Assembly (NCBI RefSeq): GCF_000827595.2
Contig: NZ_LN776179.1
Location: 1-64,000 of the forward strand
Length of the DNA: 64,000 nucleotides
Direction: 5' to 3'
Source of the DNA: Necropsobacter massiliensis
GTDB taxonomy: Bacteria > Pseudomonadota > Gammaproteobacteria > Enterobacterales > Pasteurellaceae
Shown here in pieces: positions 1 through 64,000 of this stretch. Numbering within the stretch: position 1 is the first letter of the stretch; every line of letters begins with the position of its first letter. The notes below the pieces were generated by a model. That model saw only the letters and a list, made by a program, of their open reading frames with translations. It was not told where the DNA came from and searched no databases. The translations under genes and the position numbers were made by a program.

Positions 1-34
1 AAAGTGCGGTGAATTTTAGTGCTGTTTTTTTCAT
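1..34 (-). CDS. lolA: LolA, outer-membrane lipoprotein carrier, 5' end only
   Basis: Only the first 11 codons lie in the window (MKKTALKFTAL), the start of a signal peptide with two lysines then hydrophobic residues. The ATG is preceded by AAGGAAAGC at a good distance. The call rests mainly on position: lolA directly follows ftsK in Haemophilus and E. coli. LolA ferries lipoproteins across the periplasm to LolB, which is also in this window. A USS overlaps codons 8-11. The product is cut by the window edge and cannot be confirmed from the residues alone. Confidence 0.6.
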   Translation of the reverse strand, partial: MKKTALKFTAL

Positions 35-100
35 CGTTGCTTTCCTTAAACAAAAAATGAATGGCATCCGTTAGACAATCAAACGCGCGATTAATTCCCT

Positions 101-115
101 CGCCGGTTTCCGGCG
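101..115 (-). other. Short GC hairpin between ftsK and lolA
   Basis: A perfect 6-bp inverted repeat (CGCCGG, 3-nt loop, CCGGCG) sits just after the ftsK stop codon. There is no T-tract on the minus strand, so it is not a standard intrinsic terminator. It could be a processing or stability element between ftsK and lolA. No other feature is seen between the two genes. Confidence 0.4.
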
Positions 116-121
116 CTCAAG

Positions 122-3022
122 CTAATAATCGGTTTGTCGGGATAAAATCTCGCGCTTGCCGTTTTGCATTGGCGATACGATGCCCTGTTCCTCCAGTTGA
201 TCCATAATCCGCGCAGCACGGTTAAAACCGACACGAAAACGGCGCTGAATGGCGGAAACCGATGTCGTTCCGGTGCTGATCACAAATTCCATCACTTCAT
301 CAAACAGATCATCCAATTCACCGTCATCAAAACCACGCTCGCCGTCGCTTGATTCCTCATCTTCCGCACTCTCTAAGATGCCGTCAATGTAATTCGGTTT
401 ACCGCGTGCACGCCAGTCATCCGCCACGCGTGCTACTTCATCGTCACTCATAAATGCGCCGTGTACGCGAATCAGATCAGAAGATCCCTGTCCCGAATAC
501 AGCATATCTCCACGTCCCAGCAGGGCCTCCGCGCCGCCCTGATCAAGAATGGTGCGCGAGTCAATTTTACTTGCCACGGTAAAGGCGATACGGCTTGGGA
601 TATTGGCTTTAATCAGCCCGGTAATCACATCCACCGACGGGCGTTGAGTGGCTAAAATCAGGTGAATGCCGATGGCGCGGGCTTTCTGCGCCAAGCGTGC
701 GATCAGCTCTTCAATTTGTTTACCGGCAACCATCATCAGATCGGCAAACTCATCGACGATCACCACAATATAACTGAGTTTTTCCAATGCTGGCGGTAAG
801 GCATCCATGGTATCACCCGGACGCCAAATTGGGTTCGGGATCGGCATGCCCATGGCATTATATTCTTCGATTTTTTCGTTATAGCCTTCGATATTGCGCA
901 CCCGCAGCGCCGATAATAGCTGATAGCGACGTTCCATTTCATCCACACACCAACGCAGCGCATTCGCCGCTTTTTTCATATCGGTCACCACTTCGGTCAG
1001 CAAATGCGGAATACCGTTGTAAATCGACAGCTCCACCACTTTCGGGTCAATCATAATAAATTTTACATCTTCCGGCTTAACTCGAAACAGCAAACTCAAA
1101 ATCATGGTATTCACCCCGACGGATTTACCCGACCCGGTGGCGCCCGCTACCAATAAATGCGGCATTTTCGCCAAATCCACCACCACCGGCTTCCCGCTGA
1201 TATCTTTACCCAGCGCCATAGACAACGGCGATGCGGAACGGCGGAATTCGTCGCTGTCCAGCACATCACGCAGCGGCACCGTCTGGCGCTGCACATTCGG
1301 GGTTTCTATCCCAATATACGGCTTGCCGGGGATCACTTCCGCCACGCGAATCGAGCGGAACATTAATGCGCGCGCCAAATCCGTATCAATACCGGTAACT
1401 TTCGAGGCTTTCACGCCCGGTTGCAGTTCCAGCTCGTAACGGGTAACGACCGGACCGACCAGTACATCTTTCACCGTCGCTTTCACATTAAAATTGCGCA
1501 GCTGCTGTTCAATGCGCTGTGAGGTTTCAATAATTTCTTCCTGCGTAATATCCTGCACTTTGGTAGGACGATGCTCCAGCAAATCTAAACTCGGCAGCGG
1601 TGTCGTCGGTTTTGCCGTGGTTGTCACTTTCTTCTGCAATGCCGGATGAATCAGCGAACCACCGTAAGAGGCATATTGAGGCGCCGACGGTGTTGCCAGT
1701 TCAGCGGTTTTCTGCGGTTCGGCTAAAATCACTTGTAGCGCATCTTCCGCGTGCATGGCTTTGGCACGCTGTTCCATTTCCGCCAAACGTTGCTGTTCCT
1801 GTTCGGCAAACTGACGCGCCAACTCCGCCATTTCCGCTTCATTGTTATCCTGCGTATCCTGTGCCTCCGGTTGCGTGCGCCCGCTATTTACCGTAAATGG
1901 AGAAGAATCCTGCGCTGAATTCATATTACGTTCAGGAATAGACACCGTAGGCATTGAAATATCGGTATAAACTGACGAATATCCGCCCTCTACAAAAGAA
2001 TTCGGGGCAAAATCCACCGCACTTTGCACCGTCGCAGCAGCCTGCTCGGAATAAGGTACCGCAACGGCAGGTGCCGGCGAGGTAATACTGACTTGCGGCA
2101 GCTCATTGCTTTGGGCTGTCTCATATGCTGCAAACGCTGGCGCCGATGCAGCTTGCGCTGCTACTGACAACGGCTCGCCTTGTAGCGCGGCGGGGTTGTT
2201 GTCATCGTGTAATCCGCTGATATTAATCAAGCTGTTGACATTCACCAAACCATTGCCGGTTTCGTGCTTGCCTTGTTCAGCATCCGTATTTGCCGTCGAT
2301 TGCGTGTTATCTGCGTCCGATAAAGTCACGCTATCCGACAGCGGTTTGCGGATAATAATTTCTTCCAACGGCTGCGCCACGGTTTCTTTACCGAGGGCAT
2401 CCACCTGCGGTTCATCAGTGACTGCCATGGGGTCGTGCGGTGGCGTATCTTCGTTTTTCATAGTCAGCCAGTAATAAAATTTCATCAGCACGCGCAGCAA
2501 TGAGGCACCAGAACAGAAAATAAAGCCCACCACAGCGAAAATTACCGCAGTAAATAAAATACCGAATTTGCCCAACAGCGGGAAAAGCCACACCGTCAGA
2601 CTTGCGCCCAGCACGCCGCCCGCCAGATAGTAATGCGTATTGGACAGCAGCAAGGTCGCCAGTACGGTTAAACCGCACAACAACAAGACAAAACCGAATA
2701 AACGAAAGCTAAACCGCATCCATGTCAGGCTGTCGGTGCGTTTGGTTTTAATAAAACTGATCGGCGCAATGCACAGTACAAAAGGCAGCAGATTTCCAAT
2801 ATGCCCGAACAACGCGAAAAACAAATCAATAATCCAAGCGCCGAGCGCACCGGCTTTATTAATGGTAGCGGGCTGCGAGGTTGATACCGACCAAGAACTG
2901 TCCAGCGGGCTGTAACCTGACCACGCGATAATCAAATACAAGCCGAAAAGTGCGGTCAATCCTAACAATAATTCGACGAGATATTGTTGCGGGGTAAAAT
3001 GATGAGTAATTCGTTTAATCAT
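122..3022 (-). CDS. ftsK: DNA translocase FtsK
   Basis: 966-residue septal DNA pump that clears and aligns chromosome termini and activates XerCD at dif. Residues 1 to about 190 hold four or five hydrophobic segments, the divisome-anchoring part. A long Gln/Glu/Ala-rich linker follows to about residue 480. The RecA-like motor has Walker A GATGSGKS (about 627-634) and Walker [10 protein letters not shown] (about 752-760). The last 65 or so residues form the winged-helix gamma domain that reads KOPS-type sequences ([26 protein letters not shown]). The start codon overlaps the lrp stop by one base (TAATG), so the two are probably co-transcribed, with lolA downstream. All motor motifs look intact. 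Confidence 0.97.
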
Positions 3023-3510
3023 TATCTATTCATTTTTAATTGTAAAAAATTCGTCTGTTTCACTTCTTCCATAACCACATAGGTGCGGGTATCATTCACG
3101 CCGGGCAGACGTAGTAACGTGGTGCCGAGCAATTGCCGGTAAGCCGCCATATCCGCCACTCGGGTTTTCAGTAAATAGTCAAAATCGCCGGACACCAAAT
3201 GGCATTCCTGAATTTCTTCCAACTGCTGCACCGCCTCATTAAATTCTTCAAACACATCCGGTTTGCCACGCACCAGCGTAATCTCTACAATCACCAGCAG
3301 CGGTGAATTCAACAGTTCAGGGTTCAACAGCGCACGGTAGCCCATAATCACGCCTTGCTTTTCCAAACGTTTTACCCGCTCCAAACAAGGGGTCGGCGAC
3401 AAACCGACTTTTTTCGACAAATCAATATTGGAAATTTTGCCGTTGCGCTGTAATTCATTCAGAATTTTTATATCAATATTGTCAAGTGCTCTCGTTAATT
3501 TCTTTTCCAT
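3022..3510 (-). CDS. lrp: Leucine-responsive regulatory protein Lrp
   Basis: 162-residue Lrp/AsnC-family transcription factor. It has an N-terminal helix-turn-helix ([21 protein letters not shown] and following) and a C-terminal RAM ligand domain ([18 protein letters not shown]). The frame is open up to 3561, but I start at MEKKL because TTGGAG lies at a proper distance before that ATG and the length then matches E. coli Lrp (164). It lies immediately upstream of ftsK and shares one base with it. Lrp commonly represses its own gene; no clear operator was identified here. Confidence 0.93.
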
Positions 3511-3656
3511 AAAATCTCCAAATTTAACTGACCCGAAATAGGTAAATAACGTCAAAACCACGGAAGAACGTCTGATTTTACACTATTTCATTAGATTTTT
3601 ATGTGATTTTTTTTATAAAATGTCAGCCCGCAATCATTCATTTGGAGGCTGTTAAA

Positions 3657-3992
3657 ATGACTAATCCGTTTATCGCCCATTGGACCGCCAGCGGCAATAC
3701 ATTATGTTTAGGTCACTGGGAAATTACCTACCGTGACAAAGCACTGGTTCTTCCCGAAAAGATCCGCGAGCACGATATGGGCACCCGAGGAATTTATTAT
3801 TTTATCGATCCCACCGATGAGCTGTATCTTGAAGGACTGGATGAAGACGACTGGATTTTAGCCAATATCGACTGGCTGAGCGAGCTGTTTATTGACGCGG
3901 ATATTCCGCTGGAAGAAGAATATATGCGCCTGTTTTATCAGGCGGTCAATAAACAGGACTGGCGCTGCGGCAGTTGCGGCGGCTGTATTTAA
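3657..3992 (+). CDS. Conserved small acidic protein with Cys-rich tail
   Basis: 111-residue soluble protein with a strong ribosome binding site (TTTGGAGG) before the chosen ATG; the frame opens further upstream but without a better start. It is acidic (EGLDEDDW, PLEEEY), has no signal peptide or membrane segment, and ends in WRCGSCGGCI, a CxxCxxC cluster at the extreme C-terminus that could bind a metal or carry redox thiols. It is divergent from lrp and its 3' end nearly touches radA. I do not recognise a characterised family and assign no function. Confidence 0.75.
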   Translation: MTNPFIAHWTASGNTLCLGHWEITYRDKALVLPEKIREHDMGTRGIYYFIDPTDELYLEGLDEDDWILANIDWLSELFIDADIPLEEEYMRLFYQAVNKQDWRCGSCGGCI

Positions 3993-4012
3993 ACCCAAGC
4001 CCGCAACACAGA

Positions 4013-5389
4013 TTAAAAGTTTTCCACAATCGCCAGTGCATCCGCCAACTTTTTCACAGTAAAAACCTGCATATTTTGCACCGCACTTTTCGGTTTATTG
4101 GCAAACGGCACAATCGCCCGTTTAAACCCGTGTTTCGCCGCTTCGCTAATGCGCTCCTGCCCGCTCGGCACCGGGCGGATTTCACCGGCAAGTCCTACCT
4201 CGCCGAAAACCACCAGATCCTGCGGTAGCGCTCGGTTGCGAAAACTGGAAATCAACGCCAGCAACAGTGCCAGATCGGCGCCGGTTTCCGCCACTTTCAC
4301 GCCGCCGACCACATTCACAAACACATCCTGATCGGACATTTGCAGTCCGCCATGACGGTGCAATACCGCCAGCAACAGTGCCAGTCGGTTCTGTTCCAGC
4401 CCCACCGCTACCCGACGCGGATTTGCCAACATGGAATGGTCCACCAGCGCCTGAATTTCCACCAGCAGCGGGCGCGTGCCCTCCCAGATCACCATAACCG
4501 AACTGCCGGCGGTTTGTTCTTCGCCACGACTGAGGAAAATAGCGGACGGATTTTTCACTTCGCGCAGCCCTTGTTCGGTCATGGCGAACACGCCCAACTC
4601 GTTTACCGCGCCGAACCGATTTTTATGGCTGCGCAAGGTGCGGAAACGGGAATCCGCTTCGCCTTCCAACAATAAAGACGCGTCGATCACATGTTCCAGC
4701 ACTTTCGGTCCTGCCAACGTACCGTCTTTGGTCACATGCCCTACCAGAATTATCGCCACCTGACGGGTTTTCGCATAACGGGTCAGGAAAGAAGCACATT
4801 CACGCACCTGCGCCACGCTGCCCGGTGAAGACTGAATGTCCGCCAAGTGCATCACCTGAATGGAATCGATCACCATAATCTGCGGCTTTAATTGATCCGC
4901 CAGCAGGCAGATTTGCTCCACCGAGGTTTCCGACAGCAGATTCAAGCGATCCGATGGCAGCCCCAGCCGATTGGCACGCATCGCCACCTGTTGCAAAGAT
5001 TCCTCCCCGGTCACATAAAGTGCGGTCATATTTTTCGCCAAATCGCACATCACCTGCAACAATAAGGTACTTTTGCCAGCACCGGGATGTCCACCGATTA
5101 AAATTGCGCTGCCCGGCACAATGCCGCCGCCGAGCACGCGATCCAATTCGTTAAATCCGCTGCTAAACCGCGGCAGCTCCTGCAAACTAATCTCCGACAG
5201 AGTTTGAATTTTCGTCTGGGTTTCCCCGGCATAACCGCTGAAACGATCGTTTTTACTCGGCTTTGCTGAGACCAGCCGTACTTCACTGATGCTGTTCCAT
5301 GCCTTGCAGGCGGAACATTGCCCTTGCCAGCGGGCAAATTCCGCGCCGCACTGATTGCAAACATAAGCAGTTTTAGGTGCTTTCGCCAT
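4013..5389 (-). CDS. radA: DNA repair protein RadA (Sms)
   Basis: 458-residue RecA-related ATPase that promotes branch migration in recombination; in naturally competent species it also aids uptake of transforming DNA into the chromosome. Visible are an N-terminal zinc finger (C11, C14, C25, C28), Walker A GGHPGAGKST near residue 100, the RadA-specific KNRFG motif near residue 255, and a C-terminal Lon-protease-like domain (FVNVVGGVKVAETGADLALLLAL). Length matches E. coli RadA (460). It is followed after 16 bp upstream by the CYTH gene on the same strand, suggesting one transcript. Confidence 0.96.
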   Translation of the reverse strand: MAKAPKTAYVCNQCGAEFARWQGQCSACKAWNSISEVRLVSAKPSKNDRFSGYAGETQTKIQTLSEISLQELPRFSSGFNELDRVLGGGIVPGSAILIGGHPGAGKSTLLLQVMCDLAKNMTALYVTGEESLQQVAMRANRLGLPSDRLNLLSETSVEQICLLADQLKPQIMVIDSIQVMHLADIQSSPGSVAQVRECASFLTRYAKTRQVAIILVGHVTKDGTLAGPKVLEHVIDASLLLEGEADSRFRTLRSHKNRFGAVNELGVFAMTEQGLREVKNPSAIFLSRGEEQTAGSSVMVIWEGTRPLLVEIQALVDHSMLANPRRVAVGLEQNRLALLLAVLHRHGGLQMSDQDVFVNVVGGVKVAETGADLALLLALISSFRNRALPQDLVVFGEVGLAGEIRPVPSGQERISEAAKHGFKRAIVPFANKPKSAVQNMQVFTVKKLADALAIVENF

Positions 5390-5405
5390 TCTCGTTTCGT
5401 TCCGT

Positions 5406-6473
5406 TTAATCTAAAGTAAGAAAAATCAAATGCAGCATTCGCTTCACATAAAGTACTGATTGCAGCAGTTCGAGCAGCTTATCCAACGCCTGACGGTTAT
5501 TTTTATTTTCGCTGTGCAGGCAGATGATCGCCTTAATTTGCGACAACAAACGGGCGTTGCTTTCCACAATCGCCGTCAGATTCTCCTGTTCGTCGTCCGC
5601 CGCGCCCTGTTCCAGCCGTTCATGCAGCGCACCTTCAAGTAAACTGCTGTTTTCCGTATAAAAATGATACAAATTGAAAAACGCCCCGATACGCTCGACG
5701 GTGCGCAGAAAATCCTGTGCCAAATATTCGGCGCCCAGCGTCATGGTTTCTTCAATCAGCTCCTGTTCCAACTGAAAAAGTGCGGTCAGTTTTTGCCGAG
5801 AATTCGCCGCCTGCTGCGCAAACTGCAAAAATTCACGCCAGCTGTCCAGCCAGTTTTTCACCTCTGCGGTGGTTTGTTGCTGCGCCAGACGATAGCCGCG
5901 CTGTGCCTTGCTGACCGCGCTTAAGCGTACGCCGTTTTCCAAACTCAATGCGGCGACGAAATGCAATAAATCCTCAATACGCCCCTGTTTTAGCTCAAAT
6001 TCCACCTCACAAATCGGCTCGCGTTTATCCCCGGCGCGGATCTCGCCCTGATCCAAGGCAATTTCCACCACCACGCCGTTGCCGCATTCCACCAGCCACA
6101 CACGACGGGCAAAATCGGTGGCAAAAATCGGTTGTAGGGTAAGCGTGCGCCACGCCGGATCAAGTCGGCAGGCATCGACTAACTTCGGCAAATCGGGCTG
6201 CGGATTATCCAGCTCAACATTATATTCCGGTCGGATATGCAAGCCGCCTAAGCTTTTTCCGTCGGTTTTCAGGGTAAAGGTATAACCTTCACCGGCTTTG
6301 CGTACCCGCAGTCCCATATGCTGCGCGGCAAAAAGACGCTGCGGCGTATCGTAATAACAGTTGCCGAGCAGCTGTGTTTCCTGCGCTAGAATGCGGAAAG
6401 CGGAAATCTCCTGACTTAAAAAAGCGGCAAAATCGGCGGATACCGCCAATTTCAGTTCAACTTCATTCTTCAT
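5406..6473 (-). CDS. CYTH-domain protein, probable inorganic triphosphatase (YgiF-like)
   Basis: 355 residues. The N-terminus carries the CYTH signature EVELKL (residues 4-9, the ExExK metal-binding motif), followed by conserved charged strands (YYDTP, GLRVRK, ELDNPQ, EVEFELK) that line a triphosphate tunnel. The C-terminal ~150 residues are helical and correspond to the CHAD-like part of E. coli YgiF, a tripolyphosphatase, but are shorter (YgiF is 433 residues). The gene is just upstream of radA on the same strand. Substrate cannot be read from sequence. Confidence 0.8.
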   Translation of the reverse strand: MKNEVELKLAVSADFAAFLSQEISAFRILAQETQLLGNCYYDTPQRLFAAQHMGLRVRKAGEGYTFTLKTDGKSLGGLHIRPEYNVELDNPQPDLPKLVDACRLDPAWRTLTLQPIFATDFARRVWLVECGNGVVVEIALDQGEIRAGDKREPICEVEFELKQGRIEDLLHFVAALSLENGVRLSAVSKAQRGYRLAQQQTTAEVKNWLDSWREFLQFAQQAANSRQKLTALFQLEQELIEETMTLGAEYLAQDFLRTVERIGAFFNLYHFYTENSSLLEGALHERLEQGAADDEQENLTAIVESNARLLSQIKAIICLHSENKNNRQALDKLLELLQSVLYVKRMLHLIFLTLD

Positions 6474-6645
6474 AACATGCCTTGAGAGTAAAAAAATCTA
6501 CCGCAGTGCGGTCGGAATCGTTCGGAAATCTTGTCGGCATTATCCAATAAATCCGGATCTTTTTCGATTAAAATCGTGAATTTTTCATTCACATAGGGTA
6601 ATATGCGCGCTGAATTACTTTCAACCCCCTTAAGGAGTTAGCTAA

Positions 6646-7326
6646 ATGGCAGTAAATAATATTTTCGGTTTATTTGCCCACTCGCCTTTAAAGCCGCTGC
6701 AACAACATTCGGACAAAGTAACCGAATGCTGTAGCTTTTTGGTACAGTTTTTTGAATACACTTTTGAAAATGATTGGCAGAACGCAGAACAAGTACGCCA
6801 GCAGATTTCTGAAGCGGAACGTCAGGCCGACGCGCTGAAACGGGAAATCCGGCTCAAACTGCCGCGCGGGCTGTTTATGCCGATCGACCGCACCGACCTG
6901 CTTGAGCTGGTCACTCAACAGGACAAACTCGCCAATTATGCCAAAGATATTGCCGGACGAATGATCGGACGCCAATTCTCATTCCCAACCGAAATGCAAG
7001 ATGAGTTTATGCGTTATGTCTGTCGCAGTCTGGACGCCACCGTGCAGGCACACAAAGTCATCAACGAAATGGACGAATTGCTGGAAACCGGCTTCAAAGG
7101 GCGCGAACTCACTTTCGTCAATAATATGATTCAGGCGTTGGACGATATCGAAGACGATACCGATCAAATGCAAATCAAATTGCGTTTAATGCTGCGTGGT
7201 GTGGAAGACCGCTACAATCCTATTGATGTCATGTTTTTATATAAAATTTTGGAGTGGATCGGCGTACTCGCGGATCAAGCGCAGCGCGTCGGCTCCCGCA
7301 TTGAATTAATGCTGGCACGCTCATAA
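6646..7326 (+). CDS. DUF47/PhoU-like Pit accessory protein
   Basis: 226-residue all-helical cytosolic protein of the TIGR00153/DUF47 family (PhoU-like). It has the family's heptad-rich helices, for example QISEAERQADALKREIRLKLPRG, and a typical length. AAGGAG precedes the ATG. It sits 27 bp upstream of the phosphate permease gene, the usual arrangement for this family, so it probably modulates phosphate uptake through that permease. About 55 bp upstream is the palindrome GTGAAT-5-ATTCAC (6576-6592), of unknown meaning. Confidence 0.88.
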   Translation: MAVNNIFGLFAHSPLKPLQQHSDKVTECCSFLVQFFEYTFENDWQNAEQVRQQISEAERQADALKREIRLKLPRGLFMPIDRTDLLELVTQQDKLANYAKDIAGRMIGRQFSFPTEMQDEFMRYVCRSLDATVQAHKVINEMDELLETGFKGRELTFVNNMIQALDDIEDDTDQMQIKLRLMLRGVEDRYNPIDVMFLYKILEWIGVLADQAQRVGSRIELMLARS

Positions 7327-7353
7327 TTATCATTACAAACATAGGGAAACACT

Positions 7354-8616
7354 ATGGAAATTATTCAAGAATATGGCACATTGCTTGTCATTATTACCGC
7401 CGCGTTCGGCTTTTTTATGGCATTCGGGGTCGGTGCCAATGACGTATCCAACGCAATGGGAACGTCAGTTGGCTCAGGCACTATTACAGCGAAACAAGCT
7501 ATTATCATTGCAATGATCTTTGAATCCGCCGGGGCATATCTTGCCGGCGGTGAAGTAACGGAAACCATTAAAAGTGGCGTGATCAACACCGTCGAATATG
7601 CCGCGACGCCGGAAATTCTGGCGCTGGGCATGATGGCGGCGCTGTTTTCCTCCGGTTTATGGCTGCTGATTGCCTCCAAAATGGGCTGGCCGGTTTCCAC
7701 TACGCACACCATTATCGGGGCGATTATCGGTTTTGCCTGCATAACTGTCGGTCCGCATTCCGTGGATTGGGGTTCAATCCGCAATATTATCGGCAGCTGG
7801 TTTATCACCCCAGTACTCGCCGGGATCGTCGCTTACGGCATTTTCTTCAGTACTCAAAAACTCATTTTCGATACCGAAAAACCGCTGCATAACGCGCAGA
7901 AATACGGTCCTTATTATATGGGCGTGACTATTCTGATTTTGTGTATCGTCACCATGACCAAAGGGTTAAAACACGTGGGGCTGCATTTAAGTGGGCTTGA
8001 AACAACGGTGATTTCCCTGTCTATCAGTGCGGTTTCCGTGGTGCTGAGCCGCTTTTATTTCCGTAGCCGCATTTTCCGTCATACCATGCGTTCCGGCACC
8101 TTTGGCGCAGTGGAAAAAATCTTTAGTATTCTGATGCTGCTCACCGCCTGTGCCATGGCATTCGCCCACGGTTCGAACGATGTCGCCAACGCCATCGGTC
8201 CGGTATCTGCGGTGGTTTCCATTGTGGATCATCAAGGGCAAATCATCGCTAACAGTCCGTTGGCATGGTGGATTTTGCCTTTGGGCGCTGCCGGGATCGC
8301 ACTCGGACTTATCGTCATGGGTTATAAAGTGATGGCGACTATCGGTACCGGCATTACCGATTTAACCCCAAGCCGCGGATTTGCCGCGCAATTTGCCACT
8401 GCCACCACTGTGGTACTCGCCTCCGGTACCGGCTTGCCGATTTCCACCACGCAAACGCTGGTCGGCGCCATTTTAGGTATCGGGTTTGCGCGCGGTATTG
8501 CCGCATTAAACCTCACAGTTATCCGCAATATCGTCGCCTCTTGGATTATCACCCTGCCGGCTGGCGCGTTATTTGCAATTCTGATTTATTATATCCTGAG
8601 CGCGATTTTCATCTAA
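7354..8616 (+). CDS. pitA: Low-affinity inorganic phosphate transporter, Pit family
   Basis: 420-residue inner-membrane permease that brings in phosphate (usually as a metal-phosphate complex) with protons or sodium. It shows the duplicated PiT signature: GANDVSNAMGTSVGSGTIT near residue 27 and GSNDVANAIGPVSAVVS near residue 270. Two copies of the STTxT motif (STTHTIIGAIIG, STTQTLVGAILG) end each half. About ten hydrophobic segments are visible. It is translationally close to the DUF47 gene upstream and ends at a strong USS-type terminator. Confidence 0.94.
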   Translation: MEIIQEYGTLLVIITAAFGFFMAFGVGANDVSNAMGTSVGSGTITAKQAIIIAMIFESAGAYLAGGEVTETIKSGVINTVEYAATPEILALGMMAALFSSGLWLLIASKMGWPVSTTHTIIGAIIGFACITVGPHSVDWGSIRNIIGSWFITPVLAGIVAYGIFFSTQKLIFDTEKPLHNAQKYGPYYMGVTILILCIVTMTKGLKHVGLHLSGLETTVISLSISAVSVVLSRFYFRSRIFRHTMRSGTFGAVEKIFSILMLLTACAMAFAHGSNDVANAIGPVSAVVSIVDHQGQIIANSPLAWWILPLGAAGIALGLIVMGYKVMATIGTGITDLTPSRGFAAQFATATTVVLASGTGLPISTTQTLVGAILGIGFARGIAALNLTVIRNIVASWIITLPAGALFAILIYYILSAIFI

Positions 8617-8677
8617 TCGGCGTGCAGTTCACAACGCAGCGACAATATCGGTTTAGCGAAAACTTTGTCAATAAGTT

Positions 8678-8708
8678 AAAGTGCGGTACAATCTACCGCA
8701 CTTTTTTA
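8678..8708 (+). terminator. USS-pair intrinsic terminator after pit
   Basis: Two inverted USS copies (AAAGTGCGGT at 8678 and ACCGCACTTT at 8695) form a 10-bp stem with a 7-nt loop followed by a run of T. This ends the phosphate transport operon. Confidence 0.88.
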
Positions 8709-8738
8709 TTTGCTTAATTTATTTAGGATGTTCATATT

Positions 8739-9356
8739 ATGCAAAAAATCACGACTATACTGCTTTCCGCCCTCGCCCTACTGTTTGCGCTTGCACTGCC
8801 GACCGCACAGGCGGAAACTCAATATGTTACTGAAAATCTGTCCACCTTTTTACGCAAAGGTGCCGGCGATCAATATAAAATTGCCGGCGCCATTCAGTCC
8901 GGCGACGCTGTTACCGTGCTGGATCGCAAAGATAAATATACCCTTATCCGCGACGGCAAAAACCGTGAGGCTTGGATTCTTACCAATGAATTGACTGCCA
9001 CTCCGAGCAGTAAACAGGAAAATCCGAAATTAAAAGCCCAAATTCAGGAGCTTACCCTGAAACTTAACCGCCTAGACAGCGACTGGCAGCAACGTACCAG
9101 CGAAATGCAGCGCCGTACTAAACAGGCGGAAGAACAAAGCAGCCAGCTGCTGGAACAGAATTCACAGCTGAAACGCGAGCTGGAAATCACCAAAAATAAA
9201 AATCGCGATCTGGAAGCTATGCTGGATGCGGGCAAACGCGAAATCGCGATTCAGTGGTTTATTTACGGCGGCTCAGTGTTAGGTGTCGGTCTGCTGCTCG
9301 GTCTGATCATCCCGCTGATTGTGCCGAAACGTCGCCGTCGCGACGGTTGGGCGTAA
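8739..9356 (+). CDS. SH3-domain membrane protein (YgiM-like, TIGR04211)
   Basis: 205 residues. The N-terminal signal peptide (to about AQAE, residue 26) exports a bacterial SH3 domain (YVTENLSTFLRKGAGDQYKIAGAIQSGD, about 28-90). A long coiled coil rich in Gln/Glu/Arg (about 95-170) and one transmembrane helix near the C-terminus (WFIYGGSVLGVGLLLGLIIPLIV) follow, then a basic tail. This is the architecture of E. coli YgiM, which is likewise next to cca. The precise role is unknown; SH3b domains often touch peptidoglycan. Confidence 0.88.
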   Translation: MQKITTILLSALALLFALALPTAQAETQYVTENLSTFLRKGAGDQYKIAGAIQSGDAVTVLDRKDKYTLIRDGKNREAWILTNELTATPSSKQENPKLKAQIQELTLKLNRLDSDWQQRTSEMQRRTKQAEEQSSQLLEQNSQLKRELEITKNKNRDLEAMLDAGKREIAIQWFIYGGSVLGVGLLLGLIIPLIVPKRRRRDGWA

Positions 9357-9415
9357 GGCTTAGCATGGGCGATATATCTGTTTTATTCTTGTTTGCGCAA
9401 TAACGGGAATGTTCG

Positions 9416-10678
9416 ATGCAAATTTATCTTGTGGGCGGTGCAGTCAGAGATCAATTGCTGAACCTGCCGGTTAAAGATCGCGATTGGTTGGTGGTCGGCG
9501 CCACCCCGGCGCAATTGCTGCAACAGGGCTATCAGCAGGTCGGTAAAGACTTTCCGGTGTTTTTGCACCCGCACAGCAAAGAAGAATACGCCCTTGCCCG
9601 CACTGAAAAAAAAGCCGGTCGCGGCTATACCGGTTTTATCTGTGATTTCAGCCCGCACATCAGCCTCGAGCAAGATCTGATGCGCCGGGATCTGACCATT
9701 AACGCCATTGCGCAGGATCAGCAAGGTAATCTGCATGACCCTTATCACGGCGTGCGTGATTTACGCCGGCGGATTCTGCGTCATGTGTCGCCGGCTTTTG
9801 CCGAAGATCCGTTGCGGGTCTTGCGGGTCGCCCGTTTTGCCGCCCGTTATCATCATCTCGGATTTACCATTGCGCCCGAAACCTGTCGTTTAATGCGACA
9901 GATCGCGCAACAGGGCGAACTGGCACAGCTCACCGCCGAGCGGGTTTGGCAGGAAACGGAAAAAGCGCTGAACGAAAAAAATCCCGAAGTGTATTTTGAA
10001 ACCCTCAGACAAACCGGTGCGTTACAAGTATTGTTTGCCGAGCTTGATGCGCTCTACGGCGTGCCGAATCCGCCGCATTATCATCCTGAAATCGACAGTT
10101 TCGCCCACAGCATGCTGGCGTTACAACAAGCGGTACGCCTGACAGAGAACAGCGATTGCCACAAAAGTGCGGTGCGTTTTGCCGCCGTTTGTCATGATCT
10201 GGGCAAAGCGCTAACCCCGTCTACTATACTGCCCCATCATTACGGGCACGAACAGGCTGGCATCACGCCACTGCGCAATCTGTGCCGACGGCTGAAAGTG
10301 CCGACTTATACACAAACGCTGGCGACCTTGAGCTGCGAATATCACGGTCATATCCATAAGGCTTTTGCATTGCGCCCTGACAGCATTTTGAAGCTGTTCA
10401 ATCGACTGGATATTTGGCGCAAGCCGTTGCGTTTCAACGAATTACTGCTGGTTTGTCAGGCTGACTGCCGCGGGCGGACAGGCTACCAACAAGCGCCTTA
10501 TACACAAGCTGATTTTCTGCTGGCACTCTACCGCAGTGCGTTGCAGGTGGATGTCCGACAAGTAATCGCTGACGGCTTCAGCAAACAGGGAATCCGCGAC
10601 GAACTGAATCGTCGGCGTAAACTTGCCCTGCAGCAAAAACGCGCACAAATCCTACCGCACTTTACTAATCCCGGCTAA
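9416..10678 (+). CDS. cca: CCA-adding tRNA nucleotidyltransferase
   Basis: 420-residue enzyme that builds or repairs the 3' CCA end of tRNAs. The N-terminus has the class II nucleotidyltransferase fold ([15 protein letters not shown]; catalytic carboxylates in KDRDWLVVG), then [10 protein letters not shown] and the RRxRRV-type nucleotide-selecting region ([15 protein letters not shown]). A C-terminal HD domain (VCHDLGKAL with HHYGHEQAG) matches the E. coli type, which has added phosphatase activities. Length equals the gamma-proteobacterial form. It lies downstream of the YgiM-like gene and upstream of lolB. Confidence 0.96.
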
Positions 10679-10711
10679 CACCGTAAAATACGCACAAATT
10701 TTTTATTTGTT

Positions 10712-11350
10712 ATGATTATGCCCTATTTGAAAAACCTTTTTTTGCTGTTATTCGCCGCACTGGCGCTCAACGCCTGTACAACCCTTGATATTGACAGCAA
10801 CCGCCCGACCGGCGTGCAGCATATCGACAACAGCGATCCCGCATGGCAACAACATTTGCAAAAACTCAACAGCATTCAATCTTACCGCGCCGCCGGGCAG
10901 CTCGGTTATATCAGCGCGAAAGAGCGTTTTTCCACTCGTTTCGACTGGCAATACCGCAATCCGCAAGCCTATACGCTACTGCTGTCATCTACCATCAGCA
11001 GTTCCACTCTGAAATTTGAGATGAATCCTCAGGGCATGACCATTTCCGATAATAAAGGAAACCGACGTTCCGAGGCGGACGCCAAAATGCTGCTGCGGGA
11101 GATTGTCGGTATGGATATACCGTTAGAGCAACTGGCATTCTGGTTAAAAGGTCAACCCGATACCAATGCAGACTATCAGGTCGGCACCAACCATTTACTG
11201 GCCGGTTTCAGCTACCCGCTCGACGGCACGCGCTGGACGGCGGATTATCTGAATTATCACACCGAGCGCGCCATTGCATTGCCGCGTGATATTCTGTTGA
11301 AAAATGCCGCGCAAACCTTAAAAATCCGCGTGGATGATTGGCAATATTAA
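10712..11350 (+). CDS. lolB: Outer-membrane lipoprotein receptor LolB
   Basis: 212-residue lipoprotein that accepts lipoproteins from LolA and inserts them in the outer membrane. A short hydrophobic signal ends in the lipobox LNAC, so lipidation is expected on Cys of NACTTLD. The rest is the LolA/LolB beta-barrel fold ([46 protein letters not shown]). Start could be this ATG or the next one two codons on. The stop overlaps the ispE start by one base, the conserved lolB-ispE arrangement. Confidence 0.94.
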
Positions 11351-12255
11351 TGAAAACTTATCAATTTTCCACCGCACTTTCGTCGCACAATACGCACGCT
11401 GCGCTGCGCTTTCCTTGCCCGGCTAAGTTGAACCTGTTTCTGTATATTAACGGCAGACGTGCCGACGGCTATCATGAATTGCAAACTCTGTTTCAGTTTC
11501 TGGATTTCGGCGACTGGCTACGTATTTCTGTGCGTCAAGACGGAAAAATCACCCTGTCGCCGTCCTTTGTCGGGATCAATACCGAAGAGAATTTGATTTA
11601 CCGTGCTGCTCGCCTGCTGCAACGCGAAACCGGCTGCACGCTGGGTGCGGATCTGCAACTGGACAAAATTCTGCCGCTCGGCGGCGGCGTCGGCGGCGGT
11701 TCGTCCAATGCTGCCACAACACTGGTGGTGCTAAATCGTTTGTGGCACACCGGGCTGACAACGCCACAACTCTGCGCGCTGGGCTTGCGCTTAGGTGCCG
11801 ATGTGCCGATCTTTATTCATGGCAAAGCCGCTTTTGCCGAAGGCGTAGGCGAACAAATTACGTATTGCACGCCGCCGGAAAAATGGTATCTGGTACTCAA
11901 GCCGGCAGTCTCGGTTTCTACCGCGCAGATTTTTAATCATCCCGCGCTGCCGCGCAATACGCCAAAAAAAACGCTGGCACAGTTGCTGAGTGAAAATTAT
12001 GCAAACGATTGCCAAAAACTTGTGCTGGATCAGTATTCGGAGGTTGAACAAGCCCTGCGCTGGTTGCTACAATATGCACCGGCAAGATTAACCGGCACAG
12101 GCGCTTGCGTTTTTGCAGAATTTGACGACGAGCAATCCGCGCAGACAGTATTGCGCAATAAACCGGAACAATTATTCGGTTTCGTTGCTAAAGGGGTTAA
12201 CATTTCGCCATTGCGGCGCATGTTAGCGCATACCTTTAACGGAACCAGTCGATGA
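11350..12255 (+). CDS. ispE: 4-diphosphocytidyl-2-C-methyl-D-erythritol kinase
   Basis: 301-residue GHMP kinase catalysing the ATP-dependent step of the non-mevalonate isoprenoid pathway. Seen are [24 protein letters not shown] (substrate Lys and Asp region) and the glycine-rich ATP loop [18 protein letters not shown] near residue 100, plus [11 protein letters not shown] near the C-terminus. I use the ATG that overlaps the lolB stop (TAATG) instead of a TTG four codons earlier. The N-terminus is about 15 residues longer than E. coli IspE and contains a USS reading as TALS. Confidence 0.95.
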
Positions 12256-12304
12256 CTTTATATACACTTTCTTATCATCTAAAATCCTTGAGGTTAAATT
12301 TACA

Positions 12305-13252
12305 ATGCCCGACATTAAACTCTTCGCTGGTAATGCCACACCAGAACTAGCCAAACGCATTTCCGAACGTTTATACCTTTCATTGGGGGACGCCACCGTC
12401 GGTCGTTTCAGCGACGGTGAGATTCAGGTTCAGATCAATGAAAATGTGCGCGGTAGCGATGTTTTTATCATCCAGTCCACCTGCGCACCGACAAATGACA
12501 ACTTAATGGAACTGATCGTCATGGTTGATGCCTTACGTCGCGCATCGGCAGGCCGCATTACCGCGGTGATTCCGTATTTCGGTTATGCCCGCCAGGATCG
12601 CCGCGTCCGTTCCGCCCGCGTGCCGATCACCGCTAAAGTGGTTGCCGATTTCTTATCCAGCGTCGGGGTGGATCGCGTGTTAACCTGTGATCTGCACGCT
12701 GAACAGATTCAAGGCTTCTTTGATGTGCCGGTAGATAATGTGTTCGGTTCGCCGGTACTGATTCACGATATTCTGAAAAAATCCGATCTGCACAATCCGA
12801 TCGTGGTGTCACCGGATATCGGCGGCGTGGTGCGGGCTCGCGCGGTGGCTAAGCTGCTCAATGATACCGATATGGCGATTATCGACAAACGCCGTCCAAA
12901 AGCCAATGTAGCACAGGTTATGCACATTATCGGTGACGTTGCCGATCGCGATTGTATTTTAGTGGACGATATGATCGACACCGGCGGTACCTTGTGCAAA
13001 GCAGCGGAAGCGCTGAAAGAACGCGGTGCCAAACGGGTATTCGCCTATGCGACTCATGCAGTGTTCTCCGGTTCAGCGGCAAAAAATATCGCCAGCAACG
13101 CGTTGGATGAGATCGTCGTCACCGATACCATTCCGCTTTCACCGGAAATCAAGGCGCTGGGTAAAGTGCGCACGCTGACTCTTTCCGGTATGCTTGCCGA
13201 AGCCATTCGCCGCATCAGCAACGAGGAATCCATTTCCGCCATGTTCAACTAA
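12305..13252 (+). CDS. prs: Ribose-phosphate pyrophosphokinase (PRPP synthetase)
   Basis: 315-residue enzyme making PRPP from ribose 5-phosphate and ATP for nucleotide, His, Trp and NAD synthesis. It has the metal and ribose-5-phosphate motifs of class I enzymes: [41 protein letters not shown], and the PRPP loop [15 protein letters not shown] near residue 220. Length equals E. coli Prs. The lolB-ispE-prs order is the standard gamma-proteobacterial one. An intrinsic terminator follows. Confidence 0.97.
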
Positions 13253-13274
13253 ACATCACGCTGCTTATCCATGT

Positions 13275-13306
13275 AACGGGCGAGATAATCGCCCGTTTGT
13301 TTTTTG
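13275..13306 (+). terminator. Intrinsic terminator after prs
   Basis: Stem AACGGGCGA/TCGCCCGTT with a 5-nt loop followed by a T-rich tract, just downstream of the prs stop. Confidence 0.85.
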
Positions 13307-13366
13307 CTCATTTCGGCGCTGCAAACGACCGCACTTGCGTTCGATACTTTTCGCTGGCGGAGTTCA

Positions 13367-13398
13367 AATAAAAAAATAACGACCCTGTACTAGGGTCG
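13367..13398 (-). terminator. Intrinsic terminator of the iron-chelate operon
   Basis: Read on the minus strand: CGACCC, 7-nt loop, GGGTCG, then TTATTTTTTT. It faces the prs terminator, closing the convergent pair. Confidence 0.8.
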
Positions 13399-13440
13399 CA
13401 GATTAATTTAATGCAAAGGCTGTCTAAAACAGAAAACGTG

Positions 13441-14358
13441 CTATTTTTTCACCGCACTTTCCACTTCGTCAATCATAATGGCCATACTTTCCAGCCCGCC
13501 GAAAGTTAAATACCAGTTGGCAGCATTCAAATAAACGATATGATTGTTTTTAGCCGCTTTGGTTTGTTTAATAATCGCGTTATCCAGCACGGTTTGCGCG
13601 TTGTTGGCTTTATCCGTAATCGCGGCGGTACGATCCACCACAAATAAATAATCCGGATTTTTTTCTAGAATGTATTCGAAACCGATACTCATGCCATGGG
13701 TGGATGCTTTGATCGCCTTATCCGCCGGAGTAAAGCCGAAACCGGTATAAATAATCGCATAACGGGAATTATCACCAAACGCGCTGATTTTGCTTTCATT
13801 GACTAACGTCATTAACGCCGTTTTGCCTTTCGCCTGTTCAGCCAACTGTTTCATGCGGCTATCGAGTGCAACCAGCTTTTCTTCTGCCAGTGCTTCCTGA
13901 GCGAAAATCTGACCGAAGGCGCGGATATTTTGCTGAAAACTCGGATAGAAATTATCATAATCAAGTTTCACGAAAAATACCGGCGCAATTTCTTTCAAGC
14001 GATCCAGCACTTTTTCCTGTCGCCCGGTAGCGATGATTAAATCCGGATTTAATTCGTTGATTTTCTCAAATGCCGGTTCCGGCGGCACGCCCACATTGGC
14101 ATAGTTCGCCGCACCGAATTCGCTTAAATATTCCGGCACTTTACCGGCATTGGTAACACCGACAATGGCGTCTTTCGCCCCCAACAGCCGGATGGTATCC
14201 ACGGCGGAAAAATCCAGCACCACAACCCGCTGCGGGTTCTGCGGCACAACTTGTTTGCCGGCGGCATTTTCTACCGTAATATCCGCCGCATCGGCGCTGG
14301 CGATACCTAACAAGCCGAGTAAGGCGACGGCTAAGGTTGAGAACGTTTTTTTGATCAT
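13441..14358 (-). CDS. Iron-chelate ABC transporter, periplasmic binding protein
   Basis: 305-residue class III solute-binding protein (FecB/CeuE/YclQ/FatB type). A signal peptide likely ends at ADA-AD (about residue 24); there is no lipobox. Typical motifs are QVVPQNPQRVVVLDFSAVDTIRLLGA, INELNPDLIIATGRQEK, and a C-terminal NWYLTFGGLESM. It is the last gene of a four-gene minus-strand operon and has AGGAG before its ATG. The siderophore bound cannot be determined; the closest layouts take up catecholate or mixed-type chelates such as enterobactin fragments or petrobactin. Confidence 0.9.
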   Translation of the reverse strand: MIKKTFSTLAVALLGLLGIASADAADITVENAAGKQVVPQNPQRVVVLDFSAVDTIRLLGAKDAIVGVTNAGKVPEYLSEFGAANYANVGVPPEPAFEKINELNPDLIIATGRQEKVLDRLKEIAPVFFVKLDYDNFYPSFQQNIRAFGQIFAQEALAEEKLVALDSRMKQLAEQAKGKTALMTLVNESKISAFGDNSRYAIIYTGFGFTPADKAIKASTHGMSIGFEYILEKNPDYLFVVDRTAAITDKANNAQTVLDNAIIKQTKAAKNNHIVYLNAANWYLTFGGLESMAIMIDEVESAVKK

Positions 14359-14383
14359 AGCGATAGCTCCTGTTGTGTTGTGA

Positions 14384-15148
14384 TTAATTTCTAAAATAAA
14401 CGGCGATTTTATGCTGGTTGATCTCCTGAATCGGAATCGGCATATCGTAAATCGACTGCAATACTGCTTCCTGCATAATGTGATTGACTTCGCCCTGTTG
14501 CACCAGTCTGCCGGCTTTCATGGCGACGATATAATCCGAATAGCAGGAGGCAAAATTAATATCGTGGATGACGATAACCACGGTTTTATTCAGCTCGGTG
14601 GTCAACGTGCGCAGTACCCGCATAATCTGTACCGAATGCTTCATATCTAAATTATTCAGTGGTTCGTCAAGTAAGATGTAATCGGTGTCCTGCGCCAGCG
14701 TCATGGCGATGTAAGCACGCTGTAGCTGACCGCCGCTGAGATTATCGATATAACGCTGGCGCAACGGTGCCAGATCCATATATTCAATGGCATGATTAAT
14801 AAAAGTGCGGTCATTTTCAGTTAAGTTTCCTTTGCTGTAAGGAAAGCGCCCGAAACTGACCAACTCCTCTACCGTCAGACGCAGATTAATGTGATTGGAC
14901 TGCTTTAAAATCGACAGCTGCTTCGCAATATCAGCGCTTTTCTGTTCGTTCAGCCGTGTACCGTTAAGATAAATTTCACCGCTGTCGGCATTTTGCAGTC
15001 GACTGATAATCGACAACAACGTGCTTTTACCCGCGCCGTTAGGACCGATGAAGGAGGTGATTTTTCCCTGCGGAATCGTCAGTGACACATTGTCCACCAC
15101 CTTTTTGCCGCCGTAACTTTTATTGATATTTCTGATTTCTATTGCCAT
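14384..15148 (-). CDS. Iron-chelate ABC transporter, ATP-binding protein
   Basis: 254-residue ABC ATPase of the FepC/YclP type. Walker A is GPNGAGKST near residue 37, the signature is NLSGGQLQRAYIA, Walker B is YILLDEPLNNLD, with the switch His in VIVIHDINFA. The start overlaps the end of the upstream permease by 10 bp, showing translational coupling. It powers the two permeases encoded upstream. Confidence 0.94.
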   Translation of the reverse strand: MAIEIRNINKSYGGKKVVDNVSLTIPQGKITSFIGPNGAGKSTLLSIISRLQNADSGEIYLNGTRLNEQKSADIAKQLSILKQSNHINLRLTVEELVSFGRFPYSKGNLTENDRTFINHAIEYMDLAPLRQRYIDNLSGGQLQRAYIAMTLAQDTDYILLDEPLNNLDMKHSVQIMRVLRTLTTELNKTVVIVIHDINFASCYSDYIVAMKAGRLVQQGEVNHIMQEAVLQSIYDMPIPIQEINQHKIAVYFRN

Positions 15149-16104
15149 TTTTTATTCGCTCGTAATAACAGATAGATAAAATAAACGCCGCCGACAAAAT
15201 TCACAATAATGCTCAATGTAGTATTGAAACTGAACACCTGTGAGACCAAAAGCTGACCGAACACCAGCGTGATCACGGCAATCAACATCGCCGCCGGGAT
15301 CAGTATCGAATGCCGATAAGTGCGGATAAATTCGAAAGTGACATTCATCACTAACAAACCGAGAAAAGTCAGCGGACCGACAAGTGCGGTGGACACCGAG
15401 GTTAGAATCGCCACCAAAATCAGCAGGCGTTTCGCGATTTTATGATAATCCACGCCGAGGTTAACAGCCTGATCGCGCCCTAAGGACAGCACGTCAAAAT
15501 AAGGCAGATAGCGGATCGCATAAATGATAGCAGCGATCAAAATTGCCAGAGCAAGCCATAAAATATTGGTGTTGATACGGTTAAAGCTGGCGAAACCGAT
15601 ATCCTGTGCAATCTGAAATTCATTCGGATCAATCAGCACTTCCATAAAGGTCGTCAGACTTTGAAAGAAAGTGCCGAAAATAATGCCGACCAGCAACAGG
15701 AAAAAAATATTTTGCTGCGCTTGATTAAATAAAAAATGATATAACAGCAGCGAAAACAGCACCATCGCGCCGGTACAGAGCATAAACAGCAACACCGAGT
15801 CGATTGCCATCAACGTGCTGGAACCGAACACAAAAATAATGCTGGTTTGAATCAGCAAATACAGATTATCCAGCCCCAAAATCGTCGGCGTGAGAATTCG
15901 GTTGTTGGCGATAGTCATAAAGATCATTGTCGCCAGCGCAACGGACATGCCGGTCACCACAATGGCGGCGACCGCCAACGCACGGCTGTGCAGGGCGTAT
16001 TCCCAGCGATTAGGTAAGTTGTAAAACAAATATAACGCCACAGCAAGGATGGCCAGCGCCGCCAGCACTATCAATCGGCGCAAGTGCGGTGTTGTTTTAG
16101 CCAT
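15139..16104 (-). CDS. Iron-chelate ABC transporter, permease 2
   Basis: 321-residue FecCD-family inner-membrane permease with about nine or ten hydrophobic segments. Family markers include NRILTPTILGLDNLY, LGRDQAVNLGVDYHK (the ATPase coupling loop) and LTFLGLLVMNVTFEFIRTYRH. It resembles YclO/FatC. It overlaps both neighbours by 8-10 bp. The two permeases would form a heterodimeric BtuCD-like channel. Confidence 0.93.
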   Translation of the reverse strand: MAKTTPHLRRLIVLAALAILAVALYLFYNLPNRWEYALHSRALAVAAIVVTGMSVALATMIFMTIANNRILTPTILGLDNLYLLIQTSIIFVFGSSTLMAIDSVLLFMLCTGAMVLFSLLLYHFLFNQAQQNIFFLLLVGIIFGTFFQSLTTFMEVLIDPNEFQIAQDIGFASFNRINTNILWLALAILIAAIIYAIRYLPYFDVLSLGRDQAVNLGVDYHKIAKRLLILVAILTSVSTALVGPLTFLGLLVMNVTFEFIRTYRHSILIPAAMLIAVITLVFGQLLVSQVFSFNTTLSIIVNFVGGVYFIYLLLRANKKWQ

Positions 16105-17050
16105 GTCGATACCGTTTCAATAATAAATACAGGAAAATGCCGCTACCGAACACGCCGACCATGGCATTAATGGAAATTTCATACGGATAGATCACCGAAC
16201 GCCCCAAAATATCGCACAGCAGCACAAATACCGCGCCCAACAATGCGGTATGCGATAAGATTTTTTTCAGATTATCGCCCAGATACAGGGTGACGATATT
16301 CGGGATAATCAGCCCCAAAAATGGAATCACGCCCACCGAAACAATTACAATGGACGACACCGTCGCCACAATGGCCAAACCTAGATACAATACCTGCTGG
16401 TAATTCAACCCCAGATTGGTGGCAAAATCTTGCCCCATGCCGACAATGGAAAAACGGTTGGCGAACAAATATGCGATCAGCAAGGCGGGAATACTGAAAT
16501 AGAGGATTTCATAGCGCCCGGACATCACCAGCGAAAAATCCCCTTGCAGCCAGCCGGAAAGATTTTGCAGCAAATCCTGCTGATAGGCGATAAACGCGGT
16601 AACCGAACTGATAATATTGCCGAACATGATGCCGACCAGCGGCACGAAAATCGTATCTTTAAACTTCAAGCGGGATAAAATCGTCATAAACAACAGTGTA
16701 CCGACAAATGAAACCACAATGGCGACCGCGGTTTTTAACAACATGGAAGCGCCTGGAAACAGTAATATCGCAATTAAAATGCCTAAACGCGCGCTGTCCA
16801 TAGTGCCCGCCGTGGTCGGTGAAACAAAGCGGTTGCGGCTAAGTTGCTGCATCACCAAACCGCAAATACTTAAGGCGGCACCGGCGATAAGAATGCTGAT
16901 CAGGCGCGGAATGCGGCTGATTAAAAAGATTTGCCATTGCATAGGATCAAAATGCAATAACCCTTGCAGATTCACCGTGCTCACTCCGAGAAAAAGCGAA
17001 ATCACAGAAAGCAACAATAATAAGATAAACAGATAACGGCGTTTAATCAT
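16097..17050 (-). CDS. Iron-chelate ABC transporter, permease 1
   Basis: 317-residue FecCD-family permease, first gene of the operon. Markers include SRIPRLISILIAGAALSICGLVMQQLSRNRFVSPTTAG (typical N-terminal FecCD block), MGQDFATNLGLNY and VSVGVIPFLGLIIPNIV. It resembles YclN/FatD. A Fur-like operator lies 33 bp before the start codon. No TonB-dependent receptor gene is adjacent, so an outer-membrane partner must be encoded elsewhere. Confidence 0.93.
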   Translation of the reverse strand: MIKRRYLFILLLLLSVISLFLGVSTVNLQGLLHFDPMQWQIFLISRIPRLISILIAGAALSICGLVMQQLSRNRFVSPTTAGTMDSARLGILIAILLFPGASMLLKTAVAIVVSFVGTLLFMTILSRLKFKDTIFVPLVGIMFGNIISSVTAFIAYQQDLLQNLSGWLQGDFSLVMSGRYEILYFSIPALLIAYLFANRFSIVGMGQDFATNLGLNYQQVLYLGLAIVATVSSIVIVSVGVIPFLGLIIPNIVTLYLGDNLKKILSHTALLGAVFVLLCDILGRSVIYPYEISINAMVGVFGSGIFLYLLLKRYRHG

Positions 17051-17082
17051 AATATGTCATCTAAGTCATACAAAAATTAAAA

Positions 17083-17097
17083 TGAGAATAATTATTA
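17083..17097 (-). promoter_or_regulatory. Fur box of the iron-chelate operon
   Basis: TGAGAAT-A-ATTATTA matches the 7-1-7 Fur consensus TGATAATnATTATCA at 12 of 14 defined bases. It lies just before the first permease gene, so iron repression of the four genes is expected. Confidence 0.8.
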
Positions 17098-17148
17098 TGA
17101 ATAATAAAGCATGATATCATGCCTTATTTCAAGTGCAATAACAAGCAT

Positions 17149-17184
17149 AAAAAATGCAGCGGAAACGTCGATTTTTCCACCGCA
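17149..17184 (-). terminator. Terminator after mepM containing one USS
   Basis: On the minus strand TGCGGTGGAAA pairs with TTTCCGCTGCA (11 bp, two G-T pairs) around an 8-nt loop, followed by TTTTTT. The left arm is part of a USS. Confidence 0.8.
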
Positions 17185-17218
17185 CTTTTGCTTACTACCA
17201 GGAGAAAACTAAATAAGT

Positions 17219-18781
17219 TTACATTTTTAACTGCCGCTCCGCTTCTTTCGCGCGCAACAGGAATTGACGACGTTCCGCCGTTGACATTTCACTGCTGGTG
17301 CCCGGCAATTTGACCGTCAACGGATTAACCGGGCGACCGTTAATATGAAATTCATAATGCAGGTGCGGTCCCGTAGAGCGCCCGGTATTGCCCGATAACG
17401 CAATGCGTTCGCCACGTTTTACGCTTTGACCGGCTTTCACCAACGGCTTGCTTAAATGCATATAAACAGTCTGATATTCACGACCGTGACGGATAACAAT
17501 ATAGCGTCCCGCACCGCTTGCCTGATACGCCACTTTTTCTACCCGCCCGTCTGCTGGCGCAATCACCGGTGTGCCGATTGACATTGCAAAATCCACGCCG
17601 TTATGCGGACGAATACGCCCGGTGACAGGATGCCGACGAGCCGGATTAAACGGCGAGGAAACCCGCGCCTGACGCTGCATTGGATAACGAGCAAAGCCTT
17701 TTCCCAGTGTTTCGCCCTGGCGATTGTAGTAGCGTCCGTTACCGGCTTGAATGGCATAATAGCTTTTTCCGCCGGAAATAATGTGAATCGCCTCCACATT
17801 CCCTTGACCGGTTAATTTGTTATCCAGATATTCGCGCGACACCAATACGGCAAATTTATCGCCTTTTTTCAGTCTGTTCATGCTGATCTGCCATTGCAGT
17901 GCCGTGGTTAACTGGCTGATCTGCTTGCCGTCCAGCCCCAATCGGCGCAAACTCGTCGCAAAAGAACCGGTAATCTGACCTTTTAGTGTCTCTTTTTTCC
18001 AGATACTTTTCTTTTCCAGAATCTGACGTTTGAATGTTCCGTCTTGCTGCCGTTCGTAAATGCGTTCTTCTTTTTCCGAAACCAGCCAGTTTAAATATTC
18101 CAGCTCATTGTCTCGGTTTAAAATCCAGTAAAACTGCTGTCCGGCTTTCAGTTTTTTCAGTTCAGGGTAGGCAGCGATTAAGTTCTTACTGGTTTCATCC
18201 TCAAGCCCAGACTGTTCCAGCACATCTCTTAGCGTATCACCGCGCACAACGGTATGGCTGAACTGATTTTTGATTCGTAGCGCCTGATCCGCCACATCCA
18301 GCAAATCATTCAGCACGCTTTGCGCATCTTCCGGCAGTTGCGACATGCCGTCATCTTCATCTAGATTGACCTGATCCACTTCGTCATCCTGCCCCTGCAA
18401 ATCGTCATCATAGGAGGTAGCGTCCTCCGTCGGTGGCGGAAGCGGACTTTGGCTCGGCAAATTGTGCAACAAGGTTACGCGCATCGCGGTGTTCAACGCC
18501 ATAGAAACAGCATTGGCTTCGGTTGATGCGGGCGCATCGGCAAGCTCCTTCACATCGGTAAACTGCGTGCTCACCGAATCGGGCTCAGGCGGTGTGGTAT
18601 CGGTTAAAGAGCGGTATTGGTTTTGATCGCTGACAACTACGGTATCCAGTTTGGTTTCCACGGTTTCTTTCAGACTTAGCAACATTCCAGCCAGAATAGA
18701 TAGAATCGCCAAAAAGAAAATCGCTGCTTTAATCCGCGATTTTCTTTTTCGTCTGTCTCTTGCCAACTTAACGTGCCGCAC
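17219..18781 (-). CDS. mepM: Murein DD-endopeptidase MepM-like M23 metallopeptidase
   Basis: 520 residues. A cytoplasmic basic start and one membrane anchor (residues about 18-36) precede a low-complexity acidic linker, an OapA/LysM-like domain ([18 protein letters not shown], about 190-270), a second beta domain, and a C-terminal LytM/M23 zinc peptidase. The zinc ligands are in RPHNGVDFA (H, D) and GPHLHYEF (second H). The enzyme cuts D-Ala-mDAP cross-links to let the sacculus grow. It is longer than E. coli MepM (440) because of the linker. It is divergent from znuCB, a neighbourhood also found in E. coli. Confidence 0.92.
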
Positions 18782-18977
18782 TACCTATTTTTCCTTTGAT
18801 GACCACTGTATAAGATGATTGCATGCTATTCAGACCAATGATAGTGCAAAAAATTCAGCGCGAAATTGAAAAAAACCATTAACCGAATAAATTATAAACA
18901 TAATTCATGTTCAACTTGTTAAAAAAGGGAAAATAAGCTATTTTAAGCCGATTATTTGGCAGTTGAATACAGCGACA

Positions 18978-19784
18978 ATGCAGACCCGTTCCCTAACACA
19001 GCCCCTGATTGAGTTAAAGCATATTAATGTGCGTTTTGAGCAGAAAAATGCTTTACAGAATATCAATTTAACCATTTATCCCGATTCGGTGATTACCATT
19101 GTCGGTCCGAACGGCGGCGGTAAATCCACTTTATTAAAGGTGCTGCTGAAATTGCTGCCGCCCACCTCCGGCGAAGTTATTTATCACCGCAATGTGCGGA
19201 TCGGCTATGTGCCGCAGAAAATTCATCTGGATCACAGCCTGCCGATGACGGTGGAAAAATTCCTGTCGCTGAAAAAAGGGATCAGCAAAAGCGCAATTCG
19301 CGATACGCTGGCGTTATTATCAATCGGCGAATTACTGCACAACAGCATGCAGAAACTGTCCGGCGGGGAAATGCAGCGAGTATTACTGGCGCGCGCCATT
19401 TTAAACAAACCGCATCTGCTGGTGTTGGATGAACCGACGCAGGGCGTAGATATTAACGGACAGGCGGAACTGTATCAGTTAATTCATCAAACTCGACAGA
19501 CGCTTAACTGCGCGGTGTTAATGGTTTCCCATGATCTGCATATCGTTATGGCGGATACCAACGAAGTGCTGTGCATTAACCAGCACGTATGCTGCGCCGG
19601 CAGTCCGGAAAGCGTGTCCAATGATCCCACTTTTATTCATTTTTTCGGAGATCAATTATCCAAAAATATCGCTTTTTACACCCATCATCATAATCATAAA
19701 CACGACATCCACGGCGACGTCTGCTGCAATCGTTATTTTCATTCGCAGCAATGCGCCCATCGGCTAAAAAACAAGGATAACTAA
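18978..19784 (+). CDS. znuC: Zinc ABC transporter ATP-binding protein ZnuC
   Basis: 268-residue ATPase of the high-affinity zinc importer. Walker [10 protein letters not shown], signature [13 protein letters not shown], Walker [13 protein letters not shown] and switch His in MVSHDLH are intact. The C-terminal tail is rich in His and Cys ([12 protein letters not shown]), probably a zinc-sensing or zinc-storing segment. I use the ATG at 18978 over a TTG five codons earlier because the length then fits the family. No clear Shine-Dalgarno is visible. The stop overlaps the znuB start by one base. The zinc-binding ZnuA is not in the window. Confidence 0.93.
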
Positions 19785-20569
19785 TGTTTGATATTTTGCT
19801 TCCCGCTTGGCTGACCGGGATTTTACTGTCATTGATTACTGCCCCGCTCGGCGCTTTTGTGGTCTGGCGTAAAATGGCTTATTTCGGCGATACGCTGGCG
19901 CATTCCGCGCTGCTTGGCGTGGCGCTGGGGATGTTTCTGCATATCAATCCTTATCTGGCAATCGTCGTCCTTACCCTGCTGATTGCGGTGATGATGGTCT
20001 GGCTGGAAAGCAACACCCAGTTTTCGGTCGACACACTGCTTGGTATTATCGCGCACAGCTGCCTTTCTCTCGGGGTGGTAACGGTTGGGTTGCTGCACAA
20101 TGTGCGGGTAGATTTGATGGCGTATCTGTTCGGCGATCTGCTGGCAATTAGTTATGAAGACTTATATTTTATCGGCGGTGGAGCAATTTTCGTGATGCTG
20201 GCGCTGTTTTATTTCTGGAAACCGCTGCTGTCTACTACCGTCAGCCCGGAACTGGCGCAGGTGGAAGGGATCAATATTCGCCGGATGCGGTTTATCTTAA
20301 TGATGCTGACCGCGCTAACCATTGCACTGAGCATGAAATTCGTCGGCGCGCTGATTATTACTTCACTGCTGATTATCCCCGCCGCAACCGCTCGACGTTT
20401 CGCCCGCACACCGGAAACCATGGTGGGGATCGGCATACTAGTCAGCATGCTCTCCGTGTCACTGGGCTTAACCTTATCGGCATTCTACGACACTGCCGCC
20501 GGTCCGTCTGTGGTGATTTGCTCGACCTTGCTGTTTTTATTGTCATTATGCAAGAAAGAAACGAATTAA
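19784..20569 (+). CDS. znuB: Zinc ABC transporter permease ZnuB
   Basis: 261-residue permease of the ABC-3 (ZnuB/MntB) family with about eight hydrophobic segments. Typical blocks are [27 protein letters not shown] and [32 protein letters not shown]. It is translationally coupled to znuC and ends at an inverted-USS terminator shared with metF. Confidence 0.94.
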
Positions 20570-20575
20570 AAATCG

Positions 20576-20612
20576 ACCGCACTTTGAGCATACGATGCAA
20601 ACAAAGTGCGGT
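20576..20612. terminator. Bidirectional USS-pair terminator between znuB and metF
   Basis: ACCGCACTTTG and CAAAGTGCGGT form an 11-bp stem with a 15-nt loop between the convergent znuB and metF genes. Confidence 0.75.
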
Positions 20613-20635
20613 GTAAAATTCGACTGCTTTGTGCC

Positions 20636-21568
<933 letters not shown>

Positions 21569-21690
21569 TCATCCATCCATGTGAATATGAATAATCAACG
21601 GATTTCAGTATTAAAATTAACCATAAAATGAATATGTGTCAATTTCAAATATTTCATTATTTTTATGAGCGGAATTCATAATAAACTTAT

Positions 21691-21719
21691 TTGTAGTCGT
21701 CTGGTGAATTCGCTATACT
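21691..21719 (+). promoter_or_regulatory. Sigma-70 promoter for the 700-residue protein
   Basis: TTGTAG, 17-nt spacer, TATACT. It lies inside the longer open frame, which shows that translation starts downstream at 21755. Confidence 0.65.
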
Positions 21720-21754
21720 CAAGAGAATTTCAACTTGTTAAGCTTAGGAATAAG

Positions 21755-23857
21755 ATGAATAAAAAAGCCAAAGTCACCTTGACCTTATCTGCCATCGCCG
21801 TCGCTTTAGGGATCGGCGCTCAATTTTACACCAATTACAAAATTGATCAGGTTTTACAGAATTTTCCTTATTCGTTGCGCGATCAGCTGACCTTGAACGT
21901 CAGCCAGCAAAACGCCAATTTCTTCAGCCGGGAACTGATGTTCAGCATTACCGACGCCGACGCGCAAAAAACCGATATTATCAGCACCAAACTGACCGCA
22001 CTGCCTTTCGCCGTAACTGCGGAATCGGAGCTGCCGCAAAATCTGGTGCGCGAGTTGAATAAAAAACTGAAGATCACCATTGATAAAAATATGATCAGCA
22101 GTAAATTTTCGGTGATCGGTGATTATCTGCAATCCAGCATTTCCACTCAATTCCGTGATTTGGCAAATACCTCACAGACGCTGGAAATTGATCTGAATTT
22201 TGCATCCAAAACGAAATTTATGGAAATTCAAAGCAGACTAACGGGCTTTAATTATGACGCCAATTCTAAACTCAACGGGTTGAAAACTAATCTGACCCTC
22301 GTTCCAGTCGGGCGCAGCCAGTATGATCTGGCGGATCTTGATCTCAGCCTCAACGATGCAGATATTTATCTGCTGGACGGTGATAACACGCACATTCGGC
22401 TCAACAAACTCAATTACAGTGTGAATAAATCGGTGTCCGCCGATACTTATGATCTCAATACGAATCTCAGCGGAGAAAAAGTGTATCTTTCCGACAAAAA
22501 CCGCAAAGAGGATAAAATCGAAATCAGCGGATTACAAATTTCCACTGCCCAAAACGGCATCCCAAACGAACTGGTTTTCGCAAATATCCTAAATACGTCG
22601 GACAAAAACAGCATTGATTATCCGAAAGCGATCAACCTGTTATTGGATCTTTTATTTAATAACCGGCAATCGGAAGCCAATATCAGCATCACGGCATTAA
22701 ATGTGCCGCAACAACAGCAAACCACCTTTGCGCTGAAAAATGCCAATTTGGCGTTTAAAGGCAATTATCAGGATAAACAAAATGCCGAATTTAATCTGAC
22801 CTTTCGCCTTGACGAACTGAACGCCAATCCGCAAACAAAACGACCGCTGAAGATAAGCGGCATTGAGCTGGAAAACAACGTCTCCCGTTCCGATTTAGCC
22901 GCCCGTTTAACTTGGCTGAAAGGCGCTTTTGCGTTATTTAACCGCACGCCGGATAACAATGAACACCAAGCACCGACAAAAGATAATCCGGAATTTTTGA
23001 CGGCATTAACGGATTTCGCACACAATTTCAATGAAACCACGGCGCTCAAATTGCGTGTCAACAGCCTGTCTTGGCAGGAAAATACGCAGGCTAACGGATT
23101 AAACCTAAACTATAGCGAAGCACCGACAGCGCAGAACGGCTATGCCATTCAACTTAACGGCAGCTTGGAAAAATACCGCAACGAACAAGACGGGCTGCAA
23201 CTCAGCAACCTTAGCCTGAACCTGCCAGCGAAGGTAGACGATTTTCAGCGCCTGCTGCCGTATTATATTTGCTCTCAGCACCTTATCGACACTTACTGCG
23301 CCGCCAATTTGACAGAGCAAACCTTAGCCAAACAATGGGTTGATGTGATCAATGTCGGCTTTAGTATAACCGGCGATATCAGCGCCAATTTGGATTCCGT
23401 GCCGGCAAGCGAAAATGCCGACATCAACGCGTCGTTGAAGGTCAATATTCCGCCGTCGGCAAACGATAAAAGCGAAAATCATGCAACCCTGATAGGTGAA
23501 CGTCTGGAACAAGCCGATACGGTTATTACGCTGACTGTGCCGACCTTATTGCTCAGCGACGAAAACCCAATCAAAGCCAAGCTGAAAAGCGAAAGCCGCT
23601 TCTGGCGCGGGCTAAATACTATCATCAAGCCGGACAATCAGTTATCCCGTTACTTCGTAGAGGAAAATGATCGCTATACGTACCGTTTTGAGAAAAATGC
23701 AAACGGTGAATTTGTTAACGGCAAACCGTTGTCGCAGCTGGAACAGGAAATAGAACCAGAACAGCAACAGACCACACCGCAAACGGAAGAACACCAACAG
23801 CACCCGGATCCGGCAATCGCACCGGCAGAAACCGACGCACTACAGCCGACACAATAA
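21755..23857 (+). CDS. Large single-anchor envelope protein, possibly DUF945-like
   Basis: 700 residues after choosing the ATG with TTAGGA before it. A single N-terminal hydrophobic segment (residues about 6-24) is followed by FYTNYKIDQVLQNFPYSL and a long, mostly beta-strand periplasmic region without cysteine-rich or enzymatic motifs. The C-terminal ~40 residues are Gln/Glu/Pro/Thr-rich and probably disordered. The start resembles the DUF945 (YdgA) layout (anchor, Tyr/Gln-rich stretch, then a FFSRELMF block comparable with RGFFSS of the protein encoded at 42696-44144). Function unknown; a distant DUF945 or AsmA-like relation is only inferred. Confidence 0.8.
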   Translation: MNKKAKVTLTLSAIAVALGIGAQFYTNYKIDQVLQNFPYSLRDQLTLNVSQQNANFFSRELMFSITDADAQKTDIISTKLTALPFAVTAESELPQNLVRELNKKLKITIDKNMISSKFSVIGDYLQSSISTQFRDLANTSQTLEIDLNFASKTKFMEIQSRLTGFNYDANSKLNGLKTNLTLVPVGRSQYDLADLDLSLNDADIYLLDGDNTHIRLNKLNYSVNKSVSADTYDLNTNLSGEKVYLSDKNRKEDKIEISGLQISTAQNGIPNELVFANILNTSDKNSIDYPKAINLLLDLLFNNRQSEANISITALNVPQQQQTTFALKNANLAFKGNYQDKQNAEFNLTFRLDELNANPQTKRPLKISGIELENNVSRSDLAARLTWLKGAFALFNRTPDNNEHQAPTKDNPEFLTALTDFAHNFNETTALKLRVNSLSWQENTQANGLNLNYSEAPTAQNGYAIQLNGSLEKYRNEQDGLQLSNLSLNLPAKVDDFQRLLPYYICSQHLIDTYCAANLTEQTLAKQWVDVINVGFSITGDISANLDSVPASENADINASLKVNIPPSANDKSENHATLIGERLEQADTVITLTVPTLLLSDENPIKAKLKSESRFWRGLNTIIKPDNQLSRYFVEENDRYTYRFEKNANGEFVNGKPLSQLEQEIEPEQQQTTPQTEEHQQHPDPAIAPAETDALQPTQ

Positions 23858-23862
23858 AGTGC

Positions 23863-23905
23863 AAAGTGCGGTGAAAAAATTGAAAATTTCCACCGCACTT
23901 TCTTT
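23863..23905 (+). terminator. USS-pair terminator after the 700-residue protein
   Basis: AAAGTGCGGTG (23863-23873) and CACCGCACTTT (23891-23901) form an 11-bp stem that extends through A/T pairs towards the loop, followed by CTTT. Confidence 0.78.
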
Positions 23906-23930
23906 ACAAATCGGAAAATCCTCCTACAAT
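23903..23930 (+). promoter_or_regulatory. Sigma-70 promoter of trhP
   Basis: TTTACA, 16-nt spacer, TACAAT. The predicted start of transcription near 23937 gives a leader of about 60 nt that begins with the two hairpins described next. Confidence 0.6.
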
Positions 23931-23946
23931 AGCCTTTCCCTAAACG

Positions 23947-23982
23947 ACCTGCCCACGCGGCAGGTTCTGACTTGTAATCAGA
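23947..23982 (+). promoter_or_regulatory. Structured trhP leader: hairpin plus tRNA-Thr(UGU) anticodon-arm mimic
   Basis: Two perfect adjacent hairpins. The first is ACCTGCC, loop CACGC, GGCAGGT (23947-23965). The second is TCTGA, loop CTTGTAA, TCAGA (23966-23982), a 5-bp stem with a 7-nt loop, the exact geometry of an anticodon arm. The loop has U33, UGU at positions 34-36, and A37-A38. The inner 15 nt equal the anticodon arm of E. coli tRNA-Thr(UGU) as I recall it. No D or T arm is present, so it is not a tRNA gene. It ends about 4 nt before the AAGAGA ribosome-binding region of trhP, whose product family modifies U34. Autoregulation is inferred. Confidence 0.6.
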
Positions 23983-23997
23983 CACAAAGAGACATTT

Positions 23998-25380
23998 ATG
24001 ACAACTCCGTTCAAGCCCGAACTGCTTTCGCCGGCAGGTTCGCTGAAAAATATGCGCTATGCTTTCGCTTACGGCGCCGATGCGGTATATGCCGGTCAAC
24101 CCCGCTACAGCCTGCGCGTACGCAACAATGAATTTAATCACGCCAATTTAAAAATCGGTATCGATGAAGCCCATGCCTTAGGCAAAAAATTCTATGTGGT
24201 GGTCAATATCGCGCCGCACAACTCCAAATTAAAAACGTTTATCAAAGACTTACAGCCGGTCATCGAAATGAAACCCGACGCGCTGATCATGTCCGATCCC
24301 GGTTTAATTATGCTGGTACGCGAACATTTCCCGCATATGGATATTCATCTGTCGGTGCAGGCTAACGCAGTCAACTGGGCAACGGTAAAATTCTGGCGGC
24401 AACTGGGGCTGACCCGCGTGATTCTCTCGCGCGAGCTGTCGCTTGAAGAAATCGGCGAAATTCGTCGACAGGTGCCGGATATCGAAATTGAAATTTTCGT
24501 ACACGGTGCCTTATGTATGGCTTATTCCGGACGTTGTCTGCTGTCTGGCTATATCAATAAGCGCGATCCAAATCAGGGCACTTGCACCAATGCCTGCCGC
24601 TGGGAATATTCCGTTAGCGAAGGCAAAGAAGACGAAATCGGCAATATCGTTAACGCCGCGGAGCACATTCCGGTCAAAAATATTGCCCCGACCTTGGGCG
24701 ACGGCGCGACAACCGATAAAGTGTTCCTACTGGCGGAAAGTCAGCGCCCGGAAGAAAAAATGTCTGCTTTTGAAGACGAACACGGCACCTATATTATGAA
24801 TTCAAAGGATCTGCGCGCTGTACAGCATGTGGAACAACTGACAAAGCTGGGGGTTCATTCGCTGAAAATCGAAGGGCGCACTAAATCCTTCTATTATTGT
24901 GCCAGAACCGCACAGGTATATCGTAAAGCCATTGACGATGCGGCGGCGGGCAAACCGTTTGACCCAAGCCTGATGGATACGCTGGAAAGCCTTGCTCACC
25001 GCGGTTATACCGAAGGTTTTCTGCGCCGCCATACGCATGACGAATATCAAAATTACGAGTACGGCTACTCGATTTCCGAACGTCAGCAGTTTGTCGGCGA
25101 GTTTACCGGCATGCGCAAAGGCGGTTTGGCGGAAGTGGCGGTAAAAAACAAATTTTTACTCGGCGATGAAGTGGAATTAATGACGCCACAGGGCAATATC
25201 GTATTTACTCTCAAGCGCCTGCTTAACCGCAAAGGTGAAAATGTAGATACCGCTCCCGGCGACGGACATTTTGTCTTTCTCGACGTGCCGGAAGAAATTG
25301 ATCTAAATTACGCCCTGTTAATGCGCAATTTAATGGGTACGGATACCAGAAATCCGCATAATAAAAAAGCGGCTGAGTGA
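23998..25380 (+). CDS. trhP: tRNA U34 hydroxylation protein TrhP (YegQ, U32 peptidase family)
   Basis: 460-residue member of the U32 family needed, with prephenate-derived factors, for 5-hydroxyuridine at tRNA wobble position 34, the precursor of cmo5U/mo5U. The start ELLSPAGSLKNMRYAFAYGADAVYAG and the U32 signature EIFVHGALCMAYSGRCLLS (near residues 165-185) are intact, followed by conserved cysteines (CTNACRWEY) and the C-terminal U32 beta domain. Length is near E. coli YegQ (453). It stands alone on its transcript, with its own promoter and a structured leader carrying an anticodon-arm-like hairpin. Confidence 0.93.
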   Translation: MTTPFKPELLSPAGSLKNMRYAFAYGADAVYAGQPRYSLRVRNNEFNHANLKIGIDEAHALGKKFYVVVNIAPHNSKLKTFIKDLQPVIEMKPDALIMSDPGLIMLVREHFPHMDIHLSVQANAVNWATVKFWRQLGLTRVILSRELSLEEIGEIRRQVPDIEIEIFVHGALCMAYSGRCLLSGYINKRDPNQGTCTNACRWEYSVSEGKEDEIGNIVNAAEHIPVKNIAPTLGDGATTDKVFLLAESQRPEEKMSAFEDEHGTYIMNSKDLRAVQHVEQLTKLGVHSLKIEGRTKSFYYCARTAQVYRKAIDDAAAGKPFDPSLMDTLESLAHRGYTEGFLRRHTHDEYQNYEYGYSISERQQFVGEFTGMRKGGLAEVAVKNKFLLGDEVELMTPQGNIVFTLKRLLNRKGENVDTAPGDGHFVFLDVPEEIDLNYALLMRNLMGTDTRNPHNKKAAE

Positions 25381-25404
25381 CAATAATATTTTGTTAAAAA
25401 TATG

Positions 25405-25432
25405 TTGCAATTGTAAAACTTATGTATATAAT
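25405..25432 (+). promoter_or_regulatory. Strong sigma-70 promoter upstream of a terminator
   Basis: TTGCAA, 16-nt spacer, perfect TATAAT. It points at an intrinsic terminator only about 40 bp downstream, so it would produce a short RNA. Confidence 0.65.
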
Positions 25433-25439
25433 AGAGCCG

Positions 25440-25498
25440 TACCCTAAAAAGTATGACTCCAAATATATTCGCCCTTTCTGTTGAAAGGGCATTTTTTT
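25440..25498 (+). ncRNA. Candidate ~60-nt small RNA between trhP and queA
   Basis: Transcription from the TATAAT promoter would begin near 25440 and end at the terminator at 25471-25498. The 5' part can fold: GAGCCGTAC (25434-25442) pairs with GTATGACTC with one mismatch and one G-T pair around an A-rich loop, although the left arm partly precedes the predicted start. It is separated from queA by queA's own promoter, so it may be an independent RNA and not a leader. No known family recognised. Confidence 0.4.
25471..25498 (+). terminator. Intrinsic terminator of the candidate small RNA
   Basis: GCCCTTT, 6-nt loop, AAAGGGC, then ATTTTTTT. It has textbook form and no USS. Confidence 0.88.
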
Positions 25499-25524
25499 GC
25501 GACAATATTAAAACCGAATTTTAC

Positions 25525-25553
25525 TTGTACTCACCGACAATTCGCACTAGACT
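25525..25553 (+). promoter_or_regulatory. Probable queA promoter
   Basis: TTGTAC, 17-nt spacer, TAGACT, ending about 40 bp before the queA start codon and downstream of the terminator. Confidence 0.5.
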
Positions 25554-25594
25554 ACGCCATTCAGTTTTTTAATCTGCAAACAAAAAGTTATTCT

Positions 25595-26686
25595 ATGCGT
25601 GTTTCCGATTTTTATTTTGATTTACCAGACGAATTAATCGCCCGTTACCCGAAACCCGAGCGCACCGCCAGCCGTTTGTTACAGCTAAACGGCGAAAACG
25701 GTGAAATTTTTCACCGCACTTTTACCGATATTGTGGCATTGATTAATCCCGGCGATCTGCTGATCTTCAATAATACTCGTGTCATCCCGGCGCGGATATT
25801 CGGTCGCAAAGCCAGCGGCGGCAAAGTAGAAGTATTGGTCGAGCGAATTCTGGCAGAAAACCGCTTGCTCGCGCATATCCGCGCCTCCAAAGCACCAAAA
25901 GAAGGCGCCGAATTATTGCTGGGCGAAGACAAATTAGGCGCAGGCAATGGTATTGCCGCTACTATGATTGCGCGTCAGGGCGCATTATTTGAGCTGGAAA
26001 TTGCCGAAAAAAACACCGCACTTTTCGATTTGTTGCAGCAAATCGGTCATATCCCGCTGCCGCCTTATATTGATCGTCCCGATGAAGAAGCGGATAAAGA
26101 ACGCTATCAAACGGTCTATAATAAAGTGCCGGGTGCGGTAGCCGCGCCAACCGCGGGGTTGCATTTCGACGATGAATTACTGGCTAAACTAAAACAAAAA
26201 GGCGTGAATTTCGCTTTCGTCACGTTGCACGTCGGCGCCGGCACATTTCAACCGGTGCGAGTGGAAAATATCGAAGATCACATTATGCACGCCGAATACG
26301 CGCAGGTGTCACAAGAAGTGGTCGATGCCGTGCTGGCGACCAAACAACGCGGCAAGCGTGTTATTGCCGTCGGTACCACGTCCGTGCGTTCCATCGAAAG
26401 CGCTGCATTAGCCGCAGAACAGCAAGGTTGCGGACAATTACTTGTACCCTATTTCTCCGATACCTCGATCTTTATCTATCCCGGCAAAACCTTTCGAGTT
26501 ACCGATTGCTTAATCACAAACTTCCACTTGCCGGAAAGCACCCTGATTATGCTGGTCTCAGCATTTGCAGGTTATTCGCACACCATGGCGGCGTATCAAA
26601 GTGCGGTGAAAAATCACTACCGTTTTTTCAGTTACGGCGATGCGATGTTTATCACCAAAAATGCGCATGTGGTGGGATTGGATTAA
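25595..26686 (+). CDS. queA: S-adenosylmethionine:tRNA ribosyltransferase-isomerase QueA
   Basis: 363-residue enzyme that turns 7-aminomethyl-7-deazaguanine at tRNA position 34 into epoxyqueuosine using SAM. The start [20 protein letters not shown] is diagnostic. Other conserved blocks are [44 protein letters not shown]-like text, and [12 protein letters not shown]. An upstream in-frame extension is ignored because it lies before the likely promoter and the length fits Haemophilus QueA. It is followed by tgt, the preceding step of the pathway. Confidence 0.96.
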
Positions 26687-26720
26687 GTTTTTCAATCTAA
26701 AAAATAAATTTTGCTGATCA

Positions 26721-26750
26721 TACTTTCTTTTGTGCAAGCAAAAGAAAGTA
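26721..26750. repeat. Perfect 12-bp hairpin repeat between queA and tgt
   Basis: TACTTTCTTTTG, 6-nt loop TGCAAG, CAAAAGAAAGTA: a perfect 12-bp inverted repeat with almost all purines on one arm. It resembles the CTTTCTTTTG...CAAAAGAAAG hairpins dispersed in many gamma-proteobacterial genomes. Only one copy was seen in this window. It may act as an RNA stability or termination element between queA and tgt. Confidence 0.65.
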
Positions 26751-26751
26751 G

Positions 26752-27969
<1,218 letters not shown>

Positions 27970-27990
27970 TGTAAAGAGAAAGAAAACAGA

Positions 27991-28503
27991 ATGCTTAATT
28001 TCAATACGCCGCCTTCCGTAGGCTGGGATGATCCCATTGATATGCTATATGCCTGTCACGGTAAAGTGAAAGGGTTCTGCCGCCAACTGCGGATTCTGCC
28101 CGAGTATTTACAGACGAAGGGAATCAATCAAGCGGTAAAAAACGATGTGCGGCAAATTCTGACGTATTTCAATCACTCGGCGCCGCTGCATCATGAAGAT
28201 GAAGAAAAAGATTTTTTCCCGGCGTTGCTTAGATATGTGCCTGATGCCCAACAGGATATTGATGCTCTTGAACGGCAGCATCTTGATTTGCACCAAAACT
28301 GGACGCGCCTGTCCGTCCAGTTGGAAGCGCTGTTAAATGATGAACGTATGGATGTTGACCGCACCTTAATTGATGCTTTCATCGCCGCTTATGACCGCCA
28401 TATCGCGCGCGAAGAGCCGTTGTTTGAATTAGGCAAGCAGCAACTGTCGATAGACGAACTGCAAGCCATGGGAAAAATAATGGCGGCGCGACGGAAAATA
28501 TAA
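27991..28503 (+). CDS. Hemerythrin-like HHE-domain protein
   Basis: 170 residues, all helical, with the His/Glu pattern of an HHE cation-binding domain: HGKVKGFCRQL, LHHEDEEKDFFPALL, LERQHLDLH and YDRHIAREEPLFELG. Such proteins bind a di-iron centre and respond to oxygen, NO or iron. No signal peptide or attached output domain. It is 21 bp after tgt and 14 bp before the TusA-like gene, so all three are probably co-transcribed. A role in iron-sulphur or sulphur metabolism is plausible but inferred. Confidence 0.85.
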   Translation: MLNFNTPPSVGWDDPIDMLYACHGKVKGFCRQLRILPEYLQTKGINQAVKNDVRQILTYFNHSAPLHHEDEEKDFFPALLRYVPDAQQDIDALERQHLDLHQNWTRLSVQLEALLNDERMDVDRTLIDAFIAAYDRHIAREEPLFELGKQQLSIDELQAMGKIMAARRKI

Positions 28504-28517
28504 GGCGAGCGCACAAG

Positions 28518-28739
28518 ATGACTGAATATGCACTGGATTTAACCGAATTCAGCTGTCCGATTCCGTTATTAAGAACTAAACGGGCACTGGCTCAATTACA
28601 TCCACAGGATATTTTATACCTGCACTTGAATCTTTTCAGTTCAATTGATGATTTTCAATTATTATGCCGCCAAACAGGCTGGCGACTTATTCGTATCGAG
28701 CAGTTTCCCACATATCAGCGGCTGGTGATCGGAAAATAA
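28518..28739 (+). CDS. TusA/SirA-like sulfur-carrier protein
   Basis: 73-residue small protein of the TusA fold. The N-terminus has the signature CPIPLLRTKRALAQL with the persulfide-carrying Cys (residue 13) and the following Pro. The second half (WRLIRIEQFPTYQRLVIGK) fits the beta strand that closes the two-layer sandwich. TusA proteins relay sulfur, for example to tRNA 2-thiouridine synthesis or molybdenum cofactor enzymes. It lies directly after the hemerythrin-like gene. Whether it replaces a canonical TusA cannot be judged here. Confidence 0.8.
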   Translation: MTEYALDLTEFSCPIPLLRTKRALAQLHPQDILYLHLNLFSSIDDFQLLCRQTGWRLIRIEQFPTYQRLVIGK

Positions 28740-28863
28740 TTCCGCAGCGCCGTTTTTGTGCGCCTCCAACATAAAATATTTTTCACATTAAGCCGGTTTT
28801 ATGCTATTTTAGCCACCTGTTTTTTCTGGAATTATGATTAATTTAACTTAAAAAGGATAAAAA

Positions 28864-29166
28864 ATGGAAGCTCAACAAGGTAGCCCAATGTCAATGTTGT
28901 TTATTTTCGTGATTTTCGGTCTGATTTTCTACTTTATGATTTATCGTCCGCAGGCGAAACGCAACAAAGCCCATAAACAATTAATGTCCGAGTTGGCAAA
29001 AGGAACCAAAGTGCTGACTTCCGGCGGATTAATGGGCAAAATTACTAAAATTTCACCGGACAGCGATGATGTAGTGATCGCCTTAAATTCTAAAACCGAA
29101 GTCAGTATTCAACGCAACTTTATCGTTTCCGTCTTACCGAAAGATCAACCAATCAGCGATCTTTAA
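28864..29166 (+). CDS. yajC: Sec translocon accessory subunit YajC
   Basis: 100-residue protein with one N-terminal membrane helix (MLFIFVIFGLIFYFMIYRPQAKR) and a cytoplasmic YajC domain (LTSGGLMGKITKI). Part of the SecDF-YajC complex that assists protein export. AAAAAGGA precedes the ATG; it is 34 bp upstream of secD in the conserved yajC-secD-secF order. Confidence 0.94.
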   Translation: MEAQQGSPMSMLFIFVIFGLIFYFMIYRPQAKRNKAHKQLMSELAKGTKVLTSGGLMGKITKISPDSDDVVIALNSKTEVSIQRNFIVSVLPKDQPISDL

Positions 29167-29200
29167 TGTTTAATCTATTCCGCAAGGGAACAGGAAATCT

Positions 29201-31051
29201 ATGTTAAATCGTTACCCTTTATGGAAGAATATAATGGTGATCCTTGTGGTCGCCATTGGTCTTTTATATTCTCTTCCGAACCTTTACGGCGAAGATCCCG
29301 CCGTACAAATCTCAGGAACCCGCGGACAGGAAGCAAATACCGCACTGCTCAGCGAAGTTCAACAGGTATTAAGCCAAAATCAATTACCGCTTAAATCGAT
29401 CATACTGGAAAACGGTTCTATTTTAGCCCGTTTCAATAACACCGACGATCAGCTGTTAGCGAAAGACAAAATCACCGAAAAATTAGGCAATAATTATTCC
29501 GTCGCCCTTAATCTGGCCCCGGCAACCCCTAAATGGTTAACCGACATCGGTGGCAACCCGATGAAATGGGGCTTAGATTTACGCGGCGGAGTGCGCTTTC
29601 TGATGGAAGTGGATATGAACACCGCATTAGGCAAACGTCAGGAACAGCTACAGGATAACCTGCGTACCGAACTGCGCAAAGAAAAATATCAATACAGCGC
29701 TATTCGCGGTGGCGAAAACTTCACCACACTAGTCACACTGGCTAAACCGGAGCAATTATCCGACGCACAGCGTTTCTTGCGTAAACAACATCCGACCCTT
29801 GAAGTCAACGAAGTTTCAAGCAACACCCTGTCTTTGGGCTTATCCGATACCGCACTGAACGAAGCGCGCGATCATGCCATCGAACAGAACCTGAGCATTC
29901 TGCGTCGCCGTGTGGAAGAATTAGGTGTATCTGAACCGGTGATTCAACGCCAAGGAGCAGAACGTATTGTGGTGGAATTGCCGGGCGTACAGGACACCGC
30001 ACGGGCGAAAGAAATTCTAGGTGCCACGGCGACGCTGGAATTCCGGCTGGTCAACCAAAATGCTAATCTTGAAGCGGCGGCACGCGGTATGGTGCCTTCC
30101 GATTCGGAAGTAAAACTGGATCGTAACGGCAATCCGGTCGTGCTGTACAAGCGTGCAGTTCTCGGCGGCGAACATATCACTAACGCCAGTTCCGGTGTCG
30201 ATCAGAATACTGCCTCTCCACAAGTCAGCGTCACGCTGGACAGCGAAGGCGGTGAGATTATGTCGCAAACTACCAAGCTGAATCTGAAAAAACCGATGGC
30301 TACCTTATATGTGGAATATAAAGACAGCGGTAAAAAAGATGAAAACGGCAAAACCATTCTGGCAAAACACGAAGAAGTGATTAATGTCGCCACCATTCAG
30401 GGACGTTTCGGCAGCCAATTCCAAATCACCGGCATCGACAGCCCAGCAGAAGCGCAAAATCTGTCCGTGTTACTTCGCTCCGGCGCGTTAACCGCACCAA
30501 TCCAAATTGTTGAAGAACGCACTGTCGGTCCGTCGTTAGGTGCACAAAACGTTGAACAAGGTCTGAAAGCCGGCGTTTGGGGGCTGGCTATCGTTATTCT
30601 GTTTATGCTGGTGTACTACAAACTGTTCGGTCTGTTCGCCAATATCGCCTTAATGGCAAACATGGTGCTGCTGGTCGGTTTAATGTCACTGTTGCCGGGC
30701 GCAACCCTGACGATGCCCGGAATTGCCGGTATTATTCTTTCGGTCGGGATGTCCGTTGACGCCAATGTGCTGATTTTTGAACGCATTAAGGAAGAAATGC
30801 GTAACGGTCGTTCCGTTCAACAAGCCATTCACGAAGGCTACAACGGCGCTTTCACCAGTATTTTCGACGCCAACCTCACCACTATTTTGACTGCCGTCGT
30901 GCTGTACGCCGTCGGTACCGGACCGGTGAAAGGGTTTGCCATTACGCTGTCTTTAGGCGTGGCGATTTCAATGTTCACCGCAATTACCGGAACCCGCATG
31001 TTGGTTAACTGGTTGTACGGCGGCAAAAAAGTAGAAAAACTGTCAATTTAA
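29201..31051 (+). CDS. secD: Protein translocase subunit SecD
   Basis: 616-residue inner-membrane protein that, with SecF, uses the proton gradient to pull proteins through SecYEG. It has an N-terminal transmembrane helix, a large periplasmic P1 domain, the [16 protein letters not shown] motif, and five C-terminal helices containing [44 protein letters not shown]. Length matches E. coli SecD (615). It lies 15 bp upstream of secF. Confidence 0.97.
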
Positions 31052-31066
31052 CGTGAGGATAAGATT

Positions 31067-32035
31067 GTGAGTTTATTAACAAAACAGAAAAAAGTTCACG
31101 AGTTCCAAGGCGTTAAATTACCTTTCGAACTGATTGAATTTATGAAATACCGCAAATGGGGCTACCTGTTTTCGGTGATTGTCATTGCCGTTTGTTTCTT
31201 TTTTATCTTCACCAAAGGCTTTAACTGGGGATTGGATTTTACCGGCGGCACCGTAATTGAAACCCATTTCTCGCAGCCGGCAGAACTGGAGAAAGTGCGC
31301 GCAACCTTAAAAGAAAACGGCATTGAAAGTGCGTTGGTACAAACCACCGGCGGCGTGCGTGATGTAATGATCCGCCTGCCGGCAACCGCCAGCGATGCGG
31401 AAATCGGCAATAAAATTCAAACCATGCTCGGCAAATTGGATAATAACATCCAAATTCGCAGCGTGGAATTTGTCGGTCCGAATGTCGGCGAAGAACTGAC
31501 TCAAGGCGCTATTTACGCCACCTTAGCCACGCTACTGATGTTGCTCGGTTATGTCGGAATGCGTTTTGAATGGCGCTTAGGCACCGGCGGCGTATTGGCG
31601 CTAGCGCACGATGTGATCGTAACGCTGGGCGTGTTTTCCTATCTGCAAATTGAAATGGATCTCACCTTTGTGGCGGCGATTCTTTCTGTGGTCGGCTATT
31701 CACTGAACGACAGTATCGTCGTATTCGACCGCGTGCGTGAAAACTTTCGTAAAATCCGCCGTATCGGAACGATGGATGTGATTGATATTTCCTTGACGCA
31801 AACCTTGTCAAGAACTCTGATGACGTCAATCACTACCCTGTTTGTGGTTATCGCGCTGTTCGCATTCGGCGGACCGACCATCCACAGCTTCTCATTGGCA
31901 TTATTGATCGGTATCGGTTTCGGTACTTACTCTTCAATTTTCGTTGCTATTGCGATTGCTTTTGATCTCGGCTTAAAACGCGAACATATGATCGTTCAAA
32001 AGGTAGATAAAGACGCAATTGACGAAATGCCGTAA
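31067..32035 (+). CDS. secF: Protein translocase subunit SecF
   Basis: 322-residue partner of SecD with six transmembrane segments. Motifs are GLDFTGGTVIE near residue 60 and VVGYSLNDSIVVFDRVRENFRK near residue 210. Translation starts at GTG (31067) preceded by GTGAGGATAAG. It is the last gene of the yajC-secDF group and ends before two stacked terminators. Confidence 0.96.
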   Translation: MSLLTKQKKVHEFQGVKLPFELIEFMKYRKWGYLFSVIVIAVCFFFIFTKGFNWGLDFTGGTVIETHFSQPAELEKVRATLKENGIESALVQTTGGVRDVMIRLPATASDAEIGNKIQTMLGKLDNNIQIRSVEFVGPNVGEELTQGAIYATLATLLMLLGYVGMRFEWRLGTGGVLALAHDVIVTLGVFSYLQIEMDLTFVAAILSVVGYSLNDSIVVFDRVRENFRKIRRIGTMDVIDISLTQTLSRTLMTSITTLFVVIALFAFGGPTIHSFSLALLIGIGFGTYSSIFVAIAIAFDLGLKREHMIVQKVDKDAIDEMP

Positions 32036-32041
32036 AATTTC

Positions 32042-32067
32042 ACCGCACTTTTAAACCAAAGTGCGGT
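32042..32067 (+). terminator. USS-pair hairpin after secF
   Basis: ACCGCACTTT and AAAGTGCGGT form a 10-bp stem with a 6-nt loop. The T-tract is poor, and a second, better terminator follows at 32095. Confidence 0.6.
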
Positions 32068-32094
32068 CTAATTTAACGTTGTTTATTCACGCTT

Positions 32095-32117
32095 AAACCC
32101 GATTTAGTCGGGTTTTG
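32095..32117 (+). terminator. Intrinsic terminator between secF and slt
   Basis: AAACCCGA, short loop, TCGGGTTTT, then GT. It lies between the USS hairpin and the slt start. Confidence 0.8.
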
Positions 32118-32139
32118 TGCTATTTAACAGGAATACATT

Positions 32140-34296
32140 ATGCATGCAAAACGGCTTTTACTAGGGCTTCTGTTTTCATCAAGCGCCTGTGTGAGCTTGG
32201 CGGCGTATAACCAAAGCGCAACGGTAACAGTCCAAAATCCGACCGCACAAGTGTCATCGGAACAAATATCCGCCGCTTCAGCAAGCCAGCAAGCGCGCGA
32301 TCCGAATTCAACCGCACAAAAAATCAGCGCGCTGGAACAAGCAATCCAGCGCCTACAAAAGGTCCAGCAGACACAACAACGTCTTGCCCGACAACGCGCC
32401 GATTACCAGCGGCTGAGTCAAATGTTAAGCGCATCTTCCAGCGAGAATACCCGTCGCATTGCACGAGATTTATTGGCAGGATTAACCGATTATCCGCTTT
32501 ATCCTTACGCCGCATATCAGTTGCTTAACGCCAACCAAGACAATATCACGTTGGCTGAAATTCTCGCCTTCCATCAACAAAATCCAAATTTTTCTGTGAC
32601 GGAGCTCAGCACTAACTGGCTGCAACAGCAGCAGAAAAATCGCAACTGGCGAGAGATTCTGAATAACGCCGAATCGCTGCCGTCGGATCAACGCAGCCGT
32701 TGTATTGTCATACAGGCAAGACAGGAAATCGCCAAAACGGATAAAAAACAGACCGCACTTTCCGCCCAAGATCTCACCCAACTTTGGCTGACCGGCAACA
32801 GTCTGCCGAGACAGTGCGATCCGCTGTTGGAGCAATGGTCAAAAACCGGCGGCATCACACCTGAGCTGGTTAAACAGCGTGCCTTGCTAGCATTTGAAAA
32901 AAACAACGGCAATCTGATTACGCATCTGGAAAGACAGGCGGCTGACGATACACTGAAAAAGTGGCTGGCGGATCTCAACCAACTACTGAACGCGCCGCAG
33001 AATCTGCACAATCCACAAAATACGTTTTATATTGACAAATTATCGCCGCATAACGCCGAACACAAACGCCTGTTGCTGACCATAGTCCCGGCGTTCATTA
33101 ACAAATTAACAGAAACAGAGCTATCCGCCACCGCACCCTTTGCCGTATTTGCCGAGTGGGCGGAACGTTTTGCTTTAACGCCAGCGCAAACCGCGCAGTG
33201 GAAAAAACGCTTGCTCGGTCGGATTTTTGATACAGACGATGTCAAGCTACAGCAATGGCGGGACAGTGCATTATTGAATTTAAAAGACGATGGGCTGCTG
33301 GAACGGCGCATTCGCCTCGCCATTCGCCAACAAAGCGAAATAGCACCTTGGCTACAGGCCCTGTCGGATAAAGCCGCCGCCAAAGATGAATGGCGTTACT
33401 GGTCGGCAAAAGTCTTGCAAAAACAAGGGAAAAATGTACAGGCTCGCGCTATCTTGCAGGCGATGCAAAAAGATGCCGCCGGTTTTTACCCGATGCTGGC
33501 GGCTGAAGAACTGGGCATTGACTATCAACCGCAAATGAAAGCACCGACAGCAACGCAAACTCAAACCGAGGTTGCTCAACAATATGCTGAACCGCTGACC
33601 CGCATTCAGGAATTGCGCAAGGTTAACGATACGGCAAACTCTAACCGCGAATGGCGGCAGTTACTTGAACGCGCGGATTTCGAGCAAAAATTGCAGCTGG
33701 CGGAATACGCCGGACAACAGCAATGGTACGATTTGCAGGTGGAAGCCACCATTCGGGCAAAAGCGTGGGAATTCATTCCATTACGTCTGCCAAATGCTTA
33801 TCAGGACTGGTTTGATCTGTTCCTAAAAGATAAAAAAATCGACCGCACTTTCGCCATGGCAATCAGTCGGCAAGAAAGCGCATGGCGCCCCGATGTCTCT
33901 TCCTCCGCTGATGCGCGCGGATTAATGCAGCTGCTGCCAGCGACCGCCAAACTGACCGCGCAGAAATTCCGCCTACCGTATAGCAATGATAAGCAACTGT
34001 TCGATCCGTTTATCAATATTATGCTGGGAACCGCCCATTTGCAGGAATTGTACGATCGCTACGGCAATAACCGTATATTAATCGCCGCGGCCTATAATGC
34101 CGGTGCACGACGCGTTGACAGCTGGCTGGAAAAATCTGCCAGCAAGCTGAGCATGGCGGAATTTATTGCATCAATTCCGTTCTACGAAACCCGCGGCTAT
34201 GTACAAAATGTGCTGACTTATGCCTATTATTATCAATTATTGCAAAATCGTCCGATACAAAAATTTACCCAACAGGAATATAATCGATTATACTAG
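32140..34296 (+). CDS. slt: Soluble lytic murein transglycosylase
   Basis: 718-residue periplasmic enzyme that cleaves peptidoglycan glycan strands and forms 1,6-anhydro-muropeptides. A signal peptide ends near SLAAY (about residue 22). A long helical superhelix typical of Slt70 fills the middle. The catalytic lysozyme-like domain starts near residue 560 with AISRQESAWRPDVSSSADARGLMQLLPATAK, catalytic Glu near residue 579, and ends with AAYNAGARRVDSWL. The Q-rich stretch at residues 20-95 is variable. trpR follows after 30 bp, as in other gamma-proteobacteria. Confidence 0.95.
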   Translation: MHAKRLLLGLLFSSSACVSLAAYNQSATVTVQNPTAQVSSEQISAASASQQARDPNSTAQKISALEQAIQRLQKVQQTQQRLARQRADYQRLSQMLSASSSENTRRIARDLLAGLTDYPLYPYAAYQLLNANQDNITLAEILAFHQQNPNFSVTELSTNWLQQQQKNRNWREILNNAESLPSDQRSRCIVIQARQEIAKTDKKQTALSAQDLTQLWLTGNSLPRQCDPLLEQWSKTGGITPELVKQRALLAFEKNNGNLITHLERQAADDTLKKWLADLNQLLNAPQNLHNPQNTFYIDKLSPHNAEHKRLLLTIVPAFINKLTETELSATAPFAVFAEWAERFALTPAQTAQWKKRLLGRIFDTDDVKLQQWRDSALLNLKDDGLLERRIRLAIRQQSEIAPWLQALSDKAAAKDEWRYWSAKVLQKQGKNVQARAILQAMQKDAAGFYPMLAAEELGIDYQPQMKAPTATQTQTEVAQQYAEPLTRIQELRKVNDTANSNREWRQLLERADFEQKLQLAEYAGQQQWYDLQVEATIRAKAWEFIPLRLPNAYQDWFDLFLKDKKIDRTFAMAISRQESAWRPDVSSSADARGLMQLLPATAKLTAQKFRLPYSNDKQLFDPFINIMLGTAHLQELYDRYGNNRILIAAAYNAGARRVDSWLEKSASKLSMAEFIASIPFYETRGYVQNVLTYAYYYQLLQNRPIQKFTQQEYNRLY

Positions 34297-34326
34297 TGCA
34301 ACAGTACTATGCTATGAGGGAAATTT

Positions 34327-34635
34327 ATGTATGTAAGTCGTAATATGGCACAGTGGCGCGCATTTATTACTATTTTGCGCCACGCCTTTGAACAGGGGAA
34401 AGAACAGGAGCTGCTGACCCTGCTGTTGACGGCGGATGAACGGGACGCCGTGGGATTGCGGTTACAAATCGTTGCTCAATTACTAGACAAAGCGTTGCCG
34501 CAGCGGGAAATTCAACAAAATTTGAATACTAGCGCCGCCACCATTACACGCGGATCGAATATGATCAAAACCATGCCGCCTGATTTTATGCAATGGGTAA
34601 AAGAACAGCTTGATGGGCAAACGGAAGAAGATTAA
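34327..34635 (+). CDS. trpR: Trp operon repressor
   Basis: 102-residue all-helical repressor that binds trp operators when loaded with tryptophan. The helix-turn-helix [25 protein letters not shown] and the Trp-pocket segment [17 protein letters not shown] are recognisable, and length matches E. coli TrpR (108). The gene's 3' end overlaps the mtgA reading frame by 23 bp. An imperfect palindrome resembling a Trp operator covers the slt stop codon just upstream. Confidence 0.93.
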
Positions 34636-35335
34636 TGTGCGAAAAACAGTTCGCTTACTGAAACAAAACAGCTGGCGCTGGCTGTGCCGTCTGGTATTAT
34701 TATGCTGCGGTATCACCTTGTTTTTTCGTTTTGTGCCCGTTCCGTTCTCTGCTTACATGGCGCAACAGAAAATCGCTCATCTCCTACAATGGGAAAGCTA
34801 CGAACTGCATTATCGCTGGACCAGTATTGAAAATATCGCATGGCAAATGCAGCTTGCTGTGATTGCCGCTGAAGATCAGGTCTTTCCGGAACATTATGGC
34901 TTCGACTGGCAGGCAATTGAAAGCGCATTCAGGCATAATCAACACTCAACACGGATTCGCGGCGCCTCGACCATTTCGCAGCAAACGGCGAAAAACCTTT
35001 ATTTGTGGCACGGTCAAAGCTGGCTGCGTAAAGGGCTGGAAGTGCCCGCCACGCTAATGCTTGAATTGCTGTGGTCAAAACGACGGATTTTAGAAGTCTA
35101 TTTAAATATTGCCGAATTCGGTAACGGTATTTTCGGCGTTGAAGCTGCCAGCCGGCATTACTTCAAAAAATCGGCAAAACAGCTGACTCAACAGGAAGCG
35201 GCGCTGCTTGCCGCAGTGCTACCGAATCCGCTGTTATTTAAGGTCAACCGACCTTCTGCCTATGTTCAACAACGACAACGCTGGATAATCCGGCAAATGA
35301 ACGCATTAGGCAAACATTATCTGCAACAACTGTAA
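34613..35335 (+). CDS. mtgA: Monofunctional peptidoglycan glycosyltransferase MtgA
   Basis: 240-residue membrane-anchored GT51 enzyme that polymerises lipid II. One transmembrane segment (about residues 17-40) precedes the GT51 motifs [17 protein letters not shown] (catalytic Glu), [46 protein letters not shown] and [11 protein letters not shown]. The ATG at 34613 overlaps trpR; a GTG at 34637 has the better ribosome binding site (GGAAGAAG) and would shorten the protein by eight residues. Confidence 0.93.
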
Positions 35336-35346
35336 GGAGTAAAGTT

Positions 35347-36093
35347 ATGACTGTTCTCGTTACCGGCGCATCTGCCGGTTTTGGTAAAGCGATCTGCACC
35401 GCGTTTGTTAATGCAGGCTATCAAGTTATCGGCGCTGCACGTCGCACGGATAAATTACAGGCGTTAAAACAGGAATTAGGCGATCATTTTTATCCGTTGC
35501 AAATGGATGTCTCTGATCCTGCAAACATTGACAGCGCACTTGCTCAACTGCCTGAAAATCTAAAAAATATTGAGTTATTGGTGAACAATGCCGGCCTGGC
35601 TTTAGGGTTAGAACCCGCGCATCAGGCGGATTTCAATGACTGGCAGACGATGATCAACACCAATATCGTCGGACTGACCTATCTGACCCGTCAAATCTTG
35701 CCGCAAATGGTCAAGCGCAATCAAGGACACATTATAAATCTGGGTTCCATCGCCGGTACCTATCCTTATCCGGGCGGTAACGTGTACGGCGCGACCAAAG
35801 CCTTCGTCGAACAATTCAGTTTAAATTTACGCGCCGACTTAGCCGGCACGCAAATCCGAGTTTCCAATATTGAACCGGGACTATGCGGTGGAACGGAATT
35901 CTCCAACGTACGCTTTAAAGGCGACGACGCCAAAGCCGCGGGGCTATATCAAAATGTGGACTACATTCGACCGGAAGACATCGCCAATACGATTTTATGG
36001 ATTTATCAACAGCCTGCGCATGTAAATATTAACCGTATTGAGATCATGCCGGTAGCCCAAACTTTCTCGCCGCTGGCTGTCAGCCGTAAATAA
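35347..36093 (+). CDS. ydfG: Short-chain dehydrogenase YdfG (NADP-dependent 3-hydroxy acid dehydrogenase)
   Basis: 248-residue classical SDR close to E. coli YdfG, which oxidises L-allo-threonine, serine and 3-hydroxypropionate-type acids. Cofactor loop TGASAGFGKAI with the basic AARRTDK implying NADP preference; NNAGLALGLEPAHQ; catalytic Ser in NLGSIAGTYPYPGG and YxxxK in YGATKAF; then EPGLCGGTEFSNVRFKGDD. AAGGAG precedes the ATG. It follows mtgA by 11 bp. Confidence 0.94.
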   Translation: MTVLVTGASAGFGKAICTAFVNAGYQVIGAARRTDKLQALKQELGDHFYPLQMDVSDPANIDSALAQLPENLKNIELLVNNAGLALGLEPAHQADFNDWQTMINTNIVGLTYLTRQILPQMVKRNQGHIINLGSIAGTYPYPGGNVYGATKAFVEQFSLNLRADLAGTQIRVSNIEPGLCGGTEFSNVRFKGDDAKAAGLYQNVDYIRPEDIANTILWIYQQPAHVNINRIEIMPVAQTFSPLAVSRK

Positions 36094-36138
36094 TAATTCG
36101 CATGTAGAAAGTGCGGTTTTAGGCTACCCTGTAAAAAC

Positions 36139-36333
36139 TTAGGGCGTCACATGCTCCTCAAGGAATAGGTGAATGCTGACAACCGCACAATAACGCTCTG
36201 ATTTATCCCTCAAAGGAGAAGTTACATATTCTTTCTTTAATAAATCAGCTCATGGCTTAAGCACGTTGGCTCCATTCGCATAGCTTAGAATTTTTTAAAC
36301 ATAGACTTCATTTGATTCCAATAAAAATTTCAT
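36139..36333 (-). pseudogene. Degenerate coding relic, possibly the end of a WYL-domain regulator
   Basis: In one minus-strand frame, 65 codons read as protein-like text broken by two in-frame stops: MKFLLESNEVYV, stop, KILSYANGANVLKP, stop, ADLLKKEYVTSPLRDKSERY and further. The middle part resembles the C-terminal end of WYL-domain regulators (a ...ILSYG..VEVL.P..L... pattern). There is no intact gene here and no clear function. It fills the gap between ydfG and the dms operon. The rest of the gap holds two USS copies (about 36109 and 36341). Identification is tentative. Confidence 0.35.
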
Positions 36334-36355
36334 AAAAAAAACCGCACTTTTGCGC

Positions 36356-36910
36356 TTATAAATTGCGCTCCCAATTTTGAAGTTTTAACCTGATTGCCTG
36401 AACAAAGCAACTTATTTGACACTGACCGCAACCATTGCATCGTTCAGTATCAAGCTGTAAATCTGACAAAATCGCTTGTTTCGGGCAATCTTGCTGGCAT
36501 TGTTGGCAAGGTTGCCCTTGCTTTTGCAGGCAATTTTCTAAAAACTGCGGACGCCAATGAGTATCGGCAGGAAAGGCAATGTGCAATGCTTGAGTTGGGC
36601 AAGCGTTGGCGCAGGCTTGGCAAAAATCACAAGCCGAAAAATCCACCTGAAACGCTGCTTTGCCTTGTTGTATTTGAATTAAACCGTAAGGACAAGCGGC
36701 TTCACATTGACCGCAGCCCGAGCAAATATCAAAAAATAAATGAGCGGGCGCGGCAAAAGGTGGGCGAGCTTGATGAGATTGCGCTGAATTTTGGTTCGAA
36801 TTTTGTGCCGCAGCAGGCGAAAACATGCCGCGAAATAAACCTCGGCGAGAAATGCGATGGTGGTTTAAATAGGCTTGATAATATTTTTCGTCTTTTGGCG
36901 GCACAGTCAT
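36356..36910 (-). CDS. NapF-like ferredoxin-type protein of the dms operon
   Basis: 184 residues. N-terminal ISRRGLFRGMFS is typical of NapF. Three cysteine clusters follow: CSGCGQCEAACP, CDFCQACANACP and CNGCGQCQISC, plus CQQCQQDCP; together these can hold three or four [4Fe-4S] centres. It is the last gene of the dmsABCD operon, 22 bp after dmsD. NapF helps cytoplasmic maturation of the molybdoenzyme NapA, so here it may assist DmsA maturation or cluster delivery. A napF-like gene after dmsD is also found in Haemophilus. Confidence 0.85.
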   Translation of the reverse strand: MTVPPKDEKYYQAYLNHHRISRRGLFRGMFSPAAAQNSNQNSAQSHQARPPFAAPAHLFFDICSGCGQCEAACPYGLIQIQQGKAAFQVDFSACDFCQACANACPTQALHIAFPADTHWRPQFLENCLQKQGQPCQQCQQDCPKQAILSDLQLDTERCNGCGQCQISCFVQAIRLKLQNWERNL

Positions 36911-36931
36911 GATGTTTCCTTCGTGGCGCGT

Positions 36932-37525
36932 TTAGCGATAAAGCGGCAATGTTTCCGGTTCAAGCGCCAGCTCCCTTTGCCACGTTTGTAAGCTTTCTTT
37001 GGTTAATTGCGCCAAATTGCGATAAAAGGAGGAAATGCGCTGCGCAATCATCAAATCTAAAAATCGATAAGCCCAAGGCAAAAAATGTTGCGCTAAAAAT
37101 GGTGTGATAAGCGCTTGATGTTGCTCACTTAAATAAGCGGTCAAAAACAACATTAAGCCAATGTGATCTTCCGGCGCATGGTCCGGTGCCACAAAATGAA
37201 GTTGGTTTTGTTGCAAAAATTCACGCAACTTCAACAAAGATTCGCCAAAAATCACACCATCTTTATCTAAATATACTGAGCCCCAAGGCGGTGCGGGCAG
37301 CGCATTCGGACCGATAAATAAGGCTTGATATTGTTGCGCCAGGGTCTCTAAATCCGCTTCAAAAAGTGCGGGTGTTTTTTGCGCTGTTTTGAACACCCAA
37401 TTATCTTGCCAATTTTCTTGCTGAAAGAAATCAAGGACTTGCTCATTGCGTGGATCGTCGGGGGCGTAATAAAACAGCGAGCCGAGTAATCGGCCGCTGA
37501 TAGCAATTTTCGGATGAATGTCCAT
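36932..37525 (-). CDS. dmsD: DmsD, Tat proofreading chaperone (TorD family)
   Basis: 197-residue helical chaperone that binds the twin-arginine leader of DmsA until the cofactor is inserted. Family markers: LGSLFYYAPDDPRNEQVLDFFQ, YQALFIGPNALPAPPWGSVYLDKDGVIFGES and PEDHIGLMLFLTAYL. It lies between dmsC and the NapF-like gene in the operon. Confidence 0.9.
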   Translation of the reverse strand: MDIHPKIAISGRLLGSLFYYAPDDPRNEQVLDFFQQENWQDNWVFKTAQKTPALFEADLETLAQQYQALFIGPNALPAPPWGSVYLDKDGVIFGESLLKLREFLQQNQLHFVAPDHAPEDHIGLMLFLTAYLSEQHQALITPFLAQHFLPWAYRFLDLMIAQRISSFYRNLAQLTKESLQTWQRELALEPETLPLYR

Positions 37526-37541
37526 TCCTAACCCTTAAAAC

Positions 37542-38372
37542 TTAACCGTTAATCGCCATGCCCTGCGTGAGGTGTACGGCATAAAACAGCGCTCGGCCAA
37601 TAAATTCTGCAACGATGACTAAAATCGCAGCAAAATATAAAGTGGCAGTGTTCGGCGCTTTAAGAATGAGCCAAGTGGCCAAACCAAGCAAGCTAAAACG
37701 TAACGCCGTTAAAGGGGCATAATCCGGCACAAGGTTAAGCGCCGATTGAATGGCGGATTGGGTTTGCGCTAAATGTTGCAATTGATACACCGCACAAATG
37801 ATCACCAGCACAAAGGCCACAAAATACACCACCGGGAAGCCTTTTAGGCAATAATTTGCCTCTGGGTTATTGGCTAAAAATGCATAAGCCAAAGCACTTC
37901 CACCCAATACCAGCGTTAAATAAAATTGCCAACTGGTGAGGCTGGTATGCCAAGTCGGCACTGTTGGAATTTGGTATAAATTAGCCATCATATACATAAA
38001 CACTAAGCCCAAAAGTGCGGTACAAATTGCGCCGATTTTAAGCAATGAAGCAGACAGTTTATGGAGAATCGCTAACAACCAATAAATACCTGCCGCGGCA
38101 AAGAATAATGCGCCCGTTGCAATTTCATTACTCAACATGGATTGCCCCACTCTGTTGAGCGAATTAAAGGCACGCCATGGCGAACCTAAATGCAACACTG
38201 AAGCAATAAAACCAATAGCCAATAAAATCAATAAGATAAATTGACCTCGAACAATATGCTGCTGTCCATTTTGGGTTTGACATAGCGCCACAGCACACAA
38301 TAGCCAAGCGCCCACTACCACTTGTGCAAGGACGGTAAAAATAATTAAAGGAAGTTCATGTAATCCGTTCAT
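37542..38372 (-). CDS. dmsC: DmsC, membrane anchor subunit of DMSO reductase
   Basis: 276-residue integral membrane protein with about eight hydrophobic segments that oxidises menaquinol and passes electrons to DmsB. Typical blocks are NGLHELPLIIFTVLAQVVVGAW at the start and LHLGSPWRAFNSLNRVGQSMLSNEI near residue 60. The 3' end nearly touches dmsD; the 5' end is 1 bp from dmsB. It contains the only perfect USS inside the structural dms genes (about 38011). Confidence 0.92.
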   Translation of the reverse strand: MNGLHELPLIIFTVLAQVVVGAWLLCAVALCQTQNGQQHIVRGQFILLILLAIGFIASVLHLGSPWRAFNSLNRVGQSMLSNEIATGALFFAAAGIYWLLAILHKLSASLLKIGAICTALLGLVFMYMMANLYQIPTVPTWHTSLTSWQFYLTLVLGGSALAYAFLANNPEANYCLKGFPVVYFVAFVLVIICAVYQLQHLAQTQSAIQSALNLVPDYAPLTALRFSLLGLATWLILKAPNTATLYFAAILVIVAEFIGRALFYAVHLTQGMAING

Positions 38373-38373
38373 C

Positions 38374-38994
38374 TTACACCTCTCTTGGATTGCCTAAAAA
38401 GCCGGCTTGATCGCCACTTAAACAAGCATGTTTATTGGCTTTCACCACTAAATTTGGGCTGGTTAATACTGCTGGTGGAAGTGGCGCAATAGAGGCTTCG
38501 GTGCCATATTTGGCTCGTAATTCCTCAATGGGCGCAAAATCCAAGGCTCGCAACGGGCAGGCCTCCACACAAATGGGTTTTTGCCCTGCTTTGACTCTGG
38601 AATAGCAGCCGTCACATTTGGTCATGCAACCTTTTTTAACGTCGTATTGCGGCGCATCATAAGGGCAAGCCATGTGGCAATAACGACAACCGATACAGGT
38701 TTGCTCGTTCACAATCACAAAACCATCGGTATTTTTGTGCATGGCGCCACTTGGGCACACCTTCACACAAGCAGGGTTTTCGCAATGGTTACAAGAAATG
38801 GACATGTAATAAGCAAAGACATTTTGTTGATAACAGCCGTCTTTGTCCTGTGACCATTCGCCACCCGTGTATTCATAAATACGACGGAAATTTACTTCGG
38901 TATCTAAATCTTTGTAATCTTTACAGGCTAACTCGCAAGTTTTACAACCGGTGCAGCGCTCGGAGTCAAAATAAAAACCATATTGTTCGCTCAT
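38374..38994 (-). CDS. dmsB: DmsB, iron-sulfur subunit of DMSO reductase
   Basis: 206-residue electron-transfer subunit with four [4Fe-4S] binding clusters: CTGCKTCELACKDYKD, CNHCENPACVKVCPSGAM, CIGCRYCHMACPYDAPQYD and CDGCYSRVKAGQKPICVEACP. It links DmsC to the molybdenum site in DmsA. Eleven bp downstream of dmsA. Confidence 0.95.
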   Translation of the reverse strand: MSEQYGFYFDSERCTGCKTCELACKDYKDLDTEVNFRRIYEYTGGEWSQDKDGCYQQNVFAYYMSISCNHCENPACVKVCPSGAMHKNTDGFVIVNEQTCIGCRYCHMACPYDAPQYDVKKGCMTKCDGCYSRVKAGQKPICVEACPLRALDFAPIEELRAKYGTEASIAPLPPAVLTSPNLVVKANKHACLSGDQAGFLGNPREV

Positions 38995-39004
38995 TTTTCA
39001 CTCC

Positions 39005-41434
39005 TTACAGTTTTTCAATTTGAACAAGATTTGAGTGTTGCGGGTTGCCTTTTGCCAACGGCGACGGACGCTGTGTAGTCAGGACGTTAATACAACCTGA
39101 ATGATCTACGCGATTGGCATCGGGTGCATACCACGCCCCTTCGCTTAAGGCAATCACCCCCGGAATAATGCGAGGCGTGACTTTGGCATGAATGCGCACT
39201 TCGCCACGATCATTAAAAATTCGAATCATATCGCCGTTTTTAATGCCTTTTGGCTCAGCATCTATCGGATTAATCCAAACTTCTTGCGGGTTCGCCGCTT
39301 TTAATACGTCCACATTACCGTAAGTGGAATGCGTGCGAGCTTTATAATGGAATCCGCTGAGTTGCAACGGATATTTTTCCATTAGCGGATCGCCAAAATG
39401 TTCAAAGCTGTCCGCATGAACAGGTAACGGATGAATCACTTCATCTTCTTTCAGCACCCAAGTTTTAGCAATTTCAGCAAGGCGAGAAGAATAAATCTCG
39501 ATTTTGCCTGACGGGGTTTGCAATGGTTCTTTCTCAGGATCTTCTCGGAAATCTTTATAAGCAATATAAAAGCCTTTTGGATCGACTTTCTTGAAAATAC
39601 CTTGTTGGCGGAATGCTTCAAAGGTTGGTAATTCAGGAAGATTGGTGCGAGATTGCTCATATAAATGGCGCAACCAACCTTCTTGGCTGCGACCTTCGGT
39701 GAATTTTTCTTTCACACCAAGTTTTTCTGCTAAATCGCTCATCATGTCATAAAGATTGCGGCATTCAAAAGACGGCGTCACTACTTGATCAGCAAAAATC
39801 ACATAGTTCATATTGGCCACAAAGGCATCTAAACAGAAATCCATTTGCTCGGAAGTCATGCAATCCGGTAGCAAAATATCGCTGTATTTTGCGGTAGATG
39901 TCATATGATTTTCAATCGTCACAATCATTTCACATTGGCTTTCATCTTGTAAAATTTTGTGAGTACGGTTAATTTCCGCATGCTGATTAATCAAGCAGTT
40001 ACTGGCGTAATTCCAGATAAATTTAATCGGTGCCGAAAGTTTTTCTACGCCCCGAATACCGTCGGTTAATGCTGTCATTTCAGGACCGCGAATAATCGCA
40101 TCCGTCCATAAGAACATTGGAATACTGGCTTGCACAGGGTTCTCTAAGGTTGGCATGCGTACAAAAGGCACACCATAAGCACTTTCACGCGCCCCGGTAT
40201 TACCACCGCTAATGCCCACATTACCCGTTAAAATCGGCAACATAGCAATGGCACGAGAAATCAACTCGCCATTACTACGGCGCTGCGGACCCCAGCCTTG
40301 AGAAATATAAGCGGGTTTAGTGGAGCCGATTTCACGGGCAAGTTTAATAATGCGATGTGCTGGAATACCGGTAATTTTTGCTGCCCATTCAGGTGTTTTC
40401 GCCACACCATCATCGCCCTGACCTAAAATATAAGCCTTATAATGACCATTTTTCGGTGCATCCGCCGGCAAAGTTTTCTCATCGTAGCCCACGCAATATT
40501 TATCCAAGAACGGCTGATCTACCATGTTTTCCGTAATCAACACATAAGCAATGGCAGAACAAAGCGCGGCATCCGTGCCTGGGCGAATCGGGATCCATTC
40601 ATCTTCTTTGCCCACGCCGGTGTCGGTATAACGCGGATCAATAATGATCATTTTGGCACCTGAGCGCGCCTTGGCTTGTTCAAAACAATAGGTTAAACCG
40701 CCACCGCTCATGCGGGTTTCTGCGGGGTTATTACCGAACAGCACAATTAATTTGGTATTTTCAATGTCTGCCATACCATTGCCCAGCGCCCAGCCGCCAC
40801 CGTAGGTATAATCCAAACCCACGGCAATTTGCGCGGTACTGTAATCACCGTAATGATTTAAATAACCGCCGATACAATTCATTAAGCGAGCCACGAGGGT
40901 GGAACCCGGTGGCCAAGATTTGGTCATGGTACCGCCTAAAGTACCGGTACCATAATTCAAATAAATACTTTCATTACCATATTGTTCAATATTTTTACGC
41001 AAGGATTGAGCAATTTCTGTTAAAGCCTCATCCCAGCTAATGCGTTTAAATTTTCCTTCGCCACGTTTACCCACACGTTTCATCGGATATTTCAAACGAT
41101 CGGGATGATACACACGGCGGCGCATGGAACGTCCACGCAAACAAGCTCGCACTTGGTGATCCACATTATAGGTATCCGTTCCCGTATTATCGGTTTCTAC
41201 ATACAAAATTTGATTATCTTTTACATGCATGCGAAGTGGGCAACGGCTACCGCAGTTTACGGTACAAGCTGACCAAACTACTTTTTCTTCGGAATCTGTC
41301 TGTGGCGCTGCAAGCGGCATTGCGGCTTTCACCTCAAAAGGCAAGGCAATATCCGCCGCCACCGCAGCGGCCCCCAAAGAAGCGTTCTTTAGAAAGGTTC
41401 TTCGATTAAGCGGTGGATTAAATTTATGACTCAT
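39005..41434 (-). CDS. dmsA: DmsA, catalytic molybdopterin subunit of DMSO/N-oxide reductase
   Basis: 809-residue Mo-bis-MGD enzyme reducing DMSO, sulfoxides or N-oxides as anaerobic electron acceptors. The Tat leader is NRRTFLKNASLGAAAVAADIA. A first [4Fe-4S] cluster is bound by CTVNCGSRCPLRMHV...CLRG, then SWDEALTEIA, FGNNPAETRMSGGG and the C-terminal molydopterin-binding segment. I start at MSHKFN because GGGGAATAAA precedes that ATG. The 2.4-kb gene contains no USS core. Expression is likely controlled by the CRP- and FNR-like sites upstream. Confidence 0.95.
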   Translation of the reverse strand: MSHKFNPPLNRRTFLKNASLGAAAVAADIALPFEVKAAMPLAAPQTDSEEKVVWSACTVNCGSRCPLRMHVKDNQILYVETDNTGTDTYNVDHQVRACLRGRSMRRRVYHPDRLKYPMKRVGKRGEGKFKRISWDEALTEIAQSLRKNIEQYGNESIYLNYGTGTLGGTMTKSWPPGSTLVARLMNCIGGYLNHYGDYSTAQIAVGLDYTYGGGWALGNGMADIENTKLIVLFGNNPAETRMSGGGLTYCFEQAKARSGAKMIIIDPRYTDTGVGKEDEWIPIRPGTDAALCSAIAYVLITENMVDQPFLDKYCVGYDEKTLPADAPKNGHYKAYILGQGDDGVAKTPEWAAKITGIPAHRIIKLAREIGSTKPAYISQGWGPQRRSNGELISRAIAMLPILTGNVGISGGNTGARESAYGVPFVRMPTLENPVQASIPMFLWTDAIIRGPEMTALTDGIRGVEKLSAPIKFIWNYASNCLINQHAEINRTHKILQDESQCEMIVTIENHMTSTAKYSDILLPDCMTSEQMDFCLDAFVANMNYVIFADQVVTPSFECRNLYDMMSDLAEKLGVKEKFTEGRSQEGWLRHLYEQSRTNLPELPTFEAFRQQGIFKKVDPKGFYIAYKDFREDPEKEPLQTPSGKIEIYSSRLAEIAKTWVLKEDEVIHPLPVHADSFEHFGDPLMEKYPLQLSGFHYKARTHSTYGNVDVLKAANPQEVWINPIDAEPKGIKNGDMIRIFNDRGEVRIHAKVTPRIIPGVIALSEGAWYAPDANRVDHSGCINVLTTQRPSPLAKGNPQHSNLVQIEKL

Positions 41435-41512
41435 TTTTATTCCCCACAATTTATGATTAATTTAACAATAAAAATTAAAGCCAAATTTAATCATAAAGAG
41501 GGAGAAAGCTGT

Positions 41513-41528
41513 TGTGATTAAGATCACA
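41513..41528 (-). promoter_or_regulatory. CRP binding site upstream of dmsA
   Basis: TGTGATTAAGATCACA has both perfect half sites TGTGA and TCACA separated by 6 nt, and the palindrome extends by T and A outside. It lies 79 bp before the dmsA start. Confidence 0.75.
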
Positions 41529-41563
41529 AAAAATTGCTATAAAATAAGAAAATGGATAAAAAG

Positions 41564-41577
41564 ATGATTAGGATCAA
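41564..41577 (-). promoter_or_regulatory. FNR box upstream of dmsA
   Basis: On the minus strand TTGAT-CCTA-ATCAT matches the FNR consensus TTGATnnnnATCAA at 9 of 10 bases. It lies 130 bp before dmsA, 36 bp beyond the CRP-like site. Anaerobic induction fits the function. The rest of 41578-41739 is AT-rich with nothing else recognised. Confidence 0.65.
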
Positions 41578-41739
41578 TGCGTTAATAAAATGGGAATTAT
41601 TATCACTTAAATTAAAAGAGCAGTGTTTTCCAGTAAAATTTTTTTACTAGAATTGAGTCTATAATCCCGCGACAAATAATAACCGGCAAAAAACAACGAG
41701 ATAAAAAATTTTTGCTTGTATGGAATTCATTTTATTGGT

Positions 41740-42255
41740 TTATTTGTTGTCCAACCATGGAATTAAATAACCGTAATTTTCCTCTTCCATTTTATGCAAT
41801 GGGATAAATCGGATTGCCGCACTATTAATGCAATAACGCAACCCGCCACTTGCCGCCGGACCGTCATCAAACACATGACCTAAATGCGCCTTGCCCGAGC
41901 GGCTCAACACTTCCGTTCTGATCATATTAAAACCGATATCTTTTTTATAATTCACGACTTCCGGTACAATCGGTTTGGCAAAACTTGGCCATCCGCAGGC
42001 AGAATCAAATTTATCCGCCGAACTGAACAAGGGTTCGCCAGTGGTAATATCTACATAAATTCCCGGTTCAAAATGGCGCCAGTATTCATTATGAAACGGG
42101 CGCTCCGTATCGCCTTTTTGGGTCACTTGATATTGTAGTGCACTCAACCGCACTTTCAATTCCGCTTCACTTGGTTTCGGATAGGCTTGCGGATCAATGA
42201 GGGCTTTTTGGGCGTTAGCCAAATCACTATGACGCGAATCGTCGCGATAACTCAT
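41740..42255 (-). CDS. msrB: Peptide methionine-R-sulfoxide reductase MsrB
   Basis: 171 residues, a full MsrB domain. Catalytic Cys lies in [16 protein letters not shown] near residue 150, with recycling Cys in [10 protein letters not shown]. The two CxxC zinc motifs of E. coli MsrB are absent ([17 protein letters not shown] replaces the first), so this is the zinc-free type. The N-terminus has no signal peptide and appears cytosolic. It reduces methionine-R-sulfoxide in proteins. Confidence 0.93.
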
Positions 42256-42276
42256 CAGCTCACCTCCTTACCGTAT

Positions 42277-42576
42277 TTAATCATTTTCCAACACGGCAAC
42301 AATCTGTTTCAGCCATTCGATTGCCAGTCGCCGTCTGTCATGCAGCGCGTTCCAAATCGCATCCTGTGATAATACGCTATAATTACCGTGCATAGTTAAC
42401 TGGCTTTCATCCACCGTTTCACATAATTCCAGCCATTGCGGGTCAAAATAAAACGCCTGTAACCGGTCAAGAATTTGCGAGGCGCTTTTCCATTGTGTCA
42501 TGCCCTTTTCCAATTCGGGCAACAACTTCATCCATTGAGCATACAAATCCTGCATTTCCTGCACTTGCCGAAGCAT
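42277..42576 (-). CDS. DUF4298 family protein
   Basis: 99-residue soluble helical protein starting MLRQVQEMQDLYAQWMKLLPELE and ending in RRLAIEWLKQIVAVLE, the pattern of DUF4298. AAGGAG precedes the ATG. It is 21 bp from msrB on the same strand, suggesting co-transcription. No function known. Confidence 0.78.
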   Translation of the reverse strand: MLRQVQEMQDLYAQWMKLLPELEKGMTQWKSASQILDRLQAFYFDPQWLELCETVDESQLTMHGNYSVLSQDAIWNALHDRRRLAIEWLKQIVAVLEND

Positions 42577-42655
42577 ATATTCTCCTTAATAACGTGATTA
42601 TTCCGCTCATTGGCAGCAAGTATGCTGCATTGCGGATTTACGACGAAATATCGTA

Positions 42656-42692
42656 ATTTCGCACCGCACTTTTCAGTCAAACGGTGCGAAAT
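42656..42692 (-). terminator. Hairpin after the DUF945 gene
   Basis: ATTTCGCACCG and CGGTGCGAAAT form a perfect 11-bp stem around a 15-nt loop that overlaps a USS. There is no T-tract, so it may be a weak or Rho-assisted terminator. Confidence 0.4.
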
Positions 42693-42695
42693 AAA

Positions 42696-44144
42696 CTATC
42701 TGCCGAACATCATAATCGCGGCAAACAGCGCCATTTGCACTTCTTGATCGGAAAGCGGTGTGCCATTGAAATTCAATTGGTTATTTTCCAATAACAAATG
42801 TAGGCTCAGTTGGCTGTCGGTTTCTTTGAACAGATTGGCTTGTCTTGCCTGACGCAACAGTTCTTCCGTCTGAGTTTCGGCAAGCGTCGCCGCAGCTTCA
42901 CGGCTTAAATCTGCCGAATTGGTTTGTTCGATAAGGGTCAGATATTCGGTTAACGCCGCTTTATCCAACGTAATATTCAGTCCCAGTTCGTTAAACAAAC
43001 CCAGCACGGTTTTCTGCTCTCGCGCCCGCTGTTCGACATCTTTACTCAACACCAAATTAAAATCCGCCGACAGCTTTCCTTTCGGATTGGAAAATGTAAA
43101 GGGGGTGATTTTAATTTGCGGCGAGTTATTCAAAATCACTTTCGCCGCCTCATCGGCAAGCGGTGTAAACGCTGTTTTATCGTCATGCTGTTTATTCATT
43201 TCATCAATAATGACATTTAAGGATTGCGTATCCAAATGATTAAACTGCATAATCATATCGGCATTGCCGAAAGACAATCCGTTATGTGCGATATCTTCCG
43301 CCTTATACATCACCGCCACATCTACAAACGCCTTATCCTCTTTTAGAGCAAGTCCCAGCTCGGCATTTTTAACTGTCGTGTTCACCTCCTGACCGGCGCG
43401 ATTTTTACCCTTTAGATGCAAATTTTCCGCTTTCATATAATAAGAACCCGGAATCGGCTCATTCAATTGCTCATTCGCAACCATATCCAGCTCAATATGG
43501 CTATTGGTCGCGGTGATCACCGCATTTTGCAGCTCGTCACGCTCAGCAGGCGCATTGTGCTGCGATTCGTCCAGCGTTATTTTTAGCAGCGGCACATCAA
43601 TGTTGGTTTTGCCGTAGCCGTCTTGATCCGTATCGAAAACGGCCGCCAATGACCATTCCAGCTCGCCGTTATCTTGTCGGCTGAATACCTCGGAATGCAG
43701 CTCGCCTTTAACGCGTTGATCATAAGTCAGTTTAAACGCACCTTTCAGCGGATTGGTGCGTTCATCTTTAAACCAGTGTTGAGTTTGGGTATTCTTCACC
43801 ATTGCCACATCTGCCGAAAACAGTGCAATAGAAAAATCATTAATTGTGAGCGGACCATGATACATGGTTCCGGCAAACGGAATGACATAGGTTTTATCAT
43901 TCTTTTTTGAGCGAACCGTCACATCATAGCTCACGGCGGAACTAAAGAAACCGCGCTCAAAGACGACATTTTCAAGACGCGCACTCAGCTCGCCGCCAAG
44001 ATTGAGTTTTGCCAGTTTTTGATTGCTTTGTTCCAACTGCTGTTGATACTGCGCCTCCGCCGTTTTTCCGGTGTACCACGCCCCGCCGGTCCACAGTGCG
44101 CCGAATGCCACTATAATACCGAGCACAATTGATGACTTTCTCAT
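42696..44144 (-). CDS. DUF945 (YdgA-like) membrane-anchored protein
   Basis: 482 residues with one N-terminal anchor (residues 6-24) and a periplasmic body. The family block YQQQLEQSNQKLAKLN...FERGFFSSAVSYDVTV and the later Asp/Asn-rich beta strands are typical of E. coli YdgA/YihF (DUF945). The C-terminal ~60 residues contain the conserved LHLLLENNQLNFNGTPL. It is alone on its transcript, divergent from dnaK. Function unknown; YdgA has been linked to envelope and motility phenotypes in enterobacteria. Confidence 0.85.
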   Translation of the reverse strand: MRKSSIVLGIIVAFGALWTGGAWYTGKTAEAQYQQQLEQSNQKLAKLNLGGELSARLENVVFERGFFSSAVSYDVTVRSKKNDKTYVIPFAGTMYHGPLTINDFSIALFSADVAMVKNTQTQHWFKDERTNPLKGAFKLTYDQRVKGELHSEVFSRQDNGELEWSLAAVFDTDQDGYGKTNIDVPLLKITLDESQHNAPAERDELQNAVITATNSHIELDMVANEQLNEPIPGSYYMKAENLHLKGKNRAGQEVNTTVKNAELGLALKEDKAFVDVAVMYKAEDIAHNGLSFGNADMIMQFNHLDTQSLNVIIDEMNKQHDDKTAFTPLADEAAKVILNNSPQIKITPFTFSNPKGKLSADFNLVLSKDVEQRAREQKTVLGLFNELGLNITLDKAALTEYLTLIEQTNSADLSREAAATLAETQTEELLRQARQANLFKETDSQLSLHLLLENNQLNFNGTPLSDQEVQMALFAAIMMFGR

Positions 44145-44228
44145 AATCAGTTCCTTTATCTTGAATATTATTTTATCTATGTCGTTTAAATTAGCATAAA
44201 TACGTAATAAGTTAAAAAATTTTTACGC

Positions 44229-44263
44229 TTTCCCCTTGAATTCCGTTTTTCTGCTCGCATTTA
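44229..44263 (+). promoter_or_regulatory. Sigma-32 heat-shock promoter of dnaK
   Basis: CTTTCCCCTTGAA (-35 type), 15-nt spacer, CGCATTTA (-10 type CCCCATtTA). It matches the RpoH consensus closely and lies about 140 bp before dnaK. Confidence 0.8.
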
Positions 44264-44405
44264 CTGTGGCAAGAGCGAATGGCGTCCGGAAATACGGTTT
44301 TTTATTACCGCACTTTTTCAAACTTTTTATTGAAACTCACTTGAAATAATAAAACCCGGCCCAATCTTAGCGACATGCAGCAAATTTAACAGGAGAAAAC
44401 ATATT

Positions 44406-46310
44406 ATGGGAAAAATTATTGGTATTGACTTAGGTACAACAAACTCTTGTGTTGCCGTTATGGACGGCGACAAACCGCGCGTAATTGAAAATGCGGAAGG
44501 TGATCGTACTACTCCGTCAATCATTGCATACACGAATGATAACGAAACCTTAGTGGGTCAGCCGGCAAAACGTCAGGCGGTAACTAATCCGAAAAATACA
44601 TTATTTGCGATCAAACGTTTAATCGGTCGCCGTTTTGAAGATCAGGAAGTGCAGCGCGACGTCAACATTATGCCGTTTGAAATTACCAAAGCGGATAACG
44701 GCGATGCGTGGGTTTCGGTTAAAGGTGAAAAAATGGCACCGCCGCAAATTTCTGCCGAAGTACTGAAAAAAATGAAGAAAACTGCAGAAGATTTTCTGGG
44801 CGAAGCAGTTACCGAAGCAGTTATTACCGTACCGGCATATTTTAACGACGCACAACGTCAGGCAACCAAAGATGCCGGTCGTATCGCTGGTCTTGAAGTG
44901 AAACGTATTATTAACGAACCGACTGCGGCGGCACTAGCTTATGGACTGGATAAAGGCAAAGGCAACCACACTATCGCCGTTTATGACTTGGGCGGTGGTA
45001 CATTCGACTTGTCTATTATTGAAATCGATGAAGTGGGCGGCGAAAAAACTTTTGAAGTATTATCCACCAACGGTGATACCCACCTCGGCGGTGAAGACTT
45101 TGATAACCGCGTGATCAACTACTTGGTTGACGAGTTCAAAAAAGAACAAGGCGTTGACCTGCGTAACGATCCGCTCGCAATGCAACGTTTGAAAGAAGCC
45201 GGTGAAAAAGCGAAAATTGAACTGTCTTCCGCACAGCAAACCGATGTCAATCTGCCATATATTACGGCTGATGCGACCGGTCCTAAACATTTGAACATTA
45301 AATTGACCCGCGCGAAATTAGAAGCATTGGTCGAAGATTTAGTAGCGCGTTCATTAGAACCGGTGAAAACTGCATTGGCGGATGCTGGATTAAGCGTCTC
45401 ACAAATTGATGATGTGATACTGGTGGGCGGTCAGACTCGTATGCCGTTGGTACAGCAGAAAGTTGCAGAATTCTTCGGCAAAGAACCGCGTAAAGACGTT
45501 AATCCGGACGAAGCGGTGGCAATCGGTGCTGCGGTACAAGGCGGCGTATTAGCCGGTGACGTGACCGACGTATTGTTGCTGGATGTCACGCCGTTATCCT
45601 TAGGGATCGAAACCATGGGTGGTGTGATGACAACCCTGATTGAGAAAAACACTACGATTCCGACTAAAAAATCGCAGGTATTCTCAACCGCAGAAGACAA
45701 CCAAAGTGCGGTCACAATCCATGTGCTGCAAGGCGAACGGAAACAGGCTTCCGCCAACAAATCGCTGGGACAGTTTAATCTGGAAGGCATTAATCCGGCA
45801 CCGCGCGGTATGCCACAAATTGAAGTGACATTCGATATTGACGCGGACGGTATTATCCACGTGTCGGCGAAAGATAAAGGCACTGGCAAAGAACAGCAGA
45901 TCACCATTAAAGCCTCCTCCGGCTTGAGTGATGAAGAAATTCAGCAAATGGTACGAGATGCGGAAGCCAACGCGGAAGCCGACCGTAAATTCGAAGAGCT
46001 GGTTCAGGCACGTAATCAGGCGGATCATCTGGTTCACAGTACCCGTAAACAGTTAAGCGATGCGGGCGATAAATTGCCAGCAGCAGATAGAGGAGCGATT
46101 GAATCAGCGGTCAACGATCTTGAAAGCGCAGCGAAAGGCGAAGATAAAGCGGCTATCGAAGCAAAAATTCAAGCCTTGATTCAGGTTTCGGAAAAACTGG
46201 TACAAGCAGGTCAGCAGCAAGCGCAGGCAGACGCTCAGGCGCAAACCCAAAACGGCAAAGGCAACGATGATGTTGTAGATGCCGAGTTTGAAGAAATGAA
46301 AGACAAATAA
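44406..46310 (+). CDS. dnaK: Chaperone DnaK (Hsp70)
   Basis: 634-residue ATP-driven chaperone. ATPase motifs: [16 protein letters not shown] (residues 4-19), [27 protein letters not shown]; the linker [16 protein letters not shown] near residue 390; substrate domain and a Gln/Ala-rich C-terminus ending [13 protein letters not shown] precedes the ATG. An RpoH promoter precedes it and dnaJ follows. Confidence 0.98.
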
Positions 46311-46331
46311 TCTGAGTCTTTAAATCATTAC

Positions 46332-46355
46332 AAGGGCGTAGCGATACGCCCTTTT
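46332..46355 (+). terminator. Intrinsic terminator or attenuator between dnaK and dnaJ
   Basis: AAGGGCGTA, loop GCGA, TACGCCCTTTT. It would limit read-through from dnaK into dnaJ and set their ratio. Confidence 0.82.
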
Positions 46356-46421
46356 AGCATATAAACCTTCTGCAAAGGCAAAGACCTTGCGGTTTTTGGT
46401 AAAAAATCTCAAATAACGATT

Positions 46422-47543
46422 ATGGCGAAAAAAGATTACTACGAAGTTCTTGGTGTAGATCGGAATGCAGACGAAAAAGCGATAAAAAAAGCCTATAAAC
46501 GTCTGGCAATGAAATATCATCCTGACCGCACAAAGGGCGATAAAGAAAGCGAAGAAAAATTTAAAGAGGTGAATGAAGCCTACGAAATTCTCGCCGATAA
46601 AGAAAAACGCGCGGCTTATGATCAATACGGCCATCAGGCGTTTGAACAAGGCGGTGCCGGTGGATTCGGTGGCTTCGGCGGTGCCGATTTTGGCGATATT
46701 TTCGGTGATATGTTCGGTGACATTTTCGGCGGCGGACGAACTCGCCAACGTGTTGTGCGCGGTGAAGATTTACGTTATGACATCGAAATCACACTGGAAG
46801 AAGCAGTACGCGGCGCTAAAAAAGATATTCAGATCAATACGCTTGCCGAATGTGATCATTGTCATGGTTCCGGTGCGGAAGCCGGTTCTAAGGTGGAAAC
46901 CTGCCCGACCTGTCACGGTTCCGGTCGCATACGTCGGCAGCAAGGCTTCTTTATGACCGAACAAACCTGCCCGACTTGTCACGGCAGCGGTAAGAAAATC
47001 GAAAAACCTTGTACCCAATGCCACGGCGAAGGTCGTGTACATAAACGGAAAAACCTTTCTGTCACCATTCCAGCTGGCGTGGATACCGGCAATCAGCTGC
47101 GTCTGGCAGGTGAAGGGGCGGCAGGAGAAAACGGCGCACCGGCAGGCGATCTATATGTGGTGATCCATGTTAAAGCGCATCATATTTTTGAACGCGACGG
47201 CAACAATCTGTATTGTGAAGTACCAATCGGATTTACCATGGCGGCGTTAGGCGGTGAAATTGAAGTGCCAACCTTAGACGGTCGTTTGAAGGTGAAAATT
47301 CCGGAAGAAACGCAAACCGGCAAACTACTGCGGCTGCGTGGTAAAGGCGTCACCTCAGCACGAGGTGGTTATGTCGGCGATTTAATCTGCAAAATCATCG
47401 TTGAAACGCCAGTTAAATTAAATGAAGAACAGAAAGAACTGTTACGCAAGTTGGGTGAAAGTCTCGGCGGCGAAAAACACAGTCCGAAATCTTCCAGCTT
47501 TCTCGACGGAGTGAAAAAATTCTTCGATAATTTAGGCAAATAA
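46422..47543 (+). CDS. dnaJ: Co-chaperone DnaJ (Hsp40)
   Basis: 373-residue partner that stimulates DnaK ATPase. J domain with HPD in MKYHPDRT near residue 34; Gly/Phe-rich region [19 protein letters not shown]; four zinc repeats [24 protein letters not shown] and CTQCHGEG; then the C-terminal substrate domain. No strong Shine-Dalgarno is visible before the ATG. It ends at a USS-pair terminator. Confidence 0.97.
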
Positions 47544-47545
47544 GC

Positions 47546-47576
47546 AAAAGTGCGGTAAAATTGACCGCACTTTTTT
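47546..47576 (+). terminator. USS-pair intrinsic terminator after dnaJ
   Basis: AAAAGTGCGGT and ACCGCACTTTT form an 11-bp stem with a 7-nt loop followed by a T run. Confidence 0.88.
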
Positions 47577-47592
47577 CTTTTGTGGTATTGCT

Positions 47593-48228
47593 ATGTTTCC
47601 GTGTTCCTTCATAAAAAAAGCGATGAATGTATTTTTTCGCCAAGGCATTAACGAAAAAAACCGCCAAACCCTGCATAACCACAATATGTCGGTTATCGCC
47701 AGTAACTGCAACGGCGCATTTATTCTGCACGATCTGGGCGAACGTTTTAACTCTCCTTTCGTCAATCTATATTTAAGCCCGCGGGATTTTATTAAATATC
47801 TGCAACAGATTGATTACTATCAATATCATCCGCTGCGCTTTGCCGACTCGAACTCTTCTCCCTATCCGATCGGCTATTTGGACGATCTTGAAATTCATTT
47901 TATGCATTATCACTCTGCACAGGAGGCGGAAGCGAAGTGGCAAGAAAGAAGCCGGCGTATTGATCCGAACAATCTGTTTATTATGATGACCGACCGCGAC
48001 GGCTGCACCTATCAGGATTTGTTGGATTTTGATCGTCTGCCTTTTACGCATAAAGTGGTGTTTACCCGCAAACCTTATCCGCATATCCAATCGGCATTTT
48101 ATATTACAGGCTTTGAGAGCGAGGAGTCGGTCGGCGATTTATTTGCATATTCCGGTCTTTTCGGCAAAAAATATTATGATCAGTTTGATTATGTGGCATG
48201 GTTTAACCGCACACAAACAGCGCAATAG
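47593..48228 (+). CDS. DUF1919 family protein
   Basis: 211 residues. Conserved blocks of the DUF1919 family are VIASNCNGAFILHDLGERFNSPFVNLYLSPRDFIKYL, YPIGYLDDLEIHFMHYHSAQEAEAKWQERSRRIDPNNLFIMMTDRDG and HKVVFTRKPYP. Members are often found in polysaccharide gene clusters but have no proven enzyme activity. Here it stands alone after the dnaJ terminator. The start is uncertain: the first ATG has no clear ribosome binding site, and a later ATG at 47623 is possible. No signal peptide. Confidence 0.8.
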   Translation: MFPCSFIKKAMNVFFRQGINEKNRQTLHNHNMSVIASNCNGAFILHDLGERFNSPFVNLYLSPRDFIKYLQQIDYYQYHPLRFADSNSSPYPIGYLDDLEIHFMHYHSAQEAEAKWQERSRRIDPNNLFIMMTDRDGCTYQDLLDFDRLPFTHKVVFTRKPYPHIQSAFYITGFESEESVGDLFAYSGLFGKKYYDQFDYVAWFNRTQTAQ

Positions 48229-48254
48229 ACGCCGATTTAATAGCCAATTTAGCC

Positions 48255-48294
48255 CAAAGTGCGGTGAAAAATTCTCGATTTTCGACCGCACTTG
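48255..48294. terminator. Bidirectional USS-pair terminator between DUF1919 gene and yfbR
   Basis: CAAAGTGCGGT and ACCGCACTTG pair over 10-11 bp around a loop containing a second small inverted repeat (GAAAA...TTTTC). It separates convergent genes. Confidence 0.75.
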
Positions 48295-48301
48295 CTGGGT
48301 G

Positions 48302-48904
48302 TTATAAGGTAATCTCGTCAATGCTGCGCCCGAAACTCGGCACGAATACTCGGATAAAATAATCCATTTCATCGCTGTGCCAGTCATTCATCAGCTTTTC
48401 CAACCGCACTTTTGCCTGCGCAAATTCCTGATTCCCATTTTCCAGTTCAAATTTCACTTTAATATAGGCACATAGTAAATCCGCTTGTTTGACAATGTGT
48501 TTTTCCTGTGCGGAGAACCGTTCGCTGTCAAGATAAGGCGCAAAATCCTGCTGTAGCTGTGCTGGCAACAGACTGAGCAAATGCAACTCGGCGGCACTTT
48601 CGATTTGCTTATAGGCTTGGGTAATGGCGGGATTAAAGTATTTAATCGGGGTCGGTAAATCACCAGTAAAAATTTCCGAGCTATCGTGATACATCGCCAT
48701 CACCGCGATTCGCTCCGGGTTCAGCTTGCTGGCGTAAAATCTGTTTTTGATTACCGCCAGCATATGCGCTACAAACGCCACCTGCAAACTGTGTTCAGCA
48801 AGATTTTCCTTTTCGATATTACGCATCAGCGACCAACGTTGGATCAGTCTTAAACGATCCAAACAAGCAAAAAAATGGCTGGTTTTTATTTCCGGTTGCC
48901 GCAT
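48302..48904 (-). CDS. yfbR: 5'-deoxynucleotidase YfbR
   Basis: 200-residue HD-domain phosphohydrolase that dephosphorylates dNMPs, chiefly feeding the alternative dUMP/thymidylate route. Metal motifs: [13 protein letters not shown] (H), [21 protein letters not shown] (HD) and [15 protein letters not shown] (D). Length matches E. coli YfbR (199). It is 1 bp after degS on the same strand, so probably the last gene of the nrdR-ribD-degS-yfbR run. Confidence 0.94.
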
Positions 48905-48905
48905 A

Positions 48906-49940
48906 TCAGTTCACCGTATATTCCTCAATAGTGACCGGCATCACCAACGTTTTACCCAAGCGGGAAATCACGACATTAATGGTGGTGTTGGGTCTGATGT
49001 TGCTGATCACATTCATCATCTGTGCCGGCGATTGAGCCTCAACATCGCCGAATTTTAAAATCACATCACCGGGCTGAATACCGGCTTTCGCCGCCGGGCT
49101 GTTTTCCATTACGCTGGTAATCACAATGCCTTTTTCTGTTCTGGCACCCTGTCCGTTGCTGAACAAAATATCGCTTTGCACGCCGAAAAAGCCGCGGATG
49201 ACCCGCCCGTCGCGGATAATTTTGTGCATAACATCACTTGCCAGCTCAATCGGAATAGCGAAATTCAGTCCTTCGGCGATTTCATTCGCGTTTTTGCCGA
49301 TACTTAGCGTGCTGATGCCCACCAACTCACCAGCCGAATTAATCAATGCGCCGCCGGAATTGCCGCGGTTAATGGAGGCGTCGGTCTGAATAAAATTCTG
49401 TCGCCCAATAAAATCGCCCACCGCATTGCGCCCCAACGCACTAATGATGCCCTGCGATACGCTTTGTCCCAGATTGTACGGATTACCGATCGCCAGCACA
49501 ATATCGCCCACATGCGCCTGACGGTTCGGATTCTGCGGAATCGTGGATAAATTATCCGCTTTAATTTTCAGCACAGCAAGATCGGTCAGATTATCGGAAC
49601 CGATCAGGCTCGCTTCAAAAATTCTGCCATTTTGCAAAGCAACCACGATTTGATCGGCATTTTGAATCACATGTTTATTGGTCAGAATATAACCGTCTTT
49701 CGACATAATCACACCCGATCCCAGATTATTTACCTGAGACTGGTAATTATTGTTGGCGGAGGCAAACGCCTGATTATATACATTCACCACCGCCGGTGAG
49801 GCGATTCGCACCGCCTCTTTATAAGAAGCGATATCCGTTTGGATAAGGGACGGCGAACTGCGAAACCACGGCAAGACAAACAAAATCAGGGCGGCGGCAA
49901 ACAAACCGATAACAATTGATTGAATAATTTTCTTTAACAT
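48906..49940 (-). CDS. degS: DegS-like inner-membrane serine endoprotease
   Basis: 344-residue trypsin-like protease with one N-terminal anchor ([17 protein letters not shown]) and one PDZ domain, the DegS layout (DegP/Q have two). Catalytic triad: His in [10 protein letters not shown], Asp in LTDLAVLKI, Ser in [17 protein letters not shown] at about 255-330 ([24 protein letters not shown]). It senses unfolded outer-membrane proteins and starts RseA cleavage to release sigma-E. I start at the ATG one codon after a GTG, with GGAG five bases before. Confidence 0.93.
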
Positions 49941-49953
49941 CACAGCTCCATGT

Positions 49954-51087
49954 TTAACTGTTGTCCTGACGCCGATAAATCATTTTAACGTCCATATCAA
50001 TTTGCCGTACGGACTGTAACGCCCATAAGGGCGCGTCGGCAAGCCGCTGAATATGAGATAAATCATATAATCCGCGCGCCTGATTGCCCAGCAATTTTGG
50101 TGCCACATACACGATTAGCTCATCCACTAGATTCCGTTCGATTAATGCGCCAGCAAGCCCGGCACCGGCTTCGACCCACAAACTATTGATTTGTCGTTGA
50201 CCTAACAGGGATAGCAAAGCGTACAGAGAATCCTGTCCGTCCTCAACTTCCAGGCGAATATGCTGGCAGAAGTCGGGAAAGTCAGACATATCACGCGCAT
50301 CGCGACTGACCAGCCATACCGGCGCAGGAATGTGAAACAGCCGGTGGATGGGCTGAACCAAATGCTGATTATCCAGAATAATTCTGACCGGCTGGCGCAG
50401 ATTCGCTTGCCGGTACTGATGCCGCACCTCATCCGGCAGTTGCTGCCAACGTACATTCAGCAACGGATCATCAGCGGCGACGGTTTTTCCAGTAGATAAA
50501 ATTGCCGAGGCTTTCGCCCGTTCCGTCTGTACATCCCGACGTGACAGCTCGCCAGTAATCCATTTGCTTTCGCCGCTTGCCATCGCAGTTTTACCGTCGA
50601 TGCTAATTGCCATTTTTAACTGCACAAAGGGCATACCGCAGCGCATTCGCTTGAGAAAACCTTTGTTCAGCAATTCCGCTTGTTCCTGTAATAATCCAAC
50701 CGCCGTTTCCACCCCGCCGGCGCGTAGCATCGCCAGCCCTTGACCGGCAACTTGCGGATTGGGATCCTGCATAGCGGCAATCACTCGGCTCACACCGGCA
50801 TCAATCAATGCCTTGGCGCAAGGCGGCGTTCGCCCGAAATGGGAGCAGGGTTCCAAGGTAACATAAGCGGTGGCGCCACGCGCTCGTTCACCAGCATCCA
50901 TCAGCGCCATCACTTCCGCATGAGGTTGTCCCGCTTTAAAATGAAAACCTTTGCCCACCACATTACCGTCTTTCACCAACACACAGCCGACCGCCGGATT
51001 CGGCGCAGTAGTAAATATTCCGTTGCCAGCAAGCGCCAACGCCTGCTGCATATATTGCACATCATGTTCGGTAAATTGAGGTTGCAT
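49954..51087 (-). CDS. ribD: Bifunctional riboflavin deaminase/reductase RibD
   Basis: 377-residue enzyme catalysing the second and third steps of riboflavin synthesis. The N-terminal deaminase has zinc motifs HAEVMAL and PCSHFGRTPPCAKA; the C-terminal reductase begins around residue 150 with FVQLKMAISIDGKTAMASGESKWITG and includes LWVEAGAGLAGALIERNLVDEL. It follows nrdR with a one-base gap, a widespread arrangement. No FMN riboswitch was seen upstream. Confidence 0.96.
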   Translation of the reverse strand: MQPQFTEHDVQYMQQALALAGNGIFTTAPNPAVGCVLVKDGNVVGKGFHFKAGQPHAEVMALMDAGERARGATAYVTLEPCSHFGRTPPCAKALIDAGVSRVIAAMQDPNPQVAGQGLAMLRAGGVETAVGLLQEQAELLNKGFLKRMRCGMPFVQLKMAISIDGKTAMASGESKWITGELSRRDVQTERAKASAILSTGKTVAADDPLLNVRWQQLPDEVRHQYRQANLRQPVRIILDNQHLVQPIHRLFHIPAPVWLVSRDARDMSDFPDFCQHIRLEVEDGQDSLYALLSLLGQRQINSLWVEAGAGLAGALIERNLVDELIVYVAPKLLGNQARGLYDLSHIQRLADAPLWALQSVRQIDMDVKMIYRRQDNS

Positions 51088-51088
51088 A

Positions 51089-51538
51089 TTAATCCTTTAA
51101 CTTCTCAATTTCTTGGCTAAACTGATTAATATCGTCAAAACTCAAATACACCGAAGCGAAACGGATATACGCCACTTTATCCAAGCTTTTCAACTCATTC
51201 ATTGCCAACTTGCCGATCAGTGCGCTCGGCACTTCCCGCTCACCAGTCGCGCGCAGCTGATGAATAATATGACTGATCGCCTTTTCCACATCATCGGAAC
51301 TGACCGGGCGTTTCTCCAACGCATGTAAAATACCGCGACGCAGTTTATCTTCATTAAAAGGCTCACGGCTATGATCGCTTTTGATCACTTTGGGAATAAT
51401 CAGCTCTGCGGTTTCAAAAGTGGTAAAACGTTCATGACATTTACCGCATTCCCGCCGGCGGCGAACCTGATAACCGTCGGACACCAAACGGCTATCGATG
51501 ACTTTGGTTTCTTCAGTGGAACAAAAAGGACAGTGCAT
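51089..51538 (-). CDS. nrdR: Transcriptional repressor NrdR
   Basis: 149-residue repressor of ribonucleotide reductase genes. N-terminal zinc ribbon [17 protein letters not shown] with [12 protein letters not shown], then an ATP-cone domain ([29 protein letters not shown]). I start at MHCPFC because AGAGGATTTT precedes it and the length equals E. coli NrdR. It heads the ribD-degS-yfbR run and is divergent from tehB. Confidence 0.96.
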
Positions 51539-51738
51539 AAAATCCTCTGGACATATAACAGACATAGACCGCTGCATTTTAACAAGATTTACATTGATTT
51601 ACGATATTTTTCAGCCGCGGATAACAATCCGAACAAAGATGCGGGCGAATACCTTGCAATATTTTTTTACCCGCCGCTTGCATATCAGTCGGTTATTTCC
51701 TACTATAACGCTCAACTTTTTTATATTTGGAGAAAAAC

Positions 51739-52599
51739 ATGCAAAACGAACTCATTTGTTACAAAAAAATGCCACTATGGGATAAACACAGCCTGCCACA
51801 AATGTTTCGAGAAAAACATAATACTAAAGCCGGCACTTGGGGCAAGCTGACCGTTATTACGGGCAAGCTTAAATTCTCTCTGTTGACGGAAAACGGCGAG
51901 CTTATCAGCGAACATATTTTCACAGCCGATCAAAACACCCCATTGGTAGAACCGCAGCAATGGCACAAAGTGGAACCTTTATCCGATGATTTGACATGCT
52001 ATCTGGAATTTTACTGTAAGAAAGCCGATTATTTCAGCAAAAAATATAATATGACTGCCACCCATTCGGAAGTCAAAAGTGCGGTACAAATACTCAAACC
52101 TTGCAAAACGCTGGATCTCGGCTGCGGACAGGGGCGCAATGCCTTATTTTTGAGCCTGTTGGGCTATACGGTGACAGCGCTGGATCATAATGAAGCCAGC
52201 CTTGCCTTTTTAACTCAGACCGCGGAAAAAGAAAATTTAATAATAAACACCGCACTTTACGATATTAATTCGGCAGCCATTCGGGAAAATTATGATTTTA
52301 TTCTGTCTACCGTGGTCTTTATGTTTTTACAGCGCAGCGCAGTGCCGGCGGTTATTGAAAATATGCAGCAACACACCAATCCAGGCGGTTATAACCTGAT
52401 TGTCGCGGCAATGAGTACCGATGACGTTCCTTGCCCGCTGCCATTTTCCTTTACTTTTCAAGAAAATGAGCTAAAAACTTACTATCGTGATTGGGAACTG
52501 GTGAAATATAACGAAGAAATGGGCGAATTGCACAAAACCGACGAACACGGCAATCGGATTAAAATGAAATTCGTGACTATGCTGGCAAGAAAGCGATAA
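51739..52599 (+). CDS. tehB: Tellurite-resistance methyltransferase TehB
   Basis: 286-residue SAM-dependent methyltransferase with an extra N-terminal cupin-like domain (GTWGKLTVITGKLKFSLLTENGELISE and TPLVEPQQWHKVEPLSDDL), the long Haemophilus-type TehB. SAM motif I is TLDLGCGQGRNALFLSLLG near residue 120, with VTALDHNEASL after it. In H. influenzae it contributes to tellurite and oxidant resistance and haem use. I use the ATG with TTTGGAG before it instead of an upstream TTG. It ends at a terminator shared with modC. Confidence 0.93.
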   Translation: MQNELICYKKMPLWDKHSLPQMFREKHNTKAGTWGKLTVITGKLKFSLLTENGELISEHIFTADQNTPLVEPQQWHKVEPLSDDLTCYLEFYCKKADYFSKKYNMTATHSEVKSAVQILKPCKTLDLGCGQGRNALFLSLLGYTVTALDHNEASLAFLTQTAEKENLIINTALYDINSAAIRENYDFILSTVVFMFLQRSAVPAVIENMQQHTNPGGYNLIVAAMSTDDVPCPLPFSFTFQENELKTYYRDWELVKYNEEMGELHKTDEHGNRIKMKFVTMLARKR

Positions 52600-52618
52600 G
52601 TCGCGATAAGTGTGATTT

Positions 52619-52640
52619 AAGGGTGCCAAGCACCCTTATT
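52619..52640. terminator. Bidirectional terminator between tehB and modC
   Basis: AAGGGTG, short loop, CACCCTTATT. It partly overlaps the modC stop codon region. Confidence 0.75.
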
Positions 52641-53694
52641 GCATTACCGATACGGCTTTAATCTGGGCATAAACCGTCTGCCCGACCTGCAAATTCAATT
52701 CCTGCAAAGACCATGGGCTGATCGTCGCCCAAATCGACTGTTCAGCCACTTCAATCCGTACATCCACCTGATTTTCCCGCGTGAAAAGTGCGGTGATTTT
52801 TCCGCGCAAAATATTACGAATACTGCTTTTCTGCGGCAACGTCAGCGCCACAGAGACATCGGAGCCGGCAATACAAATACGTACCTTTTCCCCTATCCGC
52901 CGTGAAACCGCCCCGACCCACAACGCTTGCTCGCCCAGTGCCAGGGCGGTCATTGGATACAGCGGATGATGCAAATAAACCGGCAATGCCAACACCGCAC
53001 TTTGTTCATTCTCACTTTTCCACGGAGCAAACAACGGGCTTTGCCAGATATTTTCCAGCACATCATAGGCGCGAACGCGACCATCGTCCAACAGCACCAC
53101 TCGTTCCGCCAAACGCAGCAATTCGTCCAAACTGTGAGTAACATATAAAATGGGAATATTAATTCGTTCGGATAAGGTTTCCAGATAATTAAGCAGCTCC
53201 CGTTTGCGCGGCAGATCCAAGGCAGATAACGGCTCGTCCATCAACAAAATTTCAGGATCTGTCAACAATGCCCGTCCAATCGCCACGCGCTGCTTTTCCC
53301 CGCCGGATAAGGTTATCGGATAACGTTTCAGTAAATGCCCGATTCCCAGCAACTCAACAATATCGTCAAATTCCTGCCGACTTGCGTTTTTAATGCCGTA
53401 GCGTAAATTGCCTTTTACCGTATAATGCGGAAACAAACGGGCGTCCTGAAAAACATAACCGATCTGCCGCCGATTCGGCGCCAAATTGATATTGGCTTGC
53501 GTATCCACCAAAGTGCGGTGATTTAGTCGAATATATCCTTCATCGGGCTGCAATAACCCGCCGATTAAATTGATTAAGGATGACTTTCCAGAACCCGATA
53601 ACCCAAACAATGCGGTAATGCCCTGATTCGGAATCTGTAGATCGGCGGCAAACTTCATCTGCCCCAAGGTTTTACTGACATTAATTTCCAACAT
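52636..53694 (-). CDS. modC: Molybdate ABC transporter ATP-binding protein ModC
   Basis: 352-residue ATPase. Walker [11 protein letters not shown] near residue 33, signature [13 protein letters not shown], Walker [14 protein letters not shown], switch His in YVTHSLDE; the C-terminal ~65 residues form a Mop/TOBE molybdate-binding domain ([36 protein letters not shown]). The start overlaps modB by 14 bp. Supplies molybdenum for enzymes such as DmsA in this window. Confidence 0.96.
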
Positions 53695-54406
53695 GCATTT
53701 GCCCCAATTTTTGCTGAGTACGTTTTGCCAGCCATTCCGATAACAATAATGAAACCAGTGAAATCACAATCGCAATCAAACAAAGCCGTGCCGCCGCACT
53801 TTCCGCACCCGGCGTTTCAATAAAGGAAAACATCGCAAGCGGAATTGTCTGAGTGACTTTCGGAATATTGGAAACAAAAGTAATGGTGGCGCCGAATTCA
53901 CCTAAAGAGCGGGCAAAGCCGAGAATCAGCCCAGCCAATATTCCCGGCAAAGAAAGCGGTAAAGTAATGGTAAAAAAAGTTTTTACCCCGGAGGCGCCCA
54001 ATGTTCTTGCCGCCTGCTCCAGCCGAAAGTCCACACTTTCCAATGCCAGACGAATAGAACGCACCACCAACGGCAGTGCCACAATTGCCGATGCCAGCGC
54101 CGCACCATACCAGTTAAAACCAAAACTAAAATCAAACCATTGCTGCAAATAACGTCCGATAATGCCGTTGCGCCCCATGATAACCAACAGCAGATAACCA
54201 ATCACCACCGGCGGCAATACCAGCGGCAAATGAATAATGCCATTTAACACCGATTTTCCCCAAAATGTTTTGCGCGCTAGCAACCAAGCAAGAAAAATCG
54301 AAAGGGGGAGACTGGCAAAAATAGAAATCAACGCGACTTTAAGACTCAATAAAATCGCGTTGATCTCAGGCTGAGAGAGTTGAAAATAATCAAACAATGA
54401 TGACAT
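53681..54406 (-). CDS. modB: Molybdate ABC transporter permease ModB
   Basis: 241-residue permease with about five or six hydrophobic segments and the ATPase-coupling loop [45 protein letters not shown]. Overlaps modC by 14 bp; modA lies 79 bp upstream. Confidence 0.96.
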
Positions 54407-54485
54407 AAAGACGCCGGGTGAGCCGTTTTCCTATAATCGCGTAACGAAAAATGCGGAGGCTATTGATTTCCTCCGCCCGTCTTTA

Positions 54486-55250
54486 TTATTTACTGGAAAA
54501 ACCGAACTGTTCAAATAGTTTTTTCGCCGGTTCGGATTTTAAATAATTCAAAAAGTTCCGACTTGCCGGATTATCATGACCGGCGACGATCGCAGCGGGA
54601 TATTCTACCGGCGGATGCGAACCATCCGGGAATACCGCAACCACTTTCACTTTTTGGCTTGCTGCCGCATCAGTGGCGTACACTATGCCTAACGGCGATT
54701 CGCCCTGCTCCACTAACGCCAGCGCCGCACGCACATTATTCGCACGCGCAAGTTTGTCTTCCAGCGCATTCCATTGGTTTAAATGAGTCAATGCCGCTTT
54801 GGCATATTTACCTGCCGGAACATGTGCTGGATCGCCAACCGCCAGATAGCTGCCATTTAATGCGGCTTGCCATTTATCATCAGTTAAATCAACATGTTCA
54901 ATCTGGCTTTTTTCCGGCGCAATCATCACTAATTTGTTGCCGACCAAATCAAAACGGCTATCCGCCACAATAGCATTTTTTTCTGCCAGGAAATCCATCC
55001 ATTTTTGGTCCGCGGAAATAAATACATCCGCCGGCGCCCCTTCAGTAATCTGGCGGGCCAGTACGGAAGAAGAAGCAAAGGAGAAATCAATTTCTTCATT
55101 CGGATTGGCTTTCAGATATGCCGCTTTCACATCTTCCAACGCATTGGTCATTGACGCCGCGGCAAAAACGGTGATTTTCGCTTGAACAGATAACGCAAGT
55201 ACTGCGCAGCTCAACATAACGGCACGGGCAAATTGTTTAATATTAGGCAT
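54486..55250 (-). CDS. modA: Molybdate-binding periplasmic protein ModA
   Basis: 254-residue binding protein. A signal peptide ends near VQA-K. Ligand region AAASMTNALEDVKAAYLKANP and SFASSSVLARQITEGAPADVFISADQKWMDFL are typical. The start at MPNIKQF has GGAGAACATT before it; an earlier in-frame ATG overlaps this ribosome binding site and is less likely. First gene of modABC, divergent from modE. Confidence 0.95.
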   Translation of the reverse strand: MPNIKQFARAVMLSCAVLALSVQAKITVFAAASMTNALEDVKAAYLKANPNEEIDFSFASSSVLARQITEGAPADVFISADQKWMDFLAEKNAIVADSRFDLVGNKLVMIAPEKSQIEHVDLTDDKWQAALNGSYLAVGDPAHVPAGKYAKAALTHLNQWNALEDKLARANNVRAALALVEQGESPLGIVYATDAAASQKVKVVAVFPDGSHPPVEYPAAIVAGHDNPASRNFLNYLKSEPAKKLFEQFGFSSK

Positions 55251-55276
55251 AATGTTCTCCATAAATGTAACATAGA

Positions 55277-55303
55277 AGCAATATGCATGGGATTATATAA
55301 CGA
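55277..55303 (-). promoter_or_regulatory. Probable ModE operator
   Basis: The right half TATATAACGA matches the ModE half-site; the left half AGCAATAT is degenerate. It sits between modA and modE, where ModE-molybdate would repress modABC. Confidence 0.5.
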
Positions 55304-55378
55304 ATCGAAAAATAAAAGCTACAGAAAAAAAGAACTTTCCATTAAAATAAATCAACCGGTCAACATGGAGCAATACTT

Positions 55379-56155
55379 ATGTCGGAAACAGAAATTCTTC
55401 TCACAATAAAACTGCAACGACAACTTTTTGTCGATCCGAAACGGATTCGTCTGCTAAAAGCAATTCAGCAATACGGTTCAATTAATCAAGCGGCGAAAAA
55501 TGCACAGGTCAGTTATAAAAGCGCATGGGATCATCTGGAAGCAATGAATGCGATCAGTCCGAAACCCTTGCTCGAACGCAATATCGGCGGCAAAAACGGT
55601 GGCGGTACAATGTTGACGGTGTATGCCCAACGCTTGCTGCAACTCTATGATTTACTGGAACAAACCCAACAAAAAGCGTTTGCCATCCTGCAAGACGAAA
55701 GCGTACCACTCGACAGCCTACTTTCCGCCACCGCCCGCTTCTCTTTGCAAAGCAGTGCCCGAAACCAGTTTTTCGGTCAAGTCAAACACTTGCGTTTACA
55801 AGATATTCACTGTTATGTGGAAATCAGGGTTAATGGCTTTCCGCAGCCGCTCATCGCCTCAATTACAGCGCAAAGTGCGGCGCGTTTACAGCTTGTTTGC
55901 GGCAAAGAAGTGATGATTATGGTGAAAGCGCCTTGGGTAAAACTGCACCATAGTCCACCGTCAGAGACGCAAAACTGCTTTCCTGCAAATATCAGTGCAA
56001 TAACCGACAAAGCGCAGGTCAAAGAAGTGATTCTCTCGCTCGGAAACAAGACCGAATGCTGCGCGACCGTCAGTAAAAACGAACAATTCCGTGTGAATGA
56101 AAACGTTTACTGCACGATTGATCCGGAGCAGATCGTATTGCTCACGTTATATTAA
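55379..56155 (+). CDS. modE: Molybdate-responsive regulator ModE
   Basis: 258 residues: N-terminal winged helix-turn-helix (IRLLKAIQQYGSINQAAKNAQVSYKSAWDHLEAMN, about 18-60) and two C-terminal Mop domains (SARNQFFGQVKHLRL; NISAITDKAQVKEVILSLG). Binds molybdate and represses modABC, activating molybdoenzyme genes. GGAG precedes the ATG. It is divergent from modA and converges on uvrD. Dms expression could also be ModE-dependent, but no site was seen there. Confidence 0.94.
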   Translation: MSETEILLTIKLQRQLFVDPKRIRLLKAIQQYGSINQAAKNAQVSYKSAWDHLEAMNAISPKPLLERNIGGKNGGGTMLTVYAQRLLQLYDLLEQTQQKAFAILQDESVPLDSLLSATARFSLQSSARNQFFGQVKHLRLQDIHCYVEIRVNGFPQPLIASITAQSAARLQLVCGKEVMIMVKAPWVKLHHSPPSETQNCFPANISAITDKAQVKEVILSLGNKTECCATVSKNEQFRVNENVYCTIDPEQIVLLTLY

Positions 56156-56219
56156 ACCAACGTAACGGCAGCCTGCAGCTCAAAGCTGCCTTTCCCCATG
56201 CGCAAAGTGCGGTGTTTTT

Positions 56220-58403
56220 TCACAGTTTTTCCAACTTCGCCAGTGCGGCAATCAGCCATTTAATACCTTGTCCCTGAAATGCAATTTGCAAACGGGTTTG
56301 ATTGTCCGCGCCTTCCACGTTGATGACGGTTCCTACGCCGAATTTCGCATGTTTTACTTTTTGTCCGCTTTTCCATTCGCTTTCTGACAATGCGGATGTC
56401 GGCACAATACTGCCCACCGCACTGCGGTTATAGGCGCGGGTCACGGTGCCGCGCAGGCGCACTTCCTGAATACAGTCGTTCGGCAATTCGGCAATAAAAC
56501 GCGACGGCAAATGACGCTCTTCTTTGGCATATAAACGGCGGCTTTCCGCATAACACAGGGTCAATTTTTTCTTTGCCCGAGTAATGCCTACATAAGCCAA
56601 ACGGCGCTCTTCTTCCAGTCTACCTGGTTCTTCAAAGGAACGGAAACTCGGAAACAGCCCTTCTTCCACCCCAACAATAAACACGCGGGCAAATTCCAGC
56701 CCCTTCGCCGAATGCAGCGTCATCATCTGCACGCAGGATTGGTGCGGCGAAGCCTGTTCTTCGCCAGCTTCAAGGGAAGCGTGAGTTAAAAAGGCGGTCA
56801 AATCCGACATCTCTTCCGCCTCGTCCGGTTTGATAAATTCTCTGCTGGCAGTCACTAATTCTTCCAGATTTTCGATCCGCACTTCGCCTTTCTCGCCTTT
56901 TTCCTGTTTATACATATCATATAAACCGGAATGCTTAATCACGAAATCCGTTTGTGCGAATAATGGCATCTCTTCTGTGTCACGCTGCAACGAGTTAACC
57001 AGTTCGAGAAAACGCACAAGCGCGGTCGCGGCGCGCGCGGACAGCATATTTTCCTGAATTGCCACCTGCGTTGCCTGCCACAGCGTGAGCTGCCGTTCAC
57101 GGGTTAACGTTCGCAGACTGTCGAGCGTGCGATCACCGATACCGCGCGGCGGCGTATTGACCACGCGTTCAAAGGCGGCATCATCCTGACGGTTGGCGAT
57201 CAAACGTAAATAAGCCAACGCATCTTTAATTTCCTGCCGTTCAAAGAAACGCATGCCGCCGTAAATACGATAGGGAATTTTCGCCCGAATCAGCGCTTCT
57301 TCAATCACGCGCGACTGGCTGTTGCTGCGATACAATACGGCGCAATCATCCAGTTTGCCGCCCTCTTCCTGCCAGATATTAATTTGGCTTGCCACAAACA
57401 GCGCCTCATCCAGTTCATTGAACGCCGCATAAATGCCGACGGGTTCGCCCTGCTCGCCGTTCGTCCATAAATCTTTACCTAATCGGTTATTGTTATTGGC
57501 AATTAAGTGATTGGCGCTTTGCAAAATATTGCCCGTTGAGCGATAATTCTGTTCAAGGCGGATAGTCTGCGCGTGATGAAAATCCTGTAAAAAACGGTGA
57601 ATATTCTCAACCTGCGCGCCACGCCAGCCATAAATCGACTGATCATCATCACCGACAATCATCAGCTTGCCCTGTTCACCGGCAAGCAATTTAATCCACG
57701 CATATTGAATTTTATTGGTATCTTGAAATTCATCCACCAGAATATGCTGAAAACGCTGGCGATAACGCTGCAAAATAACCGGCTTTTTCAGCCACAATTC
57801 GTAAGCGCGCAGCAACAGCTCGGAAAAATCCACTAAACCGGCGCGATCACAGGCGTCTTGATAAATGTGATAAATGCGGATCCATTCCCGTTCCTGCGGA
57901 TCATTGCCGTCATCAATTTGAGCCGGGCGCAATCCTTCTTCTTTTTTATTATTGATATACCAGCACGCCTGTTTGTAAGGGTACATTTTTTCGTCGTAAT
58001 GATGCAGCTTCATCAAACGCTTCACCAGCCGCAGCTGATCCTCGCTGTCCAGAATCTGAAAATCCTGCGGCAGACCGGCATCGGCATGATGTGCGCGTAA
58101 TAGACGATGAGCAATACTGTGAAAGGTGCCGACCCACATACCGAATAAACGCTGCGATGAATATTGAACCAACGTGGACTCAATCCGCTGGCGCATTTCC
58201 GCCGCCGCTTTATTAGTGAAAGTCACCGCCATAATGCTACCTTCGGCGATATGCTCCACCGCGATAAGCCAAGCAATGCGGTATGTCAGCACACGGGTTT
58301 TACCACTGCCCGCCCCCGCCAGCACCAGATAATTGCCTAAGGGCGCAGCAACCGCTTCGCGTTGTTTATCGTTTAATCCGTCAAGTAATTCAGAAATATC
58401 CAT
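56220..58403 (-). CDS. uvrD: DNA helicase II UvrD
   Basis: 727-residue SF1A 3'-5' helicase for nucleotide excision and mismatch repair. Motif Ia/I LAGAGSGKTRVLTYR near residue 29, motif II VDEFQDTNKIQY, motif III GDDDQSIYGWRGA, motif IV EQNYRSTGNIL, motif V TLHSAKGLEFARVF, motif VI VGITRAKKKL. Length is close to E. coli UvrD (720). A C-terminal Tudor-like segment (GQKVKHAKFGVGTVINVEG) is present. Confidence 0.97.
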   Translation of the reverse strand: MDISELLDGLNDKQREAVAAPLGNYLVLAGAGSGKTRVLTYRIAWLIAVEHIAEGSIMAVTFTNKAAAEMRQRIESTLVQYSSQRLFGMWVGTFHSIAHRLLRAHHADAGLPQDFQILDSEDQLRLVKRLMKLHHYDEKMYPYKQACWYINNKKEEGLRPAQIDDGNDPQEREWIRIYHIYQDACDRAGLVDFSELLLRAYELWLKKPVILQRYRQRFQHILVDEFQDTNKIQYAWIKLLAGEQGKLMIVGDDDQSIYGWRGAQVENIHRFLQDFHHAQTIRLEQNYRSTGNILQSANHLIANNNNRLGKDLWTNGEQGEPVGIYAAFNELDEALFVASQINIWQEEGGKLDDCAVLYRSNSQSRVIEEALIRAKIPYRIYGGMRFFERQEIKDALAYLRLIANRQDDAAFERVVNTPPRGIGDRTLDSLRTLTRERQLTLWQATQVAIQENMLSARAATALVRFLELVNSLQRDTEEMPLFAQTDFVIKHSGLYDMYKQEKGEKGEVRIENLEELVTASREFIKPDEAEEMSDLTAFLTHASLEAGEEQASPHQSCVQMMTLHSAKGLEFARVFIVGVEEGLFPSFRSFEEPGRLEEERRLAYVGITRAKKKLTLCYAESRRLYAKEERHLPSRFIAELPNDCIQEVRLRGTVTRAYNRSAVGSIVPTSALSESEWKSGQKVKHAKFGVGTVINVEGADNQTRLQIAFQGQGIKWLIAALAKLEKL

Positions 58404-58539
58404 TACATCACCACTGTTTTTTTATACAGGCTAAATTATATTGAGTTTTTCCGCAAAGAACAATAAAAAGTGCGGTCGGAATTTGAAAGGTTTTAGCGCA
58501 GACAATCGCTTCGGTGCGGTGTACCACACCGATGTAGCT

Positions 58540-59631
58540 TTAGCGAATGAGCTTAATATGCACGGTAATTTCTTCCCGGTCATGATAAAGATGTTTAGCC
58601 TGCACGGAAAAACGTAAGTCCCGTTGCTGCAATGCCTGTCGAATGTCATGCAAACAGCGACATACTTCGGCATAACGTTTTTTCATCGGCAGTTTCAGAT
58701 TGAAAATGGTTTCGTTGCACCAGCCGTTAGTCAGCCATTTGCCGATCAAGGCGGTAATACGACTTGGTTGCTCCACCATATCGCACACCAGCCAATCAAT
58801 ACGGTGATGCTTCGGCGGCTGAAATTTAAAGCCGTCTTCCGCACAATGTTCAATGCGTCCCGTATCATGCAGACTTGCCGCCATTTTGCCATGATCGACG
58901 GCATACACAAATAAGCCACGTTTTACCAGCTGATAAGTCCAACCGCCCGGGCAAGCCCCGAGATCCACCGCGTACATATTTTCATTGAAATGGCGACGCT
59001 CTTGCTGACGCGGAATAAAGGTCAGAATCGCTTCTTCCAGTTTCAATGTTGAGCGGCTCGGCGCCTGTGGCGGGAATTTCAGCCGCATAATTCCCATAAA
59101 ATGCGGCGAATGATTATCGTTATAAGAATAGCCGATATAACAACGGTCAGATTGAATGAAAAAAATGTGCAATGTCAGACCGCACTTTTCATTCGCTTTA
59201 GCGCACAGCCAACCTTGCTGTTTCAAAGCGTTGCGCATCGGTACGGTAAATTTTCGGCAAAATCCGGAAAGTGCTTTGGCATCGTTGGTATCGGCGGTTT
59301 CCACTCGAATCTCATTGCTTTGGTGTAAAGGGACTAACCGTTCAATCCACTGGTACTGCGCGATAATCGGACTAATGCGATCCTGCGGTGGTAAATCCTG
59401 CAACAAATCCGACACGACAATCATCTGGCGAGCAAAAATCAACTGATTAAACGGAATTTCACGCGCCAGCCGATCCGCCTCATGCGGCTGGTAACATTCA
59501 AAAATCACATAACCACTGTTTTCTATAACGCGGGCAAAACCAAAAATATTCAGCTGCGTCGCTTTATCGCTGATTTCTGCGGCGGTTTCTTTTTCAAATC
59601 CGGCACGGCAATATAATGCTAACTTATTCAT
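58540..59631 (-). CDS. rlmM: 23S rRNA 2'-O-ribose C2498 methyltransferase RlmM
   Basis: 363 residues: an N-terminal THUMP-like domain and a Rossmann methyltransferase domain. NMYAVDLGACPGGWTYQLVKRGLFVYAVDHG is the SAM motif, and IDWLVCDMVEQPSR the catalytic region. I start at MNKLALYCR, the family start, instead of a GTG three codons earlier. The start overlaps the gcvA stop by 8 bp, so they are coupled. About 135 bp to uvrD hold a USS and a GC-rich hairpin but no clear terminator. Confidence 0.95.
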   Translation of the reverse strand: MNKLALYCRAGFEKETAAEISDKATQLNIFGFARVIENSGYVIFECYQPHEADRLAREIPFNQLIFARQMIVVSDLLQDLPPQDRISPIIAQYQWIERLVPLHQSNEIRVETADTNDAKALSGFCRKFTVPMRNALKQQGWLCAKANEKCGLTLHIFFIQSDRCYIGYSYNDNHSPHFMGIMRLKFPPQAPSRSTLKLEEAILTFIPRQQERRHFNENMYAVDLGACPGGWTYQLVKRGLFVYAVDHGKMAASLHDTGRIEHCAEDGFKFQPPKHHRIDWLVCDMVEQPSRITALIGKWLTNGWCNETIFNLKLPMKKRYAEVCRCLHDIRQALQQRDLRFSVQAKHLYHDREEITVHIKLIR

Positions 59632-60520
59632 CGTCGCCACTCTGTTTCATTGCTTTGATGATCCAATCACGAAACGCCGAAATTTGCGTATCATTGGCTT
59701 TATCGAGACGATTGACCACATAAAAGGATTTCGGATCTTTCAAATTGGTGGGTAATACGATTTGCAAATTACCGTTGCTGATCTCCTGCTGCGCCAACAC
59801 GCGGTTTGCCAGCACGATACCTTGCCCGTGCACCGCCGCCTGCAACGCCATAAAAGTGTGGCTAAACAGCGGTCCGTGCTGAATATCCAGGCCGTCCAAT
59901 TGCAAATAATTCGCCATATTTTGCCAGTTATCGCGGGTATAAATGTGAATTAAGGTATGCTTTTTAAGATCTTCTTGTGAATGGACCGATTGCTGAGCCA
60001 GTAATTTCGGCGATGCCAGCAACAATAAATGTTCTTCCGCCAGTTTTTCCACCTGCAAATTATCCCAGTTTCCCCGACCGTAATAAATCGCCACATCCAC
60101 ATCTTTATTTAATAACCCTTCATCCTGATCCACGCCTTTCAGACGCACTTCAATATCCGGATGCAACTGATGAAACTCGCTCAAGCGCGGTACTAGCCAT
60201 TGAATCCCGAATGTCTGTGGCACGCTGATGGCCAGATGTTTGTCATTTTTCTGCGCCAACAAATTATCTGTCGCTTCCGCCAAACGGTGCAGGACCTTGG
60301 TGACGTCGGTAAAATAGGCTTTACCTAATTCGGTTAATTCCAGCGAACGATTTTTGCGTTTAAATAACTCAATGCCTAAAAAATCTTCTAATAGTTTTAT
60401 CTGATGGCTCACCGCCGCTTGGGTAACAAAGAGTTCATCCGCCGCTTTAGTGAAGCTTAAATGGCGGGCAGAACATTCGAACGCTTTCAGTGAATTCAGG
60501 GGAGGCAAACGTTTATACAT
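59624..60520 (-). CDS. gcvA: Glycine cleavage system regulator GcvA
   Basis: 298-residue LysR-type regulator. HTH: LNSLKAFECSARHLSFTKAADELFVTQAAVSHQIKLLED, the exact GcvA/AmpR-type N-terminus. The effector domain shows FGIQWLVPRLSEFHQLHPDIEVRL and HGQGIVLANRVLAQQEI. GGGAAG precedes the chosen ATG. It is divergent from the GcvB RNA, as in E. coli and Pasteurella, with an ATTAG-5-CTAAT palindrome between them. Confidence 0.94.
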   Translation of the reverse strand: MYKRLPPLNSLKAFECSARHLSFTKAADELFVTQAAVSHQIKLLEDFLGIELFKRKNRSLELTELGKAYFTDVTKVLHRLAEATDNLLAQKNDKHLAISVPQTFGIQWLVPRLSEFHQLHPDIEVRLKGVDQDEGLLNKDVDVAIYYGRGNWDNLQVEKLAEEHLLLLASPKLLAQQSVHSQEDLKKHTLIHIYTRDNWQNMANYLQLDGLDIQHGPLFSHTFMALQAAVHGQGIVLANRVLAQQEISNGNLQIVLPTNLKDPKSFYVVNRLDKANDTQISAFRDWIIKAMKQSGDDE

Positions 60521-60571
60521 AAATCTTCCCAATAATAAAAATTTAATTTATAATAAGTTACTGATTTTCGG

Positions 60572-60586
60572 ATTAGTTTTTCTAAT
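60572..60586. promoter_or_regulatory. Probable GcvA operator between gcvA and gcvB
   Basis: ATTAG-TTTTT-CTAAT, a perfect 5-bp inverted repeat containing the CTAAT motif described for E. coli GcvA sites. It lies 23 bp upstream of the gcvB -35 hexamer. Confidence 0.6.
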
Positions 60587-60608
60587 ATCTCAAATAAAAA
60601 AATATCTA

Positions 60609-60637
60609 TTGTCCAACCTGGACGACCTCTCTACAAT
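60609..60637 (+). promoter_or_regulatory. gcvB promoter
   Basis: TTGTCC, 17-nt spacer, TACAAT; predicted RNA start near 60645. Confidence 0.7.
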
Positions 60638-60644
60638 ACGCGCC

Positions 60645-60823
60645 ATACTTAATGATTGGTAATTCCTTACTGGTTAAAGAGTTTCGGACTTAAGTATGAT
60701 GTTGTGTTTGCATATTGTCCGGGAAGCCGGACAGAGTAACTGATAAAGTTACTCATTTCACTTCCTGTATATTTTTTAAACCCTATTTAGGTTATACACC
60801 GCTCTTATGAGCGGTGTTTTTTT
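60645..60823 (+). ncRNA. gcvB: GcvB small regulatory RNA
   Basis: About 179 nt between divergent gcvA and ilvE. Hallmarks: the G/U-rich R1 seed GATGTTGTGTTTGCATAT (60698-60715), which base-pairs with amino-acid transporter mRNAs; the conserved TTTCACTTCCTGTA (60756-60769); hairpins GTCCGG/CCGGAC (60717-60732) and AGTAAC/GTTACT (60736-60752); and an intrinsic terminator. It is Hfq-dependent in E. coli and Pasteurella multocida and is activated by GcvA when glycine is high. The 5' end is a promoter-based estimate. Confidence 0.88.
60796..60823 (+). terminator. GcvB terminator
   Basis: ACACCGCTC, loop TTAT, GAGCGGTGT followed by a T run. The remaining bases to ilvE (60824-60972) are AT-rich with no further feature recognised. 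Confidence 0.9.
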
Positions 60824-60972
60824 ATCTGCGCATACTACCACAATCTCACCGACATTTCCCCCGTCAAATTAAATAAATTGATAAAATTCTCCGATTTTAA
60901 TCCGAAACGGTTTTCAACCCATAAAGAATGGTGTAGATTAAATTTATCGTATTAATGTTTAAAGGAAGCAAA

Positions 60973-61992
60973 ATGAGTAAAAATATCGATTGGCAACATC
61001 TAGGTTTCAGTTATATCAAAACTGATTACCGCTATATTGCCTACTGGCAAGACGGAAAATGGTCTAAAGGTGAATTAACACAAGATAATCAACTACATAT
61101 CAGCGAAGGTTCAACCGCACTACATTATGGTCAGCAATGTTTTGAAGGACTGAAAGCATACCGCTGCAAAGACGGTTCAATCAATCTGTTCAGACCGGAT
61201 CAAAATGCACTACGTATGCAGGCCAGCGCACGACGCTTACTGATGCCAGAAGTCCCAGTTGATATGTTTATTGACGCTTGCAAACAGGTGGTGAAAGCCA
61301 ACGAAGAATGGCTTGCGCCTTACGGCAGTGGCGCAACCTTATATTTACGCCCATTCCTGATTGGGGTCGGAGACAATATCGGCGTCAATGCCGCACCGGA
61401 ATATATTTTCTCAATTTTCTGCTGCCCGGTCGGTGCTTATTTCAAAGGCGGCATGAAACCGACTAATTTTATCGTTTCCGAATACGATCGCGCAGCGCCG
61501 CACGGTACCGGTGCCTCCAAAGTCGGCGGCAACTATGCGGCCAGTTTGTATCCGGGTAAAAAAGCCAAAGAACGCCATTTCAGTGATTGTATTTACCTTG
61601 ATCCGGCCACCCACACCAAAATTGAAGAAGTCGGTTCGGCAAACTTTTTCGGGATTACGAAAGACAATAAATTCGTTACACCGCTATCGCCATCCATTCT
61701 ACCGAGTATTACCAAATATTCGCTGCTTTATTTGGCCAAAGAACGCTTGGGTATGGAAACCGTTGAAGGCGATGTGTACATCAATCAACTAGATCAATTT
61801 AAAGAAGCCGGCGCCTGCGGTACTGCGGCGGTGATCTCGCCGATCGGCGGCATTCAATATGGTGACAATTTCCACGTATTCTATTCTGAAACTGACGTCG
61901 GCGATGTTACTAAAAAACTTTATGACGAACTGGTCGGCATTCAGTTCGGAGATATCGACGCACCGGCAGATTGGATTGTTAAAGTAGAATAA
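60973..61992 (+). CDS. ilvE: Branched-chain amino acid aminotransferase (group II)
   Basis: 339-residue PLP enzyme performing the last transamination of Leu, Ile and Val. The PLP-binding Lys lies in [31 protein letters not shown] near residue 195, with [11 protein letters not shown] after it; [13 protein letters not shown] is the N-terminal signature. This is the longer class IV group II form, not the ~309-residue E. coli IlvE. I start at MSKNIDW with AAAGGAAG before it. Downstream of GcvB on the same strand. Confidence 0.93.
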
Positions 61993-62009
61993 TTGTCCTG
62001 TCATTATTG

Positions 62010-62041
62010 AAAAAAGATTGGAGCATAATCCAATCTTTTTT
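62010..62041 (+). terminator. Intrinsic terminator after ilvE
   Basis: AAAAAGATTGGA, 6-nt loop, TCCAATCTTTTTT: a 12-bp stem with a T run. Confidence 0.9.
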
Positions 62042-62117
62042 CCTCAAAATACCCCTGTCCAAGCCGCATAATATGTTTTAAAATACAGTCGAATTATCGA
62101 CTACTGACCGAATTTCT

Positions 62118-62669
62118 ATGAAATTGAATTTTCCTACCATTCTGACATTATTCCGGGTCGTACTGATCCCATTTTTTATTATTGCCTTTTACCTCCCTTT
62201 CACTTGGGCGCCTCTAGTAACCACCGTTATCTTCTTTGTGGCGTCCATAACCGACTGGTTCGACGGTTATCTGGCGCGTAAATGGAATCAAAGCACGCCG
62301 TTCGGCGCATTTTTGGATCCTGTTGCCGACAAAGTCATGGTTGTCGCCGCACTGGCTCTAGTCATGGAATATCAACATTCTTTCTGGGTCACACTTCCTG
62401 CCATCATCATGATTTCGCGAGAAATCATTATCTCTGCCTTACGGGAATGGATGGCGGAAATTGGCAGTCGCAGCAAAGTTGCGGTGTCATGGCTGGGGAA
62501 AGTCAAAACCGCCTCGCAAATGCTTGCACTGGGCGGCTTGCTATGGCGCTATAACGTACTGATGGAAATCGCTGGCATTATTTTTCTATACATCGCTGCG
62601 ATCTTGACTGTCTGGTCAATGCTGCAATATTTAAAAGCCGCAAAAGGTAATCTGTTAAACGAACAATAA
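62118..62669 (+). CDS. pgsA: Phosphatidylglycerophosphate synthase
   Basis: 183-residue membrane enzyme of the CDP-alcohol phosphatidyltransferase family making PGP, the precursor of phosphatidylglycerol and cardiolipin. The motif [19 protein letters not shown] (D-G-x2-A-R-x8-G-x3-D) with following PVADK is intact near residues 55-80; four or five hydrophobic segments. Length matches E. coli PgsA (182). Two tRNA genes follow. Confidence 0.95.
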
Positions 62670-62782
62670 TCCGCATTATCGCAAAAAGTGCGGTCAAAAT
62701 TAACATAGTTTATGCCATAAACAGAGTATACATCAGGCATGATTTCTTTTTAGACAATCAGATTTAAATGTGCATTTTCTAT

Positions 62783-62810
62783 TTGACTAATGACAAGAAA
62801 TCCGTAGAAT
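62783..62810 (+). promoter_or_regulatory. Promoter of the tRNA-Gly/tRNA-Leu operon
   Basis: TTGACT, 16-nt spacer, TAGAAT about 40 bp before tRNA-Gly. Nothing else is recognised in 62711-62849 apart from the USS at about 62685. Confidence 0.6.
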
Positions 62811-62849
62811 TCACCACGTTATTCGGCAGCAAGATGCAGCCATCAAAAT

Positions 62850-62925
<76 letters not shown>

Positions 62926-62928
62926 CTC

Positions 62929-63015
62929 GCCCGAGTGGTGAAATCGGTAGACACAAGGGATTTAAAATCCCTCGCCTTTCGAGGCGTGCCAGTTCAAGTC
63001 TGGCTTCGGGCACCA
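62929..63015 (+). tRNA. tRNA-Leu (anticodon TAA), probable integration site
   Basis: 87-nt class II tRNA with a long variable arm (TCGCCTTTCGAGGCG). Acceptor GCCCGAG/TTCGGGC, anticodon stem AGGGA/TCCCT with loop TTTAAAA (anticodon 62963-62965), T-loop GTTCAAGTC and encoded CCA. It is three bases downstream of tRNA-Gly. A Leu tRNA of this kind is the target of ICEHin1056-family elements, and mobile-element genes begin just after it. Confidence 0.96.
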
Positions 63016-63090
63016 TCTAATTCCAAACCAATAATCAGTACCTAGTCCAATACTTAACTTTAATTTTTAATTATCGTTAGGTGAGGAATT

Positions 63091-63927
63091 ATGGACTTCT
63101 CTTCTGTTTCTAAAAAACCTTATATTATTACTGTCGCTTGTACTAAAGGCGGTTCTGCAAAAAGTACAAATGCTGCCAATATTGGGGCGTTCTGCGCTGA
63201 CCACGGTTTAAGAACTCTTCTTATTGATACTGATACTCAACCAACCTTAAGCTCTTATTATGCTTTAACTGAAGAAGCTCCCGGTGGTATTTATGAGTTT
63301 TTAACCCGTCGTGATATTGAACCTTCCCATATCATTTCAAAAACATCCATTCCTAATTTGGATTTAATTCAATCAAATGATCCATCAAACAATGTAAGTC
63401 AAACTCTACGTAATGCCCCTGATGGTGCAATTCGATTTAGTCACTTAATTAAAAACATTGATAATTATGATGTTATTGTGGTTGATACTCGAGGTACTAG
63501 AGACATTACTGTCGATATGTCTGTCTTAGCAGCTGACATCCTATTCTGCCCTATTCTTCCACACATTCTTTCTGCGAAAGAATTTATCCGTGGAACTATC
63601 GGAATGTATCAAGATTTAGAAACCTTTGAATCATTTGGCTTCAAATTACCACCTCTCAAAGCTATCGCAAATTGCGTTGATAATACTAATGACGTGAAAT
63701 TTGTACTCAATCAATTACACGTACTCTTTGAAACCAATTTTGATGAAAGCAAAACCTTCCTTGATTTTTCAATCCCTGCGCATGTGGCATATAGAGAAGC
63801 TGCAACTTATTCATTGCCAGTTTATCGCCATAGCCAAGCTGAATATCCTGTTATCAAAGAACTGTGTTGCTTGTTACTCCCTCAATTTAAAACACTTTTT
63901 GATAAACCAATGAAAAAGGAAGGCTAA
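63091..63927 (+). CDS. ParA/Soj-family partition ATPase of the integrative element
   Basis: 278-residue deviant Walker-type ATPase: CTKGGSAKSTNAANIGAF (Walker A with signature Lys, about residues 15-32), LLIDTDTQPTLSSYY, and VIVVDTRGTRDITVD. GGTGAGG precedes the ATG. In related elements it maintains the excised form and is first after the tRNA. The codon use is AT-rich and there is no USS within the gene, unlike the core genome upstream. Likely followed in operon by dnaB and a ParB gene. Confidence 0.88.
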   Translation: MDFSSVSKKPYIITVACTKGGSAKSTNAANIGAFCADHGLRTLLIDTDTQPTLSSYYALTEEAPGGIYEFLTRRDIEPSHIISKTSIPNLDLIQSNDPSNNVSQTLRNAPDGAIRFSHLIKNIDNYDVIVVDTRGTRDITVDMSVLAADILFCPILPHILSAKEFIRGTIGMYQDLETFESFGFKLPPLKAIANCVDNTNDVKFVLNQLHVLFETNFDESKTFLDFSIPAHVAYREAATYSLPVYRHSQAEYPVIKELCCLLLPQFKTLFDKPMKKEG

Positions 63928-63928
63928 T

Positions 63929-64000
63929 ATGACTGATAAACTTATTGCTTCTATTGAAGCGGAAAGTGCGGTCATTGGTGCTCTCATTATTGATAATGAC
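63929..64000 (+). CDS. DnaB-like replicative helicase, 5' end only
   Basis: First 24 codons of a gene starting 2 bp after the parA stop: MTDKLIASIEAESAVIGALI and onward, matching the DnaB N-terminal pattern EAExxVxGxLxxD. It runs off the window. One USS core lies within codons 11-14. A second DnaB encoded on the element is usual for ICEHin1056/pKLC102-type elements. Confidence 0.72.
   Translation, partial: MTDKLIASIEAESAVIGALIIDND

Follow-up and report, generated by a model that had tools for sequence, protein, structure and literature searches.

A conserved trhP leader element that resembles a tRNA anticodon arm, a candidate autogenous translational operator

The leader of the tRNA U34 hydroxylation gene trhP in Necropsobacter massiliensis was found to carry a conserved, RNA-level element that copies a tRNA anticodon arm and is tied to trhP. 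Judging from its sequence and position, this leader may act as an autogenous translational operator that works through tRNA mimicry, similar to that of thrS but for a modification enzyme, and this is the explanation we favor, with little more than even confidence. In the proposed mechanism, one hairpin (referred to as P2) would imitate the anticodon arm of a tRNA with U34 and G35 (of the Thr, Ser or Ala type), and a second hairpin (referred to as P1) would occupy the D-arm position 5′ of the anticodon stem and probably stack on P2. When TrhP exceeds unmodified tRNA, it would bind P2, 5 nt 5′ of the Shine-Dalgarno sequence, so that 30S binding is blocked; when under-hydroxylated tRNAs accumulate, these would titrate TrhP away and allow trhP to be translated. 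That TrhP binds, that binding represses and that competing tRNA is the signal is what we infer from the data below.

Layout of the trhP leader

The window (i.e. the whole stretch of DNA that was analysed, 64,000 nt of contig NZ_LN776179.1) contains the following features at the trhP locus.

23903..23930, + strand: sigma-70-like promoter, TTTACA and TACAAT separated by 16 nt (1 match in a consensus scan versus a mean of 0.3 in shuffles)
23947..23965, + strand: P1 hairpin, ACCTGCC-CACGC-GGCAGGT, perfect 7 bp, 1 nt 5′ of P2 (from sequence and covariation)
23967..23981, + strand: P2, the anticodon-arm-like hairpin CTGA-CTTGTAA-TCAG (stem 23967-23970 with 23978-23981, loop 23971-23977)
23966..23982, + strand: fifth P2 pair, T23966-A23982, a local feature of this genome although A23982 itself is conserved
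23987..23992, + strand: Shine-Dalgarno-like AAGAGA, 5 nt 3′ of P2 (in a similar place in relatives)
23998..25380, + strand: trhP (yegQ), encoding the prephenate-dependent tRNA U34 hydroxylation protein of 460 aa, with its ATG at 23998

An earlier reading of this DNA, made from the sequence only, had assigned the gene to trhP, and this was confirmed by the NCBIfam equivalog NF011996 (841.4 bits versus a cut-off of 534); the nearest named relatives of the protein were those of Haemophilus massiliensis (97% identity) and Necropsobacter rosorum (94%), which places the genome in the Pasteurellaceae. The same reading had described a perfect 7-bp hairpin adjoining the 5′ side of the arm, a promoter just upstream and a ribosome binding site (RBS) shortly after the arm, and P1, the promoter-like site and the AAGAGA sequence indeed lie in these places. 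Transcription is expected to start at about 23936-23938, as predicted from the promoter-like site, yielding a leader of about 60 nt; –10-like sequences could also be seen by eye 5′ of the element in relatives. Within the P2 loop, the bases at 23973, 23974 and 23975 correspond to U34, G35 and position 36, respectively.

Fold prediction gave the leader's four P2 pairs probabilities of 0.80-0.88, the fifth pair one of 0.59 and three P1 pairs values of 0.997 or above. The end of P2 is located 16 nt upstream of the ATG in this genome, and the corresponding spacing in relatives ranges from 7 to 19 nt (12-16 nt in 77 of 88 distinct leaders). P2 therefore appears to be placed where a bound protein would block the RBS.

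Immediately 5′ of the promoter lies an inverted pair (AAAGTGCGGTG/CACCGCACTTT, 23857-23901) that, we assume, resembles paired Pasteurellacean uptake signals and is perhaps a terminator. On the other side, trhP, queA and tgt are consecutive (23998-27969), which puts three genes for wobble-position modification in a row.

The element is conserved at trhP loci

Loci were chosen by gene, comprising the best 80 of 449 named TrhP-similar loci and 30 from relatives, and the motif was present 5′ of trhP in 109 of these 110 (79 of the 80 named loci; some genomes were represented twice and 88 leaders were distinct). The sole exception was a locus of Haemophilus ducreyi (L094). The P2 sequence was tallied over 160 leaders, 136 of them distinct, using a search pattern in which the stem, U34 and G35 are fixed, positions 32 and 33 must be pyrimidines and positions 36-38 and the flanks are free. 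Since the invariance of the stem, U34 and G35 is preset by this pattern, the real support for them comes from its occurrence at 109 of the 110 gene-chosen loci. Because the loci were selected by gene and P1 covaries (see below), a chance hairpin is ruled out, both by conservation at such loci and by shuffles.

Within the Pasteurellaceae, the element was found in 35 of the 36 genomes with trhP, of which 30 were read directly and five (G003, G011, G025, G026 and G027) by coordinates. The one genome with trhP but without the element (G006) has its pattern matches at the same coordinates as the H. ducreyi genome. In total, the pattern occurred 99 times in 37 Pasteurellaceae genomes, compared to 5 times for a reversed control. 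Genome G021 has no trhP, and its three pattern matches correspond to one tRNA-Thr(UGU) and two stretches with other loops; in this genome (one contig, 99% complete) neither TrhP nor TrhO was found and CmoB was kept.

In the wider order, the element was present in 8 of 20 genomes (absent in 12) and subsequently in 23 of 40 further genomes (absent in 17). By family label, the latter set showed the element in f18 (11/11), f25 (7/7), f2 (2/2), f21 (2/2) and f196 (1/1), and not in f6 (0/6), f11 (0/4), f9 (0/3), f20 (0/2), f7 (0/1) and f195 (0/1), although other f9 and f11 genomes do carry it. The trhP leader of E. coli K-12 reads CCGCTTCA-TCAGG-TGAAGCGG, AT, CTGA-CCTGTCA-TCAG, AACGAGAGAATT, ATG. 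Among 30 trhP loci taken class-wide, the motif was found within 250 nt in the window and in one family member and was absent in 28, of which 27 lie outside the order and one belongs to it. Conservation in close relatives had been named beforehand as one point on which the sequence-only reading would stand or fall, and the arm is in fact kept at the trhP RBS in the Pasteurellaceae and several further families of the order.

P1 is a covarying RNA hairpin

A MAFFT alignment of 73 representatives, to which the structure was transferred by hand from one row, contained 86.0% paired cells versus 72.6% in shuffles, 125 doubly changed cells versus 49.1 (sd 8.7), and a covariation score of 0.374 versus 0.155, with 0 of 500 shuffles matching any of these three values. 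With slid partners, 28.8-43.4% of the cells were paired and doubly changed cells numbered 19-51. The number of pairs changed on both sides (7 of 7) was not above that in shuffles (mean 6.6, 320/500). The covariation signal came entirely from P1, in which 78.0% of the cells were paired, and the leader thus contains a conserved RNA structure with compensatory changes, at P1. The four pairs of the P2 stem were invariant in the alignment and hence offered no compensatory evidence, so that the covariation sought by the earlier reading exists in P1 and not in the arm itself.

Of the 136 distinct leaders, 126 had 5 or more uninterrupted P1 pairs, with the stem finishing 0-2 nt 5′ of P2 and with 94 different 5′ arms among them; the same P1 score was attained by 258 of 2720 shuffled upstream sequences. 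Shifting the P1 anchor by 3 nt still returned 111 stems (shortened), whereas shifts of 5 and 8 nt returned 39 and 7, respectively. The gap between P1 and P2 measured one nucleotide in 76 of the 126 leaders. This order matches that of the D arm, base 26 and anticodon stem in tRNA, and by this analogy P1 might be a stand-in for the D arm.

Sequence variation in P2 points to a loop that is read

Among the 136 distinct leaders, position 32 was C in 127 and U in 9, and position 33 was U in 91 and C in 45, C33 being unlike tRNA. Position 36 was A in 77, U in 52, C in 7 and G in none; position 37 was A in 58, U in 33, C in 30 and G in 15; position 38 was A in 121 and C in 15. The base directly 3′ of the stem was A in 132 leaders. 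Because a fifth pair was possible in only 20, the conserved P2 stem is one of 4 bp. Accordingly, the hairpin with 5 bp and a 7-nt loop (23966-23982) that had been described before exists in this genome, with a closing pair that few of the other leaders could form. A proper anticodon loop is likewise seen here and not in every leader, given C33 in 45 leaders, any base at position 37 and C38 in 15, and the CTTGTAA loop, whose conservation the earlier reading had asked to be checked, differs in 124 of the 136 leaders. P2 pairing probability exceeded 0.5 in 88 of the 136 (mean 0.59).

Conservation of the loop was asymmetric, with C-Y-U-G followed by A/U/C-N-A/C, which suggests a loop that is read rather than a palindromic DNA site. 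We consider it unlikely that P2 resembles an anticodon arm by coincidence and that the site is recognised by an unrelated RNA-binding protein or nuclease or is a DNA operator. In favor of this, C33 and the free position 37 are not tRNA-like, compensatory changes are lacking in the P2 stem of the leaders collected, and the fixed CTGA...TCAGA may be a sequence tag. However, P2 adjoins a covarying RNA hairpin, the 5′ half of its loop is conserved more whereas a dimeric DNA site should be symmetric, its "anticodon" is confined to UGA, UGU and UGC, and identical 15-mers can be found in genes for tRNA-Thr(UGU) and tRNA-Ser(UGA).

A passive leader structure that supports mRNA stability or keeps the RBS open, with P2 read by no protein, seems quite improbable. 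It would fit with P1 varying freely provided that pairing is kept, and with the A-rich RBS next to it, but the conserved 4-bp form of P2 contributes only –0.7 kcal/mol with the loop of this genome, a value so small that stability alone would not call for such conservation, and the P2 loop is conserved in sequence. A pseudoknot between the P2 loop and the Shine-Dalgarno sequence was rejected, as the C33/U33 changes are unmatched by the RBS (by eye).

In the 30 of 61 tested leaders that lack the strict motif, any hairpin with 4 bp and a 7-nt YUG loop was found in 5 of 30, versus 0.033 per shuffled leader, and a leader-like loop in 2 of 30 (L342 and L168), versus 0.26 expected from shuffles. The L342 hairpin (genome G539), CTGG-CTTGTAA-CCAG, lies 22 nt 5′ of the trhP start codon without a clear P1 and is possibly a compensated form of P2, and that of L168 lies far from the start codon; compensated P2 stems in such leaders are suggestive only. 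The motif thus appears to be either present or absent with few intermediates, some of which hint at decay and possibly at compensation. In L341 (genome G361), the CTGA...TCAGA stem persists 5′ of the RBS, but its loop reads TATAAAA and not CYTGNNN.

P2 resembles the anticodon arms of TrhP-dependent tRNAs

The inner 15 nt of P2 are identical to the anticodon arm of tRNA-Thr(UGU) in the same genome (ACTGACTTGTAATCAGT); the earlier reading had stated such an identity for the tRNA-Thr(UGU) of E. coli. This genome contains three matches to CTGAYYTGNNNTCAG, namely the trhP leader, tRNA-Thr(UGU) and one stretch without a tRNA. The identity ends at the fifth pair, which is U-A in the leader and A-U in the tRNA. 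The tRNA-Ser(UGA) of this genome has the loop CUUGAAA on a different stem, and the same loop occurs in 15 of the 136 distinct leaders; no tRNA-Ala(UGC) was present among the 40 of 50 own-genome tRNA matches that were examined. The P1/P2 site itself is not a tRNA gene (with acceptor, D, anticodon and T arms), and ARAGORN called no tRNA there.

Read as an anticodon, positions 34-36 were UGA in 77, UGT in 52, UGC in 7 and UGG in none of the 136 distinct leaders, corresponding to Ser, Thr and Ala with no Pro. Since UGA (Ser) is found in 77 of them, the copied tRNA is not Thr(UGU) alone, and the earlier proposal of a Thr(UGU) mimic fits the 15-nt identity in this genome and not the leaders at large. 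In E. coli, the anticodons UGA, UGU and UGC belong to tRNAs that are hydroxylated at U34 (PMC6599085). On sequence grounds, the leader hairpin therefore seems to copy the anticodon arm of a tRNA on which the encoded protein acts. ThrRS as a general reader (i.e. the thrS operator itself) was rejected because position 36 is not fixed, being U in 52 of 136 leaders. G35 and U36 are the ThrRS identity bases.

The 15-nt identity with tRNA-Thr(UGU) could also point to a tRNA gene fossil, such as an attachment site left behind by an integrated element. This origin is extremely unlikely: the identity stops at the fifth pair, the loop differs from CTTGTAA in 124 of the 136 leaders (although most of the relatives listed also have CTGACTTGTAATCAG elsewhere in the genome), and conservation across families together with a covarying P1 excludes recent debris.

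A leader model recovers trhP leaders and tRNA anticodon arms

A model (R1) was built from leaders without any tRNA in its input and searched with stricter filters order- and class-wide, where weak matches were lost. Across 295 genomes of the order, 148 were matched at E ≤0.05. From the longer list of matches, 40 stretches were picked with a preference for second and weak ones, and tblastn located 20 of these 5′ of trhP. The other 20 comprised nine tRNA-Ser(UGA), one tRNA-Thr(UGU), nine in open frames (here, frames of at least 100 codons on one strand) and one (L200) in none of these; L200 does not have the strict motif, and L212, counted among the open frames, shows a Ser-like arm that was not called by ARAGORN. 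Twelve further pattern stretches, again picked from a longer list, fell into open frames (eight), a tRNA-Ser(UGA), a trhP leader and neither (two). Placement of the element before other genes was rejected for the stretches examined, in which the non-trhP matches were tRNA genes, open frames and a few of neither kind; as both sets were drawn from longer and partly truncated lists, a rare second target may exist. Class-wide, R1 matched 7 of 274 genomes, consisting of two Pasteurellaceae leaders and five weak matches, in which no tRNA gene was found.

Besides chance matches, the leader model thus recovers the anticodon arms of tRNA-Ser(UGA) and tRNA-Thr(UGU), and identical 15-mers are present in genes for both tRNAs. 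Mimicry is strengthened by this recovery and by the restriction of position 36 to the bases that yield UGA, UGU or UGC. One match of the model (L205, genome G409, label f7) consists of four tandem tRNA-Ser(UGA) genes in a genome without a trhP match.

TrhP is the simplest candidate reader

No match to PF17773 (a family that carries the name UPF0176_N, that matches E. coli and that we take to stand for TrhO) was found in the 37 Pasteurellaceae genomes, and CmoM yielded only 4 weak partial matches in them, whereas CmoB was present in all 37. For lack of a good match in this family, TrhO or CmoM was rejected as a general reader, which would leave TrhP or CmoB as the pathway reader in Pasteurellaceae. 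Between these, TrhP would be the simpler one, given that the element accompanies trhP and that CmoB needs a U34 that is already hydroxylated. The six E. coli tRNAs for NYN codons receive their ho5U34 from TrhP and TrhO, and CmoB and CmoM act at later steps (PMC6599085).

It is rather unlikely that a different enzyme of this pathway reads the mimic, be it CmoB or, in genomes that have them, TrhO or CmoM, in which case trhP translation would track a later step or the oxygen-dependent branch. CmoM is described to read a flipped U34 and G35 and to be largely independent of U33 (PMC10516636), a preference that the leader loop mirrors, and TrhO mainly serves tRNAs besides Leu3 and Pro3, nearer to UGA, UGU and UGC (PMC6599085). 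Among 61 relatives, moreover, CmoB was absent only in G038 and G049, and no element was seen in G038. Nevertheless, the element is near-universal in Pasteurellaceae, where TrhO is unmatched and CmoM matches are weak and partial; both CmoM and CmoB act on an already modified U34; and CmoB is retained in G006 and G021, for example, neither of which carries the element.

Reading by TrhP has counterpoints of its own. TrhP also serves A35 tRNAs (Leu and Val), and E. coli TrhP prefers Leu3 and Pro3 (PMC6599085), whereas the leaders, by their sequence, appear to offer G35 and never a Pro anticodon, unlike these preferred substrates. A mimic weaker than the best TrhP substrates would, at a guess, suit feedback. 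C33, the weakness of the P2 hairpin and the many trhP lineages without the element also speak against TrhP. Direct action of TrhP on RNA had not been shown in the account of PMC6599085, and no PDB chain matched TrhP (phmmer, E 0.001); the leader offers a small candidate RNA ligand that would aid structural and enzymatic work on this protein.

A further possibility, which we regard as fairly improbable, is that TrhP, with prephenate, hydroxylates its own mRNA at the U34-like base (23973). The leader would then report covalently on hydroxylation capacity and prephenate supply, with ho5U altering the binding of TrhP or the ribosome. If P2 were a true substrate in this way, it would represent a bacterial mRNA leader that is regulated through a tRNA-type base modification. 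Under the favored operator with TrhP as its reader, the leader would be a widespread case, found in E. coli K-12 too, in which mimicry of its tRNA substrate controls a modification enzyme, and wobble-base modification would be linked to how much unmodified tRNA is present and perhaps also to prephenate.

Relation to known systems

In the METTL16/MAT2A system, hairpins in an mRNA copy the RNA substrate of a modifying enzyme, which reads them and thereby sets expression, but this system is human, resides in a 3′ UTR and controls another gene. PreQ1 riboswitches and the like provide leader control of a wobble modification pathway, but do so by sensing a metabolite.

The closest parallel is the thrS leader of E. 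coli, where ThrRS prevents 30S binding by occupying tRNA-like hairpins in its own leader (PMC7373986, PMC3858243). As in the trhP leader, the thrS hairpins lie 5′ of the RBS and one of them has an anticodon-like loop. The thrS-encoded protein acts on the copied tRNA and competition between tRNA and leader sets its level, the latter being what we propose for trhP. In contrast to thrS, trhP encodes a tRNA modification enzyme and not a synthetase, the anticodon copied in its leader may be Thr, Ser or Ala, and the element measures about 35 nt with P1 in the D-arm position. TadA, a wobble-base enzyme, edits mRNA hairpins that resemble the anticodon arm of tRNA-Arg2, with the tRNA competing (PMC13170351); the TadA sites, however, occur in many mRNAs, and the parts of that account available to us do not describe a conserved hairpin in the tadA leader.

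In the accessible text of the open-licence PMC literature, no report of a trhP leader element or of TrhP autoregulation was found; one paper names yegQ as a neighbour of cyaR. Known Rfam cis-regulatory elements were rejected as well, because no Rfam 15 family matched the element at gathering score in searches of the window and 10 whole relatives, and allowing E up to 10 gave sub-gathering matches only. Elsewhere in the window, Rfam placed the GcvB sRNA at 60628-60825, and a tRNA-Gly and a tRNA-Leu are located at 62850-63015.
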